64,000 bases of DNA from Prescottella equi. Lineage in GTDB: Bacteria > Actinomycetota > Actinomycetes > Mycobacteriales > Mycobacteriaceae. The notes under the pieces were generated by a model. The model searched no databases. It was not told the origin of the DNA and saw only the letters and a program-made list of their open reading frames with translations. The stretch is taken from positions 124,001 to 188,000 of the forward strand of contig NZ_LWTX01000007.1 of the NCBI RefSeq assembly GCF_002094305.1. The letters are read 5' to 3'. Position 1 is the first letter of the stretch; the number at the start of each line of letters is the position of its first letter. A program made the position numbers and the translations under genes. This document shows, in pieces, positions 1 to 64,000 of the stretch.

Positions 1-28
1 TGCGGTCGGCGACATCGACTGACTTCGT

Positions 29-45
29 ATTCGGATTGCCCGAAT
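29..45 (+). terminator. Small hairpin near left edge
   Basis: An inverted repeat ATTCGG / CCGAAT is separated by five bases. It lies just after an in-frame TGA at 20-22, so it may be the end of a plus-strand gene that starts outside the window. The stem is only six pairs and has no U tract. From here to 216 I see no other feature. Confidence 0.25.
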
Positions 46-226
46 CAGGGGTGACGGGTAGGGGATTCGTCACGCATGCGGGTACCCCGGGTCGATCCCC
101 TACCGATCCCCCCCAATTGCCCCCTAAGCCACCACTGATCGCTCCCACGGACGGTGCGCACGGGATGCAATGGCAGTCGACACCGTCCGGTGTCGACCTT
201 GGATCGAGCGACACATAGGAGCCACG

Positions 227-382
227 ATGTCCATCTCCGCGATCTTCAACGCCCTGCTCTCCGCGATGTTCGGCGCCAACTTCGGATTCGGCTCGGAAGG
301 CGGCGACGGCATTGCCGCCGGTTCAACGGGTGGCGCGAACGGCGGCGGCCAGGGCGGCGGCGGGTTCAACTTCGGATCCTGA
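227..382 (+). CDS. Small glycine-rich peptide, 51 aa
   Basis: A short ORF starts with ATG five bases after an AGGAG ribosome binding site (217-221). The N-terminal half is hydrophobic (ISAIFNALLSAMFGANFGFG) and the C-terminal half is glycine-rich with a run of GG/GGG, ending FNFGS. I do not recognise a family. The N-terminal stretch could be a short amphipathic or membrane-associated helix, but there is no clear signal peptidase site. It converges on nuoN, and a strong hairpin lies between them. The good Shine-Dalgarno and composition argue that it is real; there is no functional evidence. Confidence 0.5.
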   Translation: MSISAIFNALLSAMFGANFGFGSEGGDGIAAGSTGGANGGGQGGGGFNFGS

Positions 383-396
383 TACCGCAGCGACCG

Positions 397-432
397 GCGC
401 CGGTGGACATCCGATACGGTGTCCGCCGGCGC
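397..432. terminator. Bidirectional terminator between the small ORF and nuoN
   Basis: A 13-bp stem (arms 397-409 and 420-432, one G-T wobble) closes a ten-base loop between two convergent genes. It is well placed to end both the small plus-strand transcript and the long nuo transcript. No U tract is visible, which is common for actinobacterial terminators. Confidence 0.6.
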
Positions 433-454
433 TCTTCGTTCTTCGCGGCTCGCC

Positions 455-2041
455 TCAGACCAGGAAGTGCGCCGCCTGTTCGGCGAGGTCGAGGACGGGC
501 TGGGGCGCGATCCCGAGCACCAGCGTGACCACCGCCGCGACAGCGACCGCGGCCACCGTCGGCGCACTCGGAACCACCACGACCGGCGACGCGTCCTCGG
601 GGGGATCCGCGAAGAACATCAGCACGATGACACGGACGTAGAACACCGCAGCGACGGCACTGCTGACGACGCCGACGATCACCAGCGGCACCGCCCCGCC
701 GGACGCGGCGGCCTCGAACACGGCGAACTTGCTGATGAACCCACTGGTGAGCGGGATACCGGCGAACGACAGCAGCAGCAGCGCGAACGTCGCGGCGAGC
801 AGTGGCGACGTACGGCCCAGCCCCGCCCAGCGCGCCAGGGCGGTGATTTCGGCCCCCGACGCGTCCCGCACCAGTGACACCACGCCGAACGCACCGAGCG
901 TGCTGAAGCCGTACGCCAGCAGGTAGAACAGCGACGCGGAGATACCCTCGTCGTTGCCGGCGATCACGCCGGTGAGGATGAACCCGGCGTGTGCCACCGA
1001 CGAGTACGCGAGCATTCTTTTGACGTCGGACTGTGTGATCGCGAGCAGCGCGCCGACCAGCATGGTGACAATCGCGACCGCCCACAGCACGGGGCGCCAG
1101 TCCACGCTCAGTCCCGGCACGGCCACGTAGAAGACACGTAGCGTCGCCCCGAATGCGGCGATCTTCGTCGCTGACGCCATGAAGGCGGTGATCGGCGTCG
1201 GAGCTCCCTGGTACACGTCGGGGATCCACGAGTGGAAGGGCACCGCGCCGATTTTGAACAACAGACCCACCGACAGCATCGCCAGGCCCATCCGGGCGAG
1301 GAGCACGTCGTTCGCCTGCTCCTCGACGGCGCGGCCGATCCCCGGGAGGTCCACGGTTCCGGCGTAGCCGTACAGCAGAGCCGTCCCGAACACGAAGAAC
1401 GCCGACGAGAACGCACCCAGCAGGAAGTACTTGAGCGCGGCCTCCTGCGAGAGCAGACGTCGGCGCCGGGCCAGCCCGCACAGCAGGTACAGCGGCAGCG
1501 AGAGCACCTCGAGCGCAACGAACATGGTCAGCAGGTCGTCGGCCGCGGGAAACAGCAGCATGCCGCCGATCGCGAAGAGCGCCAACGGGAAGACCTCGGT
1601 CTGTGTCACGCCCGCCCGGACGGCCTCCCGCTCGGCATCGCTGCCCGGCACCGCCGAGGCACGCGGGGTGAAGGCATCCACGCCGCGTGCGCCCACCGAG
1701 ACGGACTCCGCCGACGCTGCGGCGCGGTCGAGTCCGCGATCGGCGACGAGCAGCGCCGACAGCAGCGATACGCACAGGACGGTGCCCTGCAGGAACAGCG
1801 TCGGCCCGTCGATCGCGACCGATCCGACCGCGGCCGATTGCCTCGTGCCCGCGAGCGCGATCACCGCGATGCCCGCCGAGCCCAGTGCGCCGAAGGTGAG
1901 CACCAGGTGGGCGGTGTAGCGCGTCCGCCGCGGCCAGAACGCCTCGACCAGCACGCCCACAACCGCCGCACCGAAGACGATCAGCATCGGCGACAGCAGG
2001 CTGTACTCGATGCTGGGGGCCGGCAACACCGTGGGATTCAT
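455..2041 (-). CDS. nuoN: NADH-quinone oxidoreductase subunit N
   Basis: This is a 528-residue antiporter-like membrane subunit of respiratory complex I, part of the proton-pumping arm in the cytoplasmic membrane. It is hydrophobic throughout, with the proton-antiporter core around residues 150-440 including the LFKIGAVPFHSWIPDVYQGAPTP segment and the conserved Lys and Pro residues of the broken helices. The ATG overlaps the nuoM stop as ATGA, so translation is probably coupled. It is the last gene of the operon and is followed by a hairpin at 397-432. Length is normal for actinobacterial NuoN. Confidence 0.97.
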   Translation of the reverse strand: MNPTVLPAPSIEYSLLSPMLIVFGAAVVGVLVEAFWPRRTRYTAHLVLTFGALGSAGIAVIALAGTRQSAAVGSVAIDGPTLFLQGTVLCVSLLSALLVADRGLDRAAASAESVSVGARGVDAFTPRASAVPGSDAEREAVRAGVTQTEVFPLALFAIGGMLLFPAADDLLTMFVALEVLSLPLYLLCGLARRRRLLSQEAALKYFLLGAFSSAFFVFGTALLYGYAGTVDLPGIGRAVEEQANDVLLARMGLAMLSVGLLFKIGAVPFHSWIPDVYQGAPTPITAFMASATKIAAFGATLRVFYVAVPGLSVDWRPVLWAVAIVTMLVGALLAITQSDVKRMLAYSSVAHAGFILTGVIAGNDEGISASLFYLLAYGFSTLGAFGVVSLVRDASGAEITALARWAGLGRTSPLLAATFALLLLSFAGIPLTSGFISKFAVFEAAASGGAVPLVIVGVVSSAVAAVFYVRVIVLMFFADPPEDASPVVVVPSAPTVAAVAVAAVVTLVLGIAPQPVLDLAEQAAHFLV

Positions 2042-3618
2042 CGGGGTTCACCTCCGTCCTGTTCGGCGACGACAGGTGCCGGGTCCTGGCGGTCGATCGT
2101 GGTGAGCGTGTCGGCGACCGCGGGGGTGACGACGTCGAGAATCGGTTTCGGGTACACCCCGAGGACCAGGAGCAAGGCGATCAGCGGCGTGACCACGACG
2201 AGTTCGCGGCGGCGGAGGTCCCGGATCCGGTCGGTGCCGGAGGCGACGGGTCCCGTCATCATCCGCTGGTAGAGCCACAGCACGTACAGGGCCGCGAGGA
2301 CGAGTGCGACGGTCGCGACGACGGCGGCCGCCGGGTATCGGGTGTAGGTGCCGATCAGGACGAGGAATTCGCTGACGAACGGCGCGAGGCCCGGCAGCGA
2401 CAGGGTGGCCAGCCCGGCGATCAGGAAGGTGCCGGCCAGCAGCGGCGCCACCTTCTGCACGCCCCCGTAGTCCGCGATGACCCGTGTGCCGCGCCGCGTG
2501 ACGAGGAATCCCGCCACCAGCATCAGTGCGGCGGTGGAGAACCCGTGGTTGACCATGTAGAGCGTGGAACCGCTCTGTCCCTGACTGGTCATCGCGAACA
2601 CGCCGAGCACGATGAAACCGAAGTGGGAGATGGAGGTGTACGCGATCAGCCGCATGACGTCGGTCTGGCCGATCGCGAGCAGTGCGCCGTAGACGATGCT
2701 GACGACCGCGAGCGTCACGACCAGGGGCGCGAAGTACTGTGCGGCGTCGGGGAAGAGCTGCAGGCAGTACCGCAGCATCGCGAAGGTGCCCACCTTGTCG
2801 ACGACGGCCATCATCAACACCGCGGTCACCGGGGTGGACTGGACGGCCGCGTCGGGCAGCCAGCTGTGCAGCGGCCACAGCGGCGCCTTGACGGCGAACG
2901 CGAACATGAAACCGAGGAACAGGGCGTTCGCCACGTGGCCGCTCATCGTCAGCTCACCGGTCGACACCGCGTCGACGATCGCACGGAAATCGAAGGTGCC
3001 CGACGTGAACGGGCTGTCCGCCCCGGCCGTCACGACGTACAGGCCGATCACCGCGGCCAGCATGATCAGACCGCCGAGGAGGTTGTACAGCAGGAACTTC
3101 ACCGCGGCCCGCGAGCGGCCCGGACCCGGTTGGCCGTATCCGCCGATGAGGAAGTACATCGGGATCAGCATCGCTTCGAAGAGCACGTAGAACAGCAGGA
3201 TGTCGAGGGCCAGGAACGACATCAGCACCATCGACTCGACCACGAGGATCAGTGCAACGTACAGGTGCGTGGCACGGGGTCTGGTGTCGTCGGCGTCCAC
3301 GTCTCGCCAGCCGGCGAGGAGCAGGAGCGGAACGAGGACCGCGGTGAGCAGTACGAGCGCCAGCGCGATGCCGTCGAGGCCCAGATCGTAACGGGTCCCG
3401 AACGCCGGTATCCAGGAATGGGATTCGACGAATTGGTACCGCTCGCCGCCCGGTTCGAAGCGCACCGCGAGTAGCACGGCGATCGCGAGTGTCGCCGAAC
3501 CCACCACGAGTGCGAGCCACCGGGCCGCCGTCTTCCGACGAGCCGGCAATGCTGCGGCCGTCACCGCTCCCGCGAGCGGCAGGAGCCACAGGGCGGTCAG
3601 CCAGGGAAAGCCGTTCAT
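2038..3618 (-). CDS. nuoM: NADH-quinone oxidoreductase subunit M
   Basis: This 526-residue polytopic membrane protein is the middle antiporter-like subunit of complex I. Visible hallmarks are the [17 protein letters not shown] segment carrying the conserved glutamate of TM5 and the [15 protein letters not shown] motif. It overlaps nuoL upstream and nuoN downstream by four bases (ATGA). The C-terminus ends in a charged cytoplasmic tail. Function follows from the family: proton translocation coupled to quinone reduction. Confidence 0.97.
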
Positions 3619-5546
3619 GACACCCTCCCCACCAGTGCCGCCGCGACCACGAACGCCGCGCCGACGAACATGTACAGGGCGTAGGAGCGCACGAACCCGG
3701 TCTGCAGCCGGCGAAGCGCCACCGACAACAGCCCGAGCACGGCACCGACACCGCCGGTGGCGCCGTCGATCCCCTTGTCCTCGACCACCGTCAGTCCCCG
3801 CACCAGGCGCTGACCGGGACGCATGAAGACGGCCTCGTCGACGTCGTCGCCGTAGAGGTCACGCCGCGCTGCGACCGTCACCGCCGACACCTGGGCAGGA
3901 GCCACCACCGGCACCGGCCGAGTTCCGTACTGCCGGTACGCAATTCCGGCGCCGATGAGCACGACAGCGAGTGTGACGGCGGTGACCACCCACACCGGGA
4001 CCGCGAGTTCACCGTGCTCGGCCGCGCCGCCGAACTCCGTCCAGACCGGTTCGAGCCAGTGCTCGAGCGTGCCGCCGACCGCGAGCAGTCCGCCGGCGGC
4101 AACGGATCCGACGGCCAGCACGATCATCGGCACGGTCATCACACCGGGCGACTCGTGCGGGTGTGCCCCCGGATTCCACCGCCTCTCCCCGAAGAACGTC
4201 ATCAGCATCACGCGCGTCATGTAGAACGCAGTGAGCCCCGCGCCGATCAGCGCGACCGTGCCGAGAGCCGTCCCCCCGATCCCGCCGGAGCCGAAGGCCG
4301 CCTCGATGATCTTGTCCTTGGAGAAGAACCCCGAGAACGGTGGAATCCCGATGATCGCGAGATAGCCGAGTCCGAAGGTGGCGAACGTGATCGGCATGAG
4401 TGTGCGCAGACCGCCGTAACGCCGCATATCGGTCTCGTCGTCCATGCCGTGCATGACGGATCCGGCGCCGAGGAACAGCCCCGCCTTGAAGAACCCGTGC
4501 GCGAGCAGCAGCATGATCGCGAACGCGTAGCCGGCGGGGCCGAGTCCGGCTGCCATGACCATGTAGCCGATCTGACTCATCGTCGAGGCCGCGAGCGCCT
4601 TCTTGATGTCGTCCTTCGCGCACCCGATGATCGCGCCGAACAGCAGGGTCACGGCGCCGACCAGGACCACCGCCACCTGAGCTCCCGGCGCCGCCTCGTA
4701 GATCGGCCCGGACCGCACGATCAGGTAGACGCCGGCCGTGACCATGGTGGCTGCGTGGATGAGCGCCGACACCGGGGTGGGACCCTCCATCGCGTCGCCG
4801 AGCCAGGATTGCAGCGGTACCTGTGCCGACTTGCCGCACGCGGCGAGCAGCAGGAGCAGTCCGAGCGCGGTGGTCACTCCCCCGCTCGCGCCGGACGTGT
4901 CGCCGCTTCCGACACCACCGAGGACGTCGGCGAACGACACCGATCCGAACGTCGCGAACATGATCATGAGCCCGACCATCAGGCCCATGTCGCCGACGCG
5001 GTTGACCACGAACGCCTTCTTCGCGGCCGTTGCCGCGCTCGGCTTGTACTGCCAGAAGCCGATCAGCAGGTACGACGCGAGACCGACCCCCTCCCAGCCG
5101 ACGTACAGACCCAGGTAGTTGTCGGCGAGCACGAGCAGCAGCATCGCGGCGAGGAAGAGATTGAGGTACGCGAGGAACCGTCGTCGTCCGGGGTCCGTCT
5201 TCATGTAGCCGACGGAGTAGATGTGGATGAGCGATCCGACGCCGGTGACGAGCAGCACGAAGCACATCGACAGTTGGTCGAGGCGCAGCCCGAAGTCGAC
5301 CTGGAGTCCGGCTACGGGCAGCCACGAGAAGAGGTGCTGCCGGGCGACCCGGTCCGAGTCCGCGCGGCCCACCATGTCGACGAACAGCATCACGGCGACC
5401 ACGAACGACGCGAGGGTGGCGGCGCACCCGAGCAGGTGCCCCCAGCGGTCGCTGCGGCGGCCCGCGAGCAGCAGGACGACGGCGCCGGTCAGCGGCAGAG
5501 CCGGCAGGAGCCAGATGAGTGCGTGAATTCCCGTCCCCCCGTTCAT
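3615..5546 (-). CDS. nuoL: NADH-quinone oxidoreductase subunit L
   Basis: This 643-residue distal antiporter-like subunit of complex I has the NuoL signature region [19 protein letters not shown] and the downstream [12 protein letters not shown] and [25 protein letters not shown] segments. After the core helices, the C-terminus has an amphipathic region around residues 530-600 and a final transmembrane helix, consistent with the long lateral helix known for NuoL. The ATG is one base after the nuoK stop, and its own stop overlaps nuoM. Confidence 0.97.
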
Positions 5547-5547
5547 G

Positions 5548-5847
5548 TCAGTACTTCAGCAGGTCGGCGTCGTCGACCGAGGCCGATCGGCGGGTCCGGA
5601 AGATGGTCATGATGATCGCGAGTCCGATGACGACCTCGGCGGCGGCGACCACCATCGTGAAGAACGCGAACACCTGGCCGTCGAGATTGCCGTGCATCCG
5701 CGCGAACGTGACGAACGCGAGGTTCGCGGCGTTGAGCATCAATTCGATGCACATGAACACGACGATCGCGTTGCGCCGCAGCAGCACTCCCGCGGCGCCG
5801 ATCGTGAAGAGCAGCGCGGCCAGGTAGAGGTAGTTGTCCGGGTTCAT
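5548..5847 (-). CDS. nuoK: NADH-quinone oxidoreductase subunit K
   Basis: This 99-residue protein has three transmembrane helices. The conserved glutamates of the MrpC-like family are visible in [15 protein letters not shown] and in [11 protein letters not shown]. The ATG at 5847 overlaps the nuoJ stop (ATGA). Length and order in the operon match NuoK elsewhere. Confidence 0.96.
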
Positions 5848-6674
5848 CGGGACTCCTCCCCATCGGACCGTTCGATCGCGGCTCGTGGGCTGCGCGGGGT
5901 GAGGATCCGGCTGACGGACTCGCGCGAGTACGTCCCGTCGGGCAGACGCGCGGGCAGGTCCACAGCGTTGTGCCGGGCGTAGACGCCGGGGCTCGGCAGG
6001 GGCGTGACCCGCGCGGATTCGTCGGCGCCCCAGTCCCGGAACCGTTGCTTCGACATCTCGCGCTGACCGAGGCGCCGTTCGAAACGCTCGCGGTGCGCGA
6101 GCACCATCGCGCCGATCGTGGCGGTGATCAGGAGTGCCCCGGTCATCTCGAACACCCACACGTACCGGATGAAGACGAGTTCGGCGATGCCCTCCACGTT
6201 GCCCCCCGACGCCGAATTGGCCTGGTCCAGTCCGACGAAACCCACTTCGCCGGACCGGAGGACCCCGACGGTGGCGTTGCCGAGCCCACCGATCAGCAGC
6301 AGACCGAACCCGAGTCCGGCCACGACGGCCGCGATCCGTTGCCCGCGCAGGGTTTCCACGAGCGAGTCCGAGCTGTCGACCCCGATCAGCATGAGCACGA
6401 ACAGGAAGAGCATCATGACCGCGCCGGTGTAGACGACAACCTGGACGACGCCGAGGAACAGTGCACCCTGCGCGATGTAGAGCACCGCGAGCACGATCAT
6501 GGTCATCGCGAGACAGATCGCCGAGTAGACGGCCTTGGGCGCGCACACCACTCCGAGCGCTCCGAGCACCGCTGCCGTACCGAGGATCCAGAACTGGACG
6601 GCCTCACCGGTGGACGTCCGGGTGAAGACCTCGGCGGCCAGTAGCGCGGTCGATTGTGCGGTCGCGGCGTCCAC
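5844..6674 (-). CDS. nuoJ: NADH-quinone oxidoreductase subunit J
   Basis: This is a 276-residue complex I membrane subunit. The GTG start at 6674 was chosen because it shares one base with the nuoI stop (TAGTG) and gives the expected N-terminus; the reading frame stays open further upstream but that part is nuoI shadow. Five predicted helices precede a hydrophilic C-terminal tail of roughly 90 residues (arginine- and serine-rich), longer than in E. coli and typical of actinobacterial NuoJ. The stop overlaps nuoK. Confidence 0.95.
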
Positions 6675-7219
6675 TACGTCACCTCCTCGGATCCGGGCAC
6701 CGACTCGGCCGCGCCGCCGAACACGGATCCGCGGTAGTAGTCCTCGTCGGTGGTGCCGGGAGCCATGGGGTGCGGCGGCGCCTGCATCCCGGCCTGCAGC
6801 GGCGCGAGCAGGCGATCCTTGCCGTAGATCAGGTCGATGCGGTTGTCGTCGGCCATCTCGTACTCGTTCGTCATCGTCAGTGCTCGCGTGGGGCAGGCCT
6901 CGACGCACAGCCCGCAGCCGATGCAACGTAGGTAGTTGATCTGGTAGACGCGTCCGTACCGTTCACCCGGCGAGTAGCGCTCCTCTTCGGTGTTGTCGGC
7001 GCCCTCGACGTAGATCGCGTCGGCCGGGCACGCCCACGCGCACAGTTCGCAGCCGATGCACTTCTCCAGCCCGTCGGGATGCCGGTTGAGTTGGTGTCGA
7101 CCGTGATAGCGCTCCGCGGTGGGCGCCTTCTGCTCGGGGTAGAACTCCGTGACGGGTTTCTTGAACATGGTCGAGAAGGTCACGCCGAATCCGGCGACGG
7201 AGTCGAGGAACTCAGGCAT
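6674..7219 (-). CDS. nuoI: NADH-quinone oxidoreductase subunit I (2x[4Fe-4S])
   Basis: This 181-residue peripheral-arm ferredoxin subunit passes electrons toward cluster N2. Two CxxCxxCxxxCP motifs are visible (Cys54, 57, 60, 64 and Cys99, 102, 105, 109), binding N6a and N6b. The ATG at 7219 overlaps the end of nuoH by eight bases. An acidic-proline tail follows the second cluster motif, and the last codons form the overlap with nuoJ. Confidence 0.97.
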
Positions 7220-8516
7220 CGGAATCCTCCATTCCGGTAGGTGCCGACCGCACGAGGGCATGGGCGGGGCGGGGATCCTGCCCCGGCAACGGCGGCACCG
7301 GGAAGCCGCCGGCCGACGGATCGAACGGGGTGCCGGTGTCGTGGGGCGCTGCGCCGTCGTCACCGGCGCGGGTGGCGCGGAGCCTGCGGTAGAGCCCCGC
7401 CAGCAGCCCGAGGGCCACCACTGCGCCGCCGACAACCAGCACGATCCAGCGGGACTCGTAACCTTCGTTGCGCAGGGCCCGGACGGTGGCGACCACCATC
7501 ACCCAGGCGAGTGCGACGGGGATGAGGACCTTCCAGCCCAGGTTCATGAACTGGTCGTAGCGCAGGCGCGGGAGCGTGGCGCGCAGCCACATGAACACGA
7601 ACAGGAAACCCCAGACCTTGATCGTGAACCACAGCAGCGGCCACCACCCGGAGTTGGCGCCGTCCCACATGTTCAGCGGCCACGGCGCGTGCCAGCCGCC
7701 GAGGAACATCGTGGCGGCGAGCGCGGAGACGGTGACCATGTTGACGTACTCGGCCAGCATGAACATCGCGAACCGCAGCGACGAGTACTCGGTGTGGAAT
7801 CCGCCCACCAGTTCGCCCTCGGCCTCGGGGAGGTCGAACGGCGCCCGGTTGGTCTCGCCGACCATCGACGTCACGTACACGAGGAAGGCCGGCAACAACA
7901 AGAAGACGTACCAGTGCCCCTCCTGGGCGGCCACGATGCCCGACGTGGACATCGTCCCGGCGTCGAGGAAGACGGCTGCGAACGTCAGGCCCATCGCGAC
8001 CTCGTACGAGATGACCTGGGCGGTGGACCGGAGCCCGCCGAGGAGCGGGTACGTCGAGCCCGACGCCCAGCCGGCCAACACGATGCCGTACACGCCGACG
8101 GAGGTGACCGCGAGAATGTAGAGCACCGCCACCGGGAGATCGGTGAGCTGCAACGGCGTCCGGTGTCCGAGGATCGAGACCTCGGGCCCGAACGGGACCA
8201 CCGCGAACGCCATGAAGGCGGGCACGACCGCGATGATCGGTGCTGTCAGGTAGACGGGCTTGTCGACGCCGGCGGGGACGATGCCCTCCTTGAGCGCGAG
8301 TTTGACGCCGTCGGCGAGGGACTGCAGGATTCCGTGCGGGCCGACGCGGTCGGGGCCGACGCGCATCTGCATCCACGCCAGCACTTTCCGTTCGAGATAG
8401 ATCGCGAGCAGCACGGTCAGCACGAGGAAGACGAAGATGCCGAGCGCCTTCGCCACCACGAGCCACCACGGGTCGTGGCCGAACATCGACAGGTCGGCGG
8501 CAGCCAGGGTGTTCAT
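7212..8516 (-). CDS. nuoH: NADH-quinone oxidoreductase subunit H
   Basis: This 434-residue membrane subunit forms the quinone-binding junction of complex I. The N-terminal [23 protein letters not shown] block and the later [26 protein letters not shown] block are diagnostic. The ATG at 8516 overlaps the nuoG stop (ATGA). A proline-rich, hydrophilic C-terminal extension of about 45 residues follows the last helix and is a common actinobacterial feature. Confidence 0.97.
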
Positions 8517-10966
8517 CGCGCGACCTCGCCTTCCACGAGCGAGCCGGCGACGCCGTCGTCCGCCGACGGCCCGATCCGGACCACGTCCCCGATCTGCGCT
8601 CCGAGTTGCCGATACACCTCGGACCCGGGCGAGCAGATCGGCAACCACACCACCCGGTAGGGCAGATCGGTGATCGCGAGCGGCAACGTCACCGACCCTC
8701 TGTCGGTGGCGACCGTCACCGGATCGCCCTCACGCACCCCGAGTTCGGCGGCACAGTCGGCGGACAGCCGAACGACCGGCGGTCGCGCGGTGCCTGCCAG
8801 GAAGGGTTCACCGTCCTGCATCCGGCCCGCGTCGAGCAGCATCCGCCACCCCGCCAGGACGGCCTCTCCTGGGCCGGGTTCGGGTGTCGCCGACGGCGCC
8901 GTCCCGGACATCGGCACGCGCGCTCCCTGCCACGGACCGAGGCGGTCGAGTTCGGCGCGGGCCGCCGCGACGTCGGGCAGGCTCAGCGGCCGGCGCGCCT
9001 CGGCGGCGATGGCGTCGAGCACCCGTAGGTCGGGCAGCGCTCCGGTGCGGGGCAGCGCCGTCTCGAACGGCCGCACCCGGCCCTCCCAGTCCACGAAACT
9101 TCCGGACTTCTCGGCGACCGGCGCGACCGGGAACACGACGTCGGCGCGGTCGGTCACGGTGCTGTGCCGCAGTTCGAGGCTCACGACGAAGTCCGCGGCG
9201 TCCAGCCCGGCGAGAGCCGCACGTGGGTCCGGAAGATCGTTCGGATCGACACCGCCGACGAGGAGTGCGCCGATCGCGCCGGACGCCGCGGCGGTGAGTA
9301 CACCGGCGGTGTCGCGTCCCGAACCAACGGGCAGGTCCGGGACGTTCCATACGTCGGCGACCTGCCGGCGGGCCTCGGGATCGGCGATCGGCCGTCCACC
9401 CGGGAGCAGGCCCGCGAGCGCCCCGGCCTCGAGGGCGCCGCGCTCCCCTGCCCGCCGCGGAATCCAGGCCACCCGGGCCCCGGTCTCGGCCGCGAGGGCC
9501 GCGACGGCGGTGAGGGTGCCGGGAACAGCGGCCGCGCGCTCCCCGACCACGATCACTGCGCCGGGACGACGCAGGAAATCGGACCCGGCGAGTTCGTCGA
9601 GGATCGCCGGCTCGTCGCCCGGCACGGCGCGCAGCAGGCGCCCGGACATCTTGTCGAGCCCACGACTCGCGAAGGGCGCGATCGAGAGGATCACCGCGCG
9701 CCCGGTGCGCACCGCCTTCCGCAGCCGCAGGAAGACGATCGGCGACTCCTCCTCGGGTTCGAACGCGACGAGCACGACGGCGGACGCATTCTCGAGGTCG
9801 TCGTACGTGACGACCTCCGGGCCGAGACCGCGGCCCGCGACATGGGAGGCGAGGAAGGCGGATTCCTCGGCGGAATGCGGCCGCGCGCGGAAGTCGACGT
9901 CGCCGGTGCCGAGCACGACGCGTGCGAACTTCGCGTAGGCGTAGGCGTCCTCGTACGTGGCGCGTCCACCGACGAGCACCCCGGCCCGGCCGGTCGCGGC
10001 GACGAGCCCGCGCGCTGCGACCGTGATCGCTTCCGGCCAGGACGCCGGCCGTAGCCCGCCGCCGGGATCGCGCACGAGTGGGGTCTCCAACCGGTCCGGT
10101 TCGCGGGCGTAGGTGAATGCCCACCGGCCCTTGTCGCAGTTCCACTCCTCGTTGACCTGGGGATCGTCCCCGGCGAGTCGGCGCAGCACCGTGCCACGAC
10201 GGTGGTCGGTGCGTTGCGCGCACCCGCTCGCGCAGTGCTCGCAGACACTCGGCGTCGACACCAGGTCGAACGGCCGGGCCCGGAATCGGTAGGCGGCTCC
10301 GGTGAGGGCGCCCACCGGGCAGATCTGGACGGTGTTCCCGGAGAAGTAGGAATCGAACGGCTCCTCGTCGGCGATGGCCACCTGCTGCAGGGCGCCGCGC
10401 TCGAGCAGCTCGATCATCGGATCTCCGGCGACCTGCCGGGAGAACCGCGTGCAGCGCGCACACAGCACGCACCGCTCGCGGTCCAGCAGCACCTCACTCG
10501 ACAGCGGAATCGGTTTGGGGAAGGTGCGTTTGACGCCATCGAAGCGGGACTCCGCGCGCCCGCTGGACATCGCCTGGTTCTGCAGCGGGCACTCGCCGCC
10601 CTTGTCGCACACCGGGCAGTCCAGAGGATGGTTGATCAGCAACAGCTCCATGACGCCCTTCTGGGCGCGGTCGGCGGCCTCGGAGGTGACCTGTGTACGG
10701 ACCACCATGCCGTCGGTCGCGACCGTGGTACACGACGCGAGCGGCTTGCGTTGGCCCTCGACCTCGACGAGGCACTGTCGGCACGCTCCGACCGGATCGA
10801 GCAGCGGGTGATCGCAGAACCGCGGGATCTGGATGCCGATTCCCTCGGCGGCGCGGATCACGAGCGTCCCCTTGGGTACGGTGACCTCCGCACCGTCGAT
10901 CGTGAGTGTGACGCGGTCCGAGGGCACCGGTTGGCCCGACGCGTCGGACCCCATGTTGACGGTCAC
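8513..10966 (-). CDS. nuoG: NADH-quinone oxidoreductase subunit G
   Basis: This 817-residue iron-sulfur subunit of the complex I NADH-oxidising module has an N-terminal [2Fe-2S] ferredoxin domain (cysteines in [20 protein letters not shown] and the following ASC), the HxxxCxxCxxxxxC segment [18 protein letters not shown], a two-cluster ferredoxin region ([16 protein letters not shown]), and a molybdopterin-oxidoreductase-like C-terminal half. The extra CEHCASGC motif of cluster N7 is also present. GTG at 10966 is the chosen start: GGGAGGA lies four bases upstream and GTGA overlaps the previous stop. An ATG four codons in is an alternative. Confidence 0.96.
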
Positions 10967-13029
10967 GATCTCCTCCCTTCCGGTCCGGTGGGGACCGTGG
11001 CGACGAGCGCGGAGGCGTTCGGGTCGAACGGGCACCCACGGCCCCCGACGTGCGCGACGTACTCGTCGCGGAAGTACTTCAGCGACGACATGATCGGGCT
11101 GGCCGCGCCGTCACCGAGCGCACAGAACGACTTGCCGAGGATCGTGTCCGAGACGTCGAGCAACTTCTCGAGGTCCTCCGCACTGCCCTCGCCGCGCTCG
11201 AGGCGCTCGAGGATCTGCACGAGCCAGTAGGTGCCCTCACGGCACGGGGTGCACTTGCCGCAGGACTCGTGCGCGTAGAACTGCGTCCAGCGCAGTACCA
11301 CGCGCACGATGCACGTCGTCTCGTCGAAGATCTGCAGCGCCTTGGTGCCGAGCATGGATCCTGCACCCGCCACCCCCTCGTAGTCGAGCGGTACGTCGAG
11401 GTGTTCGTCGGTGAGGAGCGGCGTCGACGAGCCGCCCGGGGTCCAGAACTTGAGCCGGTGCCCCGCGCGCACGCCCCCCGCGACGTCGAGCAACTGCCGC
11501 AACGTGATCCCGAGCGGGGCCTCGTACTGTCCGGGCCGGGTGACGTGACCCGAGAGCGAATACAGCGTGAACCCGGGCGACGCCTCGCTGCCCATGCCCC
11601 GGAACCATTCCGGTCCGCGGAGGATGATCGGCGGGACACTCGCGATCGACTCCACGTTGTTGACGACGGTCGGGCTGGCGTAGAGACCGGCGACGGCGGG
11701 GAACGGCGGTCGCAGCCGGGGTTGCCCCCGCCGCCCCTCGAGCGAGTCGAGCAGCGCCGTTTCCTCGCCGCAGATGTATGCCCCGGCCCCGGCGTGGACG
11801 ACGATGTCCAGGTCGTAGCCCGAACCGAGGATGTCGCGACCGAGATACCCCGCGTCGTAGGCCTCGGCCACCGCTGCCTGCAGCCTCCGCAGAACCGGCA
11901 CCACCTCGCCGCGCACGTAGACGAACGCCTGCGCGGCCCGGATCGCGTACGCCGCGATGACGACTCCCTCGATCAGCGTGTGCGGGGTCGCGAACATCAG
12001 CGGAATGTCCTTGCACGTACCCGGTTCCGACTCGTCGGCATTGACGACCAGGTAGTGGGGCTTCGCGGTTCCGTCGGTCGCCGGATCCTGCGGGATGAAC
12101 GACCACTTCATGCCGGTGGGGAATCCGGCGCCGCCGCGGCCACGCAATCCGGCGTCCTTGACGGTCTGGATCACCTCGTCCGGGTTCATCCGAAGGGCCT
12201 TGCGGAGCGCGGTGTACCCGTCGTGACCGTGGTACGCGTCGAGAGTCCACGACCGGTCCTCGTCCCAGTGACTGCTCAGCACCGGGGTGAGCGGCGTCGC
12301 GGCTTCCGAACGCGCGGAGTGCAACCCCGCGAGTGTGGCCGGCCCGGCTCCCCCGCCCGATTCCAGCGCGCCCTGCCGACGGTCGGGGAACCCGGCGAGG
12401 ATGCGCGCGGTGTCGCGGAACGAGGACAGGGGCGCGCCGCGGGTGGGCGTGACTCGTTCACCTGCCCGCAGGGCGTCGACCACCGCGGTCGCCGATTCGG
12501 GCGTCCGGTTGTCGAAGAACTCCCAGTTCACCATCATGACGGGCGCGAAATCGCAGGCCGCGTTGCACTCGATGTGCTCGAGGGTGATCGCGCCGTCCGG
12601 CGTGGTCTCACCGTCTCCGATACCGAGGTGCTCGCGCAGCGCCGCGTGGATCGCGTCCCCACCCATCACCGCGCACAGGCTGTTGGTGCACACTCCGACG
12701 TGATAGGTGCCGGTCGGTTCGCGCCGGTACATCGTGTAGAAGGTCGCGACCGCCGTCACCTCGGCGGCGGTGAGTCCGAGTTGTGCTGCGCAGAACTCGA
12801 TTCCGGCCTGGGAGACGTGACCGTCCTCGGCCTGGACGAGGTGCAGCAGCGGCAGCAGTGCGGAGCGCGCGGTCCCCGGCGGCACGTCGTCCGGTGCCCG
12901 GTAGCGGGCGATGATCTCGTCCGCGTCGGCGGCGAGCCGGGCCACGACGTCGGGCGGGTACGCGGCCCGCTCGTGCGGACGCGGCCCCAATTCGAGGAAC
13001 ACCGGTTCCGTGGCACGCGATTCGGTCAT
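10963..13029 (-). CDS. nuoE-nuoF: NADH-quinone oxidoreductase subunits E and F joined in one ORF
   Basis: This 688-residue polypeptide carries both the 24-kDa-type subunit (residues 1 to about 240) and the 51-kDa-type NADH/FMN subunit (about 245-688). The NuoE part has the [2Fe-2S] cysteines Cys114, 119, 155 and 159. The NuoF part has the glycine-rich [11 protein letters not shown] site and the N3 [4Fe-4S] cysteines Cys590, 593, 596 and 636. The frame is open through the junction (about 12282-12330), with no stop and no good ribosome binding site. In M. tuberculosis these are separate genes. It overlaps nuoD (ATGA) and nuoG (GTGA). An internal GTG at 12282 could in principle start NuoF alone. 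Confidence 0.92.
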
Positions 13030-14360
13030 CGGTCCACTCCCCCCATGACTGGGTCGATGCTGGCGACCGACGCGATGACGTCGGCGACCATCCCGCCCTC
13101 GCACATCGCCGCGACCGCCTGCAGATTCGTGAACGACGGGTCGCGGTAGTGCACCCGGAAGGGGCGGGTACCGCCGTCGCTGACCATGTGCACGCCCAGT
13201 TCGCCACGCGGCGACTCCACCGGCACGTACACCTGCCCGGGCGGGACCCGGAATCCTTCGGTGACGAGCTTGAAGTGGTGGATCAGCTCCTCCATCGAGG
13301 TACCCATGATCCGCCGGATGTGTTCGAGCGAGTTCCCGAGCCCGTCGGCGCCGACGGCGAGATCCGCAGGCCACGCGATCTTCTTGTCCGCCACCATGAC
13401 CGGACCCGGCCGAAGTCGATCGAGGCACTGTTCGACGATCTTCAGCGACTCGGCCATCTCCTGCACCCGCACGAGGTAGCGGCCGTAGCAGTCACTGCCG
13501 GTGTCGGTGACGACGTCGAACTCGTACGTCTCGTAACCGCAGTACGGATCCGAGCGCCGCACGTCCAGGGGAAGTCCGGTTGCGCGCAGCACCGGCCCGG
13601 TGACCCCGAGTGCCATGCAACCGGTCAGGTCCAGGTACCCGATCCCCCTGGTACGCGCCTTCCAGATCGGGTTCTCGTTCAGCAGGTCCTCGAGATCGCG
13701 CAACCGCCGGGGCATCAGGTCGAGCAGCTCACGCACCTTGGCGACGGCACCGTCGGGCAGGTCCTGCGCCAGCCCACCCGGGCGGATGTACGCGTGGTTC
13801 ATCCGCAGCCCCGTGATCATCTCGAAGATGTCGAGGACCAGTTCGCGTTCCCGGAAGCCGAACAGCATCGGGGTGATCGCCCCGAGTTCCATGCCGCCCG
13901 TCGCGAGGGCGACCAGATGCGAGGAGATCCGATTCAGCTCCATCAACAACACCCGCACGACCGTCGCCCGTTCGGGGATCCGATCGGTGATGTCGAGCAA
14001 CTTCTCGACGCCCAGGCAGTACGCGACCTCGTTGAAGAACGGCGACAGGTAGTCCATCCGCGTGACGAACGTGACGCCCTGCGTCCAGTTGCGATACTCG
14101 AGATTCTTCTCGATTCCGGTGTGCAGATAGCCGATTCCGCAGCGCGCCTCGGTGACGGTCTCGCCCTCGATCTCGAGGATCAGCCGCAGGACGCCGTGCG
14201 TCGACGGGTGCTGCGGACCCATGTTGACGACGATGCGCTCGGCACCGGCCTGGTGGGCCTCGGACGCGGCGTCCACCAATTCGTCCCAGTCCTGACCGCC
14301 GACGGTGAACACTGCATCGCCGTTGTCGGTCCGGTCGGACTGCCCACTCGGACGGCTCAC
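13026..14360 (-). CDS. nuoD: NADH-quinone oxidoreductase subunit D
   Basis: This 444-residue, 49-kDa-type subunit of complex I lines the quinone site near cluster N2. The [16 protein letters not shown] signature near residue 45 is diagnostic. GTG at 14360 was chosen because AGGAGG precedes it by about nine bases and GTGA overlaps the nuoC stop. In mycobacteria NuoD has been reported to interact with the orphan response regulator encoded next to nuo; a homologue of that regulator is at 16282-16695. Confidence 0.96.
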
Positions 14361-15109
14361 TGGTAGGCCCTCCTCTCGTCCGGCGGCGGGATCTTCGCCC
14401 CCTTGTACTCGACGGGAACGCCGCCGAGGGGGTAGTCCTTGCGCTGCGGGTGCCCCGTCCAGTCGTCGGGCATCTCGATTCGGGTGAGCGCAGGGTGACC
14501 GTCGAAGACGATCCCGAAGAAGTCGTAGGTCTCGCGCTCGTGCCAGTCGGTGGTCGGGTACACCCCGTACAACGACGGGATGTGCGGGTCGGCATCGGGC
14601 ACAGCCACTTCCAGGCGGACCCGGCGCCCGTGGGTGACGGACATGAGCGGATACACCCCGTGCAGTTCGCGACCCGGATCCTGCGGGTAGTGCACTCCGC
14701 TCACTCCGAGACACAACTCGAAGCGCAGCGCCGGATCGTCGCGCAGGCGTCGCGCGGCGGTGGGCAGGTACTCGCGTCGCACGTGCAGCGTCAGTTCACC
14801 ACGGAACACGACCACCTTCTCGATCGCGTCGTCGAAGTGCACGCCGACGGTGTCGAGCGCGTCGGCCAGAGCGTCGACGAACTCGTCGAACCACCCTCCG
14901 TACGGGCGCGGCGTGCTACCGGGCAGCGTGACGGGCCGGACGAGGCGTCCGTACCCGGAGGTGTCGCCGGTGCCGCCGACGCCGAACATGCCCTGCCGCA
15001 GCCCGATCATCTCGCCGCCGGCGACGCGTTCGGGCGGCACGGTCCCCTCGGGACCCGCCGTCGCCTCCGGATCGGGCCCGCCCAGTGCACCGTCGTGGTC
15101 GATCGCCAT
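14357..15109 (-). CDS. nuoC: NADH-quinone oxidoreductase subunit C
   Basis: This 250-residue, 30-kDa-type subunit has about 85 N-terminal residues, rich in Gly and Pro, ahead of the conserved domain ([12 protein letters not shown] onward). The conserved [20 protein letters not shown] motif and the [16 protein letters not shown] motif are near the C-terminus. The ATG at 15109 shares one base with the nuoB stop. NuoC and NuoD remain separate here, unlike the fused NuoCD of E. coli. Confidence 0.96.
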
Positions 15110-15681
15110 CACCGCACCGCCTCCGCCGTATGCCCCGGCAGGCCGAGATCGACCACCGGCCGCGCCGCCAGTGCCGCCGTCTCCGCCGCCCGCACCGCCT
15201 CCTCGCGGTTGACGCCGAGCGGTGTGTCCTGGATCTTCGCGTGCAACGCGAGAATCGCGTCGAGCAGCATTTCGGGTCGCGGCGGGCAGCCCGGCAGATA
15301 GATGTCGACCGGGACGACATGGTCGACTCCCTGCACGATCGCGTAGTTGTTGAACATGCCACCCGAGGACGCGCACACGCCCATGGCGAGGACCCACTTG
15401 GGCTCGACCATCTGGTCGTAGACCTGGCGCAGTACCGGGGCCATCTTCTGGCTCACCCGCCCGGCCACGATCATCAGATCGGCCTGTCGGGGCGAGGCAC
15501 GGAAGGCCTCCATCCCGAAGCGGGCGAGGTCGTAGCGCCCGGACGTGGTCGCCATCATTTCGATCGCGCAGCACGCGAGGCCGAACGTCGCGGGCCACAG
15601 CGAACCCTTGCGGGCGTAGCCGGCCACGGTCTCGACCGTGCTCAGCAGGAAACCGCCCGGCACCTTCTCTTCGAGCCCCAT
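15109..15681 (-). CDS. nuoB: NADH-quinone oxidoreductase subunit B
   Basis: This 190-residue PSST-type subunit holds cluster N2, the last iron-sulfur centre before quinone. The cluster cysteines are Cys37, Cys38, Cys103 and Cys132 ([26 protein letters not shown]). It lies between nuoA and nuoC in the standard order. Length is typical. Confidence 0.97.
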
Positions 15682-15720
15682 CCTTCGATCACCTCCGCTC
15701 CGCGATCACCTCGAGATCCG

Positions 15721-16089
15721 CTAGTCCCAGCTCAAACCCCCACGACGCCACTCGTAGACGTAGGCGACGGACACGTTGAAGACGAACACCGCCATCGCGG
15801 CCAGACCGAACACACCGAGGGCGTCGAAGTGGACGGCCCACGGGTACAGGAAGACGATCTCGATGTCGAAGATGATGAACAACATCGCCGTCAGGTAGTA
15901 CTTCACGGGGATCCGCTGTCCACCGGCCCGCCCGCCGGGCTGCTGCATCGGTTCGATGCCGCACTCGTACGCCTCGAGCTTCGCGCGATTGCGCCGCGCG
16001 GGTCCCACCGCCGAGGCGACGAACACGGAGAAGACCGCGAACGCCACCGCGATGGCGCCCAACACGAGAATCGGCACGTAGGCGTTCAC
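15721..16089 (-). CDS. nuoA: NADH-quinone oxidoreductase subunit A
   Basis: This 122-residue membrane subunit has three transmembrane helices and the conserved YECGIEPMQ loop, which contains the cysteine that senses the active/deactive transition in other complexes I. GTG at 16089 is preceded by GGAGGAG about ten bases upstream. It is the first gene of the nuo operon, 40 bases before nuoB. Confidence 0.95.
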   Translation of the reverse strand: MNAYVPILVLGAIAVAFAVFSVFVASAVGPARRNRAKLEAYECGIEPMQQPGGRAGGQRIPVKYYLTAMLFIIFDIEIVFLYPWAVHFDALGVFGLAAMAVFVFNVSVAYVYEWRRGGLSWD

Positions 16090-16281
16090 CCTGCCTCAGC
16101 TCCTCCGGTCGCGAGCACGGACGGCGGGTAGCCAGGGACGACGCACAATCACGCAATCAGGAAAACCCACCCGCCGAATGTGATCTACGCCTCAGCCTAC
16201 CCAGATTGCCCCCCGGCTTGGCTTCGGTTTTACCCGCGAGTCTTCCGGCAACGGGACCGACACGGGAGGGACGCGCCCACG
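16090..16281. other. Intergenic region upstream of nuoA
   Basis: This 192-bp gap lies between the atypical receiver gene and nuoA, both on the minus strand. It should contain the nuo promoter, but no convincing -35/-10 pair stands out. The composition is ordinary and no coding sequence is visible. Confidence 0.4.
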
Positions 16282-16695
16282 TCACGCCGGACGCAGCAGC
16301 CCCACCACGGTCTCGGCCAGCGCGAACGGATCGATGGGGTGTCCGACGACCCCGTCCGCCCGCGACCAGTCGGCCAGCCATCGGTCGTCGGCGCGGCCGG
16401 TGAGAACCACGATCGGCGGGCACGCGTCGAGTTCGTCGCGCAGTTGCTTGGCGATGCCCATCCCGCCGGCCGGCTGCGCTTCGCCGTCGAGCACGGCCAG
16501 GTCGATGCCGCCTGCGTCCAGTTCGCGGACGACCACCGGGGCGGTTGCGACCTCGAGGTACGCGAATTCCGGCAGATCCGGGTGCGGGCGTGTGCCCAGC
16601 GCAGAGATCACCCGCTCCCGCGTCGAGGCGTCGCTGCTGTAGACGAGCACGCGCAGCGTCACGGAGTCTTCGGAGCGCACGGTCGGATTGGCCAC
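16282..16695 (-). CDS. Atypical response-regulator receiver protein (Rv3143-like)
   Basis: This 137-residue stand-alone receiver-like domain has no output domain. It closely resembles M. tuberculosis Rv3143, which also sits just upstream of nuoA. The phosphoacceptor-like Asp70 (AVLDGEA) and Thr99 (VVLTG) are present. The N-terminal acidic pair is reduced to one Asp (YSSDAS), and the usual Lys before Pro is His119, so normal phosphorelay is doubtful. The GTG start at 16695 lies seven bases after a TAGCAT box (16703-16708), suggesting a leaderless mRNA. A role in tuning complex I is inferred from position and from reports on the mycobacterial homologue. Confidence 0.8.
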   Translation of the reverse strand: MANPTVRSEDSVTLRVLVYSSDASTRERVISALGTRPHPDLPEFAYLEVATAPVVVRELDAGGIDLAVLDGEAQPAGGMGIAKQLRDELDACPPIVVLTGRADDRWLADWSRADGVVGHPIDPFALAETVVGLLRPA

Positions 16696-16702
16696 GATCC
16701 AG

Positions 16703-16708
16703 ATGCTA
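16703..16708 (-). promoter_or_regulatory. Predicted -10 box, leaderless atypical receiver gene
   Basis: TAGCAT on the minus strand ends seven bases before the GTG at 16695, which would place the transcription start at the start codon. No Shine-Dalgarno is found close to the start. Confidence 0.55.
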
Positions 16709-16774
16709 CGGCCGCTCCCCCGGCCACACGGGGAACCGACTCAGATTCGGGCGTTCCGGGACCCGGGTTGCCGC

Positions 16775-16780
16775 TAGTCT
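16775..16780 (+). promoter_or_regulatory. Predicted -10 box, leaderless lipoprotein gene
   Basis: TAGTCT is followed by seven bases and then the ATG at 16788. With the box at 16703-16708 it forms a compact 92-bp divergent promoter pair in which both mRNAs look leaderless. Confidence 0.55.
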
Positions 16781-16787
16781 CCCGACC

Positions 16788-17333
16788 ATGGGGGAAACGA
16801 CGGTGTCCACACGCGTCACGGCGGGGGCGGGCACGGCAGCGCTGTGCGCGGGTGTGATTCTGGGAGCCACCGGATGCGCGGACTCCGGACGTTCTGCAGC
16901 GGATGCGGCGCCGGTGGCGTGTCCCACGGGCACTGTCGAGTTCGTCTCCGCCCGGCCCGGCGTCGCCGAGTCCATGGTCCCCGACACCCCACTGTTCGCC
17001 GAGGTGTGCCGCTACGAGAAGGCCGGTGGCGAAGCGGCCCCGAGCTCCCCGCGGCCGGCCTCCGCCGGGCGTGTCGAGGGCACCGAACTCGACGCCCTGG
17101 TCGATGCCCTCAACGCGGCAGGACCGACCGATCCCCGGCGCTGCGGGGGCCCGGCGGCCTCGGACGCCACGACGATCGTGTGGACCACCTTCCGCTACGC
17201 GTCGGGCCCGCCGGTGCAGGTCCGCTGGTCCGGACCGTGCAATCAGTCGAGCAACGGAACGAAGCTCGCCGACGGTCTCGCCCGGGAGATTCCGCCGTAC
17301 TGGACGAACCCCGTTCCGCTGCAGGTCAACTGA
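16788..17333 (+). CDS. Small secreted lipoprotein of unknown function
   Basis: This 181-residue protein starts with a signal peptide ending in a lipobox-like GATGC, so the mature protein is probably lipid-anchored at the outer face of the membrane. Further cysteines (CPTG, EVCRYE, RRCGG, GPCNQ) could form two disulfides. A WTTFRYASGPPVQVRW strand-like segment precedes the last cysteine. I do not recognise a named family. It converges on the DUF218 gene, with only 15 bases between the stops. Confidence 0.7.
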   Translation: MGETTVSTRVTAGAGTAALCAGVILGATGCADSGRSAADAAPVACPTGTVEFVSARPGVAESMVPDTPLFAEVCRYEKAGGEAAPSSPRPASAGRVEGTELDALVDALNAAGPTDPRRCGGPAASDATTIVWTTFRYASGPPVQVRWSGPCNQSSNGTKLADGLAREIPPYWTNPVPLQVN

Positions 17334-17348
17334 AGTTCCTGTCCCGAA

Positions 17349-17969
17349 TCAGAACCCGGGGGCTGCGACAGGCACGTACCGGAACTGGCCGGACGCCGAC
17401 TGGAAGGTGGCGAGCGCACGGTCGATGTGCGACGCCGAGGTCACCAGCACGGCACCGTCCGCCCCTGCGGCGGACAGGATCTGGGTGGTGTTGCGCGCAT
17501 TGTCGACGGTGGAGAACGAATCGTTGTCGAGGACGATGTTCGCGGGATTGACGCCCCGGAGCACGAGTCCGGCCAGCATCGCCTGCGCTTCGGTGTACGG
17601 CAGCGGCTGTGTCGGGCCGCCGGAAACGATCACCTTGTTCGCCGGGTGCAGACGGGCGATCGCGGCGGCCGTGTTCAGTCGCGAGTTGAGGACGGCGGGC
17701 AGCAACCCGTCGGCGTTCAGGCGGGCACCCAGCACCACGATGTACCGGGAGGCCGGATCGCCGGTGGTGAGATAGGTGTGCGCGGCGGTGTACTGAGCCA
17801 GCGAGGACACCGTGTCGGAGATCCCGGACGCCGCCGTGTATTCCAGGGTGTCGATGCCCTGACTGATGAGCCCCGGAATGTTCAGTGATGCGGCGTTCGC
17901 CGGCACCGCGGCCACCACCGGTAGTGCGGCCACGGCAGCCGCGACCACGATTGTTCTCAGCTTCTGCAT
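17349..17969 (-). CDS. Secreted DUF218/YdcF-like protein
   Basis: This 206-residue protein has a cleavable signal peptide (basic start MQKLR, hydrophobic core, PANA cleavage region) and a DUF218 domain from about residue 75 (YIVVLGARL, IVSGGP, YTEAQAM, ENxxS-like NDSFSTVDNARN). The family includes YdcF and SanA-like envelope proteins; the substrate is unknown. ATG at 17969 has GGGGAG about ten bases upstream. The export signal places it in the envelope. Confidence 0.75.
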   Translation of the reverse strand: MQKLRTIVVAAAVAALPVVAAVPANAASLNIPGLISQGIDTLEYTAASGISDTVSSLAQYTAAHTYLTTGDPASRYIVVLGARLNADGLLPAVLNSRLNTAAAIARLHPANKVIVSGGPTQPLPYTEAQAMLAGLVLRGVNPANIVLDNDSFSTVDNARNTTQILSAAGADGAVLVTSASHIDRALATFQSASGQFRYVPVAAPGF

Positions 17970-18084
17970 TCGCCTGTGTCTCCCCGGATTCGGCGGTCGG
18001 TATCGATTGCGCGGGTCACACCCTACGGGCGAAACGGGCACCCGTCATCCGTTCGGCCGACACCGACCGCTGACCACGGCCGAT

Positions 18085-19938
18085 CTAGCCACGCATCTCG
18101 TAGGCGCCGTCGTACGCGGCCACCTTCTCCCACACCCGTTCGAATCGGGCGGCGTCCACCACGGGCTTGCGGATCACGCCGAGCGCCCACTCCTGTTGTG
18201 CCTGCGTCGACGACGGTTTGCCGTGCAACGCCACCGCGTGGCCGGAGAAGTCGCGGATGAGAACGTCGAAGATCTGCTCGAGGAGATCCCGGTCGAGCCC
18301 GACGATGTCGGCCTGCTCGAGGATCAGCTGTCCGTAGACCACCAACTCGAAGAGGTGGCCGAGCGTGAGCAGGAAGTCGAGGTCGGCGAGTTGGGCCTCG
18401 TCGGGGCCGGCGGTCGCGAGCAGTTCACGGAAAGCGAGCGCCTGTTCGTGGAACCGCGCGACGTCGGGAATGTCGCCGTGTTCGACGTATGCGCGGGTCC
18501 AGTCGTGGAACTGCACCTTTCCCGAACCCCGGGCCGGGCCCTGCCGCCAGAAGAAGTCGTCGTCGGTGGCGTCGGTGCGGGTGCCGACCTCCGGATACTC
18601 GGCGGGCGCGAACAGGTAGTTGGGCATGAACTTGAGGATGAGTGCGACGTTGACGTGCACAGTGCCCTCGAGTTTCGGCAGCGTGCCGATCAGTTCGGCA
18701 GCCTCCCGGAAGTACGTGTCCTTCTCGTAGCCCTTGGCGGCGATCACGTCGTGCAGCAACGCCATCACCGTCTCGCCTTCCGACGTCACCTTCGCTTTCG
18801 TCATCGGGTTGAACAGCAGGTACCGGCGGTCCTCGGGACCTGCACTGCGGAAGTAGTCGACGGCGCGAGCACTGAACAGCTTCATCGCGATCAGCCGGGC
18901 GTAGGCGTCGACGAAGTTGGCCCGCACGTGCGGAAAATCGGTGACGCGCTTGCCGTACAGAATCCGGTTGTGCGCGTGCGTGATCGCCTCGTAGAAGGCG
19001 TGCTCGCACATGCCGATCGACGCGGTGCACAGGTTGAACTTGCCGACGTTGACGGTGTTGAGAGCCGCGGAGAACGCATCCGGCCCGGTGTGCAGGATGT
19101 CCTGCTCACGAACCGGGTAGTCGCGGAGCGCGAAGGTGCTGACGTACATCTGCCCGTGCACGACGTTGTCGATCAGCCGGTAGTGCAGGTGTCGACTGTC
19201 GACGACGAAGAACACGTACCCTTCCGCGCCCTCCACGTCGGTGCGACGGCCGAAGACGGACACCATGCCGGCCACGTTGCCGTTGCCGATGTAGTACTTG
19301 GTGCCGTTCGCACGGAACACCGCGTCCCCGCTGCCGGCCGAGTCCTGCGGGGTGAGCAGCATGTCGGTGGAGTAGACGTCGGCGCCGTGCTCGCGTTCGG
19401 ACAGCCCGAACGCCATGACGCCGCCGGCGTCGAGTTGCTCGGCAGCACGCTCCCGGGCCGCGGCGTTGGCGCTCATCCAGATCGGTCCGAGGCCGAGCAC
19501 CGTCACCTGCCACAGGTACCAGTACGCGAGTCCGTAGAAACCGAGAATCTCGCTCAGCGCCGCGTTCCGGGCGGCGTCCCAGCGCTTGTTGGGGTCGCCG
19601 TGCGAGTCGGCTGCGGGCGTGAGGAAGGTCGCGAACAGCTTCTCGTGCCCCACGAAGTCGAGGAAGTCCCCCGTCCAAACCGCGTGGAGGTCGTCCTGGA
19701 GCAGCCGCCGCTTACCCCGGGACTCGAACCAGGCGATCGTCGCACGCAGCAGGCGGCGCGTGTTCGGATCGAGGTCCACGGGGTCGTAGTCGCGCGGGTT
19801 CAGCAGCAGTTCACCCAATGTCCTCGCCCTCCGCAGTGTGGATGTGGCACCCGGATCGGGTCCTCCACGTCCACTGTGCGCCAGACCGCGCGCCGTTGCG
19901 GGAAATCCTCCGGAAATCTTGTCCCGCCGATCACTCAC
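18085..19938 (-). CDS. Acyl-CoA dehydrogenase/oxidase-type flavoprotein
   Basis: This protein of about 617 residues belongs to the acyl-CoA dehydrogenase superfamily. Visible features are the FAD/substrate motif MAFGLSEREHGADV, the TKYYIGNGNVAGMVSVF strand, and the long helical C-terminal half seen in acyl-CoA oxidase-like members. It probably introduces the 2,3-double bond into an acyl-CoA. The start is uncertain: the frame is open from GTG 19983, GTG 19938 was chosen, and a TTG nearer 19818 with GGAGG upstream would also work. It is divergent from the six-gene P450 operon and probably belongs to the same pathway. Confidence 0.82.
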   Translation of the reverse strand: MSDRRDKISGGFPATARGLAHSGRGGPDPGATSTLRRARTLGELLLNPRDYDPVDLDPNTRRLLRATIAWFESRGKRRLLQDDLHAVWTGDFLDFVGHEKLFATFLTPAADSHGDPNKRWDAARNAALSEILGFYGLAYWYLWQVTVLGLGPIWMSANAAARERAAEQLDAGGVMAFGLSEREHGADVYSTDMLLTPQDSAGSGDAVFRANGTKYYIGNGNVAGMVSVFGRRTDVEGAEGYVFFVVDSRHLHYRLIDNVVHGQMYVSTFALRDYPVREQDILHTGPDAFSAALNTVNVGKFNLCTASIGMCEHAFYEAITHAHNRILYGKRVTDFPHVRANFVDAYARLIAMKLFSARAVDYFRSAGPEDRRYLLFNPMTKAKVTSEGETVMALLHDVIAAKGYEKDTYFREAAELIGTLPKLEGTVHVNVALILKFMPNYLFAPAEYPEVGTRTDATDDDFFWRQGPARGSGKVQFHDWTRAYVEHGDIPDVARFHEQALAFRELLATAGPDEAQLADLDFLLTLGHLFELVVYGQLILEQADIVGLDRDLLEQIFDVLIRDFSGHAVALHGKPSSTQAQQEWALGVIRKPVVDAARFERVWEKVAAYDGAYEMRG

Positions 19939-20001
19939 TGCTACGTTCTGACACAGAGATACATGTTTGTTCCACTGTCCCACCCTCGGCAGAAGGCACT
20001 C

Positions 20002-20934
20002 ATGACGTCACCTCGTTCCGACTCGGCATTCGACGCCCTCATCCGCGAAGCCGAACCCGTGCTCGTCGACGACCACACCACCGAGCACTCCCTTCCACTC
20101 GGGCCCGATTCACTGGTCTGGAAGTTCTACGGCGACGTCCGCGGACTCCTCGGCTTCCAGAGACTGGCCGGCACCGAGAACTGCATCGAACAGCTCGGCA
20201 AAGCCGTCGAGGACCACTCGGTGATCTTCTCGGACACCCTCGGGCGGGCACGGCGCAGCGGGCCGCCGATCATGAAGACCGTCTACAGCGAGGATCCCCA
20301 TCACTGGGGCCGCACCGTCCGCGACTTCCACCGCTCCATCAAGGGCACGATCTCCGACGGGTCCCGCTACCACGCGCTCAACCCCGAGCTCTTCTATTGG
20401 GCGCACGCGACATTCGTCGATCAGGTCCTGTACGTCACCGACACGTTCATCCGGCGCCTCTCGTACGACGAGAAGGTCCGGATCTTCGAGGAGAGCAAGC
20501 GCTGGTATGCGCTGTACGGCGTGAGTGCCCGCAACGAGCCGCAGACGTACGAGGAGTTCGTCGACTACTGGAACGCGATGCTCGACCGGTTCGTCGCGAC
20601 GAAGACGATCGTGTACGCGACGGGCTACATCCGCAAGGGCGTCCCGCGGCCGCGGCGCATCCCGGCACCGGTGTGGGCCGTCCTGTCCGCGCCGATCGAT
20701 GCGTTCACCCGCAACATCGTCGTCGGGACCCTTCCGGACCAGATGCGCGAGGTCTGCGGGCTGGAGTGGAACGCGAAGAAGGAGAGGCGCTTCCGCCGGT
20801 TCGCGGCGACGATGCGCGCCTTGAATCCGGTGTTCAACCGGCTCCCGCTCGGCGCGCTCTACCTCCCCTGGGCTCGCGACGCGTGGCGGCGAGTCGGCGT
20901 CGATCCCCGTCCTCTGCACAACCGACCGGCCTGA
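20002..20934 (+). CDS. MpaB-like oxygenase (DUF2236)
   Basis: This 310-residue protein is of the oxygenase MpaB/latex-clearing-like family, which are heme b proteins acting on hydrophobic substrates. Recognisable parts are the GLLGFQRLAGTENC start, the VYSEDPHHWGRTVRDFH segment carrying conserved His/Arg residues, and the WAHATFVDQVLYV helix. ATG 20002 follows an AGAAGG site. It opens the operon mpaB-P450-tetR-aldehyde dehydrogenase-ligase-SDR, 27 bases before the P450. The reaction is unknown; oxygenation of a lipid or terpenoid chain is inferred from the family. Confidence 0.78.
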   Translation: MTSPRSDSAFDALIREAEPVLVDDHTTEHSLPLGPDSLVWKFYGDVRGLLGFQRLAGTENCIEQLGKAVEDHSVIFSDTLGRARRSGPPIMKTVYSEDPHHWGRTVRDFHRSIKGTISDGSRYHALNPELFYWAHATFVDQVLYVTDTFIRRLSYDEKVRIFEESKRWYALYGVSARNEPQTYEEFVDYWNAMLDRFVATKTIVYATGYIRKGVPRPRRIPAPVWAVLSAPIDAFTRNIVVGTLPDQMREVCGLEWNAKKERRFRRFAATMRALNPVFNRLPLGALYLPWARDAWRRVGVDPRPLHNRPA

Positions 20935-20961
20935 TCCCACAGCGAACGCCCAGGAGTGCTC

Positions 20962-22317
20962 ATGCGTAACAAGCAGTTGGCCCCGGTTCCCGCGGGCAGC
21001 GATCTGAAACCCATTCGCGGCACAGGCGATCCGGGCGTGATCGAGGTATTGCGCTTCGTCCGTGATCCGATCGCGATGGTGGCCCGTCGCCGAGAGTTGT
21101 TCGGCGACATCACATACCTCAACGCATTCGGACTGAAGTTCGTCATCCCTCTCACCGCCGACGGCGCCGAGGCGGTCGCGATGAATCGGCAGAAGGCGTT
21201 CGCGAACGAACCCGCCTGGGGTTTCCTGATCGGGCCGTTCTTCCGCCGCGGGATCATGCTGATGGACTTCGAGGAGCACCGCCACCATCGGCGAATCATG
21301 CAGCAGGCGTTCACGAACACGCACCTCAAGGGCTACCTGCAGGACATGCAGCCGATGCTCGCTGATCGCGTGGCGCACTTCCCGCTCGGGGACCGCATCC
21401 GGCTGCTCGACGAGTTCAAACAGTTGACGCTGGATCTGGCGCTCGAAATCTTTCTGGGGCTCGACCTGCCTCGCGACGAGGCGGACCGGATCAACAAGGC
21501 CTTCGTGGACTGCGTCGCGGCGGGCTTGTCGATCGTCCGCAAGAACGTTCCGGGCACCAAGTGGTCGCGCGGGCTGGCCGGGCGCCGGATACTCGAGGAG
21601 TTCTTCTACCGGCACCTGCCGGCGAAGCGCGCTACCGCGACCCCCGACCTGTTCTCGGTGCTGTGCCACGCACAGTCGGAGGACGGCCACACCTTCAGCG
21701 ACGAGGACGTGGTCAACCACATGATCTTCGTCCTGATGGCGGCGCACGACACCTCGACCATCACGCTCACCACGATGGCGTACTACATGGCCAAGCACCC
21801 CGAGTGGCAGGCCGCGGCCCGCGAGCAGTCCCGCGAACTCCCACCCGAGATCTCGTACGACACGCTCGACCGGTTCACCGTGCTCGACGCGATCATGAAG
21901 GAGTCCCTGCGGCTGAACGCTCCCGTCCCCGGACTACCCCGCCGGGCCGTCCAGGACACCGAGATCTGCGGCCACTTCATCCCGAAGGGCACTTATGTCA
22001 GCGCCATCGGCATGGTCAGCCATCACGACCCGGCCCTGTGGACGGACCCGGAGCGGTTCGACCCCGACCGGTTCTCACCCGAGCGTGCCGAGGATCGAGT
22101 GCACCGCTTCGCCTGGATGCCGTTCGGTGGCGGCGTCCACAAGTGCATCGGCCTCTACTTCGGGCAGATGGAGATCAAGACGATCATGCACAACCTGCTG
22201 CTGCGGTACGAGTGGTCGGTGCCCGAGGACTACGTGTGGAAGCTCGACAACTCGACGTTGCCGATCCCCAAGGATCACCTACCCGTCCGGATGCGACCGC
22301 TGCGGGGATCGCGATGA
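20962..22317 (+). CDS. Cytochrome P450, CYP136-like
   Basis: This 451-residue P450 has the I-helix AAHDTST, the K-helix ESLR, and the heme-binding FGGGVHKCIG with axial ligand Cys395. The stretches IGPFFRRGIMLMDFEEHRHHRRIMQ and NHMIFVLMAAHDTST resemble M. tuberculosis CYP136, whose neighbours also include a TetR and an SDR. ATG 20962 is five bases after AGGAG (20952-20956). CYP136 has no established substrate that I know of. The aldehyde dehydrogenase and CoA ligase downstream suggest that the hydroxylated product is oxidised to an acid and activated. Confidence 0.9.
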   Translation: MRNKQLAPVPAGSDLKPIRGTGDPGVIEVLRFVRDPIAMVARRRELFGDITYLNAFGLKFVIPLTADGAEAVAMNRQKAFANEPAWGFLIGPFFRRGIMLMDFEEHRHHRRIMQQAFTNTHLKGYLQDMQPMLADRVAHFPLGDRIRLLDEFKQLTLDLALEIFLGLDLPRDEADRINKAFVDCVAAGLSIVRKNVPGTKWSRGLAGRRILEEFFYRHLPAKRATATPDLFSVLCHAQSEDGHTFSDEDVVNHMIFVLMAAHDTSTITLTTMAYYMAKHPEWQAAAREQSRELPPEISYDTLDRFTVLDAIMKESLRLNAPVPGLPRRAVQDTEICGHFIPKGTYVSAIGMVSHHDPALWTDPERFDPDRFSPERAEDRVHRFAWMPFGGGVHKCIGLYFGQMEIKTIMHNLLLRYEWSVPEDYVWKLDNSTLPIPKDHLPVRMRPLRGSR

Positions 22318-22334
22318 CGATCTCCGGCAGCCGA

Positions 22335-22340
22335 TATGCT
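22335..22340 (+). promoter_or_regulatory. Predicted -10 box, leaderless TetR gene
   Basis: TATGCT is followed by seven bases and then the ATG at 22348. It would give tetR its own leaderless transcript inside the operon and argues for ATG 22348 over the upstream in-frame ATG at 22336, which overlaps this box. Confidence 0.5.
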
Positions 22341-22347
22341 CCCCCTG

Positions 22348-22935
22348 ATGCCCACGCCAGCCGAACCCTCCACGACGTCCGCGTCACCCGAGCAGGTGAT
22401 GCTCGATGCCGCGCGGGACGAGTTCGAGCGCTACGGGATCCGGCGCACCAACATGGACGACATCGCGCGCCGGGCGGGCATCTCCCGCAGTACCCTCTAT
22501 CGGCGCTTCCCGAACAAGGATGCCCTCGTCGAGACCCTGCTGATGCGCGAGACCGCGCTCTTCTTCGGGGCACTGGACCGGGTCGCCGAGAACCGGGATC
22601 CGCACGGCGCGGTGATCGAGTGCTTCACCCGCGGGGTCCGCATGGCACAGGAGATTCCGCTCATCGCCCGGATCCTCGAGAGCGAACCGGAGATGATCCT
22701 CGGGCTCAGCAGCCGCACCGACGGCGCGCCGATCGCGCAGGCCGCGGCGCAGGTCACCGGGGCGTTGCGGCGCAGCGGCGTCACGATGTCCGACGACGAC
22801 CTGCGCGCGGTCTCCGAGATCCTCGTCCGCATCGCGGTGTCGTTGATGCTCGATCCTCGCGGTCAGCTGGATCTTTCGGATCAGGCCGCCGTGCGCCGCT
22901 ACGCCGAGCGCTACCTGGTACGCCTGGTCTGGTGA
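22348..22935 (+). CDS. TetR-family transcriptional regulator
   Basis: This 195-residue repressor-type protein has an N-terminal TetR helix-turn-helix (ARDEFERYGIRRTNMDDIARRAGISRSTLYRRFPNKDAL) and a helical ligand-binding C-terminal domain. It is embedded in the P450 operon, 30 bases after the P450 stop, and most likely controls the cluster in response to a pathway intermediate. An in-frame ATG at 22336 would add four residues, but a TANNNT box fits a leaderless start at 22348. No perfect operator palindrome was found. Confidence 0.88.
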   Translation: MPTPAEPSTTSASPEQVMLDAARDEFERYGIRRTNMDDIARRAGISRSTLYRRFPNKDALVETLLMRETALFFGALDRVAENRDPHGAVIECFTRGVRMAQEIPLIARILESEPEMILGLSSRTDGAPIAQAAAQVTGALRRSGVTMSDDDLRAVSEILVRIAVSLMLDPRGQLDLSDQAAVRRYAERYLVRLVW

Positions 22936-22978
22936 GCGGTGCGCTCGGCCTCGAGCGCACCCTGTCGGGGAGGCACCG

Positions 22979-24556
22979 GTGACCTCACTCGCGACCACCG
23001 GCGCCGAGCTGTCCGCGCCGCCGCCGGGAATCGGCGCCGGTCTGCTGGACGACCTGCTCCGGCAGCTTCCCAGTTCCGCGCGGCTGCACCGCGCCCGCGC
23101 CCCGTTCGACGGCACCCCGCTCCCCGCTGTGCCGCAGTCCGATCCGGACTCGGTGGCCGCAGCGGCCGTCGCCGCCCGTCTGGCACAGGCACGCTGGGCC
23201 GAGACGCCCGTCGGTGATCGCGCGACGATCATGCGGCGTTTCGCTCGCGCCCTGATCACGCACGAGCGGCAACTGTGCAACCTCATGCAGTGGGAGACCG
23301 GCAAGGCGCGGGTACATGCCGCGATCGAGGTGCAGGGTGTGGTCCAGGTGGCCACCTACTACGGCCGGACCGGCGCTGCGCACCTGGCGCCGCGCCGTGC
23401 CGCGTCCGCGGTCCCGGGTGTCGTCGCGGCGCGGGTGAGGTACCGGCCCAAGGGTCTGGTCGGAGTGATCGCGCCGTGGAACTACCCCCTGTTCCTCGCG
23501 GTCGGGGACGTGATCCCTGCCCTCGTCGCCGGCAATGCGGTGGTCAGCAAGGCGGATTCGCAGACCCCGCTGACTCTCCTGCTGGCCCGGAAACTCGCCG
23601 TCGACGCCGGACTGCACCCGGACCTGTGGCAGGTGGTGACCGGTCCCGGCAGCCGGATCGGGCCGGCGCTGATCGACGCCGTGGACTACGTGTCGTTCAC
23701 CGGGTCCACTGCCACAGGACGGGAGATCGGACGCCGGTGCGCCGACCGTCTCATCGGCGCGTCCCTCGAACTCGGCGGCAAGAACCCGATGATCGTGTGC
23801 TTCGACGCCGACGTCGAGGCCGCGGCGACCGGAGCCGTGCAGGCATGCTTCTCGAACGCCGGACAGATGTGCATCGGCATCGAACGGATCTACGTGCACC
23901 AGGACGTGTACCACCGGTTCGTCGAGGCACTCGTCGAACGGACCCGCCGGCTCCGAGTGGGGCCCGGGTACACCTACGACGTCGACATGGGTTCGCTCAC
24001 CTCGGAACGGCAGCTCGAGACCACCGTCCGGCACGTCGAGGATGCAGTCACGAAGGGCGCGACGGTGCTCACCGGGGGCCGTCCGCGCCCGGATCTGGGT
24101 CCGCTCTTCCACGACCCGACCGTCCTCGCCGACGTCACCGACGACATGCTCGCGTTCGCGGAGGAGACCTTCGGACCCGTCGTGTCGGTGTACCGGGTGA
24201 CCGACGACGACGCCGCCGTGCGGGCCGCCAACGCCGGCGAGTACGGGCTGAGCGCAAGCGTGTGGTCCCGGGATCCGAAGCGGGGCAGGAAGATCGCGCA
24301 GCGAATCGTCGCCGGCGGCGTGAACGTCAACGACGGCTACCTGTCCGCCATCGCGGCGCTCGGCGCACCGATGGGCGGCATGCGCGCGAGCGGAATCGGT
24401 CGCCGACACGGGCGCGAGGGCATCGTGCGGTACACCGAGCCGCAGACCATCACGTCCCAGCGCATCCCGACCGCTTATCCGGACCGATGCCGGGCCACGC
24501 TGCTACGCGCCCTCAACCTCGCCAATCGAGCGAAACTCTTCTTCCCACACCGCTGA
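22979..24556 (+). CDS. NAD(P)-dependent aldehyde dehydrogenase
   Basis: This 525-residue aldehyde dehydrogenase has the catalytic pair Glu264 (LELGGKNP) and Cys298 (NAGQMCIG), plus APWNYPL in the cofactor region. It is probably related to succinate-semialdehyde-type dehydrogenases. GTG 22979 follows GGGGAGG by five bases. Its position between the P450/TetR genes and the CoA ligase suggests oxidation of a P450-derived aldehyde to a carboxylate. The specific substrate cannot be read from sequence. Confidence 0.9.
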   Translation: MTSLATTGAELSAPPPGIGAGLLDDLLRQLPSSARLHRARAPFDGTPLPAVPQSDPDSVAAAAVAARLAQARWAETPVGDRATIMRRFARALITHERQLCNLMQWETGKARVHAAIEVQGVVQVATYYGRTGAAHLAPRRAASAVPGVVAARVRYRPKGLVGVIAPWNYPLFLAVGDVIPALVAGNAVVSKADSQTPLTLLLARKLAVDAGLHPDLWQVVTGPGSRIGPALIDAVDYVSFTGSTATGREIGRRCADRLIGASLELGGKNPMIVCFDADVEAAATGAVQACFSNAGQMCIGIERIYVHQDVYHRFVEALVERTRRLRVGPGYTYDVDMGSLTSERQLETTVRHVEDAVTKGATVLTGGRPRPDLGPLFHDPTVLADVTDDMLAFAEETFGPVVSVYRVTDDDAAVRAANAGEYGLSASVWSRDPKRGRKIAQRIVAGGVNVNDGYLSAIAALGAPMGGMRASGIGRRHGREGIVRYTEPQTITSQRIPTAYPDRCRATLLRALNLANRAKLFFPHR

Positions 24557-24567
24557 CGAGGAGCACC

Positions 24568-26190
24568 ATGAAGCTTCCGGTTCCGGCCGTCCGGCTCCGA
24601 GACGAGGCCGCGGCGGCCCGCATCCTGTGGTCCGCCGGGATGGTCCCGCGCGACGCCCGCGCCGCCATCGCGGGAGTCCGGGCCGTCGTCCGGCTGGGCC
24701 CGTTCGGTGGGCTGCCGGCGTACTGCGCTGCCGTGCACGGCGACACCACCGCGGTGATCGACGACCGTGGCAGCCTCACCTTCGCCGAGTTCGCCGACCG
24801 CACCCACCGCCTGGCCGACGCCCTGCGCTCCGAGTTCCCAGGTCGCCGCCGGCAACCGAGCATCGGGATCATGTGTCGCAATCACGCCGATGCGCTGGTC
24901 ACGCTGTGCGCGGCGGCCGCCGTGGGCGCCCGGGTGGTGCTGCTCGGCGCCGATTTCGGCCCACGGCAGGTGGCGGTCGTGGCCGAACGCGAACGCCTCG
25001 ATGCGCTCGTCCACGACGAGGAGTTCCGTTCCGCCGTAACGGCATTCGGCGGCCGACGCTGGTGCGCTCGATACGGTAGCGAAGCGCCCGCCGACGCGCT
25101 CGACCGTCTCGTCGACCGCGGCGACGGCTCCCTCCCGCCCCGTCCGGCGCATCACGCGTCGCTGGTCATCCTCACGAGCGGCACCAGCGGCGTCCCGAAG
25201 GGAGCTCCGCGCGCCGAGCCCCGGACGTTGCTGCTGACCGCGGGCCTGCTCGAACGCATCCCGCTCCGAGGCGGAATGCGGGTGCTGTTGTCGGCGCCCG
25301 TCTTCCACGGCTGGGGGCTGCTGGTGGCGGTACTCACCCTGATGCTGGGCGGGACACTGCTGTTGCGCCCGCGGTTCGAAGCGGCGACCGCCCTGGCCGA
25401 CCTCGAACGCTTCCGCTGCGGCGCCTTCGTTGCGGTGCCCACGATGCTCCGCCGGATCGTCGACCTCGGCGACCGGGTCCGGAGCGCGGATCTCGCTGCA
25501 CTACGCATCGTCGCCAGCGGCGGCGCTCGGCTGGAACCCGCGCTCGTGCGGGCGGTCTCGGATTCCTTCGGCCCGGCACTGCACAACCTGTACGGCTCGA
25601 CCGAGGCCGCGTACGTCAGTATCGCGACGCCGTCCGATCTCGTGGAAGCCCCGAACTGCGCCGGGCGCCCCACGCTCGGCACCGTGCTCCGGATCGTCGA
25701 CGACACGGGAGGTGCCCTGCCCGTCGGCGTGGAGGGCCGGATCCTGGTGCGCACGCCCGCCCAGATCGACGCCTACACCGACGGCACCCGACGCTCCGGC
25801 GACGACGGCTTCCTCGACACCGGCGACCGTGGGCATCTCGACGAACTGGGCCGGCTGCACGTCTGCGGCCGGTCCGATTCGATGATCGTCTCCGGCGGCG
25901 AGAACGTCTTCCCCGAGGAGGTCGAGCTCGTACTTCTCGACCATCCGGCGATCGCGGACGCGGCCGTCACCCCGGTCGACGACGACGAGTTCGGACAGCG
26001 CCTGCGCGCATACGTCGTCGCGGTCGGAGACGAAGCCGTCGACGAGGCGGCGATTCGCGCCCACGTGGCCGACCGGCTGCCGCGGTCCCGGATGCCCCGC
26101 GACGTCGTCTTCGTCGACATCCTCCCCCGGGGATCGTCAGGGAAGGTCCAGCGCGGCACGCTCGATGACCTGAAGGAGAAACACACATGA
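24568..26190 (+). CDS. AMP-forming acyl-CoA ligase (FadD-like)
   Basis: This 540-residue ANL-superfamily enzyme has the P-loop VILTSGTSGVPKG, the NLYGSTEAAYV motif, DTGDRGHLDELG, GRSDSMIVSGGENVFPEEVE and the C-terminal catalytic lysine in GSSGKVQRGTL. It would activate a carboxylic acid with ATP and CoA. ATG 24568 has GAGGAG four bases upstream, eleven bases after the aldehyde dehydrogenase stop. A role after the aldehyde dehydrogenase, feeding the acyl-CoA dehydrogenase, is inferred. Confidence 0.9.
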   Translation: MKLPVPAVRLRDEAAAARILWSAGMVPRDARAAIAGVRAVVRLGPFGGLPAYCAAVHGDTTAVIDDRGSLTFAEFADRTHRLADALRSEFPGRRRQPSIGIMCRNHADALVTLCAAAAVGARVVLLGADFGPRQVAVVAERERLDALVHDEEFRSAVTAFGGRRWCARYGSEAPADALDRLVDRGDGSLPPRPAHHASLVILTSGTSGVPKGAPRAEPRTLLLTAGLLERIPLRGGMRVLLSAPVFHGWGLLVAVLTLMLGGTLLLRPRFEAATALADLERFRCGAFVAVPTMLRRIVDLGDRVRSADLAALRIVASGGARLEPALVRAVSDSFGPALHNLYGSTEAAYVSIATPSDLVEAPNCAGRPTLGTVLRIVDDTGGALPVGVEGRILVRTPAQIDAYTDGTRRSGDDGFLDTGDRGHLDELGRLHVCGRSDSMIVSGGENVFPEEVELVLLDHPAIADAAVTPVDDDEFGQRLRAYVVAVGDEAVDEAAIRAHVADRLPRSRMPRDVVFVDILPRGSSGKVQRGTLDDLKEKHT

Positions 26191-27032
26191 GCGGTATCGA
26201 CCCGATGGGCCGCGTCGCGGTGGTCACCGGCGGCGCTCGGGGCATCGGCTGGGCCACGGCCGCGGCCCTGCGGAACGCCGGGGCGCACGTCGCGATCGGC
26301 GACCTCGACCCGGCTCGGACCGCCCTCGCCGCCGAGGAACTCGGCCTTCACGGCGCATTCCTCGACGTCACCGACACGTCGTCGGTCGAGACCTTCCTCG
26401 ACGACGTCGAATCGCGACTCGGCCCCGTCGCGATCTGGATAAACAACGCCGGCATCATGCCGATCGGTCCCGTCCTCGAACAGCCGGATGCAGTGATCCG
26501 ACGGGCCGTCGACGTGAACGTGCTGGGAGTGATGAACGGCTCCCGCGCCGCCGCTCGGCGCATGACACGGCGCGGCGAGGGGCGGATCGTGAACGTCGCC
26601 TCGATCGCCGGACGCATCCCCGCGCCCGGTATGGCCGTCTACAACGGCACCAAGTTCGCGGTCGTCGGGTTCGGCGAGGCACTCGACGCCGAACTGCGCC
26701 ACCGAGGTGTGCGAGTGTCGACGGTCCTGCCGTCGTTCACGAACACCGCGCTCGTGTCGGGCACGGCGCCCGGCCGGATGACCCGGCCCATACCCCCGGA
26801 GGAGGTGGCGCGGGCCGTGGTCACCGTGGTCCGCCGAGGCAGACGCCAGGCCGTCGTACCACGCCGCCTGTCGACGGGAAGTGCGTTGTGGCAGCTGTTC
26901 CCGCGACCCGTCGCGACGACACTGCGCCGGACGCTCGGGCTCGACACGGTATTCCTCGACATCGGCTCCGGCCGGGCCGACTACGACGCCCGGATCGCCC
27001 GGGACGCATACCCGTCCGAGCCGATCGACTGA
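26187..27032 (+). CDS. Short-chain dehydrogenase/reductase
   Basis: This 281-residue classical SDR has the dinucleotide motif TGGARGIG near the N-terminus, NNAG, a catalytic Ser in VASIAGR and the YNGTK Tyr-x3-Lys pair. The C-terminal part after residue 210 is longer than minimal SDRs, as in the M. tuberculosis SDR encoded beside CYP136. The ATG overlaps the ligase stop (ATGA), so it is the last gene of the operon; a hairpin follows at 27044-27066. Confidence 0.9.
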   Translation: MSGIDPMGRVAVVTGGARGIGWATAAALRNAGAHVAIGDLDPARTALAAEELGLHGAFLDVTDTSSVETFLDDVESRLGPVAIWINNAGIMPIGPVLEQPDAVIRRAVDVNVLGVMNGSRAAARRMTRRGEGRIVNVASIAGRIPAPGMAVYNGTKFAVVGFGEALDAELRHRGVRVSTVLPSFTNTALVSGTAPGRMTRPIPPEEVARAVVTVVRRGRRQAVVPRRLSTGSALWQLFPRPVATTLRRTLGLDTVFLDIGSGRADYDARIARDAYPSEPID

Positions 27033-27043
27033 CTCCCGGAGTT

Positions 27044-27066
27044 CGGTCGCCGTGGCGCGGCGACCG
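27044..27066. terminator. Bidirectional terminator between SDR and proS
   Basis: The perfect 9-bp stem CGGTCGCCG / CGGCGACCG closes a five-base loop between two convergent genes. It serves the P450 operon on one strand and proS on the other. Confidence 0.65.
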
Positions 27067-27080
27067 ACCCGGGGATCGGA

Positions 27081-28826
27081 TCAGCTGCGGACCGCGGTGA
27101 GGATCTCGTCGAGCGCGGCGTCGACGGGCACCTCACGGGATTCCCCGGTGAAGCGGTCGCGCAGTTCCACGTTGCCCTCCGCGAAGCCGCGGCCCACGAC
27201 CACCACCAGTGGGACACCGATCAACTCGGAGTCCTTGAACTTCACACCCGGCGACGCCTTGCGATCGTCGAACAGGACGTCGACGCGAGCCTTGTCCAGC
27301 TCGGCAGCCAGGGCCTCGGCGCCCTCTCGGGCGGCATCGTCCTTGTTGGCGATCACGAGGTGCACGTCGAACGGGCTGACCTCGGACGGCCAGCGCAGCC
27401 CCTTGTCGTCGTGATGCTGCTCGGCGATCACCGCGACCAGTCGGGAGACGCCGATGCCGTACGAGCCCATGGTGGGACGGACGGGCTTGCCGTTCTCGCC
27501 CAGCACGTCGACGCCGAAGACGTCGGTGTACTTGCGACCGAGCTGGAACACGTGCCCGACCTCGATCCCGCGGGCGGCGACCAGTGCGCCGGCACCGTCG
27601 GGCGAGGGATCGCCGTCGCGCACCTCGGCGGCCTCGATGGTGCCGTCGGGGGTGAAGTCCCGTCCGGCGACGAGGCCCACGTAGTGCTTGCCCTCCTCGT
27701 CGGCGCCCGTGATCCAGCTGGTGCCGTCCACGACGCGCGGGTCGACGAGGTAGCGGACGCCGTTCTCCTGCAACGCCTTCGGGCCGATGTAACCCTTCAC
27801 CAGGAAGGGGTTGTTCCTGAAGTCCGTCTCGGTGAGGAGCATATACTCGGCCGGTTCCAGCGACGCTTCGAGGCGCTTCTCGTCCACTTCGCGGTCACCG
27901 GGGATACCGATCGCGAGCAGCTCCCACTCCCCGCCGGGCACACGGGTCTTCACCATGATGTTCTTCAGCGTGTCCGCGGCCGTGACGGTCCTGCCGAGGT
28001 CGGCCCCGTTGGCCCACTCGACGAGGGTGTCGATGGTCTCGGTGTCCGGGGTGTCACGCACCTCGGCGGGGGGCAGTCCGTCGAACGGGACGGGCGCCGG
28101 CGCGAGCGTCTTGACGGCCTCGACGTTGGCGGCGTAGCCGGATTCGAGGCAGCGGACGTAGGTGTCCTCACCGATCTCGCTCTCGGCCAGGAACTCCTCC
28201 GACGCGCTGCCGCCCATCGCCCCCGAGGTGGCGGAGACGATGACGTACTTCACGCCGAGACGGGCGAGGATCCGTTCGTAAGTGTCGCGGTGCGCCTGGT
28301 AAGACGCCGTCAGGCCCTCGTCGGTGAGGTCGAAGGAGTACGAGTCCTTCATGACGAACTCGCGGCCGCGAAGGATGCCGGCACGGGGCCGCTCCTCGTC
28401 GCGGTACTTGGTCTGCACCTGGTACAGGGTGACCGGGAAGTCCTTGTACGAGTTGTACTCCCCCTTCACGGTGAGCGCGAAAAGCTCCTCGTGCGTGGGG
28501 CCGAGCATCATGTCGTTGCCCTTGCGATCCTTGAGACGGAACAGGCCGGCCCCGTACTCGGTCCAGCGGTTCGACGTCTCGTACGGGTCGCGCGGCAGCA
28601 GCGCGGGCAGCAGGATCTCCTGCGCGCCCATCGCGTTCATCTCCTCGCGCACCACGCGCTCGACCTCGCGCAGCACCCCCAGGCCCAGTGGCAGCCACGA
28701 GTAGACGCCGGGCGCGATGCGCCGCACGTAGCCGGCGCGAACCAGGAGCTTGTGGCTGGCGACCTCGGCGTCGGCCGGGTCGTCGCGGAGGGTGCGGAGG
28801 AACAGGTGCGACATGCGAGTGATCAC
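27081..28826 (-). CDS. proS: Prolyl-tRNA synthetase, bacterial type
   Basis: This 581-residue class II synthetase charges tRNA-Pro. Class II motif 2 ([27 protein letters not shown]) and motif 3 ([14 protein letters not shown]) are clear, and the inserted editing domain lies between them (about residues 225-410). GTG 28826 gives the N-terminus [20 protein letters not shown], matching the M. tuberculosis enzyme, and sits eight bases after a TAGGCT box. An ATG four codons later is an alternative. Confidence 0.96.
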
Positions 28827-28834
28827 GGGGCACC

Positions 28835-28840
28835 AGCCTA
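28835..28840 (-). promoter_or_regulatory. Predicted -10 box, leaderless proS
   Basis: TAGGCT on the minus strand is followed by eight bases and then the GTG at 28826. No Shine-Dalgarno precedes this GTG, which supports a leaderless start. Confidence 0.4.
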
Positions 28841-28957
28841 GTCGGTTGAACTGCGGAGACCGATCGAGGGCACGGGTCCCGGCGATGGTTCGGACACCAC
28901 TCGCGGGTCGGTAATACGCGTAAACCGCGTAACACACCCAAATCCACCAAACTCGAG

Positions 28958-28976
28958 GTAGCTTAGCCTCGCCTTT
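28958..28976 (+). promoter_or_regulatory. IdeR/DtxR-like iron box upstream of the four-domain surface protein
   Basis: GTAGCTTAGCCTCGCCTTT matches the consensus TTAGGTTAGSCTAACCTAA at 13 of 19 positions by hand count. It lies about 70 bases before the ATG at 29045, where a repressor would overlap the promoter. Iron-loaded IdeR/DtxR would be expected to repress, so expression should rise in iron limitation. Confidence 0.55.
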
Positions 28977-28984
28977 GTAATCAC

Positions 28985-28994
28985 AGGCTTACCT
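28985..28994 (+). promoter_or_regulatory. Second, partial iron box
   Basis: AGGCTTACCT matches 9 of 10 bases of the AGSCTAACCT half of the IdeR/DtxR consensus; the full 19-mer is weaker (11 of 19). It sits nine bases downstream of the first box, as in tandem iron boxes that bind two repressor dimers. Confidence 0.4.
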
Positions 28995-29044
28995 CTCTCC
29001 GTGGCTTCTGCACGCAGCCGCGGCTGTGACCAGGAAGAAGAAAG

Positions 29045-31105
29045 ATGCACGCGTTACGCAGGGCTGCCCTCGCGACCATGGCAGTCGCGATGTCGCTGGC
29101 GTTGCCGGTCGGCATTGCCGTATCCGCCCCCTCCACCGGCGGCGGACCGGTTGCCCAAGCCGCTCCGAGCACTCCGGTCACAACCGTCTCCCCGAAGACC
29201 GGCCTGAAGGACGGCGACACGATTTCCGTCTCGGGCGCCGGATTCTCCGGCGCCGGCGCCGGGATCTACGTCGGGCTCGTCCAGGACGACGCGTTCTCGT
29301 CGACCAACGCCGGCGCGTGGATGACGATGGAATTCATCAAAGCCGCCGACATCGCCAGCGGCGCGTGGAGCACCCGCGTCACCGTCGCCGCCACCAAGGG
29401 CGCCTTCGACTGCATCGAGAACGCCTGCTCGATCTACACCGTCGCGGCCCACGGTTCGAGCGATCGCTCGCAGGACACCAAGGTCCCGGTGTCGTTCGCG
29501 GCCGTGACCCCGACGACCACACCGGCACCCACCACCTCGACACCCCCGCCGTCGACACCCCCTCCGTCGACGACGCCTCCGAGCACCACGACACCGAAGC
29601 CGACCACCACGGCGCCGAAACCGACGACGACCGTTCCGACGACCACGCCGCCGCCGACCACCGCCACGCCCCCGGTGACCGGCAGCGGACCGCGCGTCAG
29701 CGTCGGCAAGACCAGCGGACTCAACGCCGCAGGAGACAAGATCAGCGTCCGGGGCAGTGGATTCTCCACCACAGGCATGGGCATCTACGTCGGCATCGCG
29801 CAGACGAACAAGTACTCGTCGACCAACGCCGACATGTTCTACGGCACCAAGTACATCAAGCCGACCGACATGCCGGGCGGCTCCTTCTCCACCACGATCG
29901 ACGTCATCGGCGCCTTCCCGAACGGCGACTGCATCAACAACGAGTGCGCCCTCTACACGCTCGCCGCGCACGGCTCGTCGGACCGCAGCCAGGACACCAA
30001 GACCAAGATCACCTTCGTCGGAACCGCACCGCCGGTCACCGGCGGTGGCGGCGGTGGCGGCGGGACCGCAACCGGCCCCGGCGCGGCGGGCGCAGCCCCC
30101 GGCACCACGTTCACGGCGAACAGTGGCCTGTCGGTGTCGCTCTCCAAGTCGAGCGACATCAACCCGGCCGGCGAGACGGTCACGGTGTCCGGGTCCGGCT
30201 TCTCCGGCGCGGCCCCCGGCCTCTACGTCGGCCTCGTCCAGGACAACGTCTTCTCGGCGGCCGACGCGTCGGTGTGGATGACCTCGGCTTTCGTCAAACC
30301 CGAGCAGATCTCGGGTGGCAACTGGTCGCTGTCGGTGGACATGGTGGCGACGCGGGGCGCGTTCGACTGCATCAAGAATGCGTGCTCGATCTACACCGTG
30401 ATGGCGCACGGCTCCTCCGACCGGAGCCAGGACACCAAGACGCCGGTGAGCTTCGTCGGCGGCGTCGCCCCGGGCACCGTGACCGCGCCTCCGGCGCTGA
30501 ATGCCGCAGGCGCTCCGGGCGCCGCGAAGACCGCGGCCGTGACACTGTCGAAGGCCAAGGGCCTGAAGGTCGAGGGCGACGAGATCACCATCTCGGGCAC
30601 CGGGTTCTCGGGTCAACAGCCCGGGATCTACGTCGGCCTGATTCAGGAGAGCAAGTTCTCGACGACCGACGCGGGCGCCTGGATGACGACCGCCTTCATC
30701 ACGCCCAGCCGGATCAAGGACGGCGCGTGGTCGACCAGCATGAAGGTCCAGGCCGTCAAGGGCGACTCGGACTGCACGAAGAACGCCTGCTCGATCTACA
30801 CGATCGCCGCGCACGGCTCGAGCGACCGCAGCCAGGACACCCAGACGCCGGTCAGCTTCGGCGACGACCCCGACGCCCCCAACGCAGACAAGGCCGCAGC
30901 CGCGGCCCTGACCGCGGACGGCGGACCCACCGACGGCGGCACCTCCGCCGCGGCGAACGAGTCGAACACGTCGGACTCCGCGATCCGCAATCTGGCGGAC
31001 GCGATCTCCGACGGCACCGCCTGGATCATCCCGCTGCTCGTCGGCGCCGTCATCGGAGCCGGATTCGCGGTCGCGACCACTGTCGCGCTGCGCCGCCGGG
31101 CGTAG
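29045..31105 (+). CDS. Surface protein with four tandem neocarzinostatin-like domains
   Basis: This 686-residue protein has a signal peptide (residues 1 to about 28), four homologous domains of roughly 108 residues (46-151, 217-326, 363-471, 498-605), a Pro/Thr-rich linker (152-215), a Gly linker (333-341) and one C-terminal transmembrane helix (658-681) followed by RRRA. Each domain has a D/E-C-x4-C pair (Cys123/128, 296/301, 442/447, 577/582) and a block AHGSSDRSQDT (His136, 309, 455, 590). The GLxxGDxIxVSGxGFSG start and the Cys pair resemble the neocarzinostatin beta-sandwich. Iron boxes upstream suggest a function in iron or heme acquisition; this is inference. It is neither LPXTG-anchored nor an HtaA domain protein. 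Confidence 0.8.
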   Translation: MHALRRAALATMAVAMSLALPVGIAVSAPSTGGGPVAQAAPSTPVTTVSPKTGLKDGDTISVSGAGFSGAGAGIYVGLVQDDAFSSTNAGAWMTMEFIKAADIASGAWSTRVTVAATKGAFDCIENACSIYTVAAHGSSDRSQDTKVPVSFAAVTPTTTPAPTTSTPPPSTPPPSTTPPSTTTPKPTTTAPKPTTTVPTTTPPPTTATPPVTGSGPRVSVGKTSGLNAAGDKISVRGSGFSTTGMGIYVGIAQTNKYSSTNADMFYGTKYIKPTDMPGGSFSTTIDVIGAFPNGDCINNECALYTLAAHGSSDRSQDTKTKITFVGTAPPVTGGGGGGGGTATGPGAAGAAPGTTFTANSGLSVSLSKSSDINPAGETVTVSGSGFSGAAPGLYVGLVQDNVFSAADASVWMTSAFVKPEQISGGNWSLSVDMVATRGAFDCIKNACSIYTVMAHGSSDRSQDTKTPVSFVGGVAPGTVTAPPALNAAGAPGAAKTAAVTLSKAKGLKVEGDEITISGTGFSGQQPGIYVGLIQESKFSTTDAGAWMTTAFITPSRIKDGAWSTSMKVQAVKGDSDCTKNACSIYTIAAHGSSDRSQDTQTPVSFGDDPDAPNADKAAAAALTADGGPTDGGTSAAANESNTSDSAIRNLADAISDGTAWIIPLLVGAVIGAGFAVATTVALRRRA
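29180..30859 (+). repeat. Four in-frame domain repeats
   Basis: Units lie at 29180-29497, 29693-30022, 30131-30457 and 30536-30859, about 320 bases each. Shared blocks are GIYVGLVQ, AWMT, DCxxNACSIYT and AHGSSDRSQDT. Units 1, 3 and 4 are the closest; unit 2 is the most divergent (FYGTKY replaces AWMT). DNA identity is moderate, so the duplications are not recent. Confidence 0.85.
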
Positions 31106-31113
31106 CATCGCCG

Positions 31114-31153
31114 CCTCGGGTGGGGCATCCGTGAACGGATGCCCCACCCGAGG
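31114..31153 (+). terminator. Strong terminator after the four-domain surface gene
   Basis: A perfect 18-bp stem (31114-31131 with 31136-31153) closes the loop TGAA eight bases after the stop. It separates the two paralogous surface genes, so the second needs its own promoter, in agreement with its own iron boxes. Confidence 0.85.
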
Positions 31154-31228
31154 CGTGCCCGAAACTGCTGGAACACAATCCATTTCGCGCGAAAGCGAAC
31201 AGAGCAACCTCTTTACTCCGCCCCGAGC

Positions 31229-31247
31229 AAAGGCTAGCTTTACCTAA
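31229..31247 (+). promoter_or_regulatory. IdeR/DtxR-like iron box upstream of the three-domain surface protein
   Basis: AAAGGCTAGCTTTACCTAA matches TTAGGTTAGSCTAACCTAA at 14 of 19 positions. A second partial copy (TTTCGCCTACCT, near 31249-31260) follows directly. The box is 43 bases before the ATG at 31290, a position for repression of the promoter. Confidence 0.6.
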
Positions 31248-31289
31248 GTTTCGCCTACCTCTCGGCGAACCACACCAGAAAGTAGGAAG

Positions 31290-32630
31290 ATGCGCGCGCT
31301 AACAAAGTCCGCGGTCCTGGCGGTTGCCGCCACGGTCGCCTGCACGCTGCCGATGGGCGTCGCGGCAGCGCAGACCAGCCCGTTCGGTTCGCTGGGCAGC
31401 CTCGGTTCCAGCGATCCGGGCCCCGAGACCCCGGCGCCCCAGGTGACGGTCTCGAAGTCCGCCGACATTTCCGCGGCCGGTGAAACGATCACGGTCACCG
31501 GCAGTGGGTTCTCCGGCGCCGGCGACGGCATCTACGTGGGCCTGGTGCAGGACGACAAGTTCTCGGTCACCGACGCGGCCGCGTGGATGACCACCAAGTG
31601 GCTCAGGTCGACCGACATCGTCGGCGGTTCCTGGAGCGCCGCGATCGACGTCGAAGCCGTCAAAGCCGGCTCCGACTGCCTGGTGAACGCCTGCTCGATC
31701 TACACGATCGCCGCGCACGGTTCCAGCGACCGCAGCCAGGACACCCGGACCCCGATCACGTTCGCGCAGCCGATCGTTCCGGCCGGTCCGGCGGTGACGG
31801 TCTCGAAGTCCACCGGCCTGACGAACGACGAAGAGCTCACGGTCACCGGCACCGGCTTCGGCCGCGGCGGCCAGGGCATCTACGTCGCTCTCGCACAGGT
31901 CGACAGGTACTCCAACACCGACAGTGCCGTCTTCCACTCCACCAAGTGGATCAAGCCCGCCCAGATCGTCGACGGCGGGTTCAACACCACCCTGAAGGCC
32001 ACCGCGATCAAGGGTGACGCGAACTGCTACGAGAACGCCTGCGCGATCTTCACGCTCGCCGACCACAACACGCTCACCGACCGCAGCCAGGACACGCAGA
32101 CACCGGTCACGTTCGCTCCGCCGGTCGTCGTGCCGACACCTACGGTCACCGCGAACAAGACCACGAATCTGGTCGCCGGTGACACCATCACCGTCTCGGG
32201 CACCGGGTTCCAGGGTGCCGCCGCCGGCACCGGCATCTACTACGGCATCGTCCAGGACGACCAGTTCTCGACCACGAACTCCGCCGCATGGATCACCACG
32301 GCATTCGTCACCCCGGCGCAGATCGTGGACGGCTCCTGGACCGGCAGCATCTCCGCGACCGCGCTGAAGGGCAATTCCAACTGCTACGTGAACGCGTGCT
32401 CGATCCGCACCGTGATGGCCCACGGCTCCACGGACCGGACCCAGGACACCCGGACGCCGATCACCTTCGCCCCGCTGCCACCCGCGAACGCGGTCGTCGA
32501 TGCTCCGGAGATCGAGAACGCCGCCAGCGTCCACTCGTCCTCCGACAGCGGCCTGCCGATCGCTCCGCTCGCCATCGGTGGCGCCATCGCCGCCGGTCTG
32601 GCGGTGACGGCACTGCGTCGTCGCGTCTGA
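31290..32630 (+). CDS. Surface protein with three tandem neocarzinostatin-like domains
   Basis: This 446-residue paralogue of the preceding gene has a signal peptide ending near VAAAQ, three domains (51-158, 168-275, 286-393), a short linker and a C-terminal transmembrane helix (422-442) ending ALRRRV. Cys pairs are 130/135, 246/251 and 365/370; the His block is AHGSSDRSQDT in unit 1, ADHNTLTDRSQDT in unit 2 and AHGSTDRTQDT in unit 3. ATG 31290 follows AGGAAG. It has its own iron boxes and terminator. A surface ligand-binding role, perhaps heme or another hydrophobic cofactor, is inferred from the fold resemblance and the iron boxes only. Confidence 0.8.
   Translation: MRALTKSAVLAVAATVACTLPMGVAAAQTSPFGSLGSLGSSDPGPETPAPQVTVSKSADISAAGETITVTGSGFSGAGDGIYVGLVQDDKFSVTDAAAWMTTKWLRSTDIVGGSWSAAIDVEAVKAGSDCLVNACSIYTIAAHGSSDRSQDTRTPITFAQPIVPAGPAVTVSKSTGLTNDEELTVTGTGFGRGGQGIYVALAQVDRYSNTDSAVFHSTKWIKPAQIVDGGFNTTLKATAIKGDANCYENACAIFTLADHNTLTDRSQDTQTPVTFAPPVVVPTPTVTANKTTNLVAGDTITVSGTGFQGAAAGTGIYYGIVQDDQFSTTNSAAWITTAFVTPAQIVDGSWTGSISATALKGNSNCYVNACSIRTVMAHGSTDRTQDTRTPITFAPLPPANAVVDAPEIENAASVHSSSDSGLPIAPLAIGGAIAAGLAVTALRRRV
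31440..32468 (+). repeat. Three in-frame domain repeats
   Basis: Units lie at 31440-31763, 31791-32114 and 32145-32468. They are homologous to the repeats of the upstream gene. Unit 1 is nearest to units 1 and 4 of that gene, which points to gene duplication followed by domain loss or gain. Confidence 0.85.
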
Positions 32631-32647
32631 TCCGACACAGCTCCCCC

Positions 32648-32684
32648 GGCCTGGCCTTCGCCCTTCGGGGGCGGAGGCCAGGCC
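32648..32684 (+). terminator. Terminator after the three-domain surface gene
   Basis: A GGCCTGGCCT / AGGCCAGGCC stem with an inner CGCCC / GGGCG extension is followed by TGTTTC. It lies 18 bases after the stop. Confidence 0.75.
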
Positions 32685-32706
32685 TGTTTCCCGTCGGCAA
32701 CACCGG

Positions 32707-32712
32707 TACGGT
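32707..32712 (+). promoter_or_regulatory. Predicted -10 box, leaderless yaaA
   Basis: TACGGT is followed by eight bases and then the GTG at 32721. No Shine-Dalgarno is seen before this GTG. Confidence 0.4.
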
Positions 32713-32720
32713 TACCTACT

Positions 32721-33464
32721 GTGCTGGTGTTGCTTCCCCCTTCCGAAACCAAGTCAGACGGCGGCAAGGGCGCGCCGCTCGACCTCGGCGAACTGTCGAT
32801 GCCGCAGCTGACCGAGACCCGCGAGATGCTCGTGTCGGCGCTCGTCGACCTCGCGGCCGACACGGAGGCGTCGAACCTGGCGCTCGGGCTCGGCCCCAAG
32901 CAGGCCGACGAGATCGAACGCAACGCCAAGGTGTGGGTCTCCCCCACCCGTCCAGCGCTCGAGCGCTACACCGGTGTGCTGTTCGACGCCCTCGACGCGA
33001 AGTCGTTCACGAAAGTGCAGCGGGAGAAGGCGTTCCGTCGGCTCGCGATGGGCTCGGCGCTGTTCGGCGCCGTCCGCGCGGGCGATCCCATCCCGGCGTA
33101 CCGGCTGTCGGGCGGCTCCAAGCTGCCGGGCTTCGGCACGCTGCAGTCGCTGTGGAAGCCGGAGTTGACGGACGCGCTGCTCTCGGAGGCCGACGGCGGT
33201 CTGGTGGTGGACCTGCGCTCGGGCACCTACCAGCAGTTGGGCCCGGTGCCCGACGCGGTGATCGCGACGGTCCTCACCGAACAACCGGACGGCTCACGCA
33301 AGGTGGTCAGCCACTTCAACAAGCACCACAAGGGGCTGCTGGCGCGGGCACTGACGGTGACCCGCGCGGAGCCGTCCGACATCAAAGGTGTGGCCCGGGT
33401 CGCGGCGAAGTCGGGACTGCGGGTGGAGATCGCGTCGGACTCGGAACTGATCATCCTCACCTGA
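32721..33464 (+). CDS. yaaA: YaaA-family peroxide-stress protein
   Basis: This 247-residue protein of the DUF328/YaaA family has the N-terminal LVLLPPSETK motif, the RYTGVLFDAL segment, YRLSGGSKLPG and the C-terminal HFNKHHKG block. E. coli YaaA lowers intracellular free iron during peroxide stress and binds DNA. Its position just after two genes with iron boxes may or may not be meaningful, since a terminator lies between. The last eight bases overlap the convergent transporter gene. Confidence 0.88.
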   Translation: MLVLLPPSETKSDGGKGAPLDLGELSMPQLTETREMLVSALVDLAADTEASNLALGLGPKQADEIERNAKVWVSPTRPALERYTGVLFDALDAKSFTKVQREKAFRRLAMGSALFGAVRAGDPIPAYRLSGGSKLPGFGTLQSLWKPELTDALLSEADGGLVVDLRSGTYQQLGPVPDAVIATVLTEQPDGSRKVVSHFNKHHKGLLARALTVTRAEPSDIKGVARVAAKSGLRVEIASDSELIILT

Positions 33465-34323
33465 CACCGCTCGGTACCGCACGGACCGCGGCGCCGCTCT
33501 CGTGTGCGGCGGCGCCCCGGGCGAGCGCGACGACCGAGACCGCCGTCGCGACGAGCGCACCGATCAGCAGCAGGCCCACGCCGCGCCCCACGTCGAGGTA
33601 TTCCCCGAGCACCACGAACCCGAGCAGCGCCGCGACGGCCGGTTCCGAGACCGTCGTCGCGGGCAGCGACGCCTGCAGTTCCCCGGTTCGGAACGCGAGT
33701 TGCTGGATCCCGACGGCGGCCGCGAACACCGCGATCAGCACGTACACCTCGAGCGACGTCAGCAGCGAGATCGGCCCCCGTGCGAGCAGGTGAACAACGG
33801 ACTTGGTGAGCACCGCTCCCACACCGAACAGCGCGCCACCCGCGAGACCGAACAGCAAGGCGCGCCGGGCGGCGGACCCGCTCCGAGCACCGAGCAGACA
33901 CAGCACGAGCGCGGGCACCCCGATCGCCGCGACGACCACCCAGTGCCACGTCTCCGCGCGCTCGGCACCCGGTTTGGGATCACCGACCACCACCAACAGC
34001 GCGACGGCCACCGTCAGCGTCGCCGCCCACGCCCAGTCCGACGGCCGCACAGCCCGGCCCGACAGCCGCGCGCTCAGCGGCAGCGCGAACATCAGCGAGA
34101 GCACCAACAGCGGCTGCACAAGCAGCAGCGACCCGACACCGAGGGCCGCCGCCTGCAGGACGTAGCCGCCCGCGCCGGCGAGGGCCCCGGCCCACCACGT
34201 GCCGTCGCGCAGTGAGGCCGACAACGACGTCGTCGCGGCCGCCCGTTGGCGCATGACGTTCCCCATCGCGATGCACAACGCGGACGCCAGCGCGAGCAGG
34301 ACGGACAGCAGGGTCTGGGCCAC
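33457..34323 (-). CDS. DMT-family (EamA-like) membrane transporter
   Basis: This 288-residue integral membrane protein has about nine or ten hydrophobic helices in two weakly related halves, typical of the drug/metabolite transporter superfamily. The first half contains SALCIAMGNVMRQRAA and the second half FGVGAVLTKS. Substrate is unknown. It starts with GTG at 34323, and its 3' end overlaps the convergent yaaA by eight bases. Confidence 0.8.
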   Translation of the reverse strand: MAQTLLSVLLALASALCIAMGNVMRQRAAATTSLSASLRDGTWWAGALAGAGGYVLQAAALGVGSLLLVQPLLVLSLMFALPLSARLSGRAVRPSDWAWAATLTVAVALLVVVGDPKPGAERAETWHWVVVAAIGVPALVLCLLGARSGSAARRALLFGLAGGALFGVGAVLTKSVVHLLARGPISLLTSLEVYVLIAVFAAAVGIQQLAFRTGELQASLPATTVSEPAVAALLGFVVLGEYLDVGRGVGLLLIGALVATAVSVVALARGAAAHESGAAVRAVPSGVR

Positions 34324-34351
34324 TCGGGGAATCCTAAGGCGCTCCGCACCT

Positions 34352-34391
34352 GTGCGCCTTTTCGGTAGTGCCGGCTACCAAAAAGGCGCAC
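34352..34391. terminator. Palindromic hairpin downstream of efpA
   Basis: Nearly perfect inverted repeat: GTGCGCCTTTT, then GGTAG, loop TGCCGG, CTACC, then AAAAGGCGCAC. The T run in one arm and A run in the other give a terminator-like structure on both strands. It lies seven bases after the efpA stop and upstream of the DMT gene. Confidence 0.65.
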
Positions 34392-34397
34392 GGGCGG

Positions 34398-35879
34398 TTA
34401 CGCCTGCTGCGCCGCCTTCTCGGCGGCCTGGGCCTGCGCCACCTGCTCGGGCGTGAACCGGATGAACAGCGCGGCGAGGGCGGCGAGCGCGGCGAGGATC
34501 GCGCAACCGAGCAGCGCGAACGTGTAGCCACTGGAGAGGGCGTCGAGTTGGGCGGGCGTCATGTCCGCGGCCGGAATGCCGGACACGCCGCCCTCCGACA
34601 GGGTCCTCGACGTGGCCATCGCACCGACGATCGCGAGACCGACCGGGCCGAACAGTGTCTGCGCCACCTGAGCGATCGCCGCGAGCGGACCGATCTCGCT
34701 CGGACCGACACCGGCGATGGCGCACAGCGGCAGCGGCACCACCGCGAGGCCGACACCGAAGCCCACCCCGACCACGAGCACGAACAGGTTTCCGACATAC
34801 GTCGCGGACGCGTCGAGCGTCGAGCCGTACATCAGCCCGACGAACGTGATGAGTGTGCCGGCGACGACGAGCCAGCGCGGCTGCACCTTCACCGCGATCT
34901 TGGAGGCCACGAACGCGGCCGCGCCGAGTCCGAACGCGAACGGAACGAATGCCAGACCGGCGCGCAGCGGGGTGTAGGCGAGGACGTCCTGCACGAACAG
35001 CGCGACGAACGGGGCGAGCGAGAACATCACCATGCCGACGAGGGCGAGGGAGATGAACGTCGCGACGCGGCTACGGTTGCGGAACAGCGTGAACGGCAGC
35101 AGCGGGTTCTCGGCGCGACGCTCGACCGCGAGGAACCCGCCCAGCAGGACGAATCCGCCGACCAACCCGATCAGTACGAGCGGGCTGCCCCAACCCATCT
35201 CGGGCCCCTCGGTGAACCCGAACACGACGCCGGTGCAGCCCAGGGTCGCGAGGATCGCGCCCGGGACGTCGAGTTTGAGGCGCTCGGCACCCGTCTCCTC
35301 CAGCGCCCGGAAGGCGAGCAGCAGGATGACCAGGCCGATCGGGACGTTGATGAGGAAGATCCACCGCCACGACACCTCGGTGAGCGCGCCGCCGACGATC
35401 AGCCCCAGCACCGAGCCGACACCGGTCATCGCCGCGAAGATCGCGATGGCCTGATTGCGCACCGGTCCGGGCGCGAACGTCGTCGCAACGAGTGCCAGTG
35501 CGGTCGGAGACGCGATCGCGGCGCCGACACCCTGCAGGGCGCGAGCAGCGACGAGGGTGGCCTCGTTGGTCGCGAGCCCACACAGGAGCGACGTGACCGT
35601 GAACAGGGCCACGCCGCCGATGAACACCCGTTTTCGGCCGAACGCATCGCCGAGCCGACCGCCCAGCAGCATCAAGCCACCGAACGTGAGCGCGTACGAC
35701 GTGATCACCCAGTTGCGCCCGGAATCGCTGAGCCCCAGGTCTTCCTGGATCTTGGCGAGCGCGAGCGAGGCGACGGTGCCGTCGAGCACCATCATCAGCT
35801 GCATGCCGCTGAGGACGACGATCGCGAGGCCGAACGCCCGCGTGGTCACGGGGTACTTCACGGCGGTGGAGTCAGACAC
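34398..35879 (-). CDS. efpA: EfpA-like MFS exporter (DHA2 family)
   Basis: This 493-residue, 14-helix major facilitator protein has the motif GGRLGDAFGRKRVF between helices 2 and 3 and the motif GVGSVLGLIVGGALTEVSWRWIFLINVPIG in helix 5. Sequence and neighbours (proS, cysG, cob genes) match M. tuberculosis efpA, which exports drugs and has been linked to lipid transport. It lacks the N-terminal hydrophilic extension of the mycobacterial protein. The GTG start at 35879 is eleven bases after the cysG stop, without an obvious ribosome binding site, so coupled translation is likely. Confidence 0.88.
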   Translation of the reverse strand: MSDSTAVKYPVTTRAFGLAIVVLSGMQLMMVLDGTVASLALAKIQEDLGLSDSGRNWVITSYALTFGGLMLLGGRLGDAFGRKRVFIGGVALFTVTSLLCGLATNEATLVAARALQGVGAAIASPTALALVATTFAPGPVRNQAIAIFAAMTGVGSVLGLIVGGALTEVSWRWIFLINVPIGLVILLLAFRALEETGAERLKLDVPGAILATLGCTGVVFGFTEGPEMGWGSPLVLIGLVGGFVLLGGFLAVERRAENPLLPFTLFRNRSRVATFISLALVGMVMFSLAPFVALFVQDVLAYTPLRAGLAFVPFAFGLGAAAFVASKIAVKVQPRWLVVAGTLITFVGLMYGSTLDASATYVGNLFVLVVGVGFGVGLAVVPLPLCAIAGVGPSEIGPLAAIAQVAQTLFGPVGLAIVGAMATSRTLSEGGVSGIPAADMTPAQLDALSSGYTFALLGCAILAALAALAALFIRFTPEQVAQAQAAEKAAQQA

Positions 35880-35890
35880 GAGAGTTCACG

Positions 35891-37117
35891 TTACCGAGAG
35901 TCTGCGGAGAACCCGGCCACCGTGCCGATGACCACGATCGCCGGCGGGCGGATGTTCTCCTCCCGAACCCGGGCCGCGACGGTTGCCAGGTCGGCCCGCA
36001 GGACCCGCTGGGTGCGCAGGGTGCCCTCCTGGATCACGGTGACCGGCGTCTCGGCGGGGCGGCCGCCGGCGACGAGAACGGCCGCGAACTGCTCGATCCG
36101 TTCCACCGCCATGAGCAGCACGATGGTGCCGCGCAACTTCGCCAGCGCCGCCCAGTCGACCAGCGAGTCCGGGTGGTCTGGCGCGACGTGACCGCTCACG
36201 ACCACGAACTCGTGGGTGACGCCGCGGTGCGTGACGGGGATGCCCGCTGCGGACGGCACGGAGATCGCGCTCGTGATGCCGGGGACGACGGTGACCGGGA
36301 CACCGGCGGCCGCGCACGCCTCGAGTTCCTCGAAGCCGCGGCCGAACACGTACGGATCGCCGCCCTTGAGCCGGACCACGAACTTGCCGGCCTTCGCATT
36401 GTCGACGAGCGCGGCGTTGATCGCCTCCTGCGCCATCGCGCGGCCGTAGGGGATCTTGGCGGCGTCGACCACCTCGACGTGCGGGCCGAGTTCGGCGAGC
36501 AGTTCCGGGGGCGCGAGGCGGTCGGCCACGACGACGTCGGCGCGAGCCAGCAGCCGGCGGCCGCGGACGGTGATGAGGTCCGGATCGCCGGGGCCGCCGC
36601 CGACGAGGGCGACGCCGGGCGCGGGTGCCTCGTCGGTGTCGGTGACGGCACCGGACTGCAGTGCCTCGATCAGCGCGGTGCGGACCGCGGCCGAACGCCG
36701 GTGCGCGCCGCCCGCGAGCACGCCGAGGGACAGTCCGTCGAAGCTTCCGGTGGCCGGGGTGACGGCGGTGCCGTCGCGGGCGCTGTCGGCACGGACGCAG
36801 AAGATGCGACCCCGCTCGGCCTCGGCCACGATGGCCGCGTTGGTGTCCGGCTCGTCGGTGGACGCGATCGCGTACCAGGCCCCGTCGAGGTCGCCGTCGC
36901 GGTAGTCGCGCAGCTCGAGCTTGATCTGCCCGGACGTCGCCATGCCCTCGACGGCCGGGGTGACTTCGCGGCTCACGACATGGACATCGGCGCCGGACGC
37001 CACCAGCAACCCGAGGCGGCGCTGGGCGACGGTGCCGCCACCGACCACCACGACACGACGGTCCGTCAGGTTGAGTCCGACCAGGTAGCTGGTCTCGTCA
37101 CCGGCGGAAGCAGACAC
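35891..37117 (-). CDS. cysG: Siroheme synthase: precorrin-2 dehydrogenase plus uroporphyrinogen-III C-methyltransferase
   Basis: This 408-residue bifunctional protein begins with an NAD-binding domain (VVVVGGGTVAQRRLGLL, about 15-150) that oxidises precorrin-2, followed by a SAM-dependent methyltransferase (ALVGGGPGDPDLITVRG, VVADRL, RLKGGDPYVFGRGFEE) making precorrin-2 from uroporphyrinogen III. GTG 37117 has GGGGAG four bases upstream. It is the last clearly cobalamin/siroheme gene of the operon led by the riboswitch at 41512-41620, and is followed by efpA. Confidence 0.93.
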   Translation of the reverse strand: MSASAGDETSYLVGLNLTDRRVVVVGGGTVAQRRLGLLVASGADVHVVSREVTPAVEGMATSGQIKLELRDYRDGDLDGAWYAIASTDEPDTNAAIVAEAERGRIFCVRADSARDGTAVTPATGSFDGLSLGVLAGGAHRRSAAVRTALIEALQSGAVTDTDEAPAPGVALVGGGPGDPDLITVRGRRLLARADVVVADRLAPPELLAELGPHVEVVDAAKIPYGRAMAQEAINAALVDNAKAGKFVVRLKGGDPYVFGRGFEELEACAAAGVPVTVVPGITSAISVPSAAGIPVTHRGVTHEFVVVSGHVAPDHPDSLVDWAALAKLRGTIVLLMAVERIEQFAAVLVAGGRPAETPVTVIQEGTLRTQRVLRADLATVAARVREENIRPPAIVVIGTVAGFSADSR

Positions 37118-37163
37118 TCGTCTCCCCGTTCTCCAGAAATCGTTCGGTTGTCATCTCGACAGA

Positions 37164-37526
37164 TCACGAAACACTACGGGCGACCGCGACGGTCACGCCA
37201 TTCGTCACGTGCTTCGTCACAATCAGCGGGCCGCCGTCCGACGCGAGGAGCGCGGCGGCTTCGGCGACGCTCGGCGTCCCCACCGCGTCGTCGACCGTCG
37301 CCGCGGGGTTCGGCACGGCCACTGCCGCGAGTTCTTCGGCCGGGAAGCCGACCAGTGCGGTTCCGAGTACCTCGGCGGCATCGCGGAACGGCGGATGTTC
37401 CGTCTTGCGGTCCAGGGTGGCGAGTACACGCACCGACTCGTCGCCACAGACCTCGACCACGGCGGCCACGATGTCCGCGGCGCCCACGCGGCTGCCGGCG
37501 CCGACGCCCACACACAGGTCACCCAC
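37164..37526 (-). CDS. CobE/CbiG C-terminal-type cobalamin biosynthesis protein
   Basis: This 120-residue small protein matches the CobE/CbiG C-terminal domain: GDLCVGVGAGSRVG at the start and the STLDxK-like VLATLDRKTEHP segment. The family acts near ring contraction and C-20 removal in corrin synthesis; its exact biochemical role is not well defined. GTG 37526 overlaps the end of cobB by eight bases. A second GTG four codons later is possible. Confidence 0.8.
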   Translation of the reverse strand: MGDLCVGVGAGSRVGAADIVAAVVEVCGDESVRVLATLDRKTEHPPFRDAAEVLGTALVGFPAEELAAVAVPNPAATVDDAVGTPSVAEAAALLASDGGPLIVTKHVTNGVTVAVARSVS

Positions 37527-38901
37527 GGGCGGCCTCGACGAAGCGGCGGATCGCGTCCGGGTTCCCGGCGGGATGCGTGTGCAGATACGACGCGTGCACC
37601 GACCCGGCCGTGAAGCCCTCCCGGGTGGCCCCGGCGTCCCAGGCCCGCCACCCCCAGGCCGGGCCGAAGCCGTCGGCGACACCGGCGTCGAGTGCGGTGC
37701 GATGGAACTCGTGTCCGGTGACGCGGGTTCCGGCGTCGAAGAGCACGGAATCCGTCACGGCCACAGCCTCCCGGTAGCCGAGGGTCAGGCGCTTTCCGAA
37801 GCGGGCGTCGACGTCGATCACACCGGCCATAGCGTGCCCGTCGAGGCTCCGGGTCAGGTACAGCAGGCCCGCGCATTCGGCGTGGACGGGAGCTCCGTCG
37901 GCGGCGAGCTGCCGAACCTGCTGCAGCAGAGCCCTGTTCGCCGACAGCGCCACCGCATGCTCCTCGGGGAAGCCGCCGGGGAGCACCAGTCCCGCAGTGC
38001 CGGCGGGCAGTTCGTCGTGCAGCGGGTCGAACACCACGACGTCGGCGCCCGCGGCGTCGAGCAGTTCGCGGTGCTCGGCGTACCCGAACGTGAACGCGAC
38101 ACCGCCGGCGAGCGCGATCACCGGACGCGGACCGCTCGGGACCGGTCCGATCTCGGCTGCCGGATCCCACGCGAGGTCGCCGACGGACGAATGCGCGAGC
38201 CCCCGGATCGCATCCAGGTCCAGGTGCGCGGCGGCGAGTTCGGTCATGGCGGCGACGGCGTCGAGCGCGGCCCGGCCGTGTTCGACGGCCGGCACCAGTC
38301 CCAGGTGTCGGGACGGGACCTCGAGTTCGGCCAGGCGCGGCACCGCCCCCAGAACCGGCAGGCCCACCCGCTCGCAGGCCTGCCGCAGCACCTGCTCGTG
38401 CCGGGCGCTGCCGACCCGGTTGAGGATCACGCCGCCGATCCGCACGGCGGAATCGTAGGTCGAGAAGCCGTGCAGGACAGCGGCGAGGCTCTGGCTGTGA
38501 CCGCGCGCGTCGATCACCAGGACGACGGGCGCAGCGAGGGCGGCGGCGACCTGCGCGGTCGACCCCTCAGCCGACGGCGCCGACGAACTCGGGTCGATCT
38601 TGCCGTCGAACAATCCCATGACGCCCTCGACGACCGCGATGTCGCAGTCGTCGCTGCCGTGCCGGAACAGCGGGCCGATCCGGTCGGCGCCCACCAGCAC
38701 GCTGTCGAGATTGCGGCCGGGCAGACCGGCTGCCAATGCGTGGTAGCCGGGATCGATGTAGTCCGGCCCGACCTTGAACGGCGCAACCCGATCCCCGGCG
38801 GCGCGCAACGCGCCGACCAGGCCGGTCGCGACGGTCGTCTTACCGCTGCCCGACGCCGGCGCCGCGATGACGACGGCCGGGGTGCTGGGGGCGTTCACCA
38901 T
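37519..38901 (-). CDS. cobB: Cobyrinic/hydrogenobyrinic acid a,c-diamide synthase
   Basis: This 460-residue enzyme amidates the a and c carboxylates of the corrin ring using glutamine and ATP. The P-loop APASGSGKTT is at the N-terminus (about 13-22), and a class I glutamine amidotransferase domain fills the C-terminal half with nucleophile in HAECAGLLYL and a late HxxxTHP-like LHTHPAGN. The ATG at 38901 overlaps the cobO stop. Order matches M. tuberculosis Rv2848c-Rv2849c. Confidence 0.95.
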   Translation of the reverse strand: MVNAPSTPAVVIAAPASGSGKTTVATGLVGALRAAGDRVAPFKVGPDYIDPGYHALAAGLPGRNLDSVLVGADRIGPLFRHGSDDCDIAVVEGVMGLFDGKIDPSSSAPSAEGSTAQVAAALAAPVVLVIDARGHSQSLAAVLHGFSTYDSAVRIGGVILNRVGSARHEQVLRQACERVGLPVLGAVPRLAELEVPSRHLGLVPAVEHGRAALDAVAAMTELAAAHLDLDAIRGLAHSSVGDLAWDPAAEIGPVPSGPRPVIALAGGVAFTFGYAEHRELLDAAGADVVVFDPLHDELPAGTAGLVLPGGFPEEHAVALSANRALLQQVRQLAADGAPVHAECAGLLYLTRSLDGHAMAGVIDVDARFGKRLTLGYREAVAVTDSVLFDAGTRVTGHEFHRTALDAGVADGFGPAWGWRAWDAGATREGFTAGSVHASYLHTHPAGNPDAIRRFVEAARG

Positions 38902-39509
38902 TCGATGCCGCGCTGGCCCTTGCGGCCCGCGTCCATCGGGTGTTTGATCTTCGTCATCTCGGTCACGAGGTCGGCCGCGTCGATCAGCGCCTGCGGCGCG
39001 TCCCGGCCGGTGACGACCACATGCTGGTTGCCGGGGCGGTTCCGCAGTGCGTCGACGACTTCCTCGGTATCCACCCAGCCCCATTTGAGCGGGTAGGTGA
39101 ACTCGTCGAGCACGTAGAAGCGATGCGTCTGCGCCTCGAGGCGGCGAGCGATCTCACGCCAACCCTCGAGCGCGGCGGCGGCGTGGTCCTCCTCGGTGCC
39201 GTGCTTGCGTGTCCACGACCACCCCTCACCCATCTTGTGCCACTCCACGGCCCCGCCGACGCCGCTGGTGGTGTGCAGCTCGCCGAGCGCGCGGAACGCG
39301 GCTTCCTCGCCCACCTTCCATTTCGCGCTCTTGACGAACTGGAAGACGCCGACGTCGAAGCCCTGGTTCCAGGCGCGCAGCGCCATCCCGAACGCGGCCG
39401 TCGACTTCCCCTTGCCGGGGCCGGTGTGGACGGCCAGCACCGGCTGGTTGCGGCGCTGGCGGGTGGTGAGTCCGTCCGCGGGCACGTTCTCGGGTACTCC
39501 CTGAGGCAT
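38895..39509 (-). CDS. cobO: Corrinoid adenosyltransferase, CobO/BtuR type
   Basis: This 204-residue enzyme transfers the adenosyl group of ATP to cob(I)alamin or its precursors. The P-loop variant HTGPGKGKSTAAFGMALRAWNQG, FYVLDEFTYPLKWGW and VVVTGRDAP are typical CobA/CobO motifs. It lies between the chelatase gene (43-base gap) and cobB (overlap) in the riboswitch-controlled operon. Confidence 0.95.
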   Translation of the reverse strand: MPQGVPENVPADGLTTRQRRNQPVLAVHTGPGKGKSTAAFGMALRAWNQGFDVGVFQFVKSAKWKVGEEAAFRALGELHTTSGVGGAVEWHKMGEGWSWTRKHGTEEDHAAAALEGWREIARRLEAQTHRFYVLDEFTYPLKWGWVDTEEVVDALRNRPGNQHVVVTGRDAPQALIDAADLVTEMTKIKHPMDAGRKGQRGIEW

Positions 39510-39552
39510 TCTCGAATCCCTTTCTCGGGCTTGCCTGTTCGGTCGACGAAGA

Positions 39553-41454
39553 TCAGGCGGCAGCGCGGACGACGCCCGCGACCTGCTGCGCGGACAGTTC
39601 CGTGAGGCGGACGTAGCCGCCCCGCAGGTCGCGCGCGAGGTCGGCCGCCAAGCCGAGGCGGACCATGCCGGTCTCGCAGTCGACGACGATCGATGCGGCG
39701 TTGGTGTCGGCCAGCATTCCGGCGGCCCGCCGGGCCCGCGCGACGGCGTCCTTCGCCCCGGTCGCGCGGCCGTCCGTGAGGGCCACGACCAGCGCGCGGC
39801 GACGCGGATCGCGGATCTGCTCGCGCAGGACGACCTGACGCGCCTTCAGGAAACCCGCCGCGAGCGGCGTGCGACCGCCGGTTCTCATCGCGCGCAGGCG
39901 TCGGACGGCGACGTCCACCGACGACGTCGGCGGCAGCACCAGTTCGGCATCCGTGCCGCGGACGGTGATCACCGCGACCTTGTCCCGACGCTGATAGGCG
40001 TCGCGCAGCAGCGACACGACGGCGCCGGTGACGGCGGACAGTCGATCCCGGGCCGCCATGGAACCGGACGCGTCGACCACGAACAGCACCAGGTTGCCCT
40101 CGCGGCCTTCCCGGACGGCGCCGCGAATATCGCTGGGGGCCAGCCGCATCGCGCCAGCGGTGCGCCCTCGCTCGGTCTGGTGTTCGGCGGCGGCGAACAG
40201 GGTGCCCACGAGGTGCACGCCCGTTCCCGGTTCGGTGGTCGCCCGCACGGCGCGGCCACGGGTCGAACGCGAGCGGGACCGCCGGCCCGGAGCCCCGTCG
40301 CCCACCCCCGGAATCTCGAGCAGTCGTGCCCGGAACTGTGGGCCGGGCGCGCCGGCCTTGCGTTCCGACCCTGCGCCGCATCCGGATTCCGGCGATTCCT
40401 GTTCGCTCGCTTGGGATTTCGAGTCATGCGTGGACGCTTCCGGCTCCGACGGCGATGCGCCGCCACCAGGCCCGTCGGGATCGGGTTCGGACTCCTCCTG
40501 CGCACGCGCGTCGGCGTCGGCCTGCTCCATCGCGTCGTCGAGCTGCTGCGGGTCCAGACCCGGCTCGTCGAACGGGTCGCGCCGACGGCGGTGCGGCAGA
40601 GTCAGTTCGGCGGCGATCCGCACGTCCTCCTCGGTGACGGCGTCCGCCCCACGCCACGCGGCGTGCGCGGTCGCGGTGCGCGCGAGCACCAGGTCGGCGC
40701 GCATGCCCTCGACGTCGAACGACGCACACACCGACGCGATGCGGCGCAGTTCGGCGTCGGACAGTTGGACAGCGTCGACCACGGCACGGGCGTCGGCGAT
40801 CCGCCGGGCCAGGTCGGCGTCCTGCTCGGCGTACCCGGCGGCGAAGCCGTCGGGGTCACGCTCGTAGTCGAGACGGCGGCGGACCACCTGCATGCGCACG
40901 TCGACATCGCGCGACGCGGCGACGTCGACCGCGAGGCCGAACCGGTCCAGCAGCTGCGGGCGCAGCTCCCCCTCCTCGGGATTCATGGTCCCGACCAGGA
41001 CGAACTCGGCCGGGTGCGAGTGTGAGACGCCGTCGCGCTCGACGTGGACACGACCCATGGCCGCGGCGTCGAGCAGCACGTCCACCAGGTGATCGTGGAG
41101 AAGGTTGACCTCGTCGACGTAGAGCACGCCCTGATGGGCGTCGGCGAGCAACCCGGGCTGGAACGCACGTTCGCCGTCCCGGAGTACCTTCTCGAGGTCG
41201 ATCGAGCCGACGACACGGTCCTCGGTCGCGCCGACCGGCAGTTCCACGAGCCGGGCCCGGCGTCCCTCGCCCACCTCGGGCAGCAACGCGGTCAGTGCAC
41301 GTACGACGGTGGATTTGGCGGTGCCCTTCTCGCCCCGCACCAGCACGCCACCGATGCCCGGGTGGACGGCGCACAGGATCAGCGCCAGCCGCAGCCGGTC
41401 CTGCCCGACGATGGCGCTGAACGGAAACCCGGCAGGTTGGTGACTGTGACGCAA
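39553..41454 (-). CDS. ChlI/ChlD-like metal chelatase AAA+/VWA protein
   Basis: This 633-residue protein has an N-terminal AAA+ domain (Walker [10 protein letters not shown] 41-49, Walker B YVDEVN around 114-115), an acidic/Ser/Pro-rich linker (about 310-365) and a C-terminal VWA domain with MIDAS residues Asp461-x-Ser463-x-Ser465. This ChlI-ChlD fusion architecture resembles M. tuberculosis Rv2850c and probably serves cobalt insertion together with CobN encoded elsewhere. The start appears to be TTG at 41454, about nine bases after an AAGGG-type site. It is the first gene behind the cobalamin riboswitch. Confidence 0.9.
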
Positions 41455-41511
41455 CGATCGAATCCCTTCACTTCCCGGTTTCCTCGCCGAGAGCTTGGCC
41501 TTGCGAAACGT

Positions 41512-41620
41512 TGCGGCATTCTGGCTTCGGGTGCACCTCGTGCGCCCTCACAGTGGCGGGACCGCGCCTGATTCTCACAGGACTTCCCCGCAGACGTTTC
41601 TCTGCTGCTGCACCCTACCG
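41512..41620 (-). promoter_or_regulatory. Cobalamin (B12) riboswitch
   Basis: On the minus strand the leader of the chelatase-cobO-cobB operon contains the hallmark core: GGGAAG, then GAGAATCAGGCGCGG, then the B12 box CCCGCCACTGTGA, and after a variable arm the closing GCCAGAATGCC. The last 57 bases before the TTG start would form the expression platform. Cobalamin binding should switch the operon off. It is the only riboswitch core I can identify with confidence in the window. Confidence 0.92.
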
Positions 41621-41650
41621 TGCCGAGGACGACGGCCCGACAGCACACCG

Positions 41651-41682
41651 CCGCGGCCCGGAGTCGGAACTCCGGGCCGCGG
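41651..41682 (-). terminator. mqo terminator
   Basis: A perfect 13-bp stem, CCGCGGCCCGGAG / CTCCGGGCCGCGG, closes the loop TCGGAA 13 bases after the mqo stop. It insulates mqo from the riboswitch-controlled operon downstream on the same strand. Confidence 0.8.
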
Positions 41683-41695
41683 CGGGTGAGAGGTG

Positions 41696-43231
41696 TCAGA
41701 CGGTGGCGGACTCGACCACCGGAGCGGCGTGCGCAGGCGCCGATGCGGGGACGTCGCCGAGTTCGAGCGAGCGGGTGCTCCAGTCCCACACCTGCTGGAA
41801 CAGGTCCGGGTTGTCCGAGAGCTTGAGGCCCAGCGACGGGACCATCTGCTGCAGCTTCGGCGTCCACGCCTGGAACTCCCGCGGGAAGCAGCGCTGCAGG
41901 ACGTCGAGCATCGCGGGCACCGCGGTGGACGCGCCCGGGGACGCGCCGAGCAGGCCGGCGATCGTGCCGTCCTCGGCGTTGACGACGGCGGTGCCGAACT
42001 CGAGCACACCGCCCTTGCCCTTCTTGCGGATCACCTGTACGCGCTGGCCGGCCGTGATGAGCTCCCAGTCGCCGCCGGTCGCGCGCGGCACGAACTCGCG
42101 CAGCGTGTTGATGCGGTCGGCGGGCGACTGCATGAGCTCACCGATGAGGTACTTGGTCAGACCCAGCTCCGTCAGACCGACGCCGAGCATGGACGTCAGG
42201 TTGTTCGGCTTGACCGAACCGGGCAGGTCGGTGACCTTGCCGTTCTTCAGGAACTTGGGCGACCAACCGGCGTAGGGGCCGAACAGCAAGCCCTGCCGCC
42301 CATTGATGACGCGGGTGTCGAGGTGCGGCACCGACATCGGGGGCGCACCGACGGCTGCCTTGCCGTACACCTTGGCGCGGTGCTGGGCGATGAGCTCCGG
42401 GTTGGTGCAGCGCAGGAACTGGCCGCTCACGGGGAAGCCGCCGAAGCCCTTGGCTTCCTGGATCCCCGACTTCTGCAGCAGGTGCAGCGCGCCGCCGCCG
42501 GCGCCGACGAACACGAACTTGGCGTTGACGGTCTTCTTGGCACCGGTGCGCAGGTTCTCGACCTTGACGAGCCAGCTGCCGTCGGACTGCTTGGTGAGGT
42601 TGCGGACCTCGTGCCCGAAGAACACCTGGCCGCCGGACGCGCCGACGTAACCCAGGAGCTGCCGGGTGAGCGCACCGAAGTCGACGTCCGTGCCGGACTC
42701 GGTCCAGTTCAGAGCCACCGGGTCGGAGAAGTCACGCCCCTTGGCCATCAGCGGCAGACGCTCGGCGAAGAACTCCTCCGACTCCGAGTACTCCATGCCG
42801 GCGAACAGCGGGTGGCCGGCGAGCGCGTCGTAGCGCGCACGCAGGTACTTCACGTTGTCGGCGCCGTGCACGAAGCTCACGTGCGGGATCGGGTTGATGA
42901 ACTCCTTGGGATCGGTGAGGATCCCGTTGTCGACCGCGTACGCCCAGAACTGCCGGGAGACCTGGAACTGCTCGTTGACGTTGACGGCCTTGCTGATGTC
43001 GACGCCGTCGCCCTTGGCCGGGGTGTAGTTGAGCTCGCAGAGAGCCGAGTGGCCGGTGCCCGCGTTGTTCCACGGGTCGCTGCTCTCGGCCGCGGCGGCG
43101 TCGAGTCGCTCGAAGGTGGTGATCGACCAGTCAGGCTGCAGCTGACGCAGGATCGCGCCGAGCGTTGCGCTCATGATGCCCGCACCCACGAGCACTACAT
43201 CGGTCTTCGCCACTACGTTCTGCTCTGACAC
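41696..43231 (-). CDS. mqo: Malate:quinone oxidoreductase
   Basis: This 511-residue FAD enzyme is a peripheral membrane dehydrogenase that oxidises malate to oxaloacetate and reduces quinone, linking the TCA cycle to the respiratory chain also served by nuo. The N-terminal FAD motif [14 protein letters not shown], the [18 protein letters not shown] block and the late [13 protein letters not shown] motif are diagnostic of Mqo. GTG start at 43231. It lies next to mtr, as in M. tuberculosis. A TTAGGTTACCT sequence upstream (43335-43345) resembles half an iron box. Confidence 0.96.
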
Positions 43232-43408
43232 TGGAGAATCGACTTCCTTGTCTGTTCACACGCGACCTGGTTCGCACGCATCGCCCGCTCGGAGACATCG
43301 CGTGGACAGACCGCTTTTCGCGCGCCTGTGGCGCTTAGGTTACCTGTGCGTCACCTTCCCCAATTGTGCCCCTCGCAAACGACTTCGTTCGCCCAATAGA
43401 GTGTGATC
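43232..43408. other. Divergent promoter region of mqo and a hydrolase gene
   Basis: This is a short gap between divergent genes. It holds TTAGGTTACCT at 43335-43345 (12 of 19 against the iron-box consensus if extended, weak) and a TAGAGT box at 43397-43402. Nothing coding is visible. Confidence 0.4.
43397..43402 (+). promoter_or_regulatory. Predicted -10 box, leaderless hydrolase gene
   Basis: TAGAGT is followed by six bases and then the GTG at 43409. This supports GTG 43409 (protein beginning MTTWAPD) rather than the in-frame GTG at 43403. Confidence 0.45.
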
Positions 43409-44431
43409 GTGACTACTTGGGCTCCCGACGTCCTCGGCGACGGCTACCAGCAGCTGACGATCCCTTTGGGTCCCGACCCGGACGGGGAGGGCGACGTCGA
43501 GGCCACGCTGGTCCGCTACCAGCCCGGGGACCTGACGGGGAACCGCGCGGTGCTGTACGTCCACGGGTTCACCGACTACTTCTTCCAGCAGCACGTCGCC
43601 GAGCATTTCGCCGAGCAGGGCTACTCCTTCTTCGCCCTCGACCTGCGCAAATGCGGCCGCTCCCGGCGTCCGGGTCAGACCCCGCACTTCGTAACGGACC
43701 TGAAGTTCTACGACGCGGAACTCGACGAGGCACTGCGCCTGGTCCGGGAACAGATCGGCGGCGGACAGGTACTCCTCGTCGCGCACTCGACGGGCGGTCT
43801 GATCCTGCCGCTGTGGCTCGACCGGCTCGAGCGCCGTCCCGGCGGGTCGGCGGGCGCGGGTGTGGCGGGACTCATCCTCAACAGCCCGTGGTTCGACCTG
43901 CAGGGACCGGCGCTGCTGCGCACGGCCGGCACGTCGGCGGCGATCGACGCGCTCGGCCGGGTGTCGAGCAAGACCCCCCTCCCCGGCCAGAAGCTCGACA
44001 CCTACGGAGCGAGCCTGCACGTGGGCTCGAACGGGGCGTGGGAGTACAACCTCGACTGGAAGCCGCTCACCGGGTTCCCGGTCCGGTTCGGGTGGCTCCG
44101 CGCGATCCGGCGCGGACACGCGCAACTGCACCACGGGCTCGACATCGGCGTGCCGTCGCTGATCCTGCGGTCGAAACGGACCGTCTTCGCCTCGCGCTAC
44201 AACCCCACCGTCGACGCCGCGGACGCGGTGCTCGACGTCGAACAGATCGCCAAGTGGGCGGGCTGCCTCGGCGATCGCACCACGATCGTGCCGATCGACG
44301 GTGCCCGCCACGACGTCTTCCTGTCCACCGAGAAGCCCCTCGCCGACGCGTTCCACGAGGTCGACCTGTGGCTGACCTGGCTCGACGCACACCATCTCAC
44401 TGCCGACCGAGAAACGGGAGCTTCTGCGTGA
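43409..44431 (+). CDS. Alpha/beta hydrolase (lysophospholipase-like)
   Basis: This 340-residue serine hydrolase of the alpha/beta fold has oxyanion region [11 protein letters not shown], nucleophile elbow VAHSTGGLI, and a late DGARHDVF that should hold the catalytic His. It resembles the M. tuberculosis protein encoded just before mtr (Rv2854). The substrate is probably a lipid or ester but is unknown. Its stop overlaps the mtr GTG by four bases, so the two are cotranslated. Confidence 0.88.
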
Positions 44432-45804
44432 ACCACTTCGACCTCGCGATCATCGGCACCGGATCCGGCAACTCGATCCTCGACGAACGCTACGACGGCA
44501 AGAAGGTCGCGATCCTCGAAGAGAGCACCTTCGGCGGTACGTGCCTCAATGTGGGGTGCATCCCGACCAAGATGTTCGTCTACGCCGCGGAAGTGGCGCG
44601 CACGATCACCGCGTCGTCCAAGCTCGGTATCGACGCCACGCTCGACGACGTCCGCTGGTCCGACATCGTCAAGCGGGTGTTCGGCCGGATCGATCCGATC
44701 TCGGCCGGCGGCGAGCGCTATCGCACCGAGGACTGCGACAACGTCACGGTGTTCCGCGGGCACGCACGCTTCGTCGGACCGCGCAGCATCGACACCGGGA
44801 CCGGTGAGGTCATCACCGCGGACCAGGTCGTGATCGCCGCCGGCTCGCGTCCCTCCATCCCGAACGAGGTCCTCGAGGGCGGCGTCCGCTATCACACCAA
44901 CGACGACATCATGCGCCTGCCGGAATTGCCCGAGCGCCTGGTGATCCTCGGATCCGGCTTCATCGCAGCGGAATTCGCGCACGTCTTCTCGGCGCTGGGC
45001 GTGCAGGTGTCGATCGTCGGCCGCAGCGACCGGCTGCTGCGCCACCTCGACAAGGACGTCTCCACGTGGTTCACCGAACTCGCGCAACGCAAGTGGGACG
45101 TGCACCTGGGAAATCCGATGGTGGCCGCGCGCCCGGCGGGCAACGGTATCGAGCTCGAACTGGCCGACGGCACCGTCGTCTCCGGTGACGAGCTGCTCGT
45201 CGCCGTGGGCCGCATCCCCAACGGGGACCGACTCGACGCGGCGCTCGGTGGCGTCGCCGTCGACGAGGCGGGGCGGGTGATCGTCGACGAGTACCAGCGC
45301 ACCACGGCGGAAGGGGTGTTCGCGCTCGGTGACGTGTCGTCGCCGTACCAGCTCAAGCATGTCGCGAACCACGAGATGCGAGTCGTCCAGCACAACCTCC
45401 TGCACGACGCCTGGGCTTCCACAGCACACCTGCGCCGCACCGATCACCGGTTCGTCCCCGCCGCGGTGTTCACCGACCCGCAGATCGCCGACGTCGGCAT
45501 GACCGAGGAGCAGGCCCGGGAGGCCGGTCTCGACATCACCGTCAAGCTGCAGAACTACTGCGACGTCGCGTACGGCTGGGCGATGGAGGACGACGAGGGC
45601 TTCTGCAAGGTGATCGCCGAGCGGGGCACCGGACGCCTCCTCGGCGCACACGTCATCGGCGCCCAGGCACCCACGGTGATCCAGCCACTGATCCAGGCGC
45701 TGAGCTTCGGGCTGTCGGCGCAGGACATGGCCACCGGCCAGTACTGGATCCACCCGGCGCTGCCCGAGGTGGTCGAGAACGCGCTACTCGGCCTCGACAT
45801 CTGA
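44428..45804 (+). CDS. mtr: Mycothione reductase
   Basis: This 458-residue NADPH-dependent flavoprotein disulfide reductase regenerates mycothiol, the actinobacterial glutathione substitute. It has the N-terminal FAD motif IIGTGSGNS, redox-active Cys39/Cys44 in GGTCLNVGC, a second nucleotide motif [13 protein letters not shown], and the C-terminal catalytic His442-Glu447 (HPALPE). GTG 44428 overlaps the upstream stop (GTGA). Its last 21 bases overlap a convergent gene. The GSGNS motif and gene order match mycobacterial Mtr rather than glutathione reductase. Confidence 0.94.
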
Positions 45805-46212
45805 GCCGACCCGGGTCCGCCGATCGGGCAGCCAGGCGTGCCACCCCGCGAGGAGCAGCGCGAGCACGGCGGCCGGAACGAAGTAGAGGAACGCGAAGAT
45901 CGGTGCCGAATGGAAAAACGCACCGAACGAACCGACCACCAGAACCACGGCGACCAGCACCCCGACCCAGCGGCGAAAGACCACCGCGGGGAGCAGACAC
46001 AACAGCGCCGGGACTCCGAGCGCCACAACGATCGACGGCCCATACGTGCCGGCGATCGACCGCTCGCATTCGGCGCCCGGCATGATCCCATCGTCCGGAT
46101 AACCGAGCTCGCATGCGGTGATCTGCATCATCGAACTGGTTGCGGCGATGACCGCCAATCCCACACAGACCCACGCGAGCAGAAACCACCCCGCCCGAAC
46201 CGCATTCAGCAT
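45784..46212 (-). CDS. Small integral membrane protein of unknown function
   Basis: This 142-residue protein has four predicted transmembrane helices, two cysteines (TACELG and GAECER) in the first extracytoplasmic loop, and an acidic C-terminus. I do not recognise the family. ATG 46212 is five bases after a GGGGGAG site; a GTG two codons earlier is too close to it. It is convergent with mtr, overlapping its 3' end by 21 bases. Confidence 0.65.
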
Positions 46213-46305
46213 GCCCACTCCCCCATCGACGGCCTCGACGCTACGAGGGTGCCGCCACCGACCGATCCCGACACACCGAACAGCCGATGCTGAAGGATCG
46301 AGCGG

Positions 46306-46974
46306 CTACTTGCGGTGCCGCAGCGCCCGGACGATTCCGTCGCCGATGGACTGCATGACCTGCACCAGCACGATGAGTACGACGACGGCGACCAGCAGGA
46401 CAGGCGTGTTGAATCGCTGGTATCCGTACACGATCGCGAAGTCGCCCAGTCCGCCGCCGCCGATGACGCCGGCCATCGCGGAATAGCCGACCAGCAGCAC
46501 GACCGTGAGCGTCGCGCCCGCGATCAGGGCCGAAACCGACTCCGGCAGGAGCACTTTCCGCACGATCTGCCCGTTGCTCGCGCCCATCGCCTGCGCGGCC
46601 TCGACCCGGCCGACGGGGACTTCACGCAGTGCGGACTCGACGACGCGGGCGTAGAACGGGATCGCGCCGATCGTCAGCGGCACGATGGCCGCGGTCGGGC
46701 CGATCGCGGTGCCGACGATCAGCCGGGTCACCCCGATCAGCGCGATCATCAGGATCAGGAACGGCAACGACCGGAAGACATTGACGATCCCGCCGAGCAC
46801 TGCGTTCACAGCCCGCTGCGGCCACAGCCCGCTCGGGGACGTCACGTGCAGCACGACGCCGAGCAGGACGCCACCGATCAGGGTGAGCACGAACGAGATA
46901 CCCACCATGTAGAGGGTCTCCTGCGTGGCCTCCCATACCTCGGGCAGCGAGTCGTACCAGGACAACTTGTTCAT
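46306..46974 (-). CDS. metI: Methionine ABC transporter permease
   Basis: This 222-residue permease has five or six helices and the EAA-type motif EAAQAMGASNGQIVRKVLLPES that contacts MetN. It is the last gene of the operon oxygenase-metQ-metN-metI and imports methionine (D and L) across the membrane. The ATG overlaps the metN stop (ATGA). Confidence 0.94.
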   Translation of the reverse strand: MNKLSWYDSLPEVWEATQETLYMVGISFVLTLIGGVLLGVVLHVTSPSGLWPQRAVNAVLGGIVNVFRSLPFLILMIALIGVTRLIVGTAIGPTAAIVPLTIGAIPFYARVVESALREVPVGRVEAAQAMGASNGQIVRKVLLPESVSALIAGATLTVVLLVGYSAMAGVIGGGGLGDFAIVYGYQRFNTPVLLVAVVVLIVLVQVMQSIGDGIVRALRHRK

Positions 46975-47990
46975 GCGATTCGTCCTTCGATGCGGGACTC
47001 GGGACCCCAGGAGAGCGTGGTGCCGGGCTGCGCCTCGACGAAGGCCTCGATGTCCCCACGCGGCGCGTCTGATCCGAACTTCAGGCGCAGACGTCCGACG
47101 GTGACACCCGCGACCTGCTCCACCCGGCCGCCGACGACCGAGATGTCGACGTCGAGCTTGCGGACCAGTTGGGCGAGCCACGGCCCGTGCGCCTCGTCAC
47201 CGATCGTGGTGACGAGCGCGGTGTCCGCGTCGTCTCCCCCGGACGGGTCGTCACCGACCGGGACGATCGCCGCACCCAGGGCCGAACCGGGGGTGCCGAC
47301 GAGGTCGAGGATTCGTCCGGTCTCGGCGATCCGGCCGTCATCCAGCCGAGCCGCGGACGTGCAGATGCGGCGCAGTACACCGAGTTCGTGGGTGATGAGC
47401 ACGACGGTGACGCCGATCGAGCGGTTGAGTTCGACCAGCAGGTCGAGAACCTGGTCCGTGGTGTCGGGGTCGAGAGCGCTGGTCGCCTCGTCGCACAGCA
47501 GGACGTCCGGGTTCGACGCCAGCGCACGGGCGATGCCGACGCGCTGCTGCTGCCCGCCGGACAGCTGCGACGGGTAGGCCTTCTCCTTGCCGCCGAGCCC
47601 GACGAGTTCGATCAGCTCGTCGGCGCGCGCACGACGCGTCTTGCGGTCCATCCCCGACAGCTCGAGCGGGAACTCGACGTTGGCCCGCACGGTCCGCGAG
47701 TGCAGCAGGTTGAACTGCTGGAACACGGTGCCGATACGGCGGCGTGCCTGACGCAGACCGCCGCCGGAGAGCTGCGACAGATCGTCACCGCGGAGCACGA
47801 TCCGTCCGCTGGTGGGCTGCTCCAGAAGGTTCAGGCACCGCAGCAGCGTGGACTTGCCCGCGCCGGACGGCCCGACGATGCCGAAGATCTCGCCCTCGGC
47901 GATCTCGAGATCGACACCGCGCAGGGCGGTGACCTCCCCCGCGCCACCGGCGGCGGGGAAGGTCTTGACCAGGTTCTCGACCGTGATCAT
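46971..47990 (-). CDS. metN: Methionine ABC transporter ATP-binding protein
   Basis: This 339-residue ABC ATPase has Walker A GPSGAGKST (40-48), the Q-loop VFQQFNLL, signature LSGGQQQR, Walker B VLLCDEATSALD and the H-loop ITHELG. A C-terminal NIL/ACT-like domain (about 260-335) is present, which in E. coli MetN binds methionine and inhibits transport from inside the cell. The stop of metQ overlaps the metN ATG. Confidence 0.95.
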   Translation of the reverse strand: MITVENLVKTFPAAGGAGEVTALRGVDLEIAEGEIFGIVGPSGAGKSTLLRCLNLLEQPTSGRIVLRGDDLSQLSGGGLRQARRRIGTVFQQFNLLHSRTVRANVEFPLELSGMDRKTRRARADELIELVGLGGKEKAYPSQLSGGQQQRVGIARALASNPDVLLCDEATSALDPDTTDQVLDLLVELNRSIGVTVVLITHELGVLRRICTSAARLDDGRIAETGRILDLVGTPGSALGAAIVPVGDDPSGGDDADTALVTTIGDEAHGPWLAQLVRKLDVDISVVGGRVEQVAGVTVGRLRLKFGSDAPRGDIEAFVEAQPGTTLSWGPESRIEGRIA

Positions 47991-48823
47991 CAGCTCGCCG
48001 CGTGGACGGGAACGACGGAACCGGAGTAGTTCTCCTGGATCCAGGTTGCGGTCTCGGGCGACTCGAGGGCCTCGGCGAGCGCCTTCACACCGGCGTCGTC
48101 CTGGTCGGCGGCACGGACGACGAGCAGGTTCGCGAACGGGTTGTTCTCGACCTTCTCCGACAACAGCGCGTCGTCCGCCGGAGTCAGGCCGGCCTCGATC
48201 GCGTAGTTGGAGTTGATGACGGCCGCGGTGATCTGCGGGTCACCGAGGTTGCGGGCGAGCTGCGAGCGCTCGATCTCGACGAACTTCAGGTTCTTCGGGT
48301 TGCCCTTGATGTTCGCCTGCGTGACGACGGACAGGTCGGCCTCGGCGAACGGCTTGTCCATCTGGATGAGGCCGGCCGACTCGAGCAGGTAGAGGCCGCG
48401 CGCGAAGTTGGTGGTGTCCTTCGGCAGCGCGATGGTGGAGCCGTCGGCGAGCTGGTCGACGGCGGTGATCTTCTCCGAGTACAGGCCCATCGGCTCGAGG
48501 TGCACGTCGGCGACGGAGACGAGGTCGGTCACACCCTTCTGCTTCTGCCAGTCGGCCAGGTAGGGGGCGTGCTGGAAGTAGTTGGCCTGCACGTCGCCGG
48601 CGACGAGCAGCTCGTTGGGGTCGATCTCGCCGGTGACCGGCTTGATGTCGAGTTTGACGTCACCGAGAACTCCGGAGTCGGCGATGTGTTCGAGGATCTC
48701 CACGTGCGGAGTGCTGGAGGCGGAGATCACCAGCGTCTCGCTGTCACCGCCCGACGAGCAGGCCGCCAGGCCCGCCGTGAGGAGGGCGGCTGCGGAGAGG
48801 ACAGCGGTACGGCGCAGGAACAT
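47990..48823 (-). CDS. metQ: Methionine-binding lipoprotein
   Basis: This 277-residue NlpA/MetQ-family lipoprotein has a lipobox LAAC with Cys22, so it is anchored on the outer face of the membrane. The family motifs HVEILEHI, NYFQHAPYLADWQ and GLYSEKI are visible. It follows the 2OG-oxygenase gene by 31 bases and precedes metN, which is unusual only in having the oxygenase at the head of the operon. Confidence 0.93.
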   Translation of the reverse strand: MFLRRTAVLSAAALLTAGLAACSSGGDSETLVISASSTPHVEILEHIADSGVLGDVKLDIKPVTGEIDPNELLVAGDVQANYFQHAPYLADWQKQKGVTDLVSVADVHLEPMGLYSEKITAVDQLADGSTIALPKDTTNFARGLYLLESAGLIQMDKPFAEADLSVVTQANIKGNPKNLKFVEIERSQLARNLGDPQITAAVINSNYAIEAGLTPADDALLSEKVENNPFANLLVVRAADQDDAGVKALAEALESPETATWIQENYSGSVVPVHAAS

Positions 48824-48854
48824 TGAGAACTACCTTTCGAGATCGAGGAGACGG

Positions 48855-49853
48855 TCAGCCGTGCAGGGCCGGCAGGTCGAGTAGGTCGCGGTGGTACCGC
48901 TCGGTGACGTTGGGGTGCGCGCGCAGACGCGACTTGAGGGCGTTGAGGCCGTAACGGGCGTGCAGGGTGCCGCCGTGCTGGTCCGGGCCGACACCCGACG
49001 CCTCGGCCGCGAGCTCGGGGGCGAGCGCGACGGTGGGCAGCGCATGGTCGTAGCCCGGGTTGAGGAAGAAGGGCAGCGAGACCCGGTCCCTACCGGCCGG
49101 CGGGGGCAGCACCCGGTGCACAGTGGCCTTGAGGTAGCCGCCGGTGGCGACTTCGAGCAGCTCTCCGATGTTGACGAGCAGATGACCGGGGATCGGCTCG
49201 ACGTCCAACCACCCACTCTCTGTTTCCACCTGGAAACCGGTGCTGGCGGGCTCCGGGTACAGCAGGGTCAGTGCGCCGACGTCCTTGTGGCTCCCCACCC
49301 CCTGGCCGGTGACCGACCCGTCGTGTCCCGGGTAACGCGCGATCTTCAGGAGCGGATCCGCATCGGCGAAGGCGATGTCGAAGAAGTCGGCCGGAGCGCC
49401 GAGCGACTGCGCCCAGCCGCGGATCAGACGCAGGCCGGCGTCCTGCGCCTGGCTCGACCACGCGAGCGCGAGCTCACGCAGGCGCGGGACGGCGGTGGGC
49501 CACAGGTTGGGGCCGTGCAGCACCTCCCACGGGCGGGTCGGGTCGATCGGGTCGACGGCGTCGCGTTCGGGTCCGATGTCGAGCTGCTCGCGCCAGTCGA
49601 TGTAGCCCTGGGTGCGCTCTCCGCCGACTCGGGTGTAGCCGCGAAAGTGCGGCGAGTTGCTGTTCTCGATCTCGAGTTTGTCGGCCTCGGGCAGGGCGAA
49701 GAACTCGCGGGCCGCGGCGATCAGGTCGTCGGTGAGCTGCTGATCGATGCCGTGTCCGGTCAGATAGAAGAAGCCGATCTCGTGTGTGACCTTGCGCAGG
49801 GCGTCGATGTCGAGGTTCTCCAGATCGATGATCGGGAGCGACTGTGCGGGCAT
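48855..49853 (-). CDS. 2-oxoglutarate/Fe(II) dioxygenase, isopenicillin-N-synthase-like
   Basis: This 332-residue non-heme iron oxygenase has the conserved N-terminal domain (LPIIDLENL, IGFFYLTGHGI) and a double-stranded beta-helix with iron ligands His189, Asp191 and His246, and Arg257-x-Ser259 for 2-oxoglutarate. It heads the metQNI operon, which suggests a sulfur compound or amino acid as substrate, perhaps one imported by MetQNI; this is inference. AAGGA lies eight bases before the ATG, next to a stable hairpin at 49870-49920. Upstream is a 250-base leader with a polycysteine ORF. Confidence 0.88.
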   Translation of the reverse strand: MPAQSLPIIDLENLDIDALRKVTHEIGFFYLTGHGIDQQLTDDLIAAAREFFALPEADKLEIENSNSPHFRGYTRVGGERTQGYIDWREQLDIGPERDAVDPIDPTRPWEVLHGPNLWPTAVPRLRELALAWSSQAQDAGLRLIRGWAQSLGAPADFFDIAFADADPLLKIARYPGHDGSVTGQGVGSHKDVGALTLLYPEPASTGFQVETESGWLDVEPIPGHLLVNIGELLEVATGGYLKATVHRVLPPPAGRDRVSLPFFLNPGYDHALPTVALAPELAAEASGVGPDQHGGTLHARYGLNALKSRLRAHPNVTERYHRDLLDLPALHG

Positions 49854-49869
49854 GGAACTGGTCCTTTCC

Positions 49870-49920
49870 CCACGGGCACCTGATTCGAAGGTGGCGCTGC
49901 GACGAGTGGGTGCCCGGTGG
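49870..49920 (-). promoter_or_regulatory. Hairpin next to the ribosome binding site of the oxygenase-metQNI operon
   Basis: CCACGGGCACC (plus-strand 49870-49880) pairs with GGTGCCCGGTGG (49909-49920), giving 11 pairs with one bulged base. On the mRNA the 3' arm ends right at the GGGGAAAGGA site ahead of the ATG, so it could hinder ribosome loading. It is a natural candidate for the switched element of the polycysteine leader. Confidence 0.45.
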
Positions 49921-49981
49921 GAGGACAGTGCGCGGGAAGGCGGGACGGTACGAAATGTGCCGTCGCGCAAGTTGTCTCGTC

Positions 49982-50017
49982 TCAGCGCTGACGCATGCAA
50001 CAACACCCGCCACGCAT
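49982..50017 (-). CDS. Polycysteine leader peptide MRGGCCCMRQR
   Basis: An 11-codon ORF on the operon mRNA contains three consecutive cysteine codons (TGT TGT TGC) and ends in TGA, 128 bases before the oxygenase ATG. Its start codon sits at the loop of a 6-bp hairpin (50010-50025). Polycysteine micro-ORFs are known in mycobacteria as cysteine-responsive attenuators of sulfur genes: ribosomes stall at Cys codons when cysteine is scarce and downstream translation is relieved. The sulfur-related operon downstream fits this model. No mycobacterial-type TAnnnT box sits directly before it, so it is probably not leaderless. Confidence 0.6.
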   Translation of the reverse strand: MRGGCCCMRQR

Positions 50018-50112
50018 TCGCGTGGAGGCGACAGTTGCTGCAGGGCCGCGCATCGGAGTCCTTCCCGGACGAGATCGTGGTCGGCACGTCGAAGCCGACA
50101 TGCCGGTGCTTG

Positions 50113-50142
50113 AGGCTAGCCCCACCCACGGGCGGACTTCAA
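50113..50142 (-). promoter_or_regulatory. Predicted promoter of the oxygenase-metQNI operon
   Basis: On the minus strand TTGAAG (50137-50142) and TAGCCT (50113-50118) are separated by 18 bases. Transcription would start near 50106 and give a leader of about 250 bases that contains the polycysteine ORF and two or three stable hairpins. Confidence 0.5.
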
Positions 50143-50204
50143 ATCGAACGTATACGCACGACGACGAACGGCGACATCCGTGAGACGAGCGGTCGTTCCG
50201 TCCC

Positions 50205-51689
50205 TCAGCCGAGGCGGCCGGAAAGCTGCTCGAGACGGCGCAGGCTCGCCCCGTCGAGGCCGACGATGCGCACACTCTTGCCCCGGGCCGTGTACTTGGC
50301 CTGCACCGTGTCGAGGGTCGCGACGGTGGAGGCGTCCCACACGTCGGCGCCCGCCAGATCGATCACCACCGAGTCCGGGTCTCCCGCGTAGTCGAATCGG
50401 TGCACCAGATCGTTGCTCGACGCCCAGAACAGCTCGCCCGAGACGCGGTAGGTCCGCTCCCCGTCCCGGTCCACGACGTCGACCCGCGTCAGATGAGCGA
50501 CACGGCGCGCGAACGCGACCATCGCGGTCAACACGCCGAGGACGACGCCGACGGCGAGGTTGTGGGTCGCGAGCGTGCCGACGACAGTGACGAGCATGAC
50601 CAGGGTCTCGCTGCGCGGCATCAGGCGCAGGGTCCGCGGCGCGACGCTGCGCCAGTCGAACGTCGTCACCGCGATCACCAGCATCACCGCGACCAGTGCC
50701 GCCATCGGGATCGCCCCGACGACGCCGCCGGCAGTCACGCACAGCACGAGCAGGAAGGCGCCGGCGAGGAAGGTGGAGATCCGGGTGCGGGCCCGGCCTT
50801 CCTTCACGTTGATCATGGTCTGACCGATCATGGCGCAGCCACCCATCCCGCCGAACAGCGCGCCCGCGGCATTGGCGACACCCTGGCCCCATGCCTCGCG
50901 AGTCTTGTCGGACGGGGTGTCGGTGATGTCGTCGACCAGTTTGGCGGTGAGCAGCGATTCGAGTAGACCGACCAGCGCCAGGCCCAGAGCGAACGGCGCG
51001 ATGATCGTCAGCGTGTCCCACGTGAGCGGAACGTCCGGGATCATCCACGTGGGCAGGCCGGACGGTAGCTCGCCCTGGTCGGCGACGTCGGGCACGTCGA
51101 GCCGAAACAACGCGACCGCACCGGTCAGGACCACGATCGCGATCAGCGGCGCCGGAACAGCTTTCGTCAGCCGAGGCAGCAGCACGATCATCGCGAGTCC
51201 GGCCGCCACGAGCGGATACACCAGCCACGGGACGTCGAACAGGTGCCGCAACTGGGCACTGAAAATGAGGATCGCGAGGGCGTTGACGAACCCGATCATC
51301 ACCGAGCGCGGAATGAAACGCACCAGACGCGCCAGACCCGCAACCGCGAACAGGATCTGCAGCACACCGGCCAGCCACACCGCGGCGATCAGGTAGTCGA
51401 TACCGTGCGACGCGACCAACGGCGCCACCACCAGCGCGGTCGCCCCGGCCGCGGCCGACACCATCGCCGGCCTCCCGCCGACGAACGCGATCGTCATCGC
51501 CATGATGCACGAGGTGTACAGCGCCACTCTGGGGTCGACACCCGCGATGACGGCGAACGAGATCACCTCGGGAATGAGCGCGAGCGCGGTCACGAGGCCG
51601 GCGAGCGTCTCCGTGGTCAGTCGTCGAGGGGAACGCAGCACGGCCCGGACGGATGTCGCGTCGGCCGGAGTGGAGATGGTGTCGTGCAC
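50205..51689 (-). CDS. SulP-family anion transporter with STAS domain
   Basis: This 494-residue membrane transporter of the SulP/SLC26 family has roughly ten or more helices over the first 390 residues, followed by a cytoplasmic STAS domain (FWASSNDLVHRF, VVIDLAGADVWDASTVATLD). Sulfate, bicarbonate and other anions are known substrates in the family. Its place upstream of the metQNI operon on the same strand hints at sulfur, but the second SulP gene at 57873 has no such context. The GTG start at 51689 lacks a clear ribosome binding site. Confidence 0.88.
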   Translation of the reverse strand: MHDTISTPADATSVRAVLRSPRRLTTETLAGLVTALALIPEVISFAVIAGVDPRVALYTSCIMAMTIAFVGGRPAMVSAAAGATALVVAPLVASHGIDYLIAAVWLAGVLQILFAVAGLARLVRFIPRSVMIGFVNALAILIFSAQLRHLFDVPWLVYPLVAAGLAMIVLLPRLTKAVPAPLIAIVVLTGAVALFRLDVPDVADQGELPSGLPTWMIPDVPLTWDTLTIIAPFALGLALVGLLESLLTAKLVDDITDTPSDKTREAWGQGVANAAGALFGGMGGCAMIGQTMINVKEGRARTRISTFLAGAFLLVLCVTAGGVVGAIPMAALVAVMLVIAVTTFDWRSVAPRTLRLMPRSETLVMLVTVVGTLATHNLAVGVVLGVLTAMVAFARRVAHLTRVDVVDRDGERTYRVSGELFWASSNDLVHRFDYAGDPDSVVIDLAGADVWDASTVATLDTVQAKYTARGKSVRIVGLDGASLRRLEQLSGRLG

Positions 51690-51732
51690 CGGGAGAGTCT
51701 AGGGACCGCCCGCACCGGGGCCGTAATCACCG

Positions 51733-52299
51733 CTACCAGGAGCCGGTGCGCAGCACGATCTCCGTCGCCAGTTCGGCGGGAGCCTTCGTGGGGATGTCGT
51801 CGATGCCGTCGAGCTGGACGATCCGGAACTCCGAGTACGCGTACCGTCCGCTGGCGTCGGCGCACGGACGTCCGAGGGAGGTGCCGACGACGACGGTGGT
51901 GGGCAACTCGACGGCGGGGCATGCGGCGTCGAGCACGGCCCCGTCCACGCCGGGCACGGCCGGGTGCCCGCGGTCGGCGACGATGAGACTCGCGAACCGG
52001 CCGAACGTCTTGGCGGCGAGCTGCCAGGCGATTTCCGCCCCCGCGCCTGCGCCCACGAGGTTCACCCACGGCAGCTTGAGTTCGTCGAGCATCGCGATCA
52101 CCGACGGCTCGTCGAGCCCGTCGACGGTCTCGGGCACCACGGTCCGCAGGTCCGAATCGTGCAGGCGAGCGCAGACGGCGTCGAAGACATCGGCAGGGGC
52201 ACCCGCGTCGGGCAGTAGAAGCACCGTATGCCGGCTTTCCGGTCCCCCGATTCGGACCGTCACGGTCCCACTTCCCACGGCAACGTTCGTCGACTCCAT
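51733..52299 (-). CDS. Alpha/beta-hydrolase-fold protein lacking the nucleophile
   Basis: This 188-residue protein has the alpha/beta-hydrolase layout: a VLLLPDAGAPADVFD oxyanion loop, then a strand and elbow reading NLVGAGAGAEIAW where active enzymes have GxSxG. The nucleophile Ser is replaced by Gly and the preceding His by Ala, so it is probably not a serine hydrolase. It is shorter than typical members and may lack the lid. ATG 52299 was chosen; the open frame further upstream is shadow of the next gene. It could be a binding or scaffolding pseudoenzyme. Confidence 0.75.
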   Translation of the reverse strand: MESTNVAVGSGTVTVRIGGPESRHTVLLLPDAGAPADVFDAVCARLHDSDLRTVVPETVDGLDEPSVIAMLDELKLPWVNLVGAGAGAEIAWQLAAKTFGRFASLIVADRGHPAVPGVDGAVLDAACPAVELPTTVVVGTSLGRPCADASGRYAYSEFRIVQLDGIDDIPTKAPAELATEIVLRTGSW

Positions 52300-52340
52300 G
52301 AACGAAAACGGTACGCGATCCACGTCACGGAATCGGACAC

Positions 52341-53606
52341 CTAGGCGGGATAGACCTTGCCGATGATCTCCTTGGCCATGGTGGTCGCCGGGTCCTGTCC
52401 GTTCGCGGCCGGCGCGAGGTTGGCCCACACCACCAGTGTCACCTTGTTGACGGGATCGTGCCCCATGAACGAGTTGAATCCCGGCAGCTCCCCGGTGTGA
52501 CCGAACATCGGCCCCATCTTCGCTATGCCCCAACCGTATTCGGCCGAACCACTGTCCGGACTCGTCGGCTGCACGCTTGCGAGGCGCTGAGCCTGCAGGT
52601 CGGCGCCGAGCAACTTGCCGCCGACCAGCGCCTGCACCCAGGTGACGAGATCGTTCGCGGTGGAGATGCCCGCGCCGGCCGCCCACGCCCACGAGGGGTT
52701 CACGTTGGTGACGTCGTTGGGCTGCAGCGTGCCGTCCTCGGCGGCGGCCTGCATCTGTTCGGGCAGCGCCGGATCGGTCAGCGTGTCCATGTTGGTCCCG
52801 AAGACGTAGCCGTGCGAGTAGGGCGCCGGAATCGTGTTGTCGGCGGTGTCCGGGAACGACGTCCCCGTCAGCCCGAGCGGACCGAAGAGCCGCGACTGGA
52901 AGATCTGCGGCAACGGCTTCCCGTCGAGGCTCTCCGCGATGAGTCCCAGCAACACGATGTTGGTGTTCGAGTAGTGATAGCCCTGCCCCGGCGGGAAGTA
53001 CGGGGGATTCGCGAAGCCGAGCGCCAGCAGGTCCTCGGGCTTCCACTGCTTCTGCGGATCGTTGTCGAGCGTCTCGTTCAGTTCGGCGGTCTCGGTGTAG
53101 TTGAACAGGCCGCTGCGCATGTCGAGAAGCTGCTCGATGGTGATGTTGTCGCCGTTGGGAACGTCCGGGCGGAACTTCGACACCGGATCGTCGAGCTTGA
53201 TCTTGCCCTCCTGCACCAACTGCAGGATCACGGTGCCGGTCATGGTCTTGGTGTTGGAACCGATCCGGACGTGCTCGGCCGGATCGACGGCGTCGCTGCG
53301 GTCCCGAGTGCCCGTCCCGTACTTGACCGTCAGGTCGCCGTCGGGGGTCTTGAGGATCGCTACGGCGCCCGGGATCTGCAGGTTCTCCGCGACGCCCTTG
53401 ACGATGCCGTCGAGCGTCGCGAGGTCGATCTTCTGCAGCGCCACCGTCGACGAGGCAGCACTGGTCGTGGTGGTCGACGCCGCGACGCTCGACGACCCGG
53501 TGTCGCTGTCCGACTCGTTCGACGAGCACCCGGAGAGCACCAGCGCAGCCACCGCTGCTCCGCCGATCAATCGGATCGTCGTAGATCTCCCCAAAGCAGT
53601 ACGCAC
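52341..53606 (-). CDS. Beta-lactamase-family serine hydrolase lipoprotein
   Basis: This 421-residue class C beta-lactamase/DD-peptidase-like (ABC group) protein has a signal peptide with lipobox LSGC (Cys27), a Ser/Thr-rich stretch (residues 30-54) that may span the envelope, then the catalytic Ser117-x-x-Lys120 (SNTK) and Tyr-x-Asn in YHYSNTN. A late FGHTGELPG takes the place of the KTG box. GTG 53606 follows GGAGGAG by five bases. It resembles mycobacterial Lpq-type esterase/DD-carboxypeptidase lipoproteins. The substrate may be peptidoglycan or an ester. Confidence 0.88.
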   Translation of the reverse strand: MRTALGRSTTIRLIGGAAVAALVLSGCSSNESDSDTGSSSVAASTTTTSAASSTVALQKIDLATLDGIVKGVAENLQIPGAVAILKTPDGDLTVKYGTGTRDRSDAVDPAEHVRIGSNTKTMTGTVILQLVQEGKIKLDDPVSKFRPDVPNGDNITIEQLLDMRSGLFNYTETAELNETLDNDPQKQWKPEDLLALGFANPPYFPPGQGYHYSNTNIVLLGLIAESLDGKPLPQIFQSRLFGPLGLTGTSFPDTADNTIPAPYSHGYVFGTNMDTLTDPALPEQMQAAAEDGTLQPNDVTNVNPSWAWAAGAGISTANDLVTWVQALVGGKLLGADLQAQRLASVQPTSPDSGSAEYGWGIAKMGPMFGHTGELPGFNSFMGHDPVNKVTLVVWANLAPAANGQDPATTMAKEIIGKVYPA

Positions 53607-53682
53607 GTCGTCTCCTCCGGTGGGCGGCAGTCGTCGGCTACGAAGCCTAGGCGGGGCGGGCGCTCGGTGCGGGGTGTTCCGG

Positions 53683-55215
53683 TCAGGTGACGCGCGAGAC
53701 GATCGTCGGCAACCGCATCGCGGCCCCGCTGCCGACCGTCGAGAGGACGGCGTCGACATCGAGATGCTGTTCGACGAGGTCCGCGAGCAGATCCAGCTGC
53801 GCCTCCCGGACCTGCGCGACGTCGGTGTCCGGTGCCACGGCGAAACCCGCCCGTCCGGCCGCTTCCGCCACCTCGGTGAGCAGCCGTCGCCGGTACTCGT
53901 CGTTCTCGAGGATCCCGTGCCAGTGGGTGCCGCGCACGCTGCCGCGCACACTGCCCTCCTTGCCGCCGTCCGCGTAGCTCAGCAACGGGGCGTCGCCGTT
54001 GCGGCGCACCCGGCCGTGATGGATCTCGTAGCCGCGCAGGGGGATTCCGTCCGCATCGCCCTGAACCTGCGCGAGCACCTTGTCGGGCGCGAACGCAATC
54101 TCGAGGTCCAGCAGCCCGAGCCCGTCCACCGAACCGGCGCCGGATTCGACGTCGTCGTCGATCACCGTGCCCAGCATCTGGTAGCCGCCGCAGATGCCGA
54201 GAATGGCCCCACCGGCCCGCGCGCGACGGATCAACGCGTCGCCGATTCCGCTGCGCCGCAACCACTCCAGATCGGTGATGGTGGACTTGCTGCCGGGCAG
54301 CACGACGAGGTCGGCGTCGGCCAGCCGCGACGGCTCGCTCACCCAGTGCACCGAGACGCCCGGCTCGCAGGCGAGTGCCTCGACGTCGGTGGAGTTCGAG
54401 ATGCGGGGCAGCCGGATCGCCGCGACACGGAGCCACTCGCCGCCGGTCGGCGGCGCGGGCCGTCCGACGGGGGCGTCGCCGACCACGCCGAGCGAGTCCT
54501 CGGCGTCGAGCCAGAGCTCCTCGGCGAACGGGATCACGCCGAGCGTGGGCCGCCCGGTGAGCGCGCGCAGCTGCTCGAGGCCGGGCGCGAGCAGGCTCAC
54601 GTCGCCGCGGAACTTGTTGATCACGAATCCGGCGATCAGCGCCTGGTCCTCGGGTGAGAGCACCGCGACGGTGCCGAACAGGTGCGCCAGCACTCCCCCG
54701 CGGTCGATGTCGCCGACCACGATCACCGGCAGCTGCGCGGCCTGCGCGAGCCCCATGTTCGCCAGGTCCGTGGCCCGCAGGTTGATCTCGGCGGGTGAGC
54801 CGGCGCCCTCGCAGATCACGACGTCGAATTCGTCGCGCAGCGACGCGAGCTCGTCGGCGACGATGTCGCGCAGCCACTCCCGGTGCTCGATGTAGTCGCG
54901 CGCACCGACGGTGGTGACCGCCTTGCCGCGGACCACCAGCTGCGACGTCCGGTCACCGCCCGGCTTTAGCAGCACCGGGTTGAACCGCACGCTGGGTTCG
55001 AGGCCGCAGGCTCGCGCCTGCAGCGCCTGCGCGCGGCCGATCTCCCCACCGTCGAGCGTGACGACGGAGTTGTTCGACATGTTCTGCGCCTTGAACGGCG
55101 CCACCCGCACCCCGCGTCGCGCCAGCATCCGGCAGAGCCCGGCGACGAGGACGCTCTTGCCGGCGTCGGACGTCGTGCCGGCAACCAGGAGTGCGCCACT
55201 GAGCGCCGTCGTCAC
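53683..55215 (-). CDS. cobQ: Cobyric acid synthase
   Basis: This 510-residue glutamine-dependent amidase modifies four corrin side chains. An N-terminal P-loop-type domain ([35 protein letters not shown]) is followed by a class I glutaminase domain with nucleophile in [11 protein letters not shown] and His in [11 protein letters not shown] 55215 overlaps the stop of map (GTGA), so the two are cotranscribed. It lies away from the riboswitch operon, and no B12 box is visible here. Confidence 0.95.
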
Positions 55216-56069
55216 GGCAGGGTGAGGATCTCGTTGCCCTCGTCGGTGACGACGATGGTGTGCTCGAACTGGGCGGTCCACTTGCGGTCCTTGGTGACGA
55301 CGGTCCAGCCGTCCTCCCAGATGTCGTAGTCGACGGTGCCCAGGTTGATCATCGGCTCGATCGTGAACACCATGCCGGGCTCGATGATCGTGTCGACGTT
55401 CGGCTGGTCGTAATGCAGGATCACCAGGCCGTTGTGGAAGGTCTCGCCGATGCCGTGGCCGGTGAAGTCGCGGACCACGCCGTACCCGAAGCGGTTGGCG
55501 TACGACTCGATGACGCGGCCGATCACGTTGAGTTCGCGGCCCGGCTTGACGGCCTTGATCGCGCGCATCGTCGCCTCATGGGTGCGCTCGACCAGCAGGC
55601 GGTTCTCCTCCGAGACGTCGCCGGCGAGGAACGTCGCGTTGGTGTCGCCGTGCACGCCGTCGATGTAGGCGGTGACGTCGATGTTGACGATGTCGCCGTC
55701 CTGGATAACCGTCGAGTCGGGGATGCCGTGGCAGATCACCTCGTTGAGCGACGTGCAGCACGACTTCGGAAAGCCCCGGTAGCCCAGCGTGGACGGGTAG
55801 GCGCCGTGGTCGCACATGTACTCGTGCGCGATGCGGTCCAGTTCGTCGGTGGTGACGCCCGGCGCCACGGCTTTACCGGCCTCCTGGAGCGCCTGAGCAG
55901 CGATCTTGCTCGCCACCCGCATCTTCTCGATGGTCTCGGGTGTCTGCACCCACGGCTCCTTGCCCTCGCGGGCCGTCGCCTTCCACACGTACTCGGGCCG
56001 CTCGATGTTCTTGGGGACATCGAGGACGGGCGAGACGGTTCCGGGAACGAGCGCAGTGCGAACAGACAT
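55212..56069 (-). CDS. map: Methionine aminopeptidase
   Basis: This 285-residue type I methionine aminopeptidase removes the initiator methionine. It has an N-terminal extension of about 40 residues with a PxxP-like stretch, as in actinobacterial MetAP1c, and the metal ligands are visible in [36 protein letters not shown] and the late [11 protein letters not shown]. The ATG at 56069 lies six bases after a TACGCT box, suggesting a leaderless mRNA that continues into cobQ. Confidence 0.95.
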
Positions 56070-56075
56070 GGGTCC

Positions 56076-56081
56076 AGCGTA
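56076..56081 (-). promoter_or_regulatory. Predicted -10 box, leaderless map
   Basis: TACGCT on the minus strand is followed by six bases and then the ATG at 56069. No Shine-Dalgarno is present. Confidence 0.45.
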
Positions 56082-56222
56082 AACCGCGTCCCGGTGTTCA
56101 CCTCCCTCCCGCCCCGCAGCGACGCCGTGCCCCGTCTCGAAACAGCCTGCGACCAGTCCGGATGCACTTATCCGGAAAGTCGGTATGGTGAGCGGTCAAC
56201 CTGATCAGAAGTGAGGGTGAAA

Positions 56223-56540
56223 ATGGGCCAGCAGTCGCAGGCCGCCGAACATCGGTGGGCTCCGGTCAAGGTCAGCAACGTCGTGTCGACCGTCTCGGAC
56301 GGCTTCGTCCACCTCGAGGTCGAACTCGACGGTGACATCCATCCCGAGTGGGCGCGCACCTTCGCCCGCATGAGCGGCGCCAGGAACGCCGAGTTGACGC
56401 TGCACGCGGCAGCCGAGCCGCCCCGCATCACATTGACGACGCGCAGCGACCACCGCGAGACCGCGGAGCTGTCGGTGGTGTACCTCGTCGAGGAAGTCAA
56501 CCTCTACATTCGGCTCGCGATCGAGATGGTGGGGAGATAG
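56223..56540 (+). CDS. Conserved hypothetical protein, 105 aa
   Basis: This small soluble protein contains predicted beta strands (VKVSNVVSTV, FVHLEVELDG, AELTLHAAAEPPRITLTTRSD) and ends in a hydrophobic helix-like segment. I do not recognise the family. ATG 56223 has GAGGGTGA a few bases upstream, and TATGGT at 56184-56189 is a plausible -10. It converges on the lipid kinase gene, with seven bases between the stops. Confidence 0.6.
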   Translation: MGQQSQAAEHRWAPVKVSNVVSTVSDGFVHLEVELDGDIHPEWARTFARMSGARNAELTLHAAAEPPRITLTTRSDHRETAELSVVYLVEEVNLYIRLAIEMVGR

Positions 56541-56546
56541 TCGCCG

Positions 56547-57863
56547 CTACGCCAGGGTGAATGGCACGGGCATCCCGGTCAGCCGATACAGCCGACTCAG
56601 GTCGATCGTCGGCCTCACCGGCCGCATGCCCGGCCGCACCCTCGGCACCTGCACCCGCAACGCCCGAGGCGCGATGGTGCACCGGACCGGGGTGCGGAAC
56701 GTGAGGGATTCACCGTCGACCCCGACGGGGATCTCGTCCTGGTCGGAGTGGACGACGACCTCGGTCGCGTGGGTGACCGTCAGCCCCCGCGCGTGTCCGC
56801 CCTGCAGCAGACCGACGGCCTGCCGGGCGCTGTTGACGCACACCGTCACCACGCCGAGGACACCGGCGTCCAGGCACTCGCGGCGGCCCAGGCCCGCGAG
56901 GTCCGTCGTCCGGTACGGGCCGTTGCTCACCAGCACCGCCTGCGGTCCCTCCACTGCGACGCCGTCGATCGTGGCCGTCAGACCCGAATCCCGGTGAGCG
57001 CCGAGCAGGTCGGGAAGCATCTGCAGAACGGTGCCCGTCTTGTCGTCGCGGTAGGCCGGGCTGCGAACCACTTCGGCGTACACACCGAACGAGGCGTTGT
57101 TGACGAACGGATGACCGTTCATCATCCCGAGGTCCACCCGAAGCTCGACGCCGTCGGTCAGTGCATCCAGACAGGCGGCGGGGTCGTCGCGGTCCAAACC
57201 GAGATCGAGTGCGAAGTGGTTGCGCGTTCCCGCACTGATCACGAGGAAGGGCACACCGTGTTCCGCTGCCACCGCTGCAACCAGTGCCTGCGTGCCGTCG
57301 CCGCCCGCGACACCGAGGAGGTCCGCTCCGCGCGTCACCGCCCGACGAGCCAGCGCGGTGACGTCGACCGGTTCCGGGCCCTCGAGCAGGTACACCTCGG
57401 CACCGAGCGCCTCGGCCTTGCGACGCAGGTCGAACTTCTCGACCTTGCCGCCACCCGAGTGGGGGTTCATCACGATGAAGGGACGCAGTGGTGTCGGCGC
57501 GGGGGTCTCGGGCCCCGACCCGGTCGCACCCTTGTCGGCGAGCGCCCTGTGGGCGCAGAAGACCGCGGCGGCCACCAGCACGGCGGTGAGGAGCACCACC
57601 CACAACAGGCCCGCGCGGACGAAGAGCACCAGCACGACGATCGGTGCCAGCACCGCCAGCCCGGCCGAGAATGCACGTAAGGCACCGCGACTGCTGAGAA
57701 ACCAGTACGCCGCGGCCACCGTCACCACGACGCCGCCCACCGCGACGAGCAGGACCGCGAGCGTGCTCAGCAGCCCGGCGAACACGATCGGAACACCCCC
57801 GGCACCGATCCCTGCCACGAAAGCCGCGCGTGCCCACCAGCGCTCGTGAGTTGCATCCGCCAC
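56547..57863 (-). CDS. Diacylglycerol kinase-like protein with N-terminal membrane domain
   Basis: This 438-residue protein has three or four transmembrane helices in the first 110 residues, followed by a DAGK catalytic domain (PFIVMNPHSGGGKVEKF, GVAGGDGTQALVAAVA, SAGTRNHFALDLG) and a beta-rich C-terminal domain. Such enzymes phosphorylate diacylglycerol, sphingoid bases or related lipids. The membrane-anchored arrangement places it at the inner leaflet. It lies nine bases downstream of the SulP gene on the same strand and is probably cotranscribed. Confidence 0.87.
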   Translation of the reverse strand: MADATHERWWARAAFVAGIGAGGVPIVFAGLLSTLAVLLVAVGGVVVTVAAAYWFLSSRGALRAFSAGLAVLAPIVVLVLFVRAGLLWVVLLTAVLVAAAVFCAHRALADKGATGSGPETPAPTPLRPFIVMNPHSGGGKVEKFDLRRKAEALGAEVYLLEGPEPVDVTALARRAVTRGADLLGVAGGDGTQALVAAVAAEHGVPFLVISAGTRNHFALDLGLDRDDPAACLDALTDGVELRVDLGMMNGHPFVNNASFGVYAEVVRSPAYRDDKTGTVLQMLPDLLGAHRDSGLTATIDGVAVEGPQAVLVSNGPYRTTDLAGLGRRECLDAGVLGVVTVCVNSARQAVGLLQGGHARGLTVTHATEVVVHSDQDEIPVGVDGESLTFRTPVRCTIAPRALRVQVPRVRPGMRPVRPTIDLSRLYRLTGMPVPFTLA

Positions 57864-57872
57864 GACGTTCTC

Positions 57873-59570
57873 CTAACCGGTTTCCGCGCGACGGAGGAAG
57901 GCGTCCACCGCGGCGTCGATGGTCGGATAGAAGTGGGTGCGATCGAATCGTTCCCCGAGACCGAACCGGACGAGGCGGTCCTTGATCGGCCCCTTCATCT
58001 CGGCGAACGCCAGCCGGATGTCCTTGCCCTCGAGGTAGCGGTCGAGGTCGACGAGTTCGTCGACGGCAGTGGTGTCGAGGCCGGTGATGGGTTCGGCGGC
58101 GATCACCACCCACTCGACCGGATCCTGTTCCTTCGCAACGACGGAACGCACGTAGTCGTCGAAGATTCCGCCGTTGGCGAAGAACAGCGGTGCGTCGAAC
58201 CGAATCAAGACCAGTCCGGGGATGCGGTGCCCGTCGGGGTGCCGCGCGATGTCGTGGTAGCCCGTCTCCGACGGCAACTCCACCAGTTCGGTCCGGTACG
58301 GCTGCCAGGCGCGGACGACGACCGCGACGAACGACAGTCCGATTGCCACCAGGATGCCCTGCAGGACGCCGACGAGCGCGACCCCGAGGAAGGCGGCGCC
58401 GGCGAGACCGGCCTCCACCCGGCTCATCTGCCACAGCCGCGCCATGCCCTTCACATCGATCAGCGCCGTCGCGGCGACGATCACCACCGCGGCCAGCGTG
58501 GCGTCGGGCAGGTAAGCAGTGACCCCGGGCGCGACCAGGACGAACGCCAGCACCGCCAGCGCGCCGACCACCCCCGCCAGCTGGGTGTGCGCCCCGCTCT
58601 GTTCGGCCACCGGTGTCCGTGATCCGCTGGCGGAGATCGGGAACCCGCCGAACAGCCCACTCGCGACGTTCGCCGCACCGATCGCCTTCATCTCGGTACT
58701 GCCGTTCACATCCTCACCGCGGCGCGCGGCGAACGTCCGCGACAGCACGCCCGTGTCCGCGAAGGCGATCAGGGCGATGCCGGCGGCCGGGCCGATCAAC
58801 TGCAGCACGTCACCCCAGTCGACGCCGCCGAACGACGGCAACGGCAGCCCCTTCGGCAACGCGCCCACCATCCCGATCCGGTCGTCGAGCCCGATCGCGG
58901 CGCAGAGCACGATCGAGCCCACGACCGCGACGAGGACACCGGGGATCCGCGCCCACCACAGCCGGAACGCGACGATCACGGCGAGCGACCCGACGCCGAC
59001 CGCCGCGGCGACGGCATCGACGTCACCGGCAGCCAACGACTTCCCGATCTGGGCGATCTCGTCGATGAGTCCGGACGCGTCGACGGGAAAGCCGAGCAGC
59101 TTCGGAAGCTGACCGACCACGACGATGAGCGCGATCGCATTGAGATACCCGACTCGGATCGGCTTCGACAGCAGTTCGGTGACGAACCCGAGGTTGAGGA
59201 AGCCCCCGACGATGAGGATCGCGCCGACGAGAACCGCGAGCACCCCGGCGAGAGCGAGTGCGCTCTCCGGGTCGCCGACGGCGGCCAACGGCAGCACCGC
59301 CGCGGCAATCAGCGGCGCGAGCGACGAATCCGGACCGAGGACGAGAATCTTCGACGGCCCCAGGACCGCGTAGGTGAGGAGCGGCACGATGGTCGCATAC
59401 AGGCCCGCGTACGCCGGCAGACCCGCCGCTTCCGCGTAGCCCATACCCGCGGGGATGAGGAGCGCGGTGAGGACGAATCCGGCCACGATGTCGGTGCGCA
59501 GCCACTCGCGGCGGTATCCCCGGGCCGTCGCCGGTCCGGGCAGGCGCCACAGCAGTTCCGTCCAGGCCAT
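57873..59570 (-). CDS. SulP-family anion transporter with STAS domain
   Basis: This 565-residue SulP transporter has the signature region PAGMGYAEAAGLPAYAGLYATIVPLLTYAVLG, 10-14 helices to about residue 430, and a C-terminal STAS domain (LVLIRFDAPLFFANGGIFDDYV, DTTAVDELVDLDRYL). It may carry sulfate or bicarbonate. It is longer than and only distantly related to the SulP protein at 50205. The ATG at 59570 has no strong ribosome binding site. Confidence 0.9.
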   Translation of the reverse strand: MAWTELLWRLPGPATARGYRREWLRTDIVAGFVLTALLIPAGMGYAEAAGLPAYAGLYATIVPLLTYAVLGPSKILVLGPDSSLAPLIAAAVLPLAAVGDPESALALAGVLAVLVGAILIVGGFLNLGFVTELLSKPIRVGYLNAIALIVVVGQLPKLLGFPVDASGLIDEIAQIGKSLAAGDVDAVAAAVGVGSLAVIVAFRLWWARIPGVLVAVVGSIVLCAAIGLDDRIGMVGALPKGLPLPSFGGVDWGDVLQLIGPAAGIALIAFADTGVLSRTFAARRGEDVNGSTEMKAIGAANVASGLFGGFPISASGSRTPVAEQSGAHTQLAGVVGALAVLAFVLVAPGVTAYLPDATLAAVVIVAATALIDVKGMARLWQMSRVEAGLAGAAFLGVALVGVLQGILVAIGLSFVAVVVRAWQPYRTELVELPSETGYHDIARHPDGHRIPGLVLIRFDAPLFFANGGIFDDYVRSVVAKEQDPVEWVVIAAEPITGLDTTAVDELVDLDRYLEGKDIRLAFAEMKGPIKDRLVRFGLGERFDRTHFYPTIDAAVDAFLRRAETG

Positions 59571-59743
59571 GCCTGAATTATCGTCCCGGATGCGCTGCGG
59601 GATCTGGGATTCGGACAGATCCGCGGGCGGACCGCCGCGTGCCGGTCGGTATCGGCGCTCCTCGGACCGGACGGTACGAACCGGTTCGGATTCGGTGCCG
59701 TTTCGAGATTGACCGCGCCCGACCCTGAACAGACGATTGTCGA
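59571..59743. other. Divergent intergenic region
   Basis: This 173-bp gap lies between the divergent SulP gene and a small ORF. It should contain two promoters. I see no clear operator, structured RNA or coding sequence. Confidence 0.4.
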
Positions 59744-60001
59744 ATGGAGGCGGAAGGCGAAGCGGCTCAGATCGACCGGGTCATCGACCGCCTGGCGATC
59801 GGAACTCCCGCGGTCACTCCTGCCGAGGTCGAGCGCGTAGTCCGCAGCATCCACGCCCGCTTCGTCGACAGCAGGGTTCGCGAATTCATCCCACTTCTCG
59901 TCGAGAAGGCGGCCCGCCGGCACTTCGCCGAACAGAGCACTCCCCCCGTCGATCACGTCGCGGCCGCATGGGCCGCCGCTGTGGTCGAATCTCCCTCGTG
60001 A
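59744..60001 (+). CDS. Small DUF3562-like three-helix protein
   Basis: This 85-residue all-helical protein carries the signature VRREFIPLLVEKxAR (here SRVREFIPLLVEKAARRHF), known from actinobacterial proteins annotated as three-helix bundle dimerisation domains. Function is unknown. It is convergent with the GntR gene, and the two stops abut (60001/60002). Confidence 0.65.
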   Translation: MEAEGEAAQIDRVIDRLAIGTPAVTPAEVERVVRSIHARFVDSRVREFIPLLVEKAARRHFAEQSTPPVDHVAAAWAAAVVESPS

Positions 60002-60703
60002 TCAGCGCAATTCCGTTACGAACGCCATCCGGTCGCCGCGGTACAACGACCGCACGCGCTCGATCGGTACTCCGTCCGCGTCGCGCGACACCCGGTGCAG
60101 TTTCAACATCGGCATCGCGGTGCTCGACTCGACGAGGCCGGCCTCCCGCGGAGTCGGCAGCGCTGTCTCGATCCGCTCGGTGGCGGTGGTGAACTCGATT
60201 CCCCGTGCCCGGATCGCCGCGTACAGCGACGTCTCGGGATCGAACGTGTCGGACAGATCGGGGAACCGATACAGCGGCAGATAGGTGCTCTCGAGGCCGA
60301 TCCGCTCCCCGTCCGCCAGCAGCACGCGTTCGAGGTGGATCACCGGGTCGCCGACGCCGATCTGCAGAATCTCCGCGAGTTTGGAGTGCGCATCGATCTC
60401 TTCCCACCGCACCAGGATTCGCCCCGGTTCCCGCCCCTGGCTGAGCGCCCCCTCGGTGTAGGAGCCGAGAGAGAGGGGTTGCACCATCTTCGGGCGGGCG
60501 ACCACGGTGCCCCGTCCGCGGCGCTCCACCCGCCCCGCCACCAGCAACTCGTGCAGCGCCTGTCGCACCGTCTCCCGGGAGACGCCGCAGCGCGCCGCGA
60601 GCTCCCGCTCGGCGGGCACCGGATCCCCCTCGGACAGGTCCGCGAGCAGGTCCTCGACGTGGGCCCGCACGAGGTAGTGCTTGGGCAGGCTCTCGGCGGT
60701 CAT
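60002..60703 (-). CDS. GntR/HutC-family regulator, PhnF-like
   Basis: This 233-residue repressor has an N-terminal winged helix (AERELAARCGVSRETVRQALHELL) and a C-terminal UTRA ligand-binding domain. Its genes of action are likely the divergent phosphonate genes: two GGTCTA-TACC/GGTCTAGACC palindromes lie between 61230 and 61330 and match the HutC-type GTnTAnAC pattern, also known for mycobacterial PhnF. The ATG overlaps the HD-protein stop (ATGA), so it would be autoregulated. Aminoethylphosphonate or phosphate is the probable signal, by inference. Confidence 0.88.
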   Translation of the reverse strand: MTAESLPKHYLVRAHVEDLLADLSEGDPVPAERELAARCGVSRETVRQALHELLVAGRVERRGRGTVVARPKMVQPLSLGSYTEGALSQGREPGRILVRWEEIDAHSKLAEILQIGVGDPVIHLERVLLADGERIGLESTYLPLYRFPDLSDTFDPETSLYAAIRARGIEFTTATERIETALPTPREAGLVESSTAMPMLKLHRVSRDADGVPIERVRSLYRGDRMAFVTELR

Positions 60704-61230
60704 CGCGCGGCTCCCACGCGCCGCGCCACCTCGAGGACCTCGTCGACGGACACGGTCGGCGCACCGAGCACCTTGGCGCGGTCGTCGTAACGTCGCAGCC
60801 GGACGGCGTCCGGCCACCACGGGTGAGGGACGTAGGCCGCGTCGACCCCGGCTCCTCCCTGGTGCCGCAGTGTCGCAACCGATTCCGTCGAAAGCCCCTC
60901 GGCGTACGCCGGATCGGTGGCCACGAGAAAGCGCTTGGCCGCGACGTGCGCGCCGGCCAGCCAACCGACCCGCTGCCCGAAACGCGGAGTGAGCCACTCC
61001 CGCGCGACGACGTCGTGCGGCTCACCGTCGGCCCCTTCGACCAGCGGGCTGCGGGCGAGATCGTGCAGCGCGCTCGCCAGGACCAGTTCGTCGTCGGCAC
61101 CGTCCGCGATCGCGTGGCTCGCCGACTGCAGCGCGTGGGCGAGCTCGTCGACTTCCTCGCCATCGAACACTCCACGGAGCGAATTGAGCAGCGCAGCAAT
61201 CTCTTCGAGCACAGCGTGTTCGTCGTTCAC
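60700..61230 (-). CDS. PhnZ-like HD-domain oxygenase
   Basis: This 176-residue protein belongs to the HD-domain mixed-valence diiron oxygenases that cleave the C-P bond of 2-amino-1-hydroxyethylphosphonate. The metal ligands are present: His32, His56-Asp57, His72, His95 and Asp149 or Asp150. The blocks HVAAKRFLVATDPAY and DAVRLRRYDD are characteristic. The residue matching the mobile Tyr of PhnZ (Y-x-G-E) appears to be Phe22. No PhnY hydroxylase is seen in this window. GTG 61230 lies seven bases after a TAGTCT box, so the mRNA looks leaderless. Confidence 0.82.
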   Translation of the reverse strand: MNDEHAVLEEIAALLNSLRGVFDGEEVDELAHALQSASHAIADGADDELVLASALHDLARSPLVEGADGEPHDVVAREWLTPRFGQRVGWLAGAHVAAKRFLVATDPAYAEGLSTESVATLRHQGGAGVDAAYVPHPWWPDAVRLRRYDDRAKVLGAPTVSVDEVLEVARRVGAAR

Positions 61231-61237
61231 GTCCGTC

Positions 61238-61243
61238 AGACTA
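61238..61243 (-). promoter_or_regulatory. Predicted -10 box for the HD-protein/regulator operon
   Basis: TAGTCT on the minus strand is followed by seven bases and then the GTG at 61230. The matching -35 TTGGTA (61259-61264), at a 16-base spacer, lies within operator 1, so repressor binding would block this promoter. Confidence 0.55.
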
Positions 61244-61253
61244 CACAGTTTTC

Positions 61254-61263
61254 GGTCTATACC
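61254..61263. promoter_or_regulatory. Operator 1 for the GntR/PhnF-like regulator
   Basis: GGTCTATACC matches the HutC-family pattern GTnTAnAC with GGT/ACC arms. It overlaps the predicted -35 of the HD-protein promoter. Confidence 0.6.
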
Positions 61264-61298
61264 AATTGTTCATCTGGCGTTTCCCGGACGTCCCCCAG

Positions 61299-61312
61299 TT
61301 GGTCTAGACCAA
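61299..61312. promoter_or_regulatory. Operator 2 for the GntR/PhnF-like regulator
   Basis: TTGGTCTAGACCAA is a perfect 14-bp palindrome located 17 bases before the FAD oxidoreductase ATG. It shares the GGTCTA core with operator 1, 45 bases away centre to centre. Confidence 0.7.
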
Positions 61313-61329
61313 TGGTCACGCTGTGTCCC

Positions 61330-62457
61330 ATGCGAATTGCAATTGTGGGCGGAGGAATCCTCGGGACGGCGCACGCCGACGAGGCCATCCGTCGCGGACA
61401 CGACGTCGTCCATCTCGAACGTGAACTCGAAGCGCGCGGTGCCACCGTACGCAACTTCGGATTGGTGTGGGTCTCCGGGCGTGCCCCGCACGAGCTCGAC
61501 GCCTCGCTGCGGTCCCGCGAACTGTGGGCCGACCTGGCCCGACGTGTCCCCGAGATCGGCTTCCGCGCCGCCGGATCGATCACGCTGCTGCGCACCCCGG
61601 AAGAGGTCGCGGTCGCCGAGGACATGGTGGCGCGCGACGACGCCGAGGTGCGCGGATTCACGCTGCTCGACCCCGAGAACGTTCGCGGCGTGAACCCCGC
61701 CCTGCGCGGCAAGTTCCTCGCCGGCCTCCACTGCACCCGCGACGGCGCGGTCGAGTCCAGGGTCGCGCTGCCCGCCATCCGTCGCCATCTCGAGGCGTCG
61801 GGCCGGTACGCCTTCCACGCCGGAACCGAGGCGCGCGAGATCACCAGCAGTTCAACAGGTGTGCGCATCCGCGACGACCACGACCGCACGTTCGACGCCG
61901 ACCTCGTCATCGTGTGCCCCGGCGCGACGCTCGGCGGGCTCGCACGGGACCTGGCCGGCGACCTGCCCCTCCGACGCGTCCGCCTGCAGATGATGCAGAC
62001 CGCACCGCTGGGCGAGGCCCTCACCACCGCCATCGCCGACGGCGACAGCATGCGCTACTACCCCGCCTTCACCGGCTCGGCGCTGGACGAACTGCGCGCC
62101 GCGCAGCCCCAGGAGCCCACTGCCGCGGAGCACCGCATGCAGCTGCTGTGCGTGCAGCGCCTGCACGGCGGGCTCACCATCGGCGACACCCACGAGTACG
62201 ACGAGCCGTTCGATTTCGACGTCGACGAGGCGCCGTACCGCCATCTGACCAGCGTCGTCGAGGAACTCCTCGGCCGCCATCTGCCACCGGTCGTCAAGCG
62301 GTGGGCCGGTGTCTACAGCCAGTGCCTCGACCCCGCCCAACTCGTGCACCGCGCCCAGCCCACCGACGGCGTGTGGGTAGTGGCCGGGCCGGGTGGTCGC
62401 GGCATGACGCTCGGACCCGCCCTCGCCGAACAGACCGCCGACCAGCTGGGCCTCTAG
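61330..62457 (+). CDS. FAD-dependent oxidoreductase of phosphonate clusters (HpnW-like)
   Basis: This 375-residue protein of the glycine-oxidase/DAO fold has the N-terminal FAD motif IAIVGGGILGTAHADEAIRRGHDVVHLE and the late GVWVVAGPGGRGMTLGPALAE. It resembles the TIGR03364 family, found beside phosphonatase genes in place of the PhnW aminotransferase; some members oxidise aminoethylphosphonate or its N-methyl form to phosphonoacetaldehyde. ATG 61330 follows operator 2. A 24-base gap leads into the PhnX-like gene, so the two are probably cotranscribed. Confidence 0.85.
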   Translation: MRIAIVGGGILGTAHADEAIRRGHDVVHLERELEARGATVRNFGLVWVSGRAPHELDASLRSRELWADLARRVPEIGFRAAGSITLLRTPEEVAVAEDMVARDDAEVRGFTLLDPENVRGVNPALRGKFLAGLHCTRDGAVESRVALPAIRRHLEASGRYAFHAGTEAREITSSSTGVRIRDDHDRTFDADLVIVCPGATLGGLARDLAGDLPLRRVRLQMMQTAPLGEALTTAIADGDSMRYYPAFTGSALDELRAAQPQEPTAAEHRMQLLCVQRLHGGLTIGDTHEYDEPFDFDVDEAPYRHLTSVVEELLGRHLPPVVKRWAGVYSQCLDPAQLVHRAQPTDGVWVVAGPGGRGMTLGPALAEQTADQLGL

Positions 62458-62481
62458 ACCCCGACCCCTCAGGAGAGACCT

Positions 62482-63159
62482 GTGACCACCATCAAGCTCG
62501 CCGTGCTCGACATGGCCGGCACCACCGTCGCCGACGACGGACTCGTACTCCGGGCGTTCGCCGCTGCGGCAGCCGCGGCGGGGCTGGCCGAGTCCGGCCC
62601 CGAGGCCGACGCCGCCCGGCAGTACGTCCTCGACACGATGGGCCAGTCCAAGATCGTGGTGTTCCGTGCCCTGTTCGGCGACGAGGATCGCGCCCAGGCC
62701 GCCAACCGCGCGTTCGAGGCCGAGTACGACCACCTCGTCGACGAGGGCGGTGCCACCGCGATTGCCGGCGCGGCCGAATCGATCAGCGCACTGCGGAACG
62801 CCGGAATCCAGGTGGCGCTCACCACCGGGTTCAGCCGCACCACCCAGGACAAGCTGCTGGCCGCACTCGGCTGGCAGACGCTCGCCGACCTGACGCTCTC
62901 CCCCGCCGAAGCCGGACGTGGGCGCCCCTTCCCGGACCTGATCCTCACCGCACTCATGCGGCTGGGCGTCGACGACGTCAAAGACGTTGCCGTCCTGGGC
63001 GATACCGCCAACGACATCACCAGCGGTCGCCGCGCCGGCGCCAGCATCGTCGCAGGCGCTCTCACCGGCGCCCACGACGAGAAGCAACTGCGCGCCGCCG
63101 ACCCGACGCACGTCGTGCCGTCGGTTCGCGAGTTCACCGATCTCGTCCTCTCCCACTGA
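62482..63159 (+). CDS. Phosphonatase-like HAD hydrolase (PhnX-like)
   Basis: This 225-residue HAD-superfamily enzyme has the motif I variant LDMAGTTV with nucleophile Asp10 and Ala12, as in phosphonoacetaldehyde hydrolase, and Lys57 in MGQSKIVVFRALFG, which aligns with the Schiff-base Lys of PhnX. Motif IV is GDTANDI. It would split phosphonoacetaldehyde into acetaldehyde and phosphate. GTG 62482 has GGAGAG upstream (62471-62476). It resembles the TIGR03351 phosphonatase-like group that is usually linked to the FAD oxidoreductase. Confidence 0.87.
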   Translation: MTTIKLAVLDMAGTTVADDGLVLRAFAAAAAAAGLAESGPEADAARQYVLDTMGQSKIVVFRALFGDEDRAQAANRAFEAEYDHLVDEGGATAIAGAAESISALRNAGIQVALTTGFSRTTQDKLLAALGWQTLADLTLSPAEAGRGRPFPDLILTALMRLGVDDVKDVAVLGDTANDITSGRRAGASIVAGALTGAHDEKQLRAADPTHVVPSVREFTDLVLSH

Positions 63160-63217
63160 GTTCTTCTCGAGTTCTTCCGTCACCGTTCGAATCCCTCACC
63201 CAGACAGGAATTCCCGA

Positions 63218-64000
63218 ATGAGCAGGAACGTCAAGCGTTTCCGCGTGGCTGTTGCAGCCGTCACACTGAGCACCGCGGCGCTCACCCTCACCGCCTGCGG
63301 CGGCACCGGCGCGGCGGCGGGCGCCGGCGGCGAGACCGTCACGGTCTACAGCGCCGACGGCCTCGCCGGCTGGTACAAGACGCAGTTCGCCGCGTTCACC
63401 GAGGAGACCGGCATCGCGGTCAACCTCGTCGAGGCCGGGTCCGGCGAGGTGGTCTCCCGCGTCGACAAGGAACAGTCGAACCCGCAGGCCGACGTCGTCG
63501 TGACACTGCCGCCGTTCATCCAGAAGGCCGACGCCCAGGGCCTCCTCCAGCCCAGCGGTATCGACACCTCCGCGGTGCCCGCCGACGTCCAGGACCCGGC
63601 CGGTAAGTACGTGCCGCTGGTCGACAACTACCTGTCGTTCATCGCGAACCCCAGCGCCGACCCGGCACCCAAGACGTGGGACGACCTGCTCTCCGACCAG
63701 TTCAAGGGGAAGCTGCAGTACTCCACACCCGGTCAGGCCGGCGACGGTACCGCCGTCCTGCTGCTGCTCCAGCACCTGATGGGCAAGCAGGGCGCCCTGG
63801 ACTACCTGACGAAGTTGCAGGCCAACAACGTCGGACCGTCGTCGTCCACCGGCAAGCTGCAGCCCAAGGTCAGCAACGGCGAACTCCTCGTCGCCAACGG
63901 CGACGTCCAGATGAACCTCGCGTCGATCGCCGACGACGGTTCGAAGTTCCAGATCTTCTTCCCCGCCGAGGCCGACGGCACGCGCACCACCGTCGCGCTG
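63218..64000 (+). CDS. Aminoethylphosphonate-type ABC substrate-binding lipoprotein (partial)
   Basis: A reading frame of 261 codons stays open to the window edge, so the C-terminus is missing. The N-terminus is a lipoprotein signal (basic start, hydrophobic core, lipobox LTAC). The mature part VTVYSADGLAGWYKTQFAAFTEETGI is a periplasmic iron/AEP-type binding-protein fold, and context favours 2-aminoethylphosphonate (TIGR03261-like). AGGAA precedes the ATG. ABC permease and ATPase genes should follow to the right. Confidence 0.82.
   Translation, partial: MSRNVKRFRVAVAAVTLSTAALTLTACGGTGAAAGAGGETVTVYSADGLAGWYKTQFAAFTEETGIAVNLVEAGSGEVVSRVDKEQSNPQADVVVTLPPFIQKADAQGLLQPSGIDTSAVPADVQDPAGKYVPLVDNYLSFIANPSADPAPKTWDDLLSDQFKGKLQYSTPGQAGDGTAVLLLLQHLMGKQGALDYLTKLQANNVGPSSSTGKLQPKVSNGELLVANGDVQMNLASIADDGSKFQIFFPAEADGTRTTVAL

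Follow-up and report, generated by a model that had tools for sequence, protein, structure and literature searches.

The question raised by this locus is what purpose is served by two adjacent genes that encode tandem arrays of a neocarzinostatin-like domain and that each stand behind predicted iron boxes. With a probability of roughly 0.7, we propose that both genes encode putative iron-repressed surface heme receptors, built from an unrecognised domain class and acting in a role like that of HtaA or NEAT arrays. Putative capture of heme at the cell surface is the most likely function because relatives of the domain often sit in actinobacterial heme-uptake loci.

In the window (the whole stretch of 64,000 nt that was analysed) two adjacent ORFs on the same strand were confirmed (Table 1). 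As the first-pass annotation had it, they carry four and three homologous domains, respectively. Alignment of the seven copies (~110-114 residues each) gave pairwise identities of 38-59% and 19 invariant columns, which include Y33, C81, C86, H94, D98, R99, Q101, and D102. The two proteins each carry a hydrophobic segment near the N-terminus and another at the C-terminus, the latter ending in RRRA or RRRV, in agreement with the signal peptide, C-terminal helix and RRR tail noted earlier. Two motifs described in the same annotation were found to be less strict than thought. In the AHGSSDRSQDT block, said to be invariant, the H, D, R, Q, D, and T are fixed and other positions vary, with DHNTLTDRSQDT in domain 2 and AHGSTDRTQDT in domain 3 of protein 2. 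The GIYVG motif keeps its G and Y and otherwise varies (GLYVG, GIYVA, GIYYG).

Table 1. Positions of the two genes, their domains and the iron boxes in the window.
Feature	Position	Strand	Remarks
Iron box 1 before gene 1	28958..28976		14/19 to consensus
Iron box 2 before gene 1	28978..28996		13/19; exactly 20 bp after box 1
Gene 1	29045..31105	+	686 aa; signal-like start, four neocarzinostatin-like domains, C-terminal helix, RRRA
Gene 1 domain 1	29171..29512	+	seven-copy alignment
Gene 1 domain 2	29690..30031	+	alignment; preceded by Thr/Pro-rich linker
Gene 1 domain 3	30128..30469	+	seven-copy alignment
Gene 1 domain 4	30533..30874	+	alignment; modelled copy; Y33 codon 30629-30631, H94 codon 30812-30814
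Gene 1 C-terminal hydrophobic helix and Arg tail	31034..31102	+	
Iron box before gene 2	31229..31247		16/19 to consensus
Gene 2	31290..32630	+	446 aa; signal-like start, three neocarzinostatin-like domains, C-terminal helix, RRRV
Gene 2 domain 1	31437..31778	+	seven-copy alignment
Gene 2 domain 2	31785..32129	+	seven-copy alignment
Gene 2 domain 3	32136..32483	+	seven-copy alignment
Gene 2 C-terminal hydrophobic helix and Arg tail	32559..32627	+	

The suggested resemblance to neocarzinostatin was borne out by Pfam scores, by a profile comparison with PDB and by a structure model. Against PF00960 (gathering cut-off 25), protein 1 is above the cut-off with 26.8 bits and protein 2 just below it with 24.7 bits, and the IPT/TIG family (PF01833) is above its cut-off of 20.9 bits in both (26.7 and 21.9 bits). 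The NCBIfam chromo_anti model (enediyne antibiotic chromoprotein, NF040680) matches at E 2e-11, with scores of 43.7 and 33.4 bits that do not reach its cut-off of 86 bits. In the profile comparison C81 and C86, the DCxxxxC pair noted earlier, were aligned to VDCTTAAC of neocarzinostatin. The predicted model of gene 1 domain 4 is an Ig-like sandwich with the seven-stranded fold of the enediyne chromoproteins, and chromoproteins or their mutants fill all of the best ten VIA-align rows. Chromoproteins are absent among the best 50 Foldseek matches of the model, which hold other, many unrelated Ig-like folds, and the fold claim therefore rests on VIA-align and sequence. HtaA CR structures are absent among the best 50 VIA-align rows, which carries no weight either way. 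A weak PF00960 match elsewhere in the genome (L004) was dismissed as chance, the protein being of the site-2-protease type by eye.

The window domains thus share the fold of the neocarzinostatin family (PF00960/IPR002186: neocarzinostatin, macromomycin, C-1027, actinoxanthin) and differ from it in their tandem arrays, C-terminal anchor, iron boxes and near-invariant Tyr33, His94 and DRSQD loop. The second Cys pair (C-4-C; C81, C86) is present in all seven window copies and in 97/97 copies from related loci. The first Cys pair, which in neocarzinostatin is located in the chromophore cleft, is absent from the window copies, where C81 and C86 are the sole Cys residues. An additional Cys pair, which follows the Tyr strand and is near the place of the first pair, is seen in one-domain relatives from heme operons. 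Conservation mapping of Tyr and His, which had been proposed earlier, showed that Tyr33 is kept in 122 and His94 in 110 of 124 aligned copies, His94 being missing from 7/7 copies fused to HtaA. The larger alignment (A3) combines the seven copies of the window with 57 others, taken from 99 by a cut at 80% identity. Because one of its rows is HtaA-fused, the seven-copy, window-only profile (A2) was rerun on the retrieved loci, and it still recovers the heme-linked relatives.

Iron boxes had been reported upstream of each gene, and this was substantiated. All boxes were scored against the 19-bp iron-box (DtxR/IdeR) consensus. The box before gene 2 is the only site in the window with at most three mismatches, and none of 100 shuffled windows contained one. 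Genome-wide, the consensus gave 12 sites at this threshold, the gene 2 box among them, whereas a control with the pattern reversed gave 2. Taken one by one, the two boxes of gene 1 are weak (14/19 and 13/19). Their tandem arrangement, exactly 20 bp apart, is conserved in 13/13 scored related loci (L006-L018, of 18 related loci), where the first box scores 13-15/19 and the second 13-17/19 at start places chosen by hand. A box of at least 14/19 was found near the start of 29 of the 33 called family genes (two of them in the window); among the remaining 251 genes of these loci, 12 had one. Given these palindromic iron boxes at the promoters, as in the DtxR/IdeR regulon, both genes are probably iron-regulated.

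The first-pass annotation had guessed at heme binding distinct from HtaA, and the relatives lend support to this guess: in several Actinomycetes families they are fused to or near HtaA, heme oxygenase or HmuTUV-type genes. Fusions in the order HtaA-domain (L044, L077, L078, L079, L093) and HtaA-domain-HtaA (L081, L087) were found, with HtaA recognised by Pfam and the neocarzinostatin-like domain by profile (only a weak half match in L087). The HtaA domain of L044 matches solved HtaA-type chains (8smu, 9o0k, 6js9; best E 6e-12). In L089, a one-domain surface protein is the first of a run that continues with a Peripla_BP_2 protein, permease, ATPase and heme oxygenase; an HtaA gene lies opposite, and the boxes score 18/19 and 17/19. 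In L076, a four-domain surface protein is divergent from heme oxygenase, a one-domain protein, a Peripla_BP_2 protein, permease and ATPase (boxes 15/19 and 17/19), and no HtaA was detected in its genome. The permease and ATPase of both loci were assigned by eye.

Proximity was counted in 119 genomes chosen for having the domain, 41 from an order-level set and 78 from a class-level search, in which 87 of 394 genomes had a domain match (four shared with the order-level set; G603, G627, G651, G663, and G718 were left out as having no listed coordinates). Each genome was counted once, and related genomes do not represent independent cases. Distances were measured between hand-entered start places of listed matches; for the class-level set these cover a subset of the matches, so that nearness may be underestimated. 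Of the 65 genomes with both domains, at least 58 have them no more than 10 kb apart, often in one protein, where roughly 2 were expected: 18/21 vs. 0.075 in the order-level set and at least 40/44 vs. 1.66 in the class-level set, both expectations being rough, with cluster counts entered by hand (order) or fixed at 3 x 3 (class). Among the domain matches close to HtaA are some short ones of low significance (E about 1e-6, e.g., G103). That the two always occur together was rejected, as they are apart, among the matches listed, in 7/65 genomes (G021, G033, G169, G527, G557, G697, G764). Heme oxygenase is within 10 kb of the domain in at least 49 of 80 heme-oxygenase genomes (order-level 19/29, class-level at least 30/51), including at least nine genomes without detected HtaA, one of which (G164) is only 81% complete. 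Neither HtaA nor heme oxygenase is within 10 kb, among the matches listed, in 52/119 genomes (20/41 order-level, 32/78 class-level).

Heme oxygenase was present in 14/14 relatives with the domain, 11 of the 14 belonging to one genus, vs. 14/47 without it; all 14 sampled members of the window's genus have it, including three without the domain. The genome to which the window belongs has consecutive heme oxygenase, Peripla_BP_2 and FecCD genes, the latter two forming an HmuTU-like pair by family match, and the gene pair is not adjacent to this heme operon (C7 vs. C4). No HtaA (PF04213) was detected anywhere in this genome at E up to 1e-5, and neither of the two proteins matches the 164-position PF04213 profile at E up to 10.

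Under iron limitation, DtxR/IdeR would leave the boxes and both genes would be expressed. The proteins, judged from their sequence, would be exported, anchored via the C-terminal helix and display their domain arrays at the surface. Each domain would bind heme, most likely in the cleft equivalent to the chromophore site of neocarzinostatin, with Tyr33 as the leading candidate for the iron ligand and His94 either as a second one or in a helper role. The heme may then pass to the HmuT-type binding protein and FecCD-type permease, genes assigned by family match for which heme is the presumed substrate, and a cytosolic heme oxygenase, encoded elsewhere in the same genome, would release the iron.

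In this way the arrays would take over a task done elsewhere by HtaA or NEAT domains. HtaA, like ChtA a hemophore of Corynebacterium, is an iron-regulated surface protein of mycolata that feeds HmuTUV, and the window pair may do likewise. The Isd NEAT heme receptors of Firmicutes are iron-regulated surface arrays of small beta-sandwich domains, as the window proteins appear to be, with regulation judged from the boxes, but belong to a different phylum; NEAT is absent among the Pfam matches of both proteins at E up to 10, a search in which HMMER filters drop most weak matches. Compared to HtaA of Corynebacterium, the window domains are shorter (~110 vs. 164 residues) and have the neocarzinostatin-like fold with a conserved Cys pair. 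The CR domains of HtaA are described as beta-sandwiches in which hemin is bound by an axial Tyr, assisted by a His or Tyr (PMC12494546). CwpG of Actinoplanes missouriensis is a surface protein with a neocarzinostatin-like domain, one domain rather than an array, listed among sortase-anchored candidates; neither "heme" nor "HtaA" occurs in the text of that paper (PMC13251363).

It is possible, though unlikely, that the domains do not bind heme and serve the same pathway as Ig-like spacers or docking modules that catch a heme carrier, for instance hemoglobin, or position HtaA-type domains. The fused copies would fit such a role, as they lie between or beside HtaA domains able to supply the heme site and all lack His94, as would the Ig-like model with its many unrelated Foldseek matches. 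However, a spacer would need another ligand-binding domain in the window's genome, where arrays occur but HtaA was not detected, and in the genomes mentioned above, where the domain is near heme oxygenase and HtaA was likewise not detected. The conservation of Tyr33, His94 and the DRSQD loop also goes beyond the apparent need of a spacer. We consider it quite improbable that the arrays bind another metal complex (a siderophore, a cobalamin-like corrinoid or cobalt) and that the heme link of the relatives is not valid for the Rhodococcus/Gordonia branch. Two Gordonia relatives lie downstream of cbtBA-like genes under a cobalamin riboswitch; genes that are siderophore-type by eye adjoin 7 of the 11 other genomic iron-box sites, and cobalamin genes are found ~3-7 kb downstream of the window pair. 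Against this, a hairpin followed by T residues stands between cbtA and the Gordonia gene in both loci (L019 by eye), and a cobalt/B12 role was down-weighted because these hairpins separate the cbtBA-like genes from the domain gene; the proS-cysG-cobB order is ancestral in mycolata, and every relative with the domain has heme oxygenase. Apoproteins that bind an enediyne or other antibiotic for self-protection would have the same fold and account for the chromo_anti match, but the scores are far under the cut-off, the proteins are tandem and apparently membrane-anchored with iron boxes upstream, and their relatives occur in heme loci, which makes this a very remote prospect.

If the heme receptor reading is right, actinobacteria would have a second widespread heme-capture surface domain beside HtaA, annotated so far only as antibiotic apoprotein. 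This would explain heme capture by rhodococci without HtaA, including the R. equi group, and perhaps by streamlined freshwater actinobacteria, and it would offer a plausible origin for enediyne apoproteins. More speculatively, the neocarzinostatin fold could originally have been a heme-binding surface module of heme-uptake loci in actinobacteria, with a Tyr-His pair in the same cleft, that alternates with or replaces HtaA, the enediyne apoproteins being a later exaptation to another flat, reactive ligand.

In some relatives the second gene encodes a protein without the C-terminal helix, which may be a secreted partner.

Two adjacent genes of the Prescottella equi window encode arrays of a neocarzinostatin-like domain of about 110 residues (gene 1 and gene 2; see the table). 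The seven domain copies share 38-59% pairwise identity and 19 invariant alignment columns, and a Thr/Pro-rich linker separates domains 1 and 2 of gene 1. Both proteins start with a signal-like segment, and their C-termini consist of a hydrophobic stretch plus a final RRRA or RRRV. The neighbors of the pair encode prolyl-tRNA synthetase and the peroxide-stress protein YaaA, beyond which siroheme and cobalamin genes are found; a candidate riboswitch lies beside the cobalamin genes.

Features of the window and of related loci (L numbers denote fetched loci of relatives)
Feature	Locus	Coordinates	Strand	Remarks
Gene 1	window	29045-31105	+	ORF, 686 residues, four domain copies
Gene 2	window	31290-32630	+	ORF, 446 residues, three domain copies
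AdoCbl-II cobalamin riboswitch candidate	window	41506-41599	-	39.2 bits (cut-off 36.5); upstream of ORF 39553-41454 (-)
Third four-domain paralogue	L015, L017, L020	2309-4162, 12280-14100, 8675-10501		iron box 15-16/19
Cobalamin riboswitch before cbtBA-like genes	L019	2828-3004		directly upstream of Gordonia relative
Cobalamin riboswitch before cbtBA-like genes	L021	7474-7602		just below cut-off; upstream of Gordonia relative
Both array genes, Prescottella defluvii SampleD3_15	L010	8454-12111		each spans more than one frame
WxL-like C-terminal stretch on HtaA protein	L089	8309-9568	-	25.4 bits
WxL-like C-terminal stretch on HtaA protein	L044	9134-10642	+	21.4 bits (below cut-off 25)
Pnkp-Hen1 RNA-repair pair, Rhodococcus	L015, L016	4191-8122, 13070-17041	-	Pfam in L016; by cluster in L015

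Iron boxes (DtxR/IdeR-type palindromes) were scored out of 19 against a consensus. Gene 2 is preceded by a 16/19 box, the sole site in the window with at most three mismatches, and 100 shuffles of the window gave no such site. Gene 1 is preceded by two weaker boxes that score 14/19 and 13/19 and are spaced by exactly 20 bp, and a pair with this spacing (13-17/19) was present in all 13 loci scored (L006-L018) of the 18 related loci returned. Across the window and these 18 loci, a box of at least 14/19 was found near the start of 29 of 33 called family genes compared to 12 of 251 other genes, counts that are not independent because the loci are related. The five control genes with a box of at least 15/19 represent the family's own boxes viewed from a divergent neighbor, and the four family genes without a box of at least 14/19 are from L010 (broken frame) and three Gordonia loci (L019, L022, and L023). 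Genome-wide, the consensus matched 12 sites compared to 2 for a control pattern. Seven of the 11 sites other than the gene 2 box adjoin genes that, judged by eye, are of siderophore type (iron-siderophore binding proteins, peptide synthetases, an esterase and a siderophore-interacting protein).

With a profile built from the seven window copies alone, 14 of 61 relatives proved to carry the domain, and a wider profile detected it in 41 of 397 genomes of the order and 87 of 394 genomes of the class. Among the 41 genomes of the order set, HtaA (PF04213, a heme-binding domain) was present in 21, with the domain within 10 kb in 18, and heme oxygenase in 29, with the domain within 10 kb in 19. For 78 further genomes of the class set these fractions were 40 of 44 and 30 of 51; rough uniform placement predicts HtaA proximity in 0.075 (order set) and 1.66 (class set) genomes. 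Neither gene lay within 10 kb of a listed domain match in 20 of the 41 and 32 of the 78 genomes. In two genomes taken for Corynebacterium the domain was present and HtaA was not found, heme oxygenase also being missing in one, and of 14 genomes sampled from the window's genus, 3 carry heme oxygenase without the domain.

The domain also occurs fused to HtaA. In a genome outside the family (G050), one of the 14 detected with the window-only profile, a single ORF encodes the domain together with an HtaA domain (Pfam, 144.7 bits) that matches solved HtaA-type hemin-binding chains in a PDB search. Genes for Peripla_BP_2, FecCD, ABC ATPase, heme oxygenase and DUF2470 proteins lie opposite, and the locus has boxes of 18/19 and 17/19. 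An HtaA-domain architecture was read directly in L044, L077, L078, L079, and L093 and HtaA-domain-HtaA in L081 and L087, the domain in L087 being a weak half match only. Based on equal open-frame lengths and places, many class-set domain matches apparently lie in the same ORF as HtaA, with ORF lengths reaching about 2,600 residues. In L089, a one-domain surface protein heads a transporter-heme oxygenase run with an HtaA gene opposite. The HtaA proteins of L089 and L044 carry a WxL-like stretch, and the L044 gene has a WxL-interacting-type neighbor; WxL-type cell-wall attachment is known mainly from Firmicutes.

In nine genomes (G077, G164, G353, G473, G485, G499, G619, G644, and G766; G164 is 81% complete) the domain lies within 10 kb of heme oxygenase and HtaA was undetected. 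The clearest case is L076, where a four-domain surface protein (five profile matches, two being halves of one domain) is encoded divergently from heme oxygenase and from genes for a one-domain protein and a Peripla_BP_2 protein, plus a permease and an ATPase identified by eye; boxes lie in between. The window's genome fits this class: a genome-wide profile search (E up to 1e-5) did not find HtaA, and another contig carries consecutive genes for heme oxygenase, Peripla_BP_2 and FecCD behind a 14/19 box. In small genomes, a one-domain gene adjoins a Peripla_BP_2/FecCD-type transporter in five of seven loci (Pfam for L137 and L141; by eye for L138, L139, and L146); L140 has no adjoining transporter and no domain-bearing ORF was called in L147. 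Heme oxygenase and HtaA matched in none of 16 genomes of family f40, the source of four of the five loci. Judging from genome size and base composition, some of these small-genome carriers may belong to 'Ca. Nanopelagicales' or a related lineage, groups in which heme auxotrophy has been described (PMC12381374 and PMC10202952).

The analysis establishes the domain arrays, their fold and the boxes; it also shows that relatives are genetically linked to genes for heme uptake and that the window's own genome encodes the inner pathway. We consider the pair to be a surface heme receptor with a probability of about 0.7. The arrays would be displayed at the cell surface, iron would repress both genes, and heme, perhaps ligated by Tyr and His, would be handed over to an HmuT-type protein. 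That each domain binds heme directly is a little better than an even bet. The candidate ligands Tyr33 and His94 (alignment positions) are kept in all seven window copies, in 95 and 90 of 97 related-locus copies, respectively, in all nine one-domain heme-operon proteins, which have a Cys pair following the strand that holds the Tyr, and in all four L076 array copies. Tyr33 is kept in 7/7 and His94 in 0/7 HtaA-fused copies, which, in this small sample of two groups, would suit a ligand role that HtaA could take over. The seven other losses of His94 comprise changes to Arg in L007 and L008, both in domain 2 of gene 2, and to Phe or Leu in the divergent first copies of the third paralogue (L015, L017, and L020) and of two Gordonia relatives (L019 and L021), the latter two also lacking Tyr33. 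HtaA-type CR domains bind hemin via an axial Tyr plus a helper His or Tyr, according to PMC12494546; the window domain may have arrived at similar chemistry on a different fold.

Several observations count against the heme-receptor reading, among them the genomes with neither HtaA nor heme oxygenase nearby, the two putative Corynebacterium genomes and the three genus members given above. In addition, the array pair is not adjacent to the heme operon in its own genome, and the Gordonia relatives of L019 and L021 sit after cbtBA-like genes that have a cobalamin riboswitch, though a hairpin followed by T residues intervenes in both loci. The boxes of these two relatives are weak (13/19 and 15/19). 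Literature searches combining neocarzinostatin, heme and HtaA seemingly returned no paper on all three, and none was found for the neocarzinostatin family with Corynebacterium. For the domain names or neocarzinostatin with Rhodococcus, the sole relevant item was CwpG of Actinoplanes. Engineered neocarzinostatin-porphyrin hybrids have reportedly been made.

The second array gene varies among relatives. In 8 of 13 loci (L011-L018 among L006-L018) it encodes only one or two domains, and the protein ends 0-23 residues past the last of them, without the helix and Arg tail. Because this end is too short for an anchor of that kind, the product may be secreted, and the gene pair may then supply one anchored receptor and one released partner. 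In L010 the array genes are broken or contain sequencing errors, since neither keeps to a single frame. In some Rhodococcus loci, a Pnkp-Hen1 RNA-repair pair adjoins the array genes.
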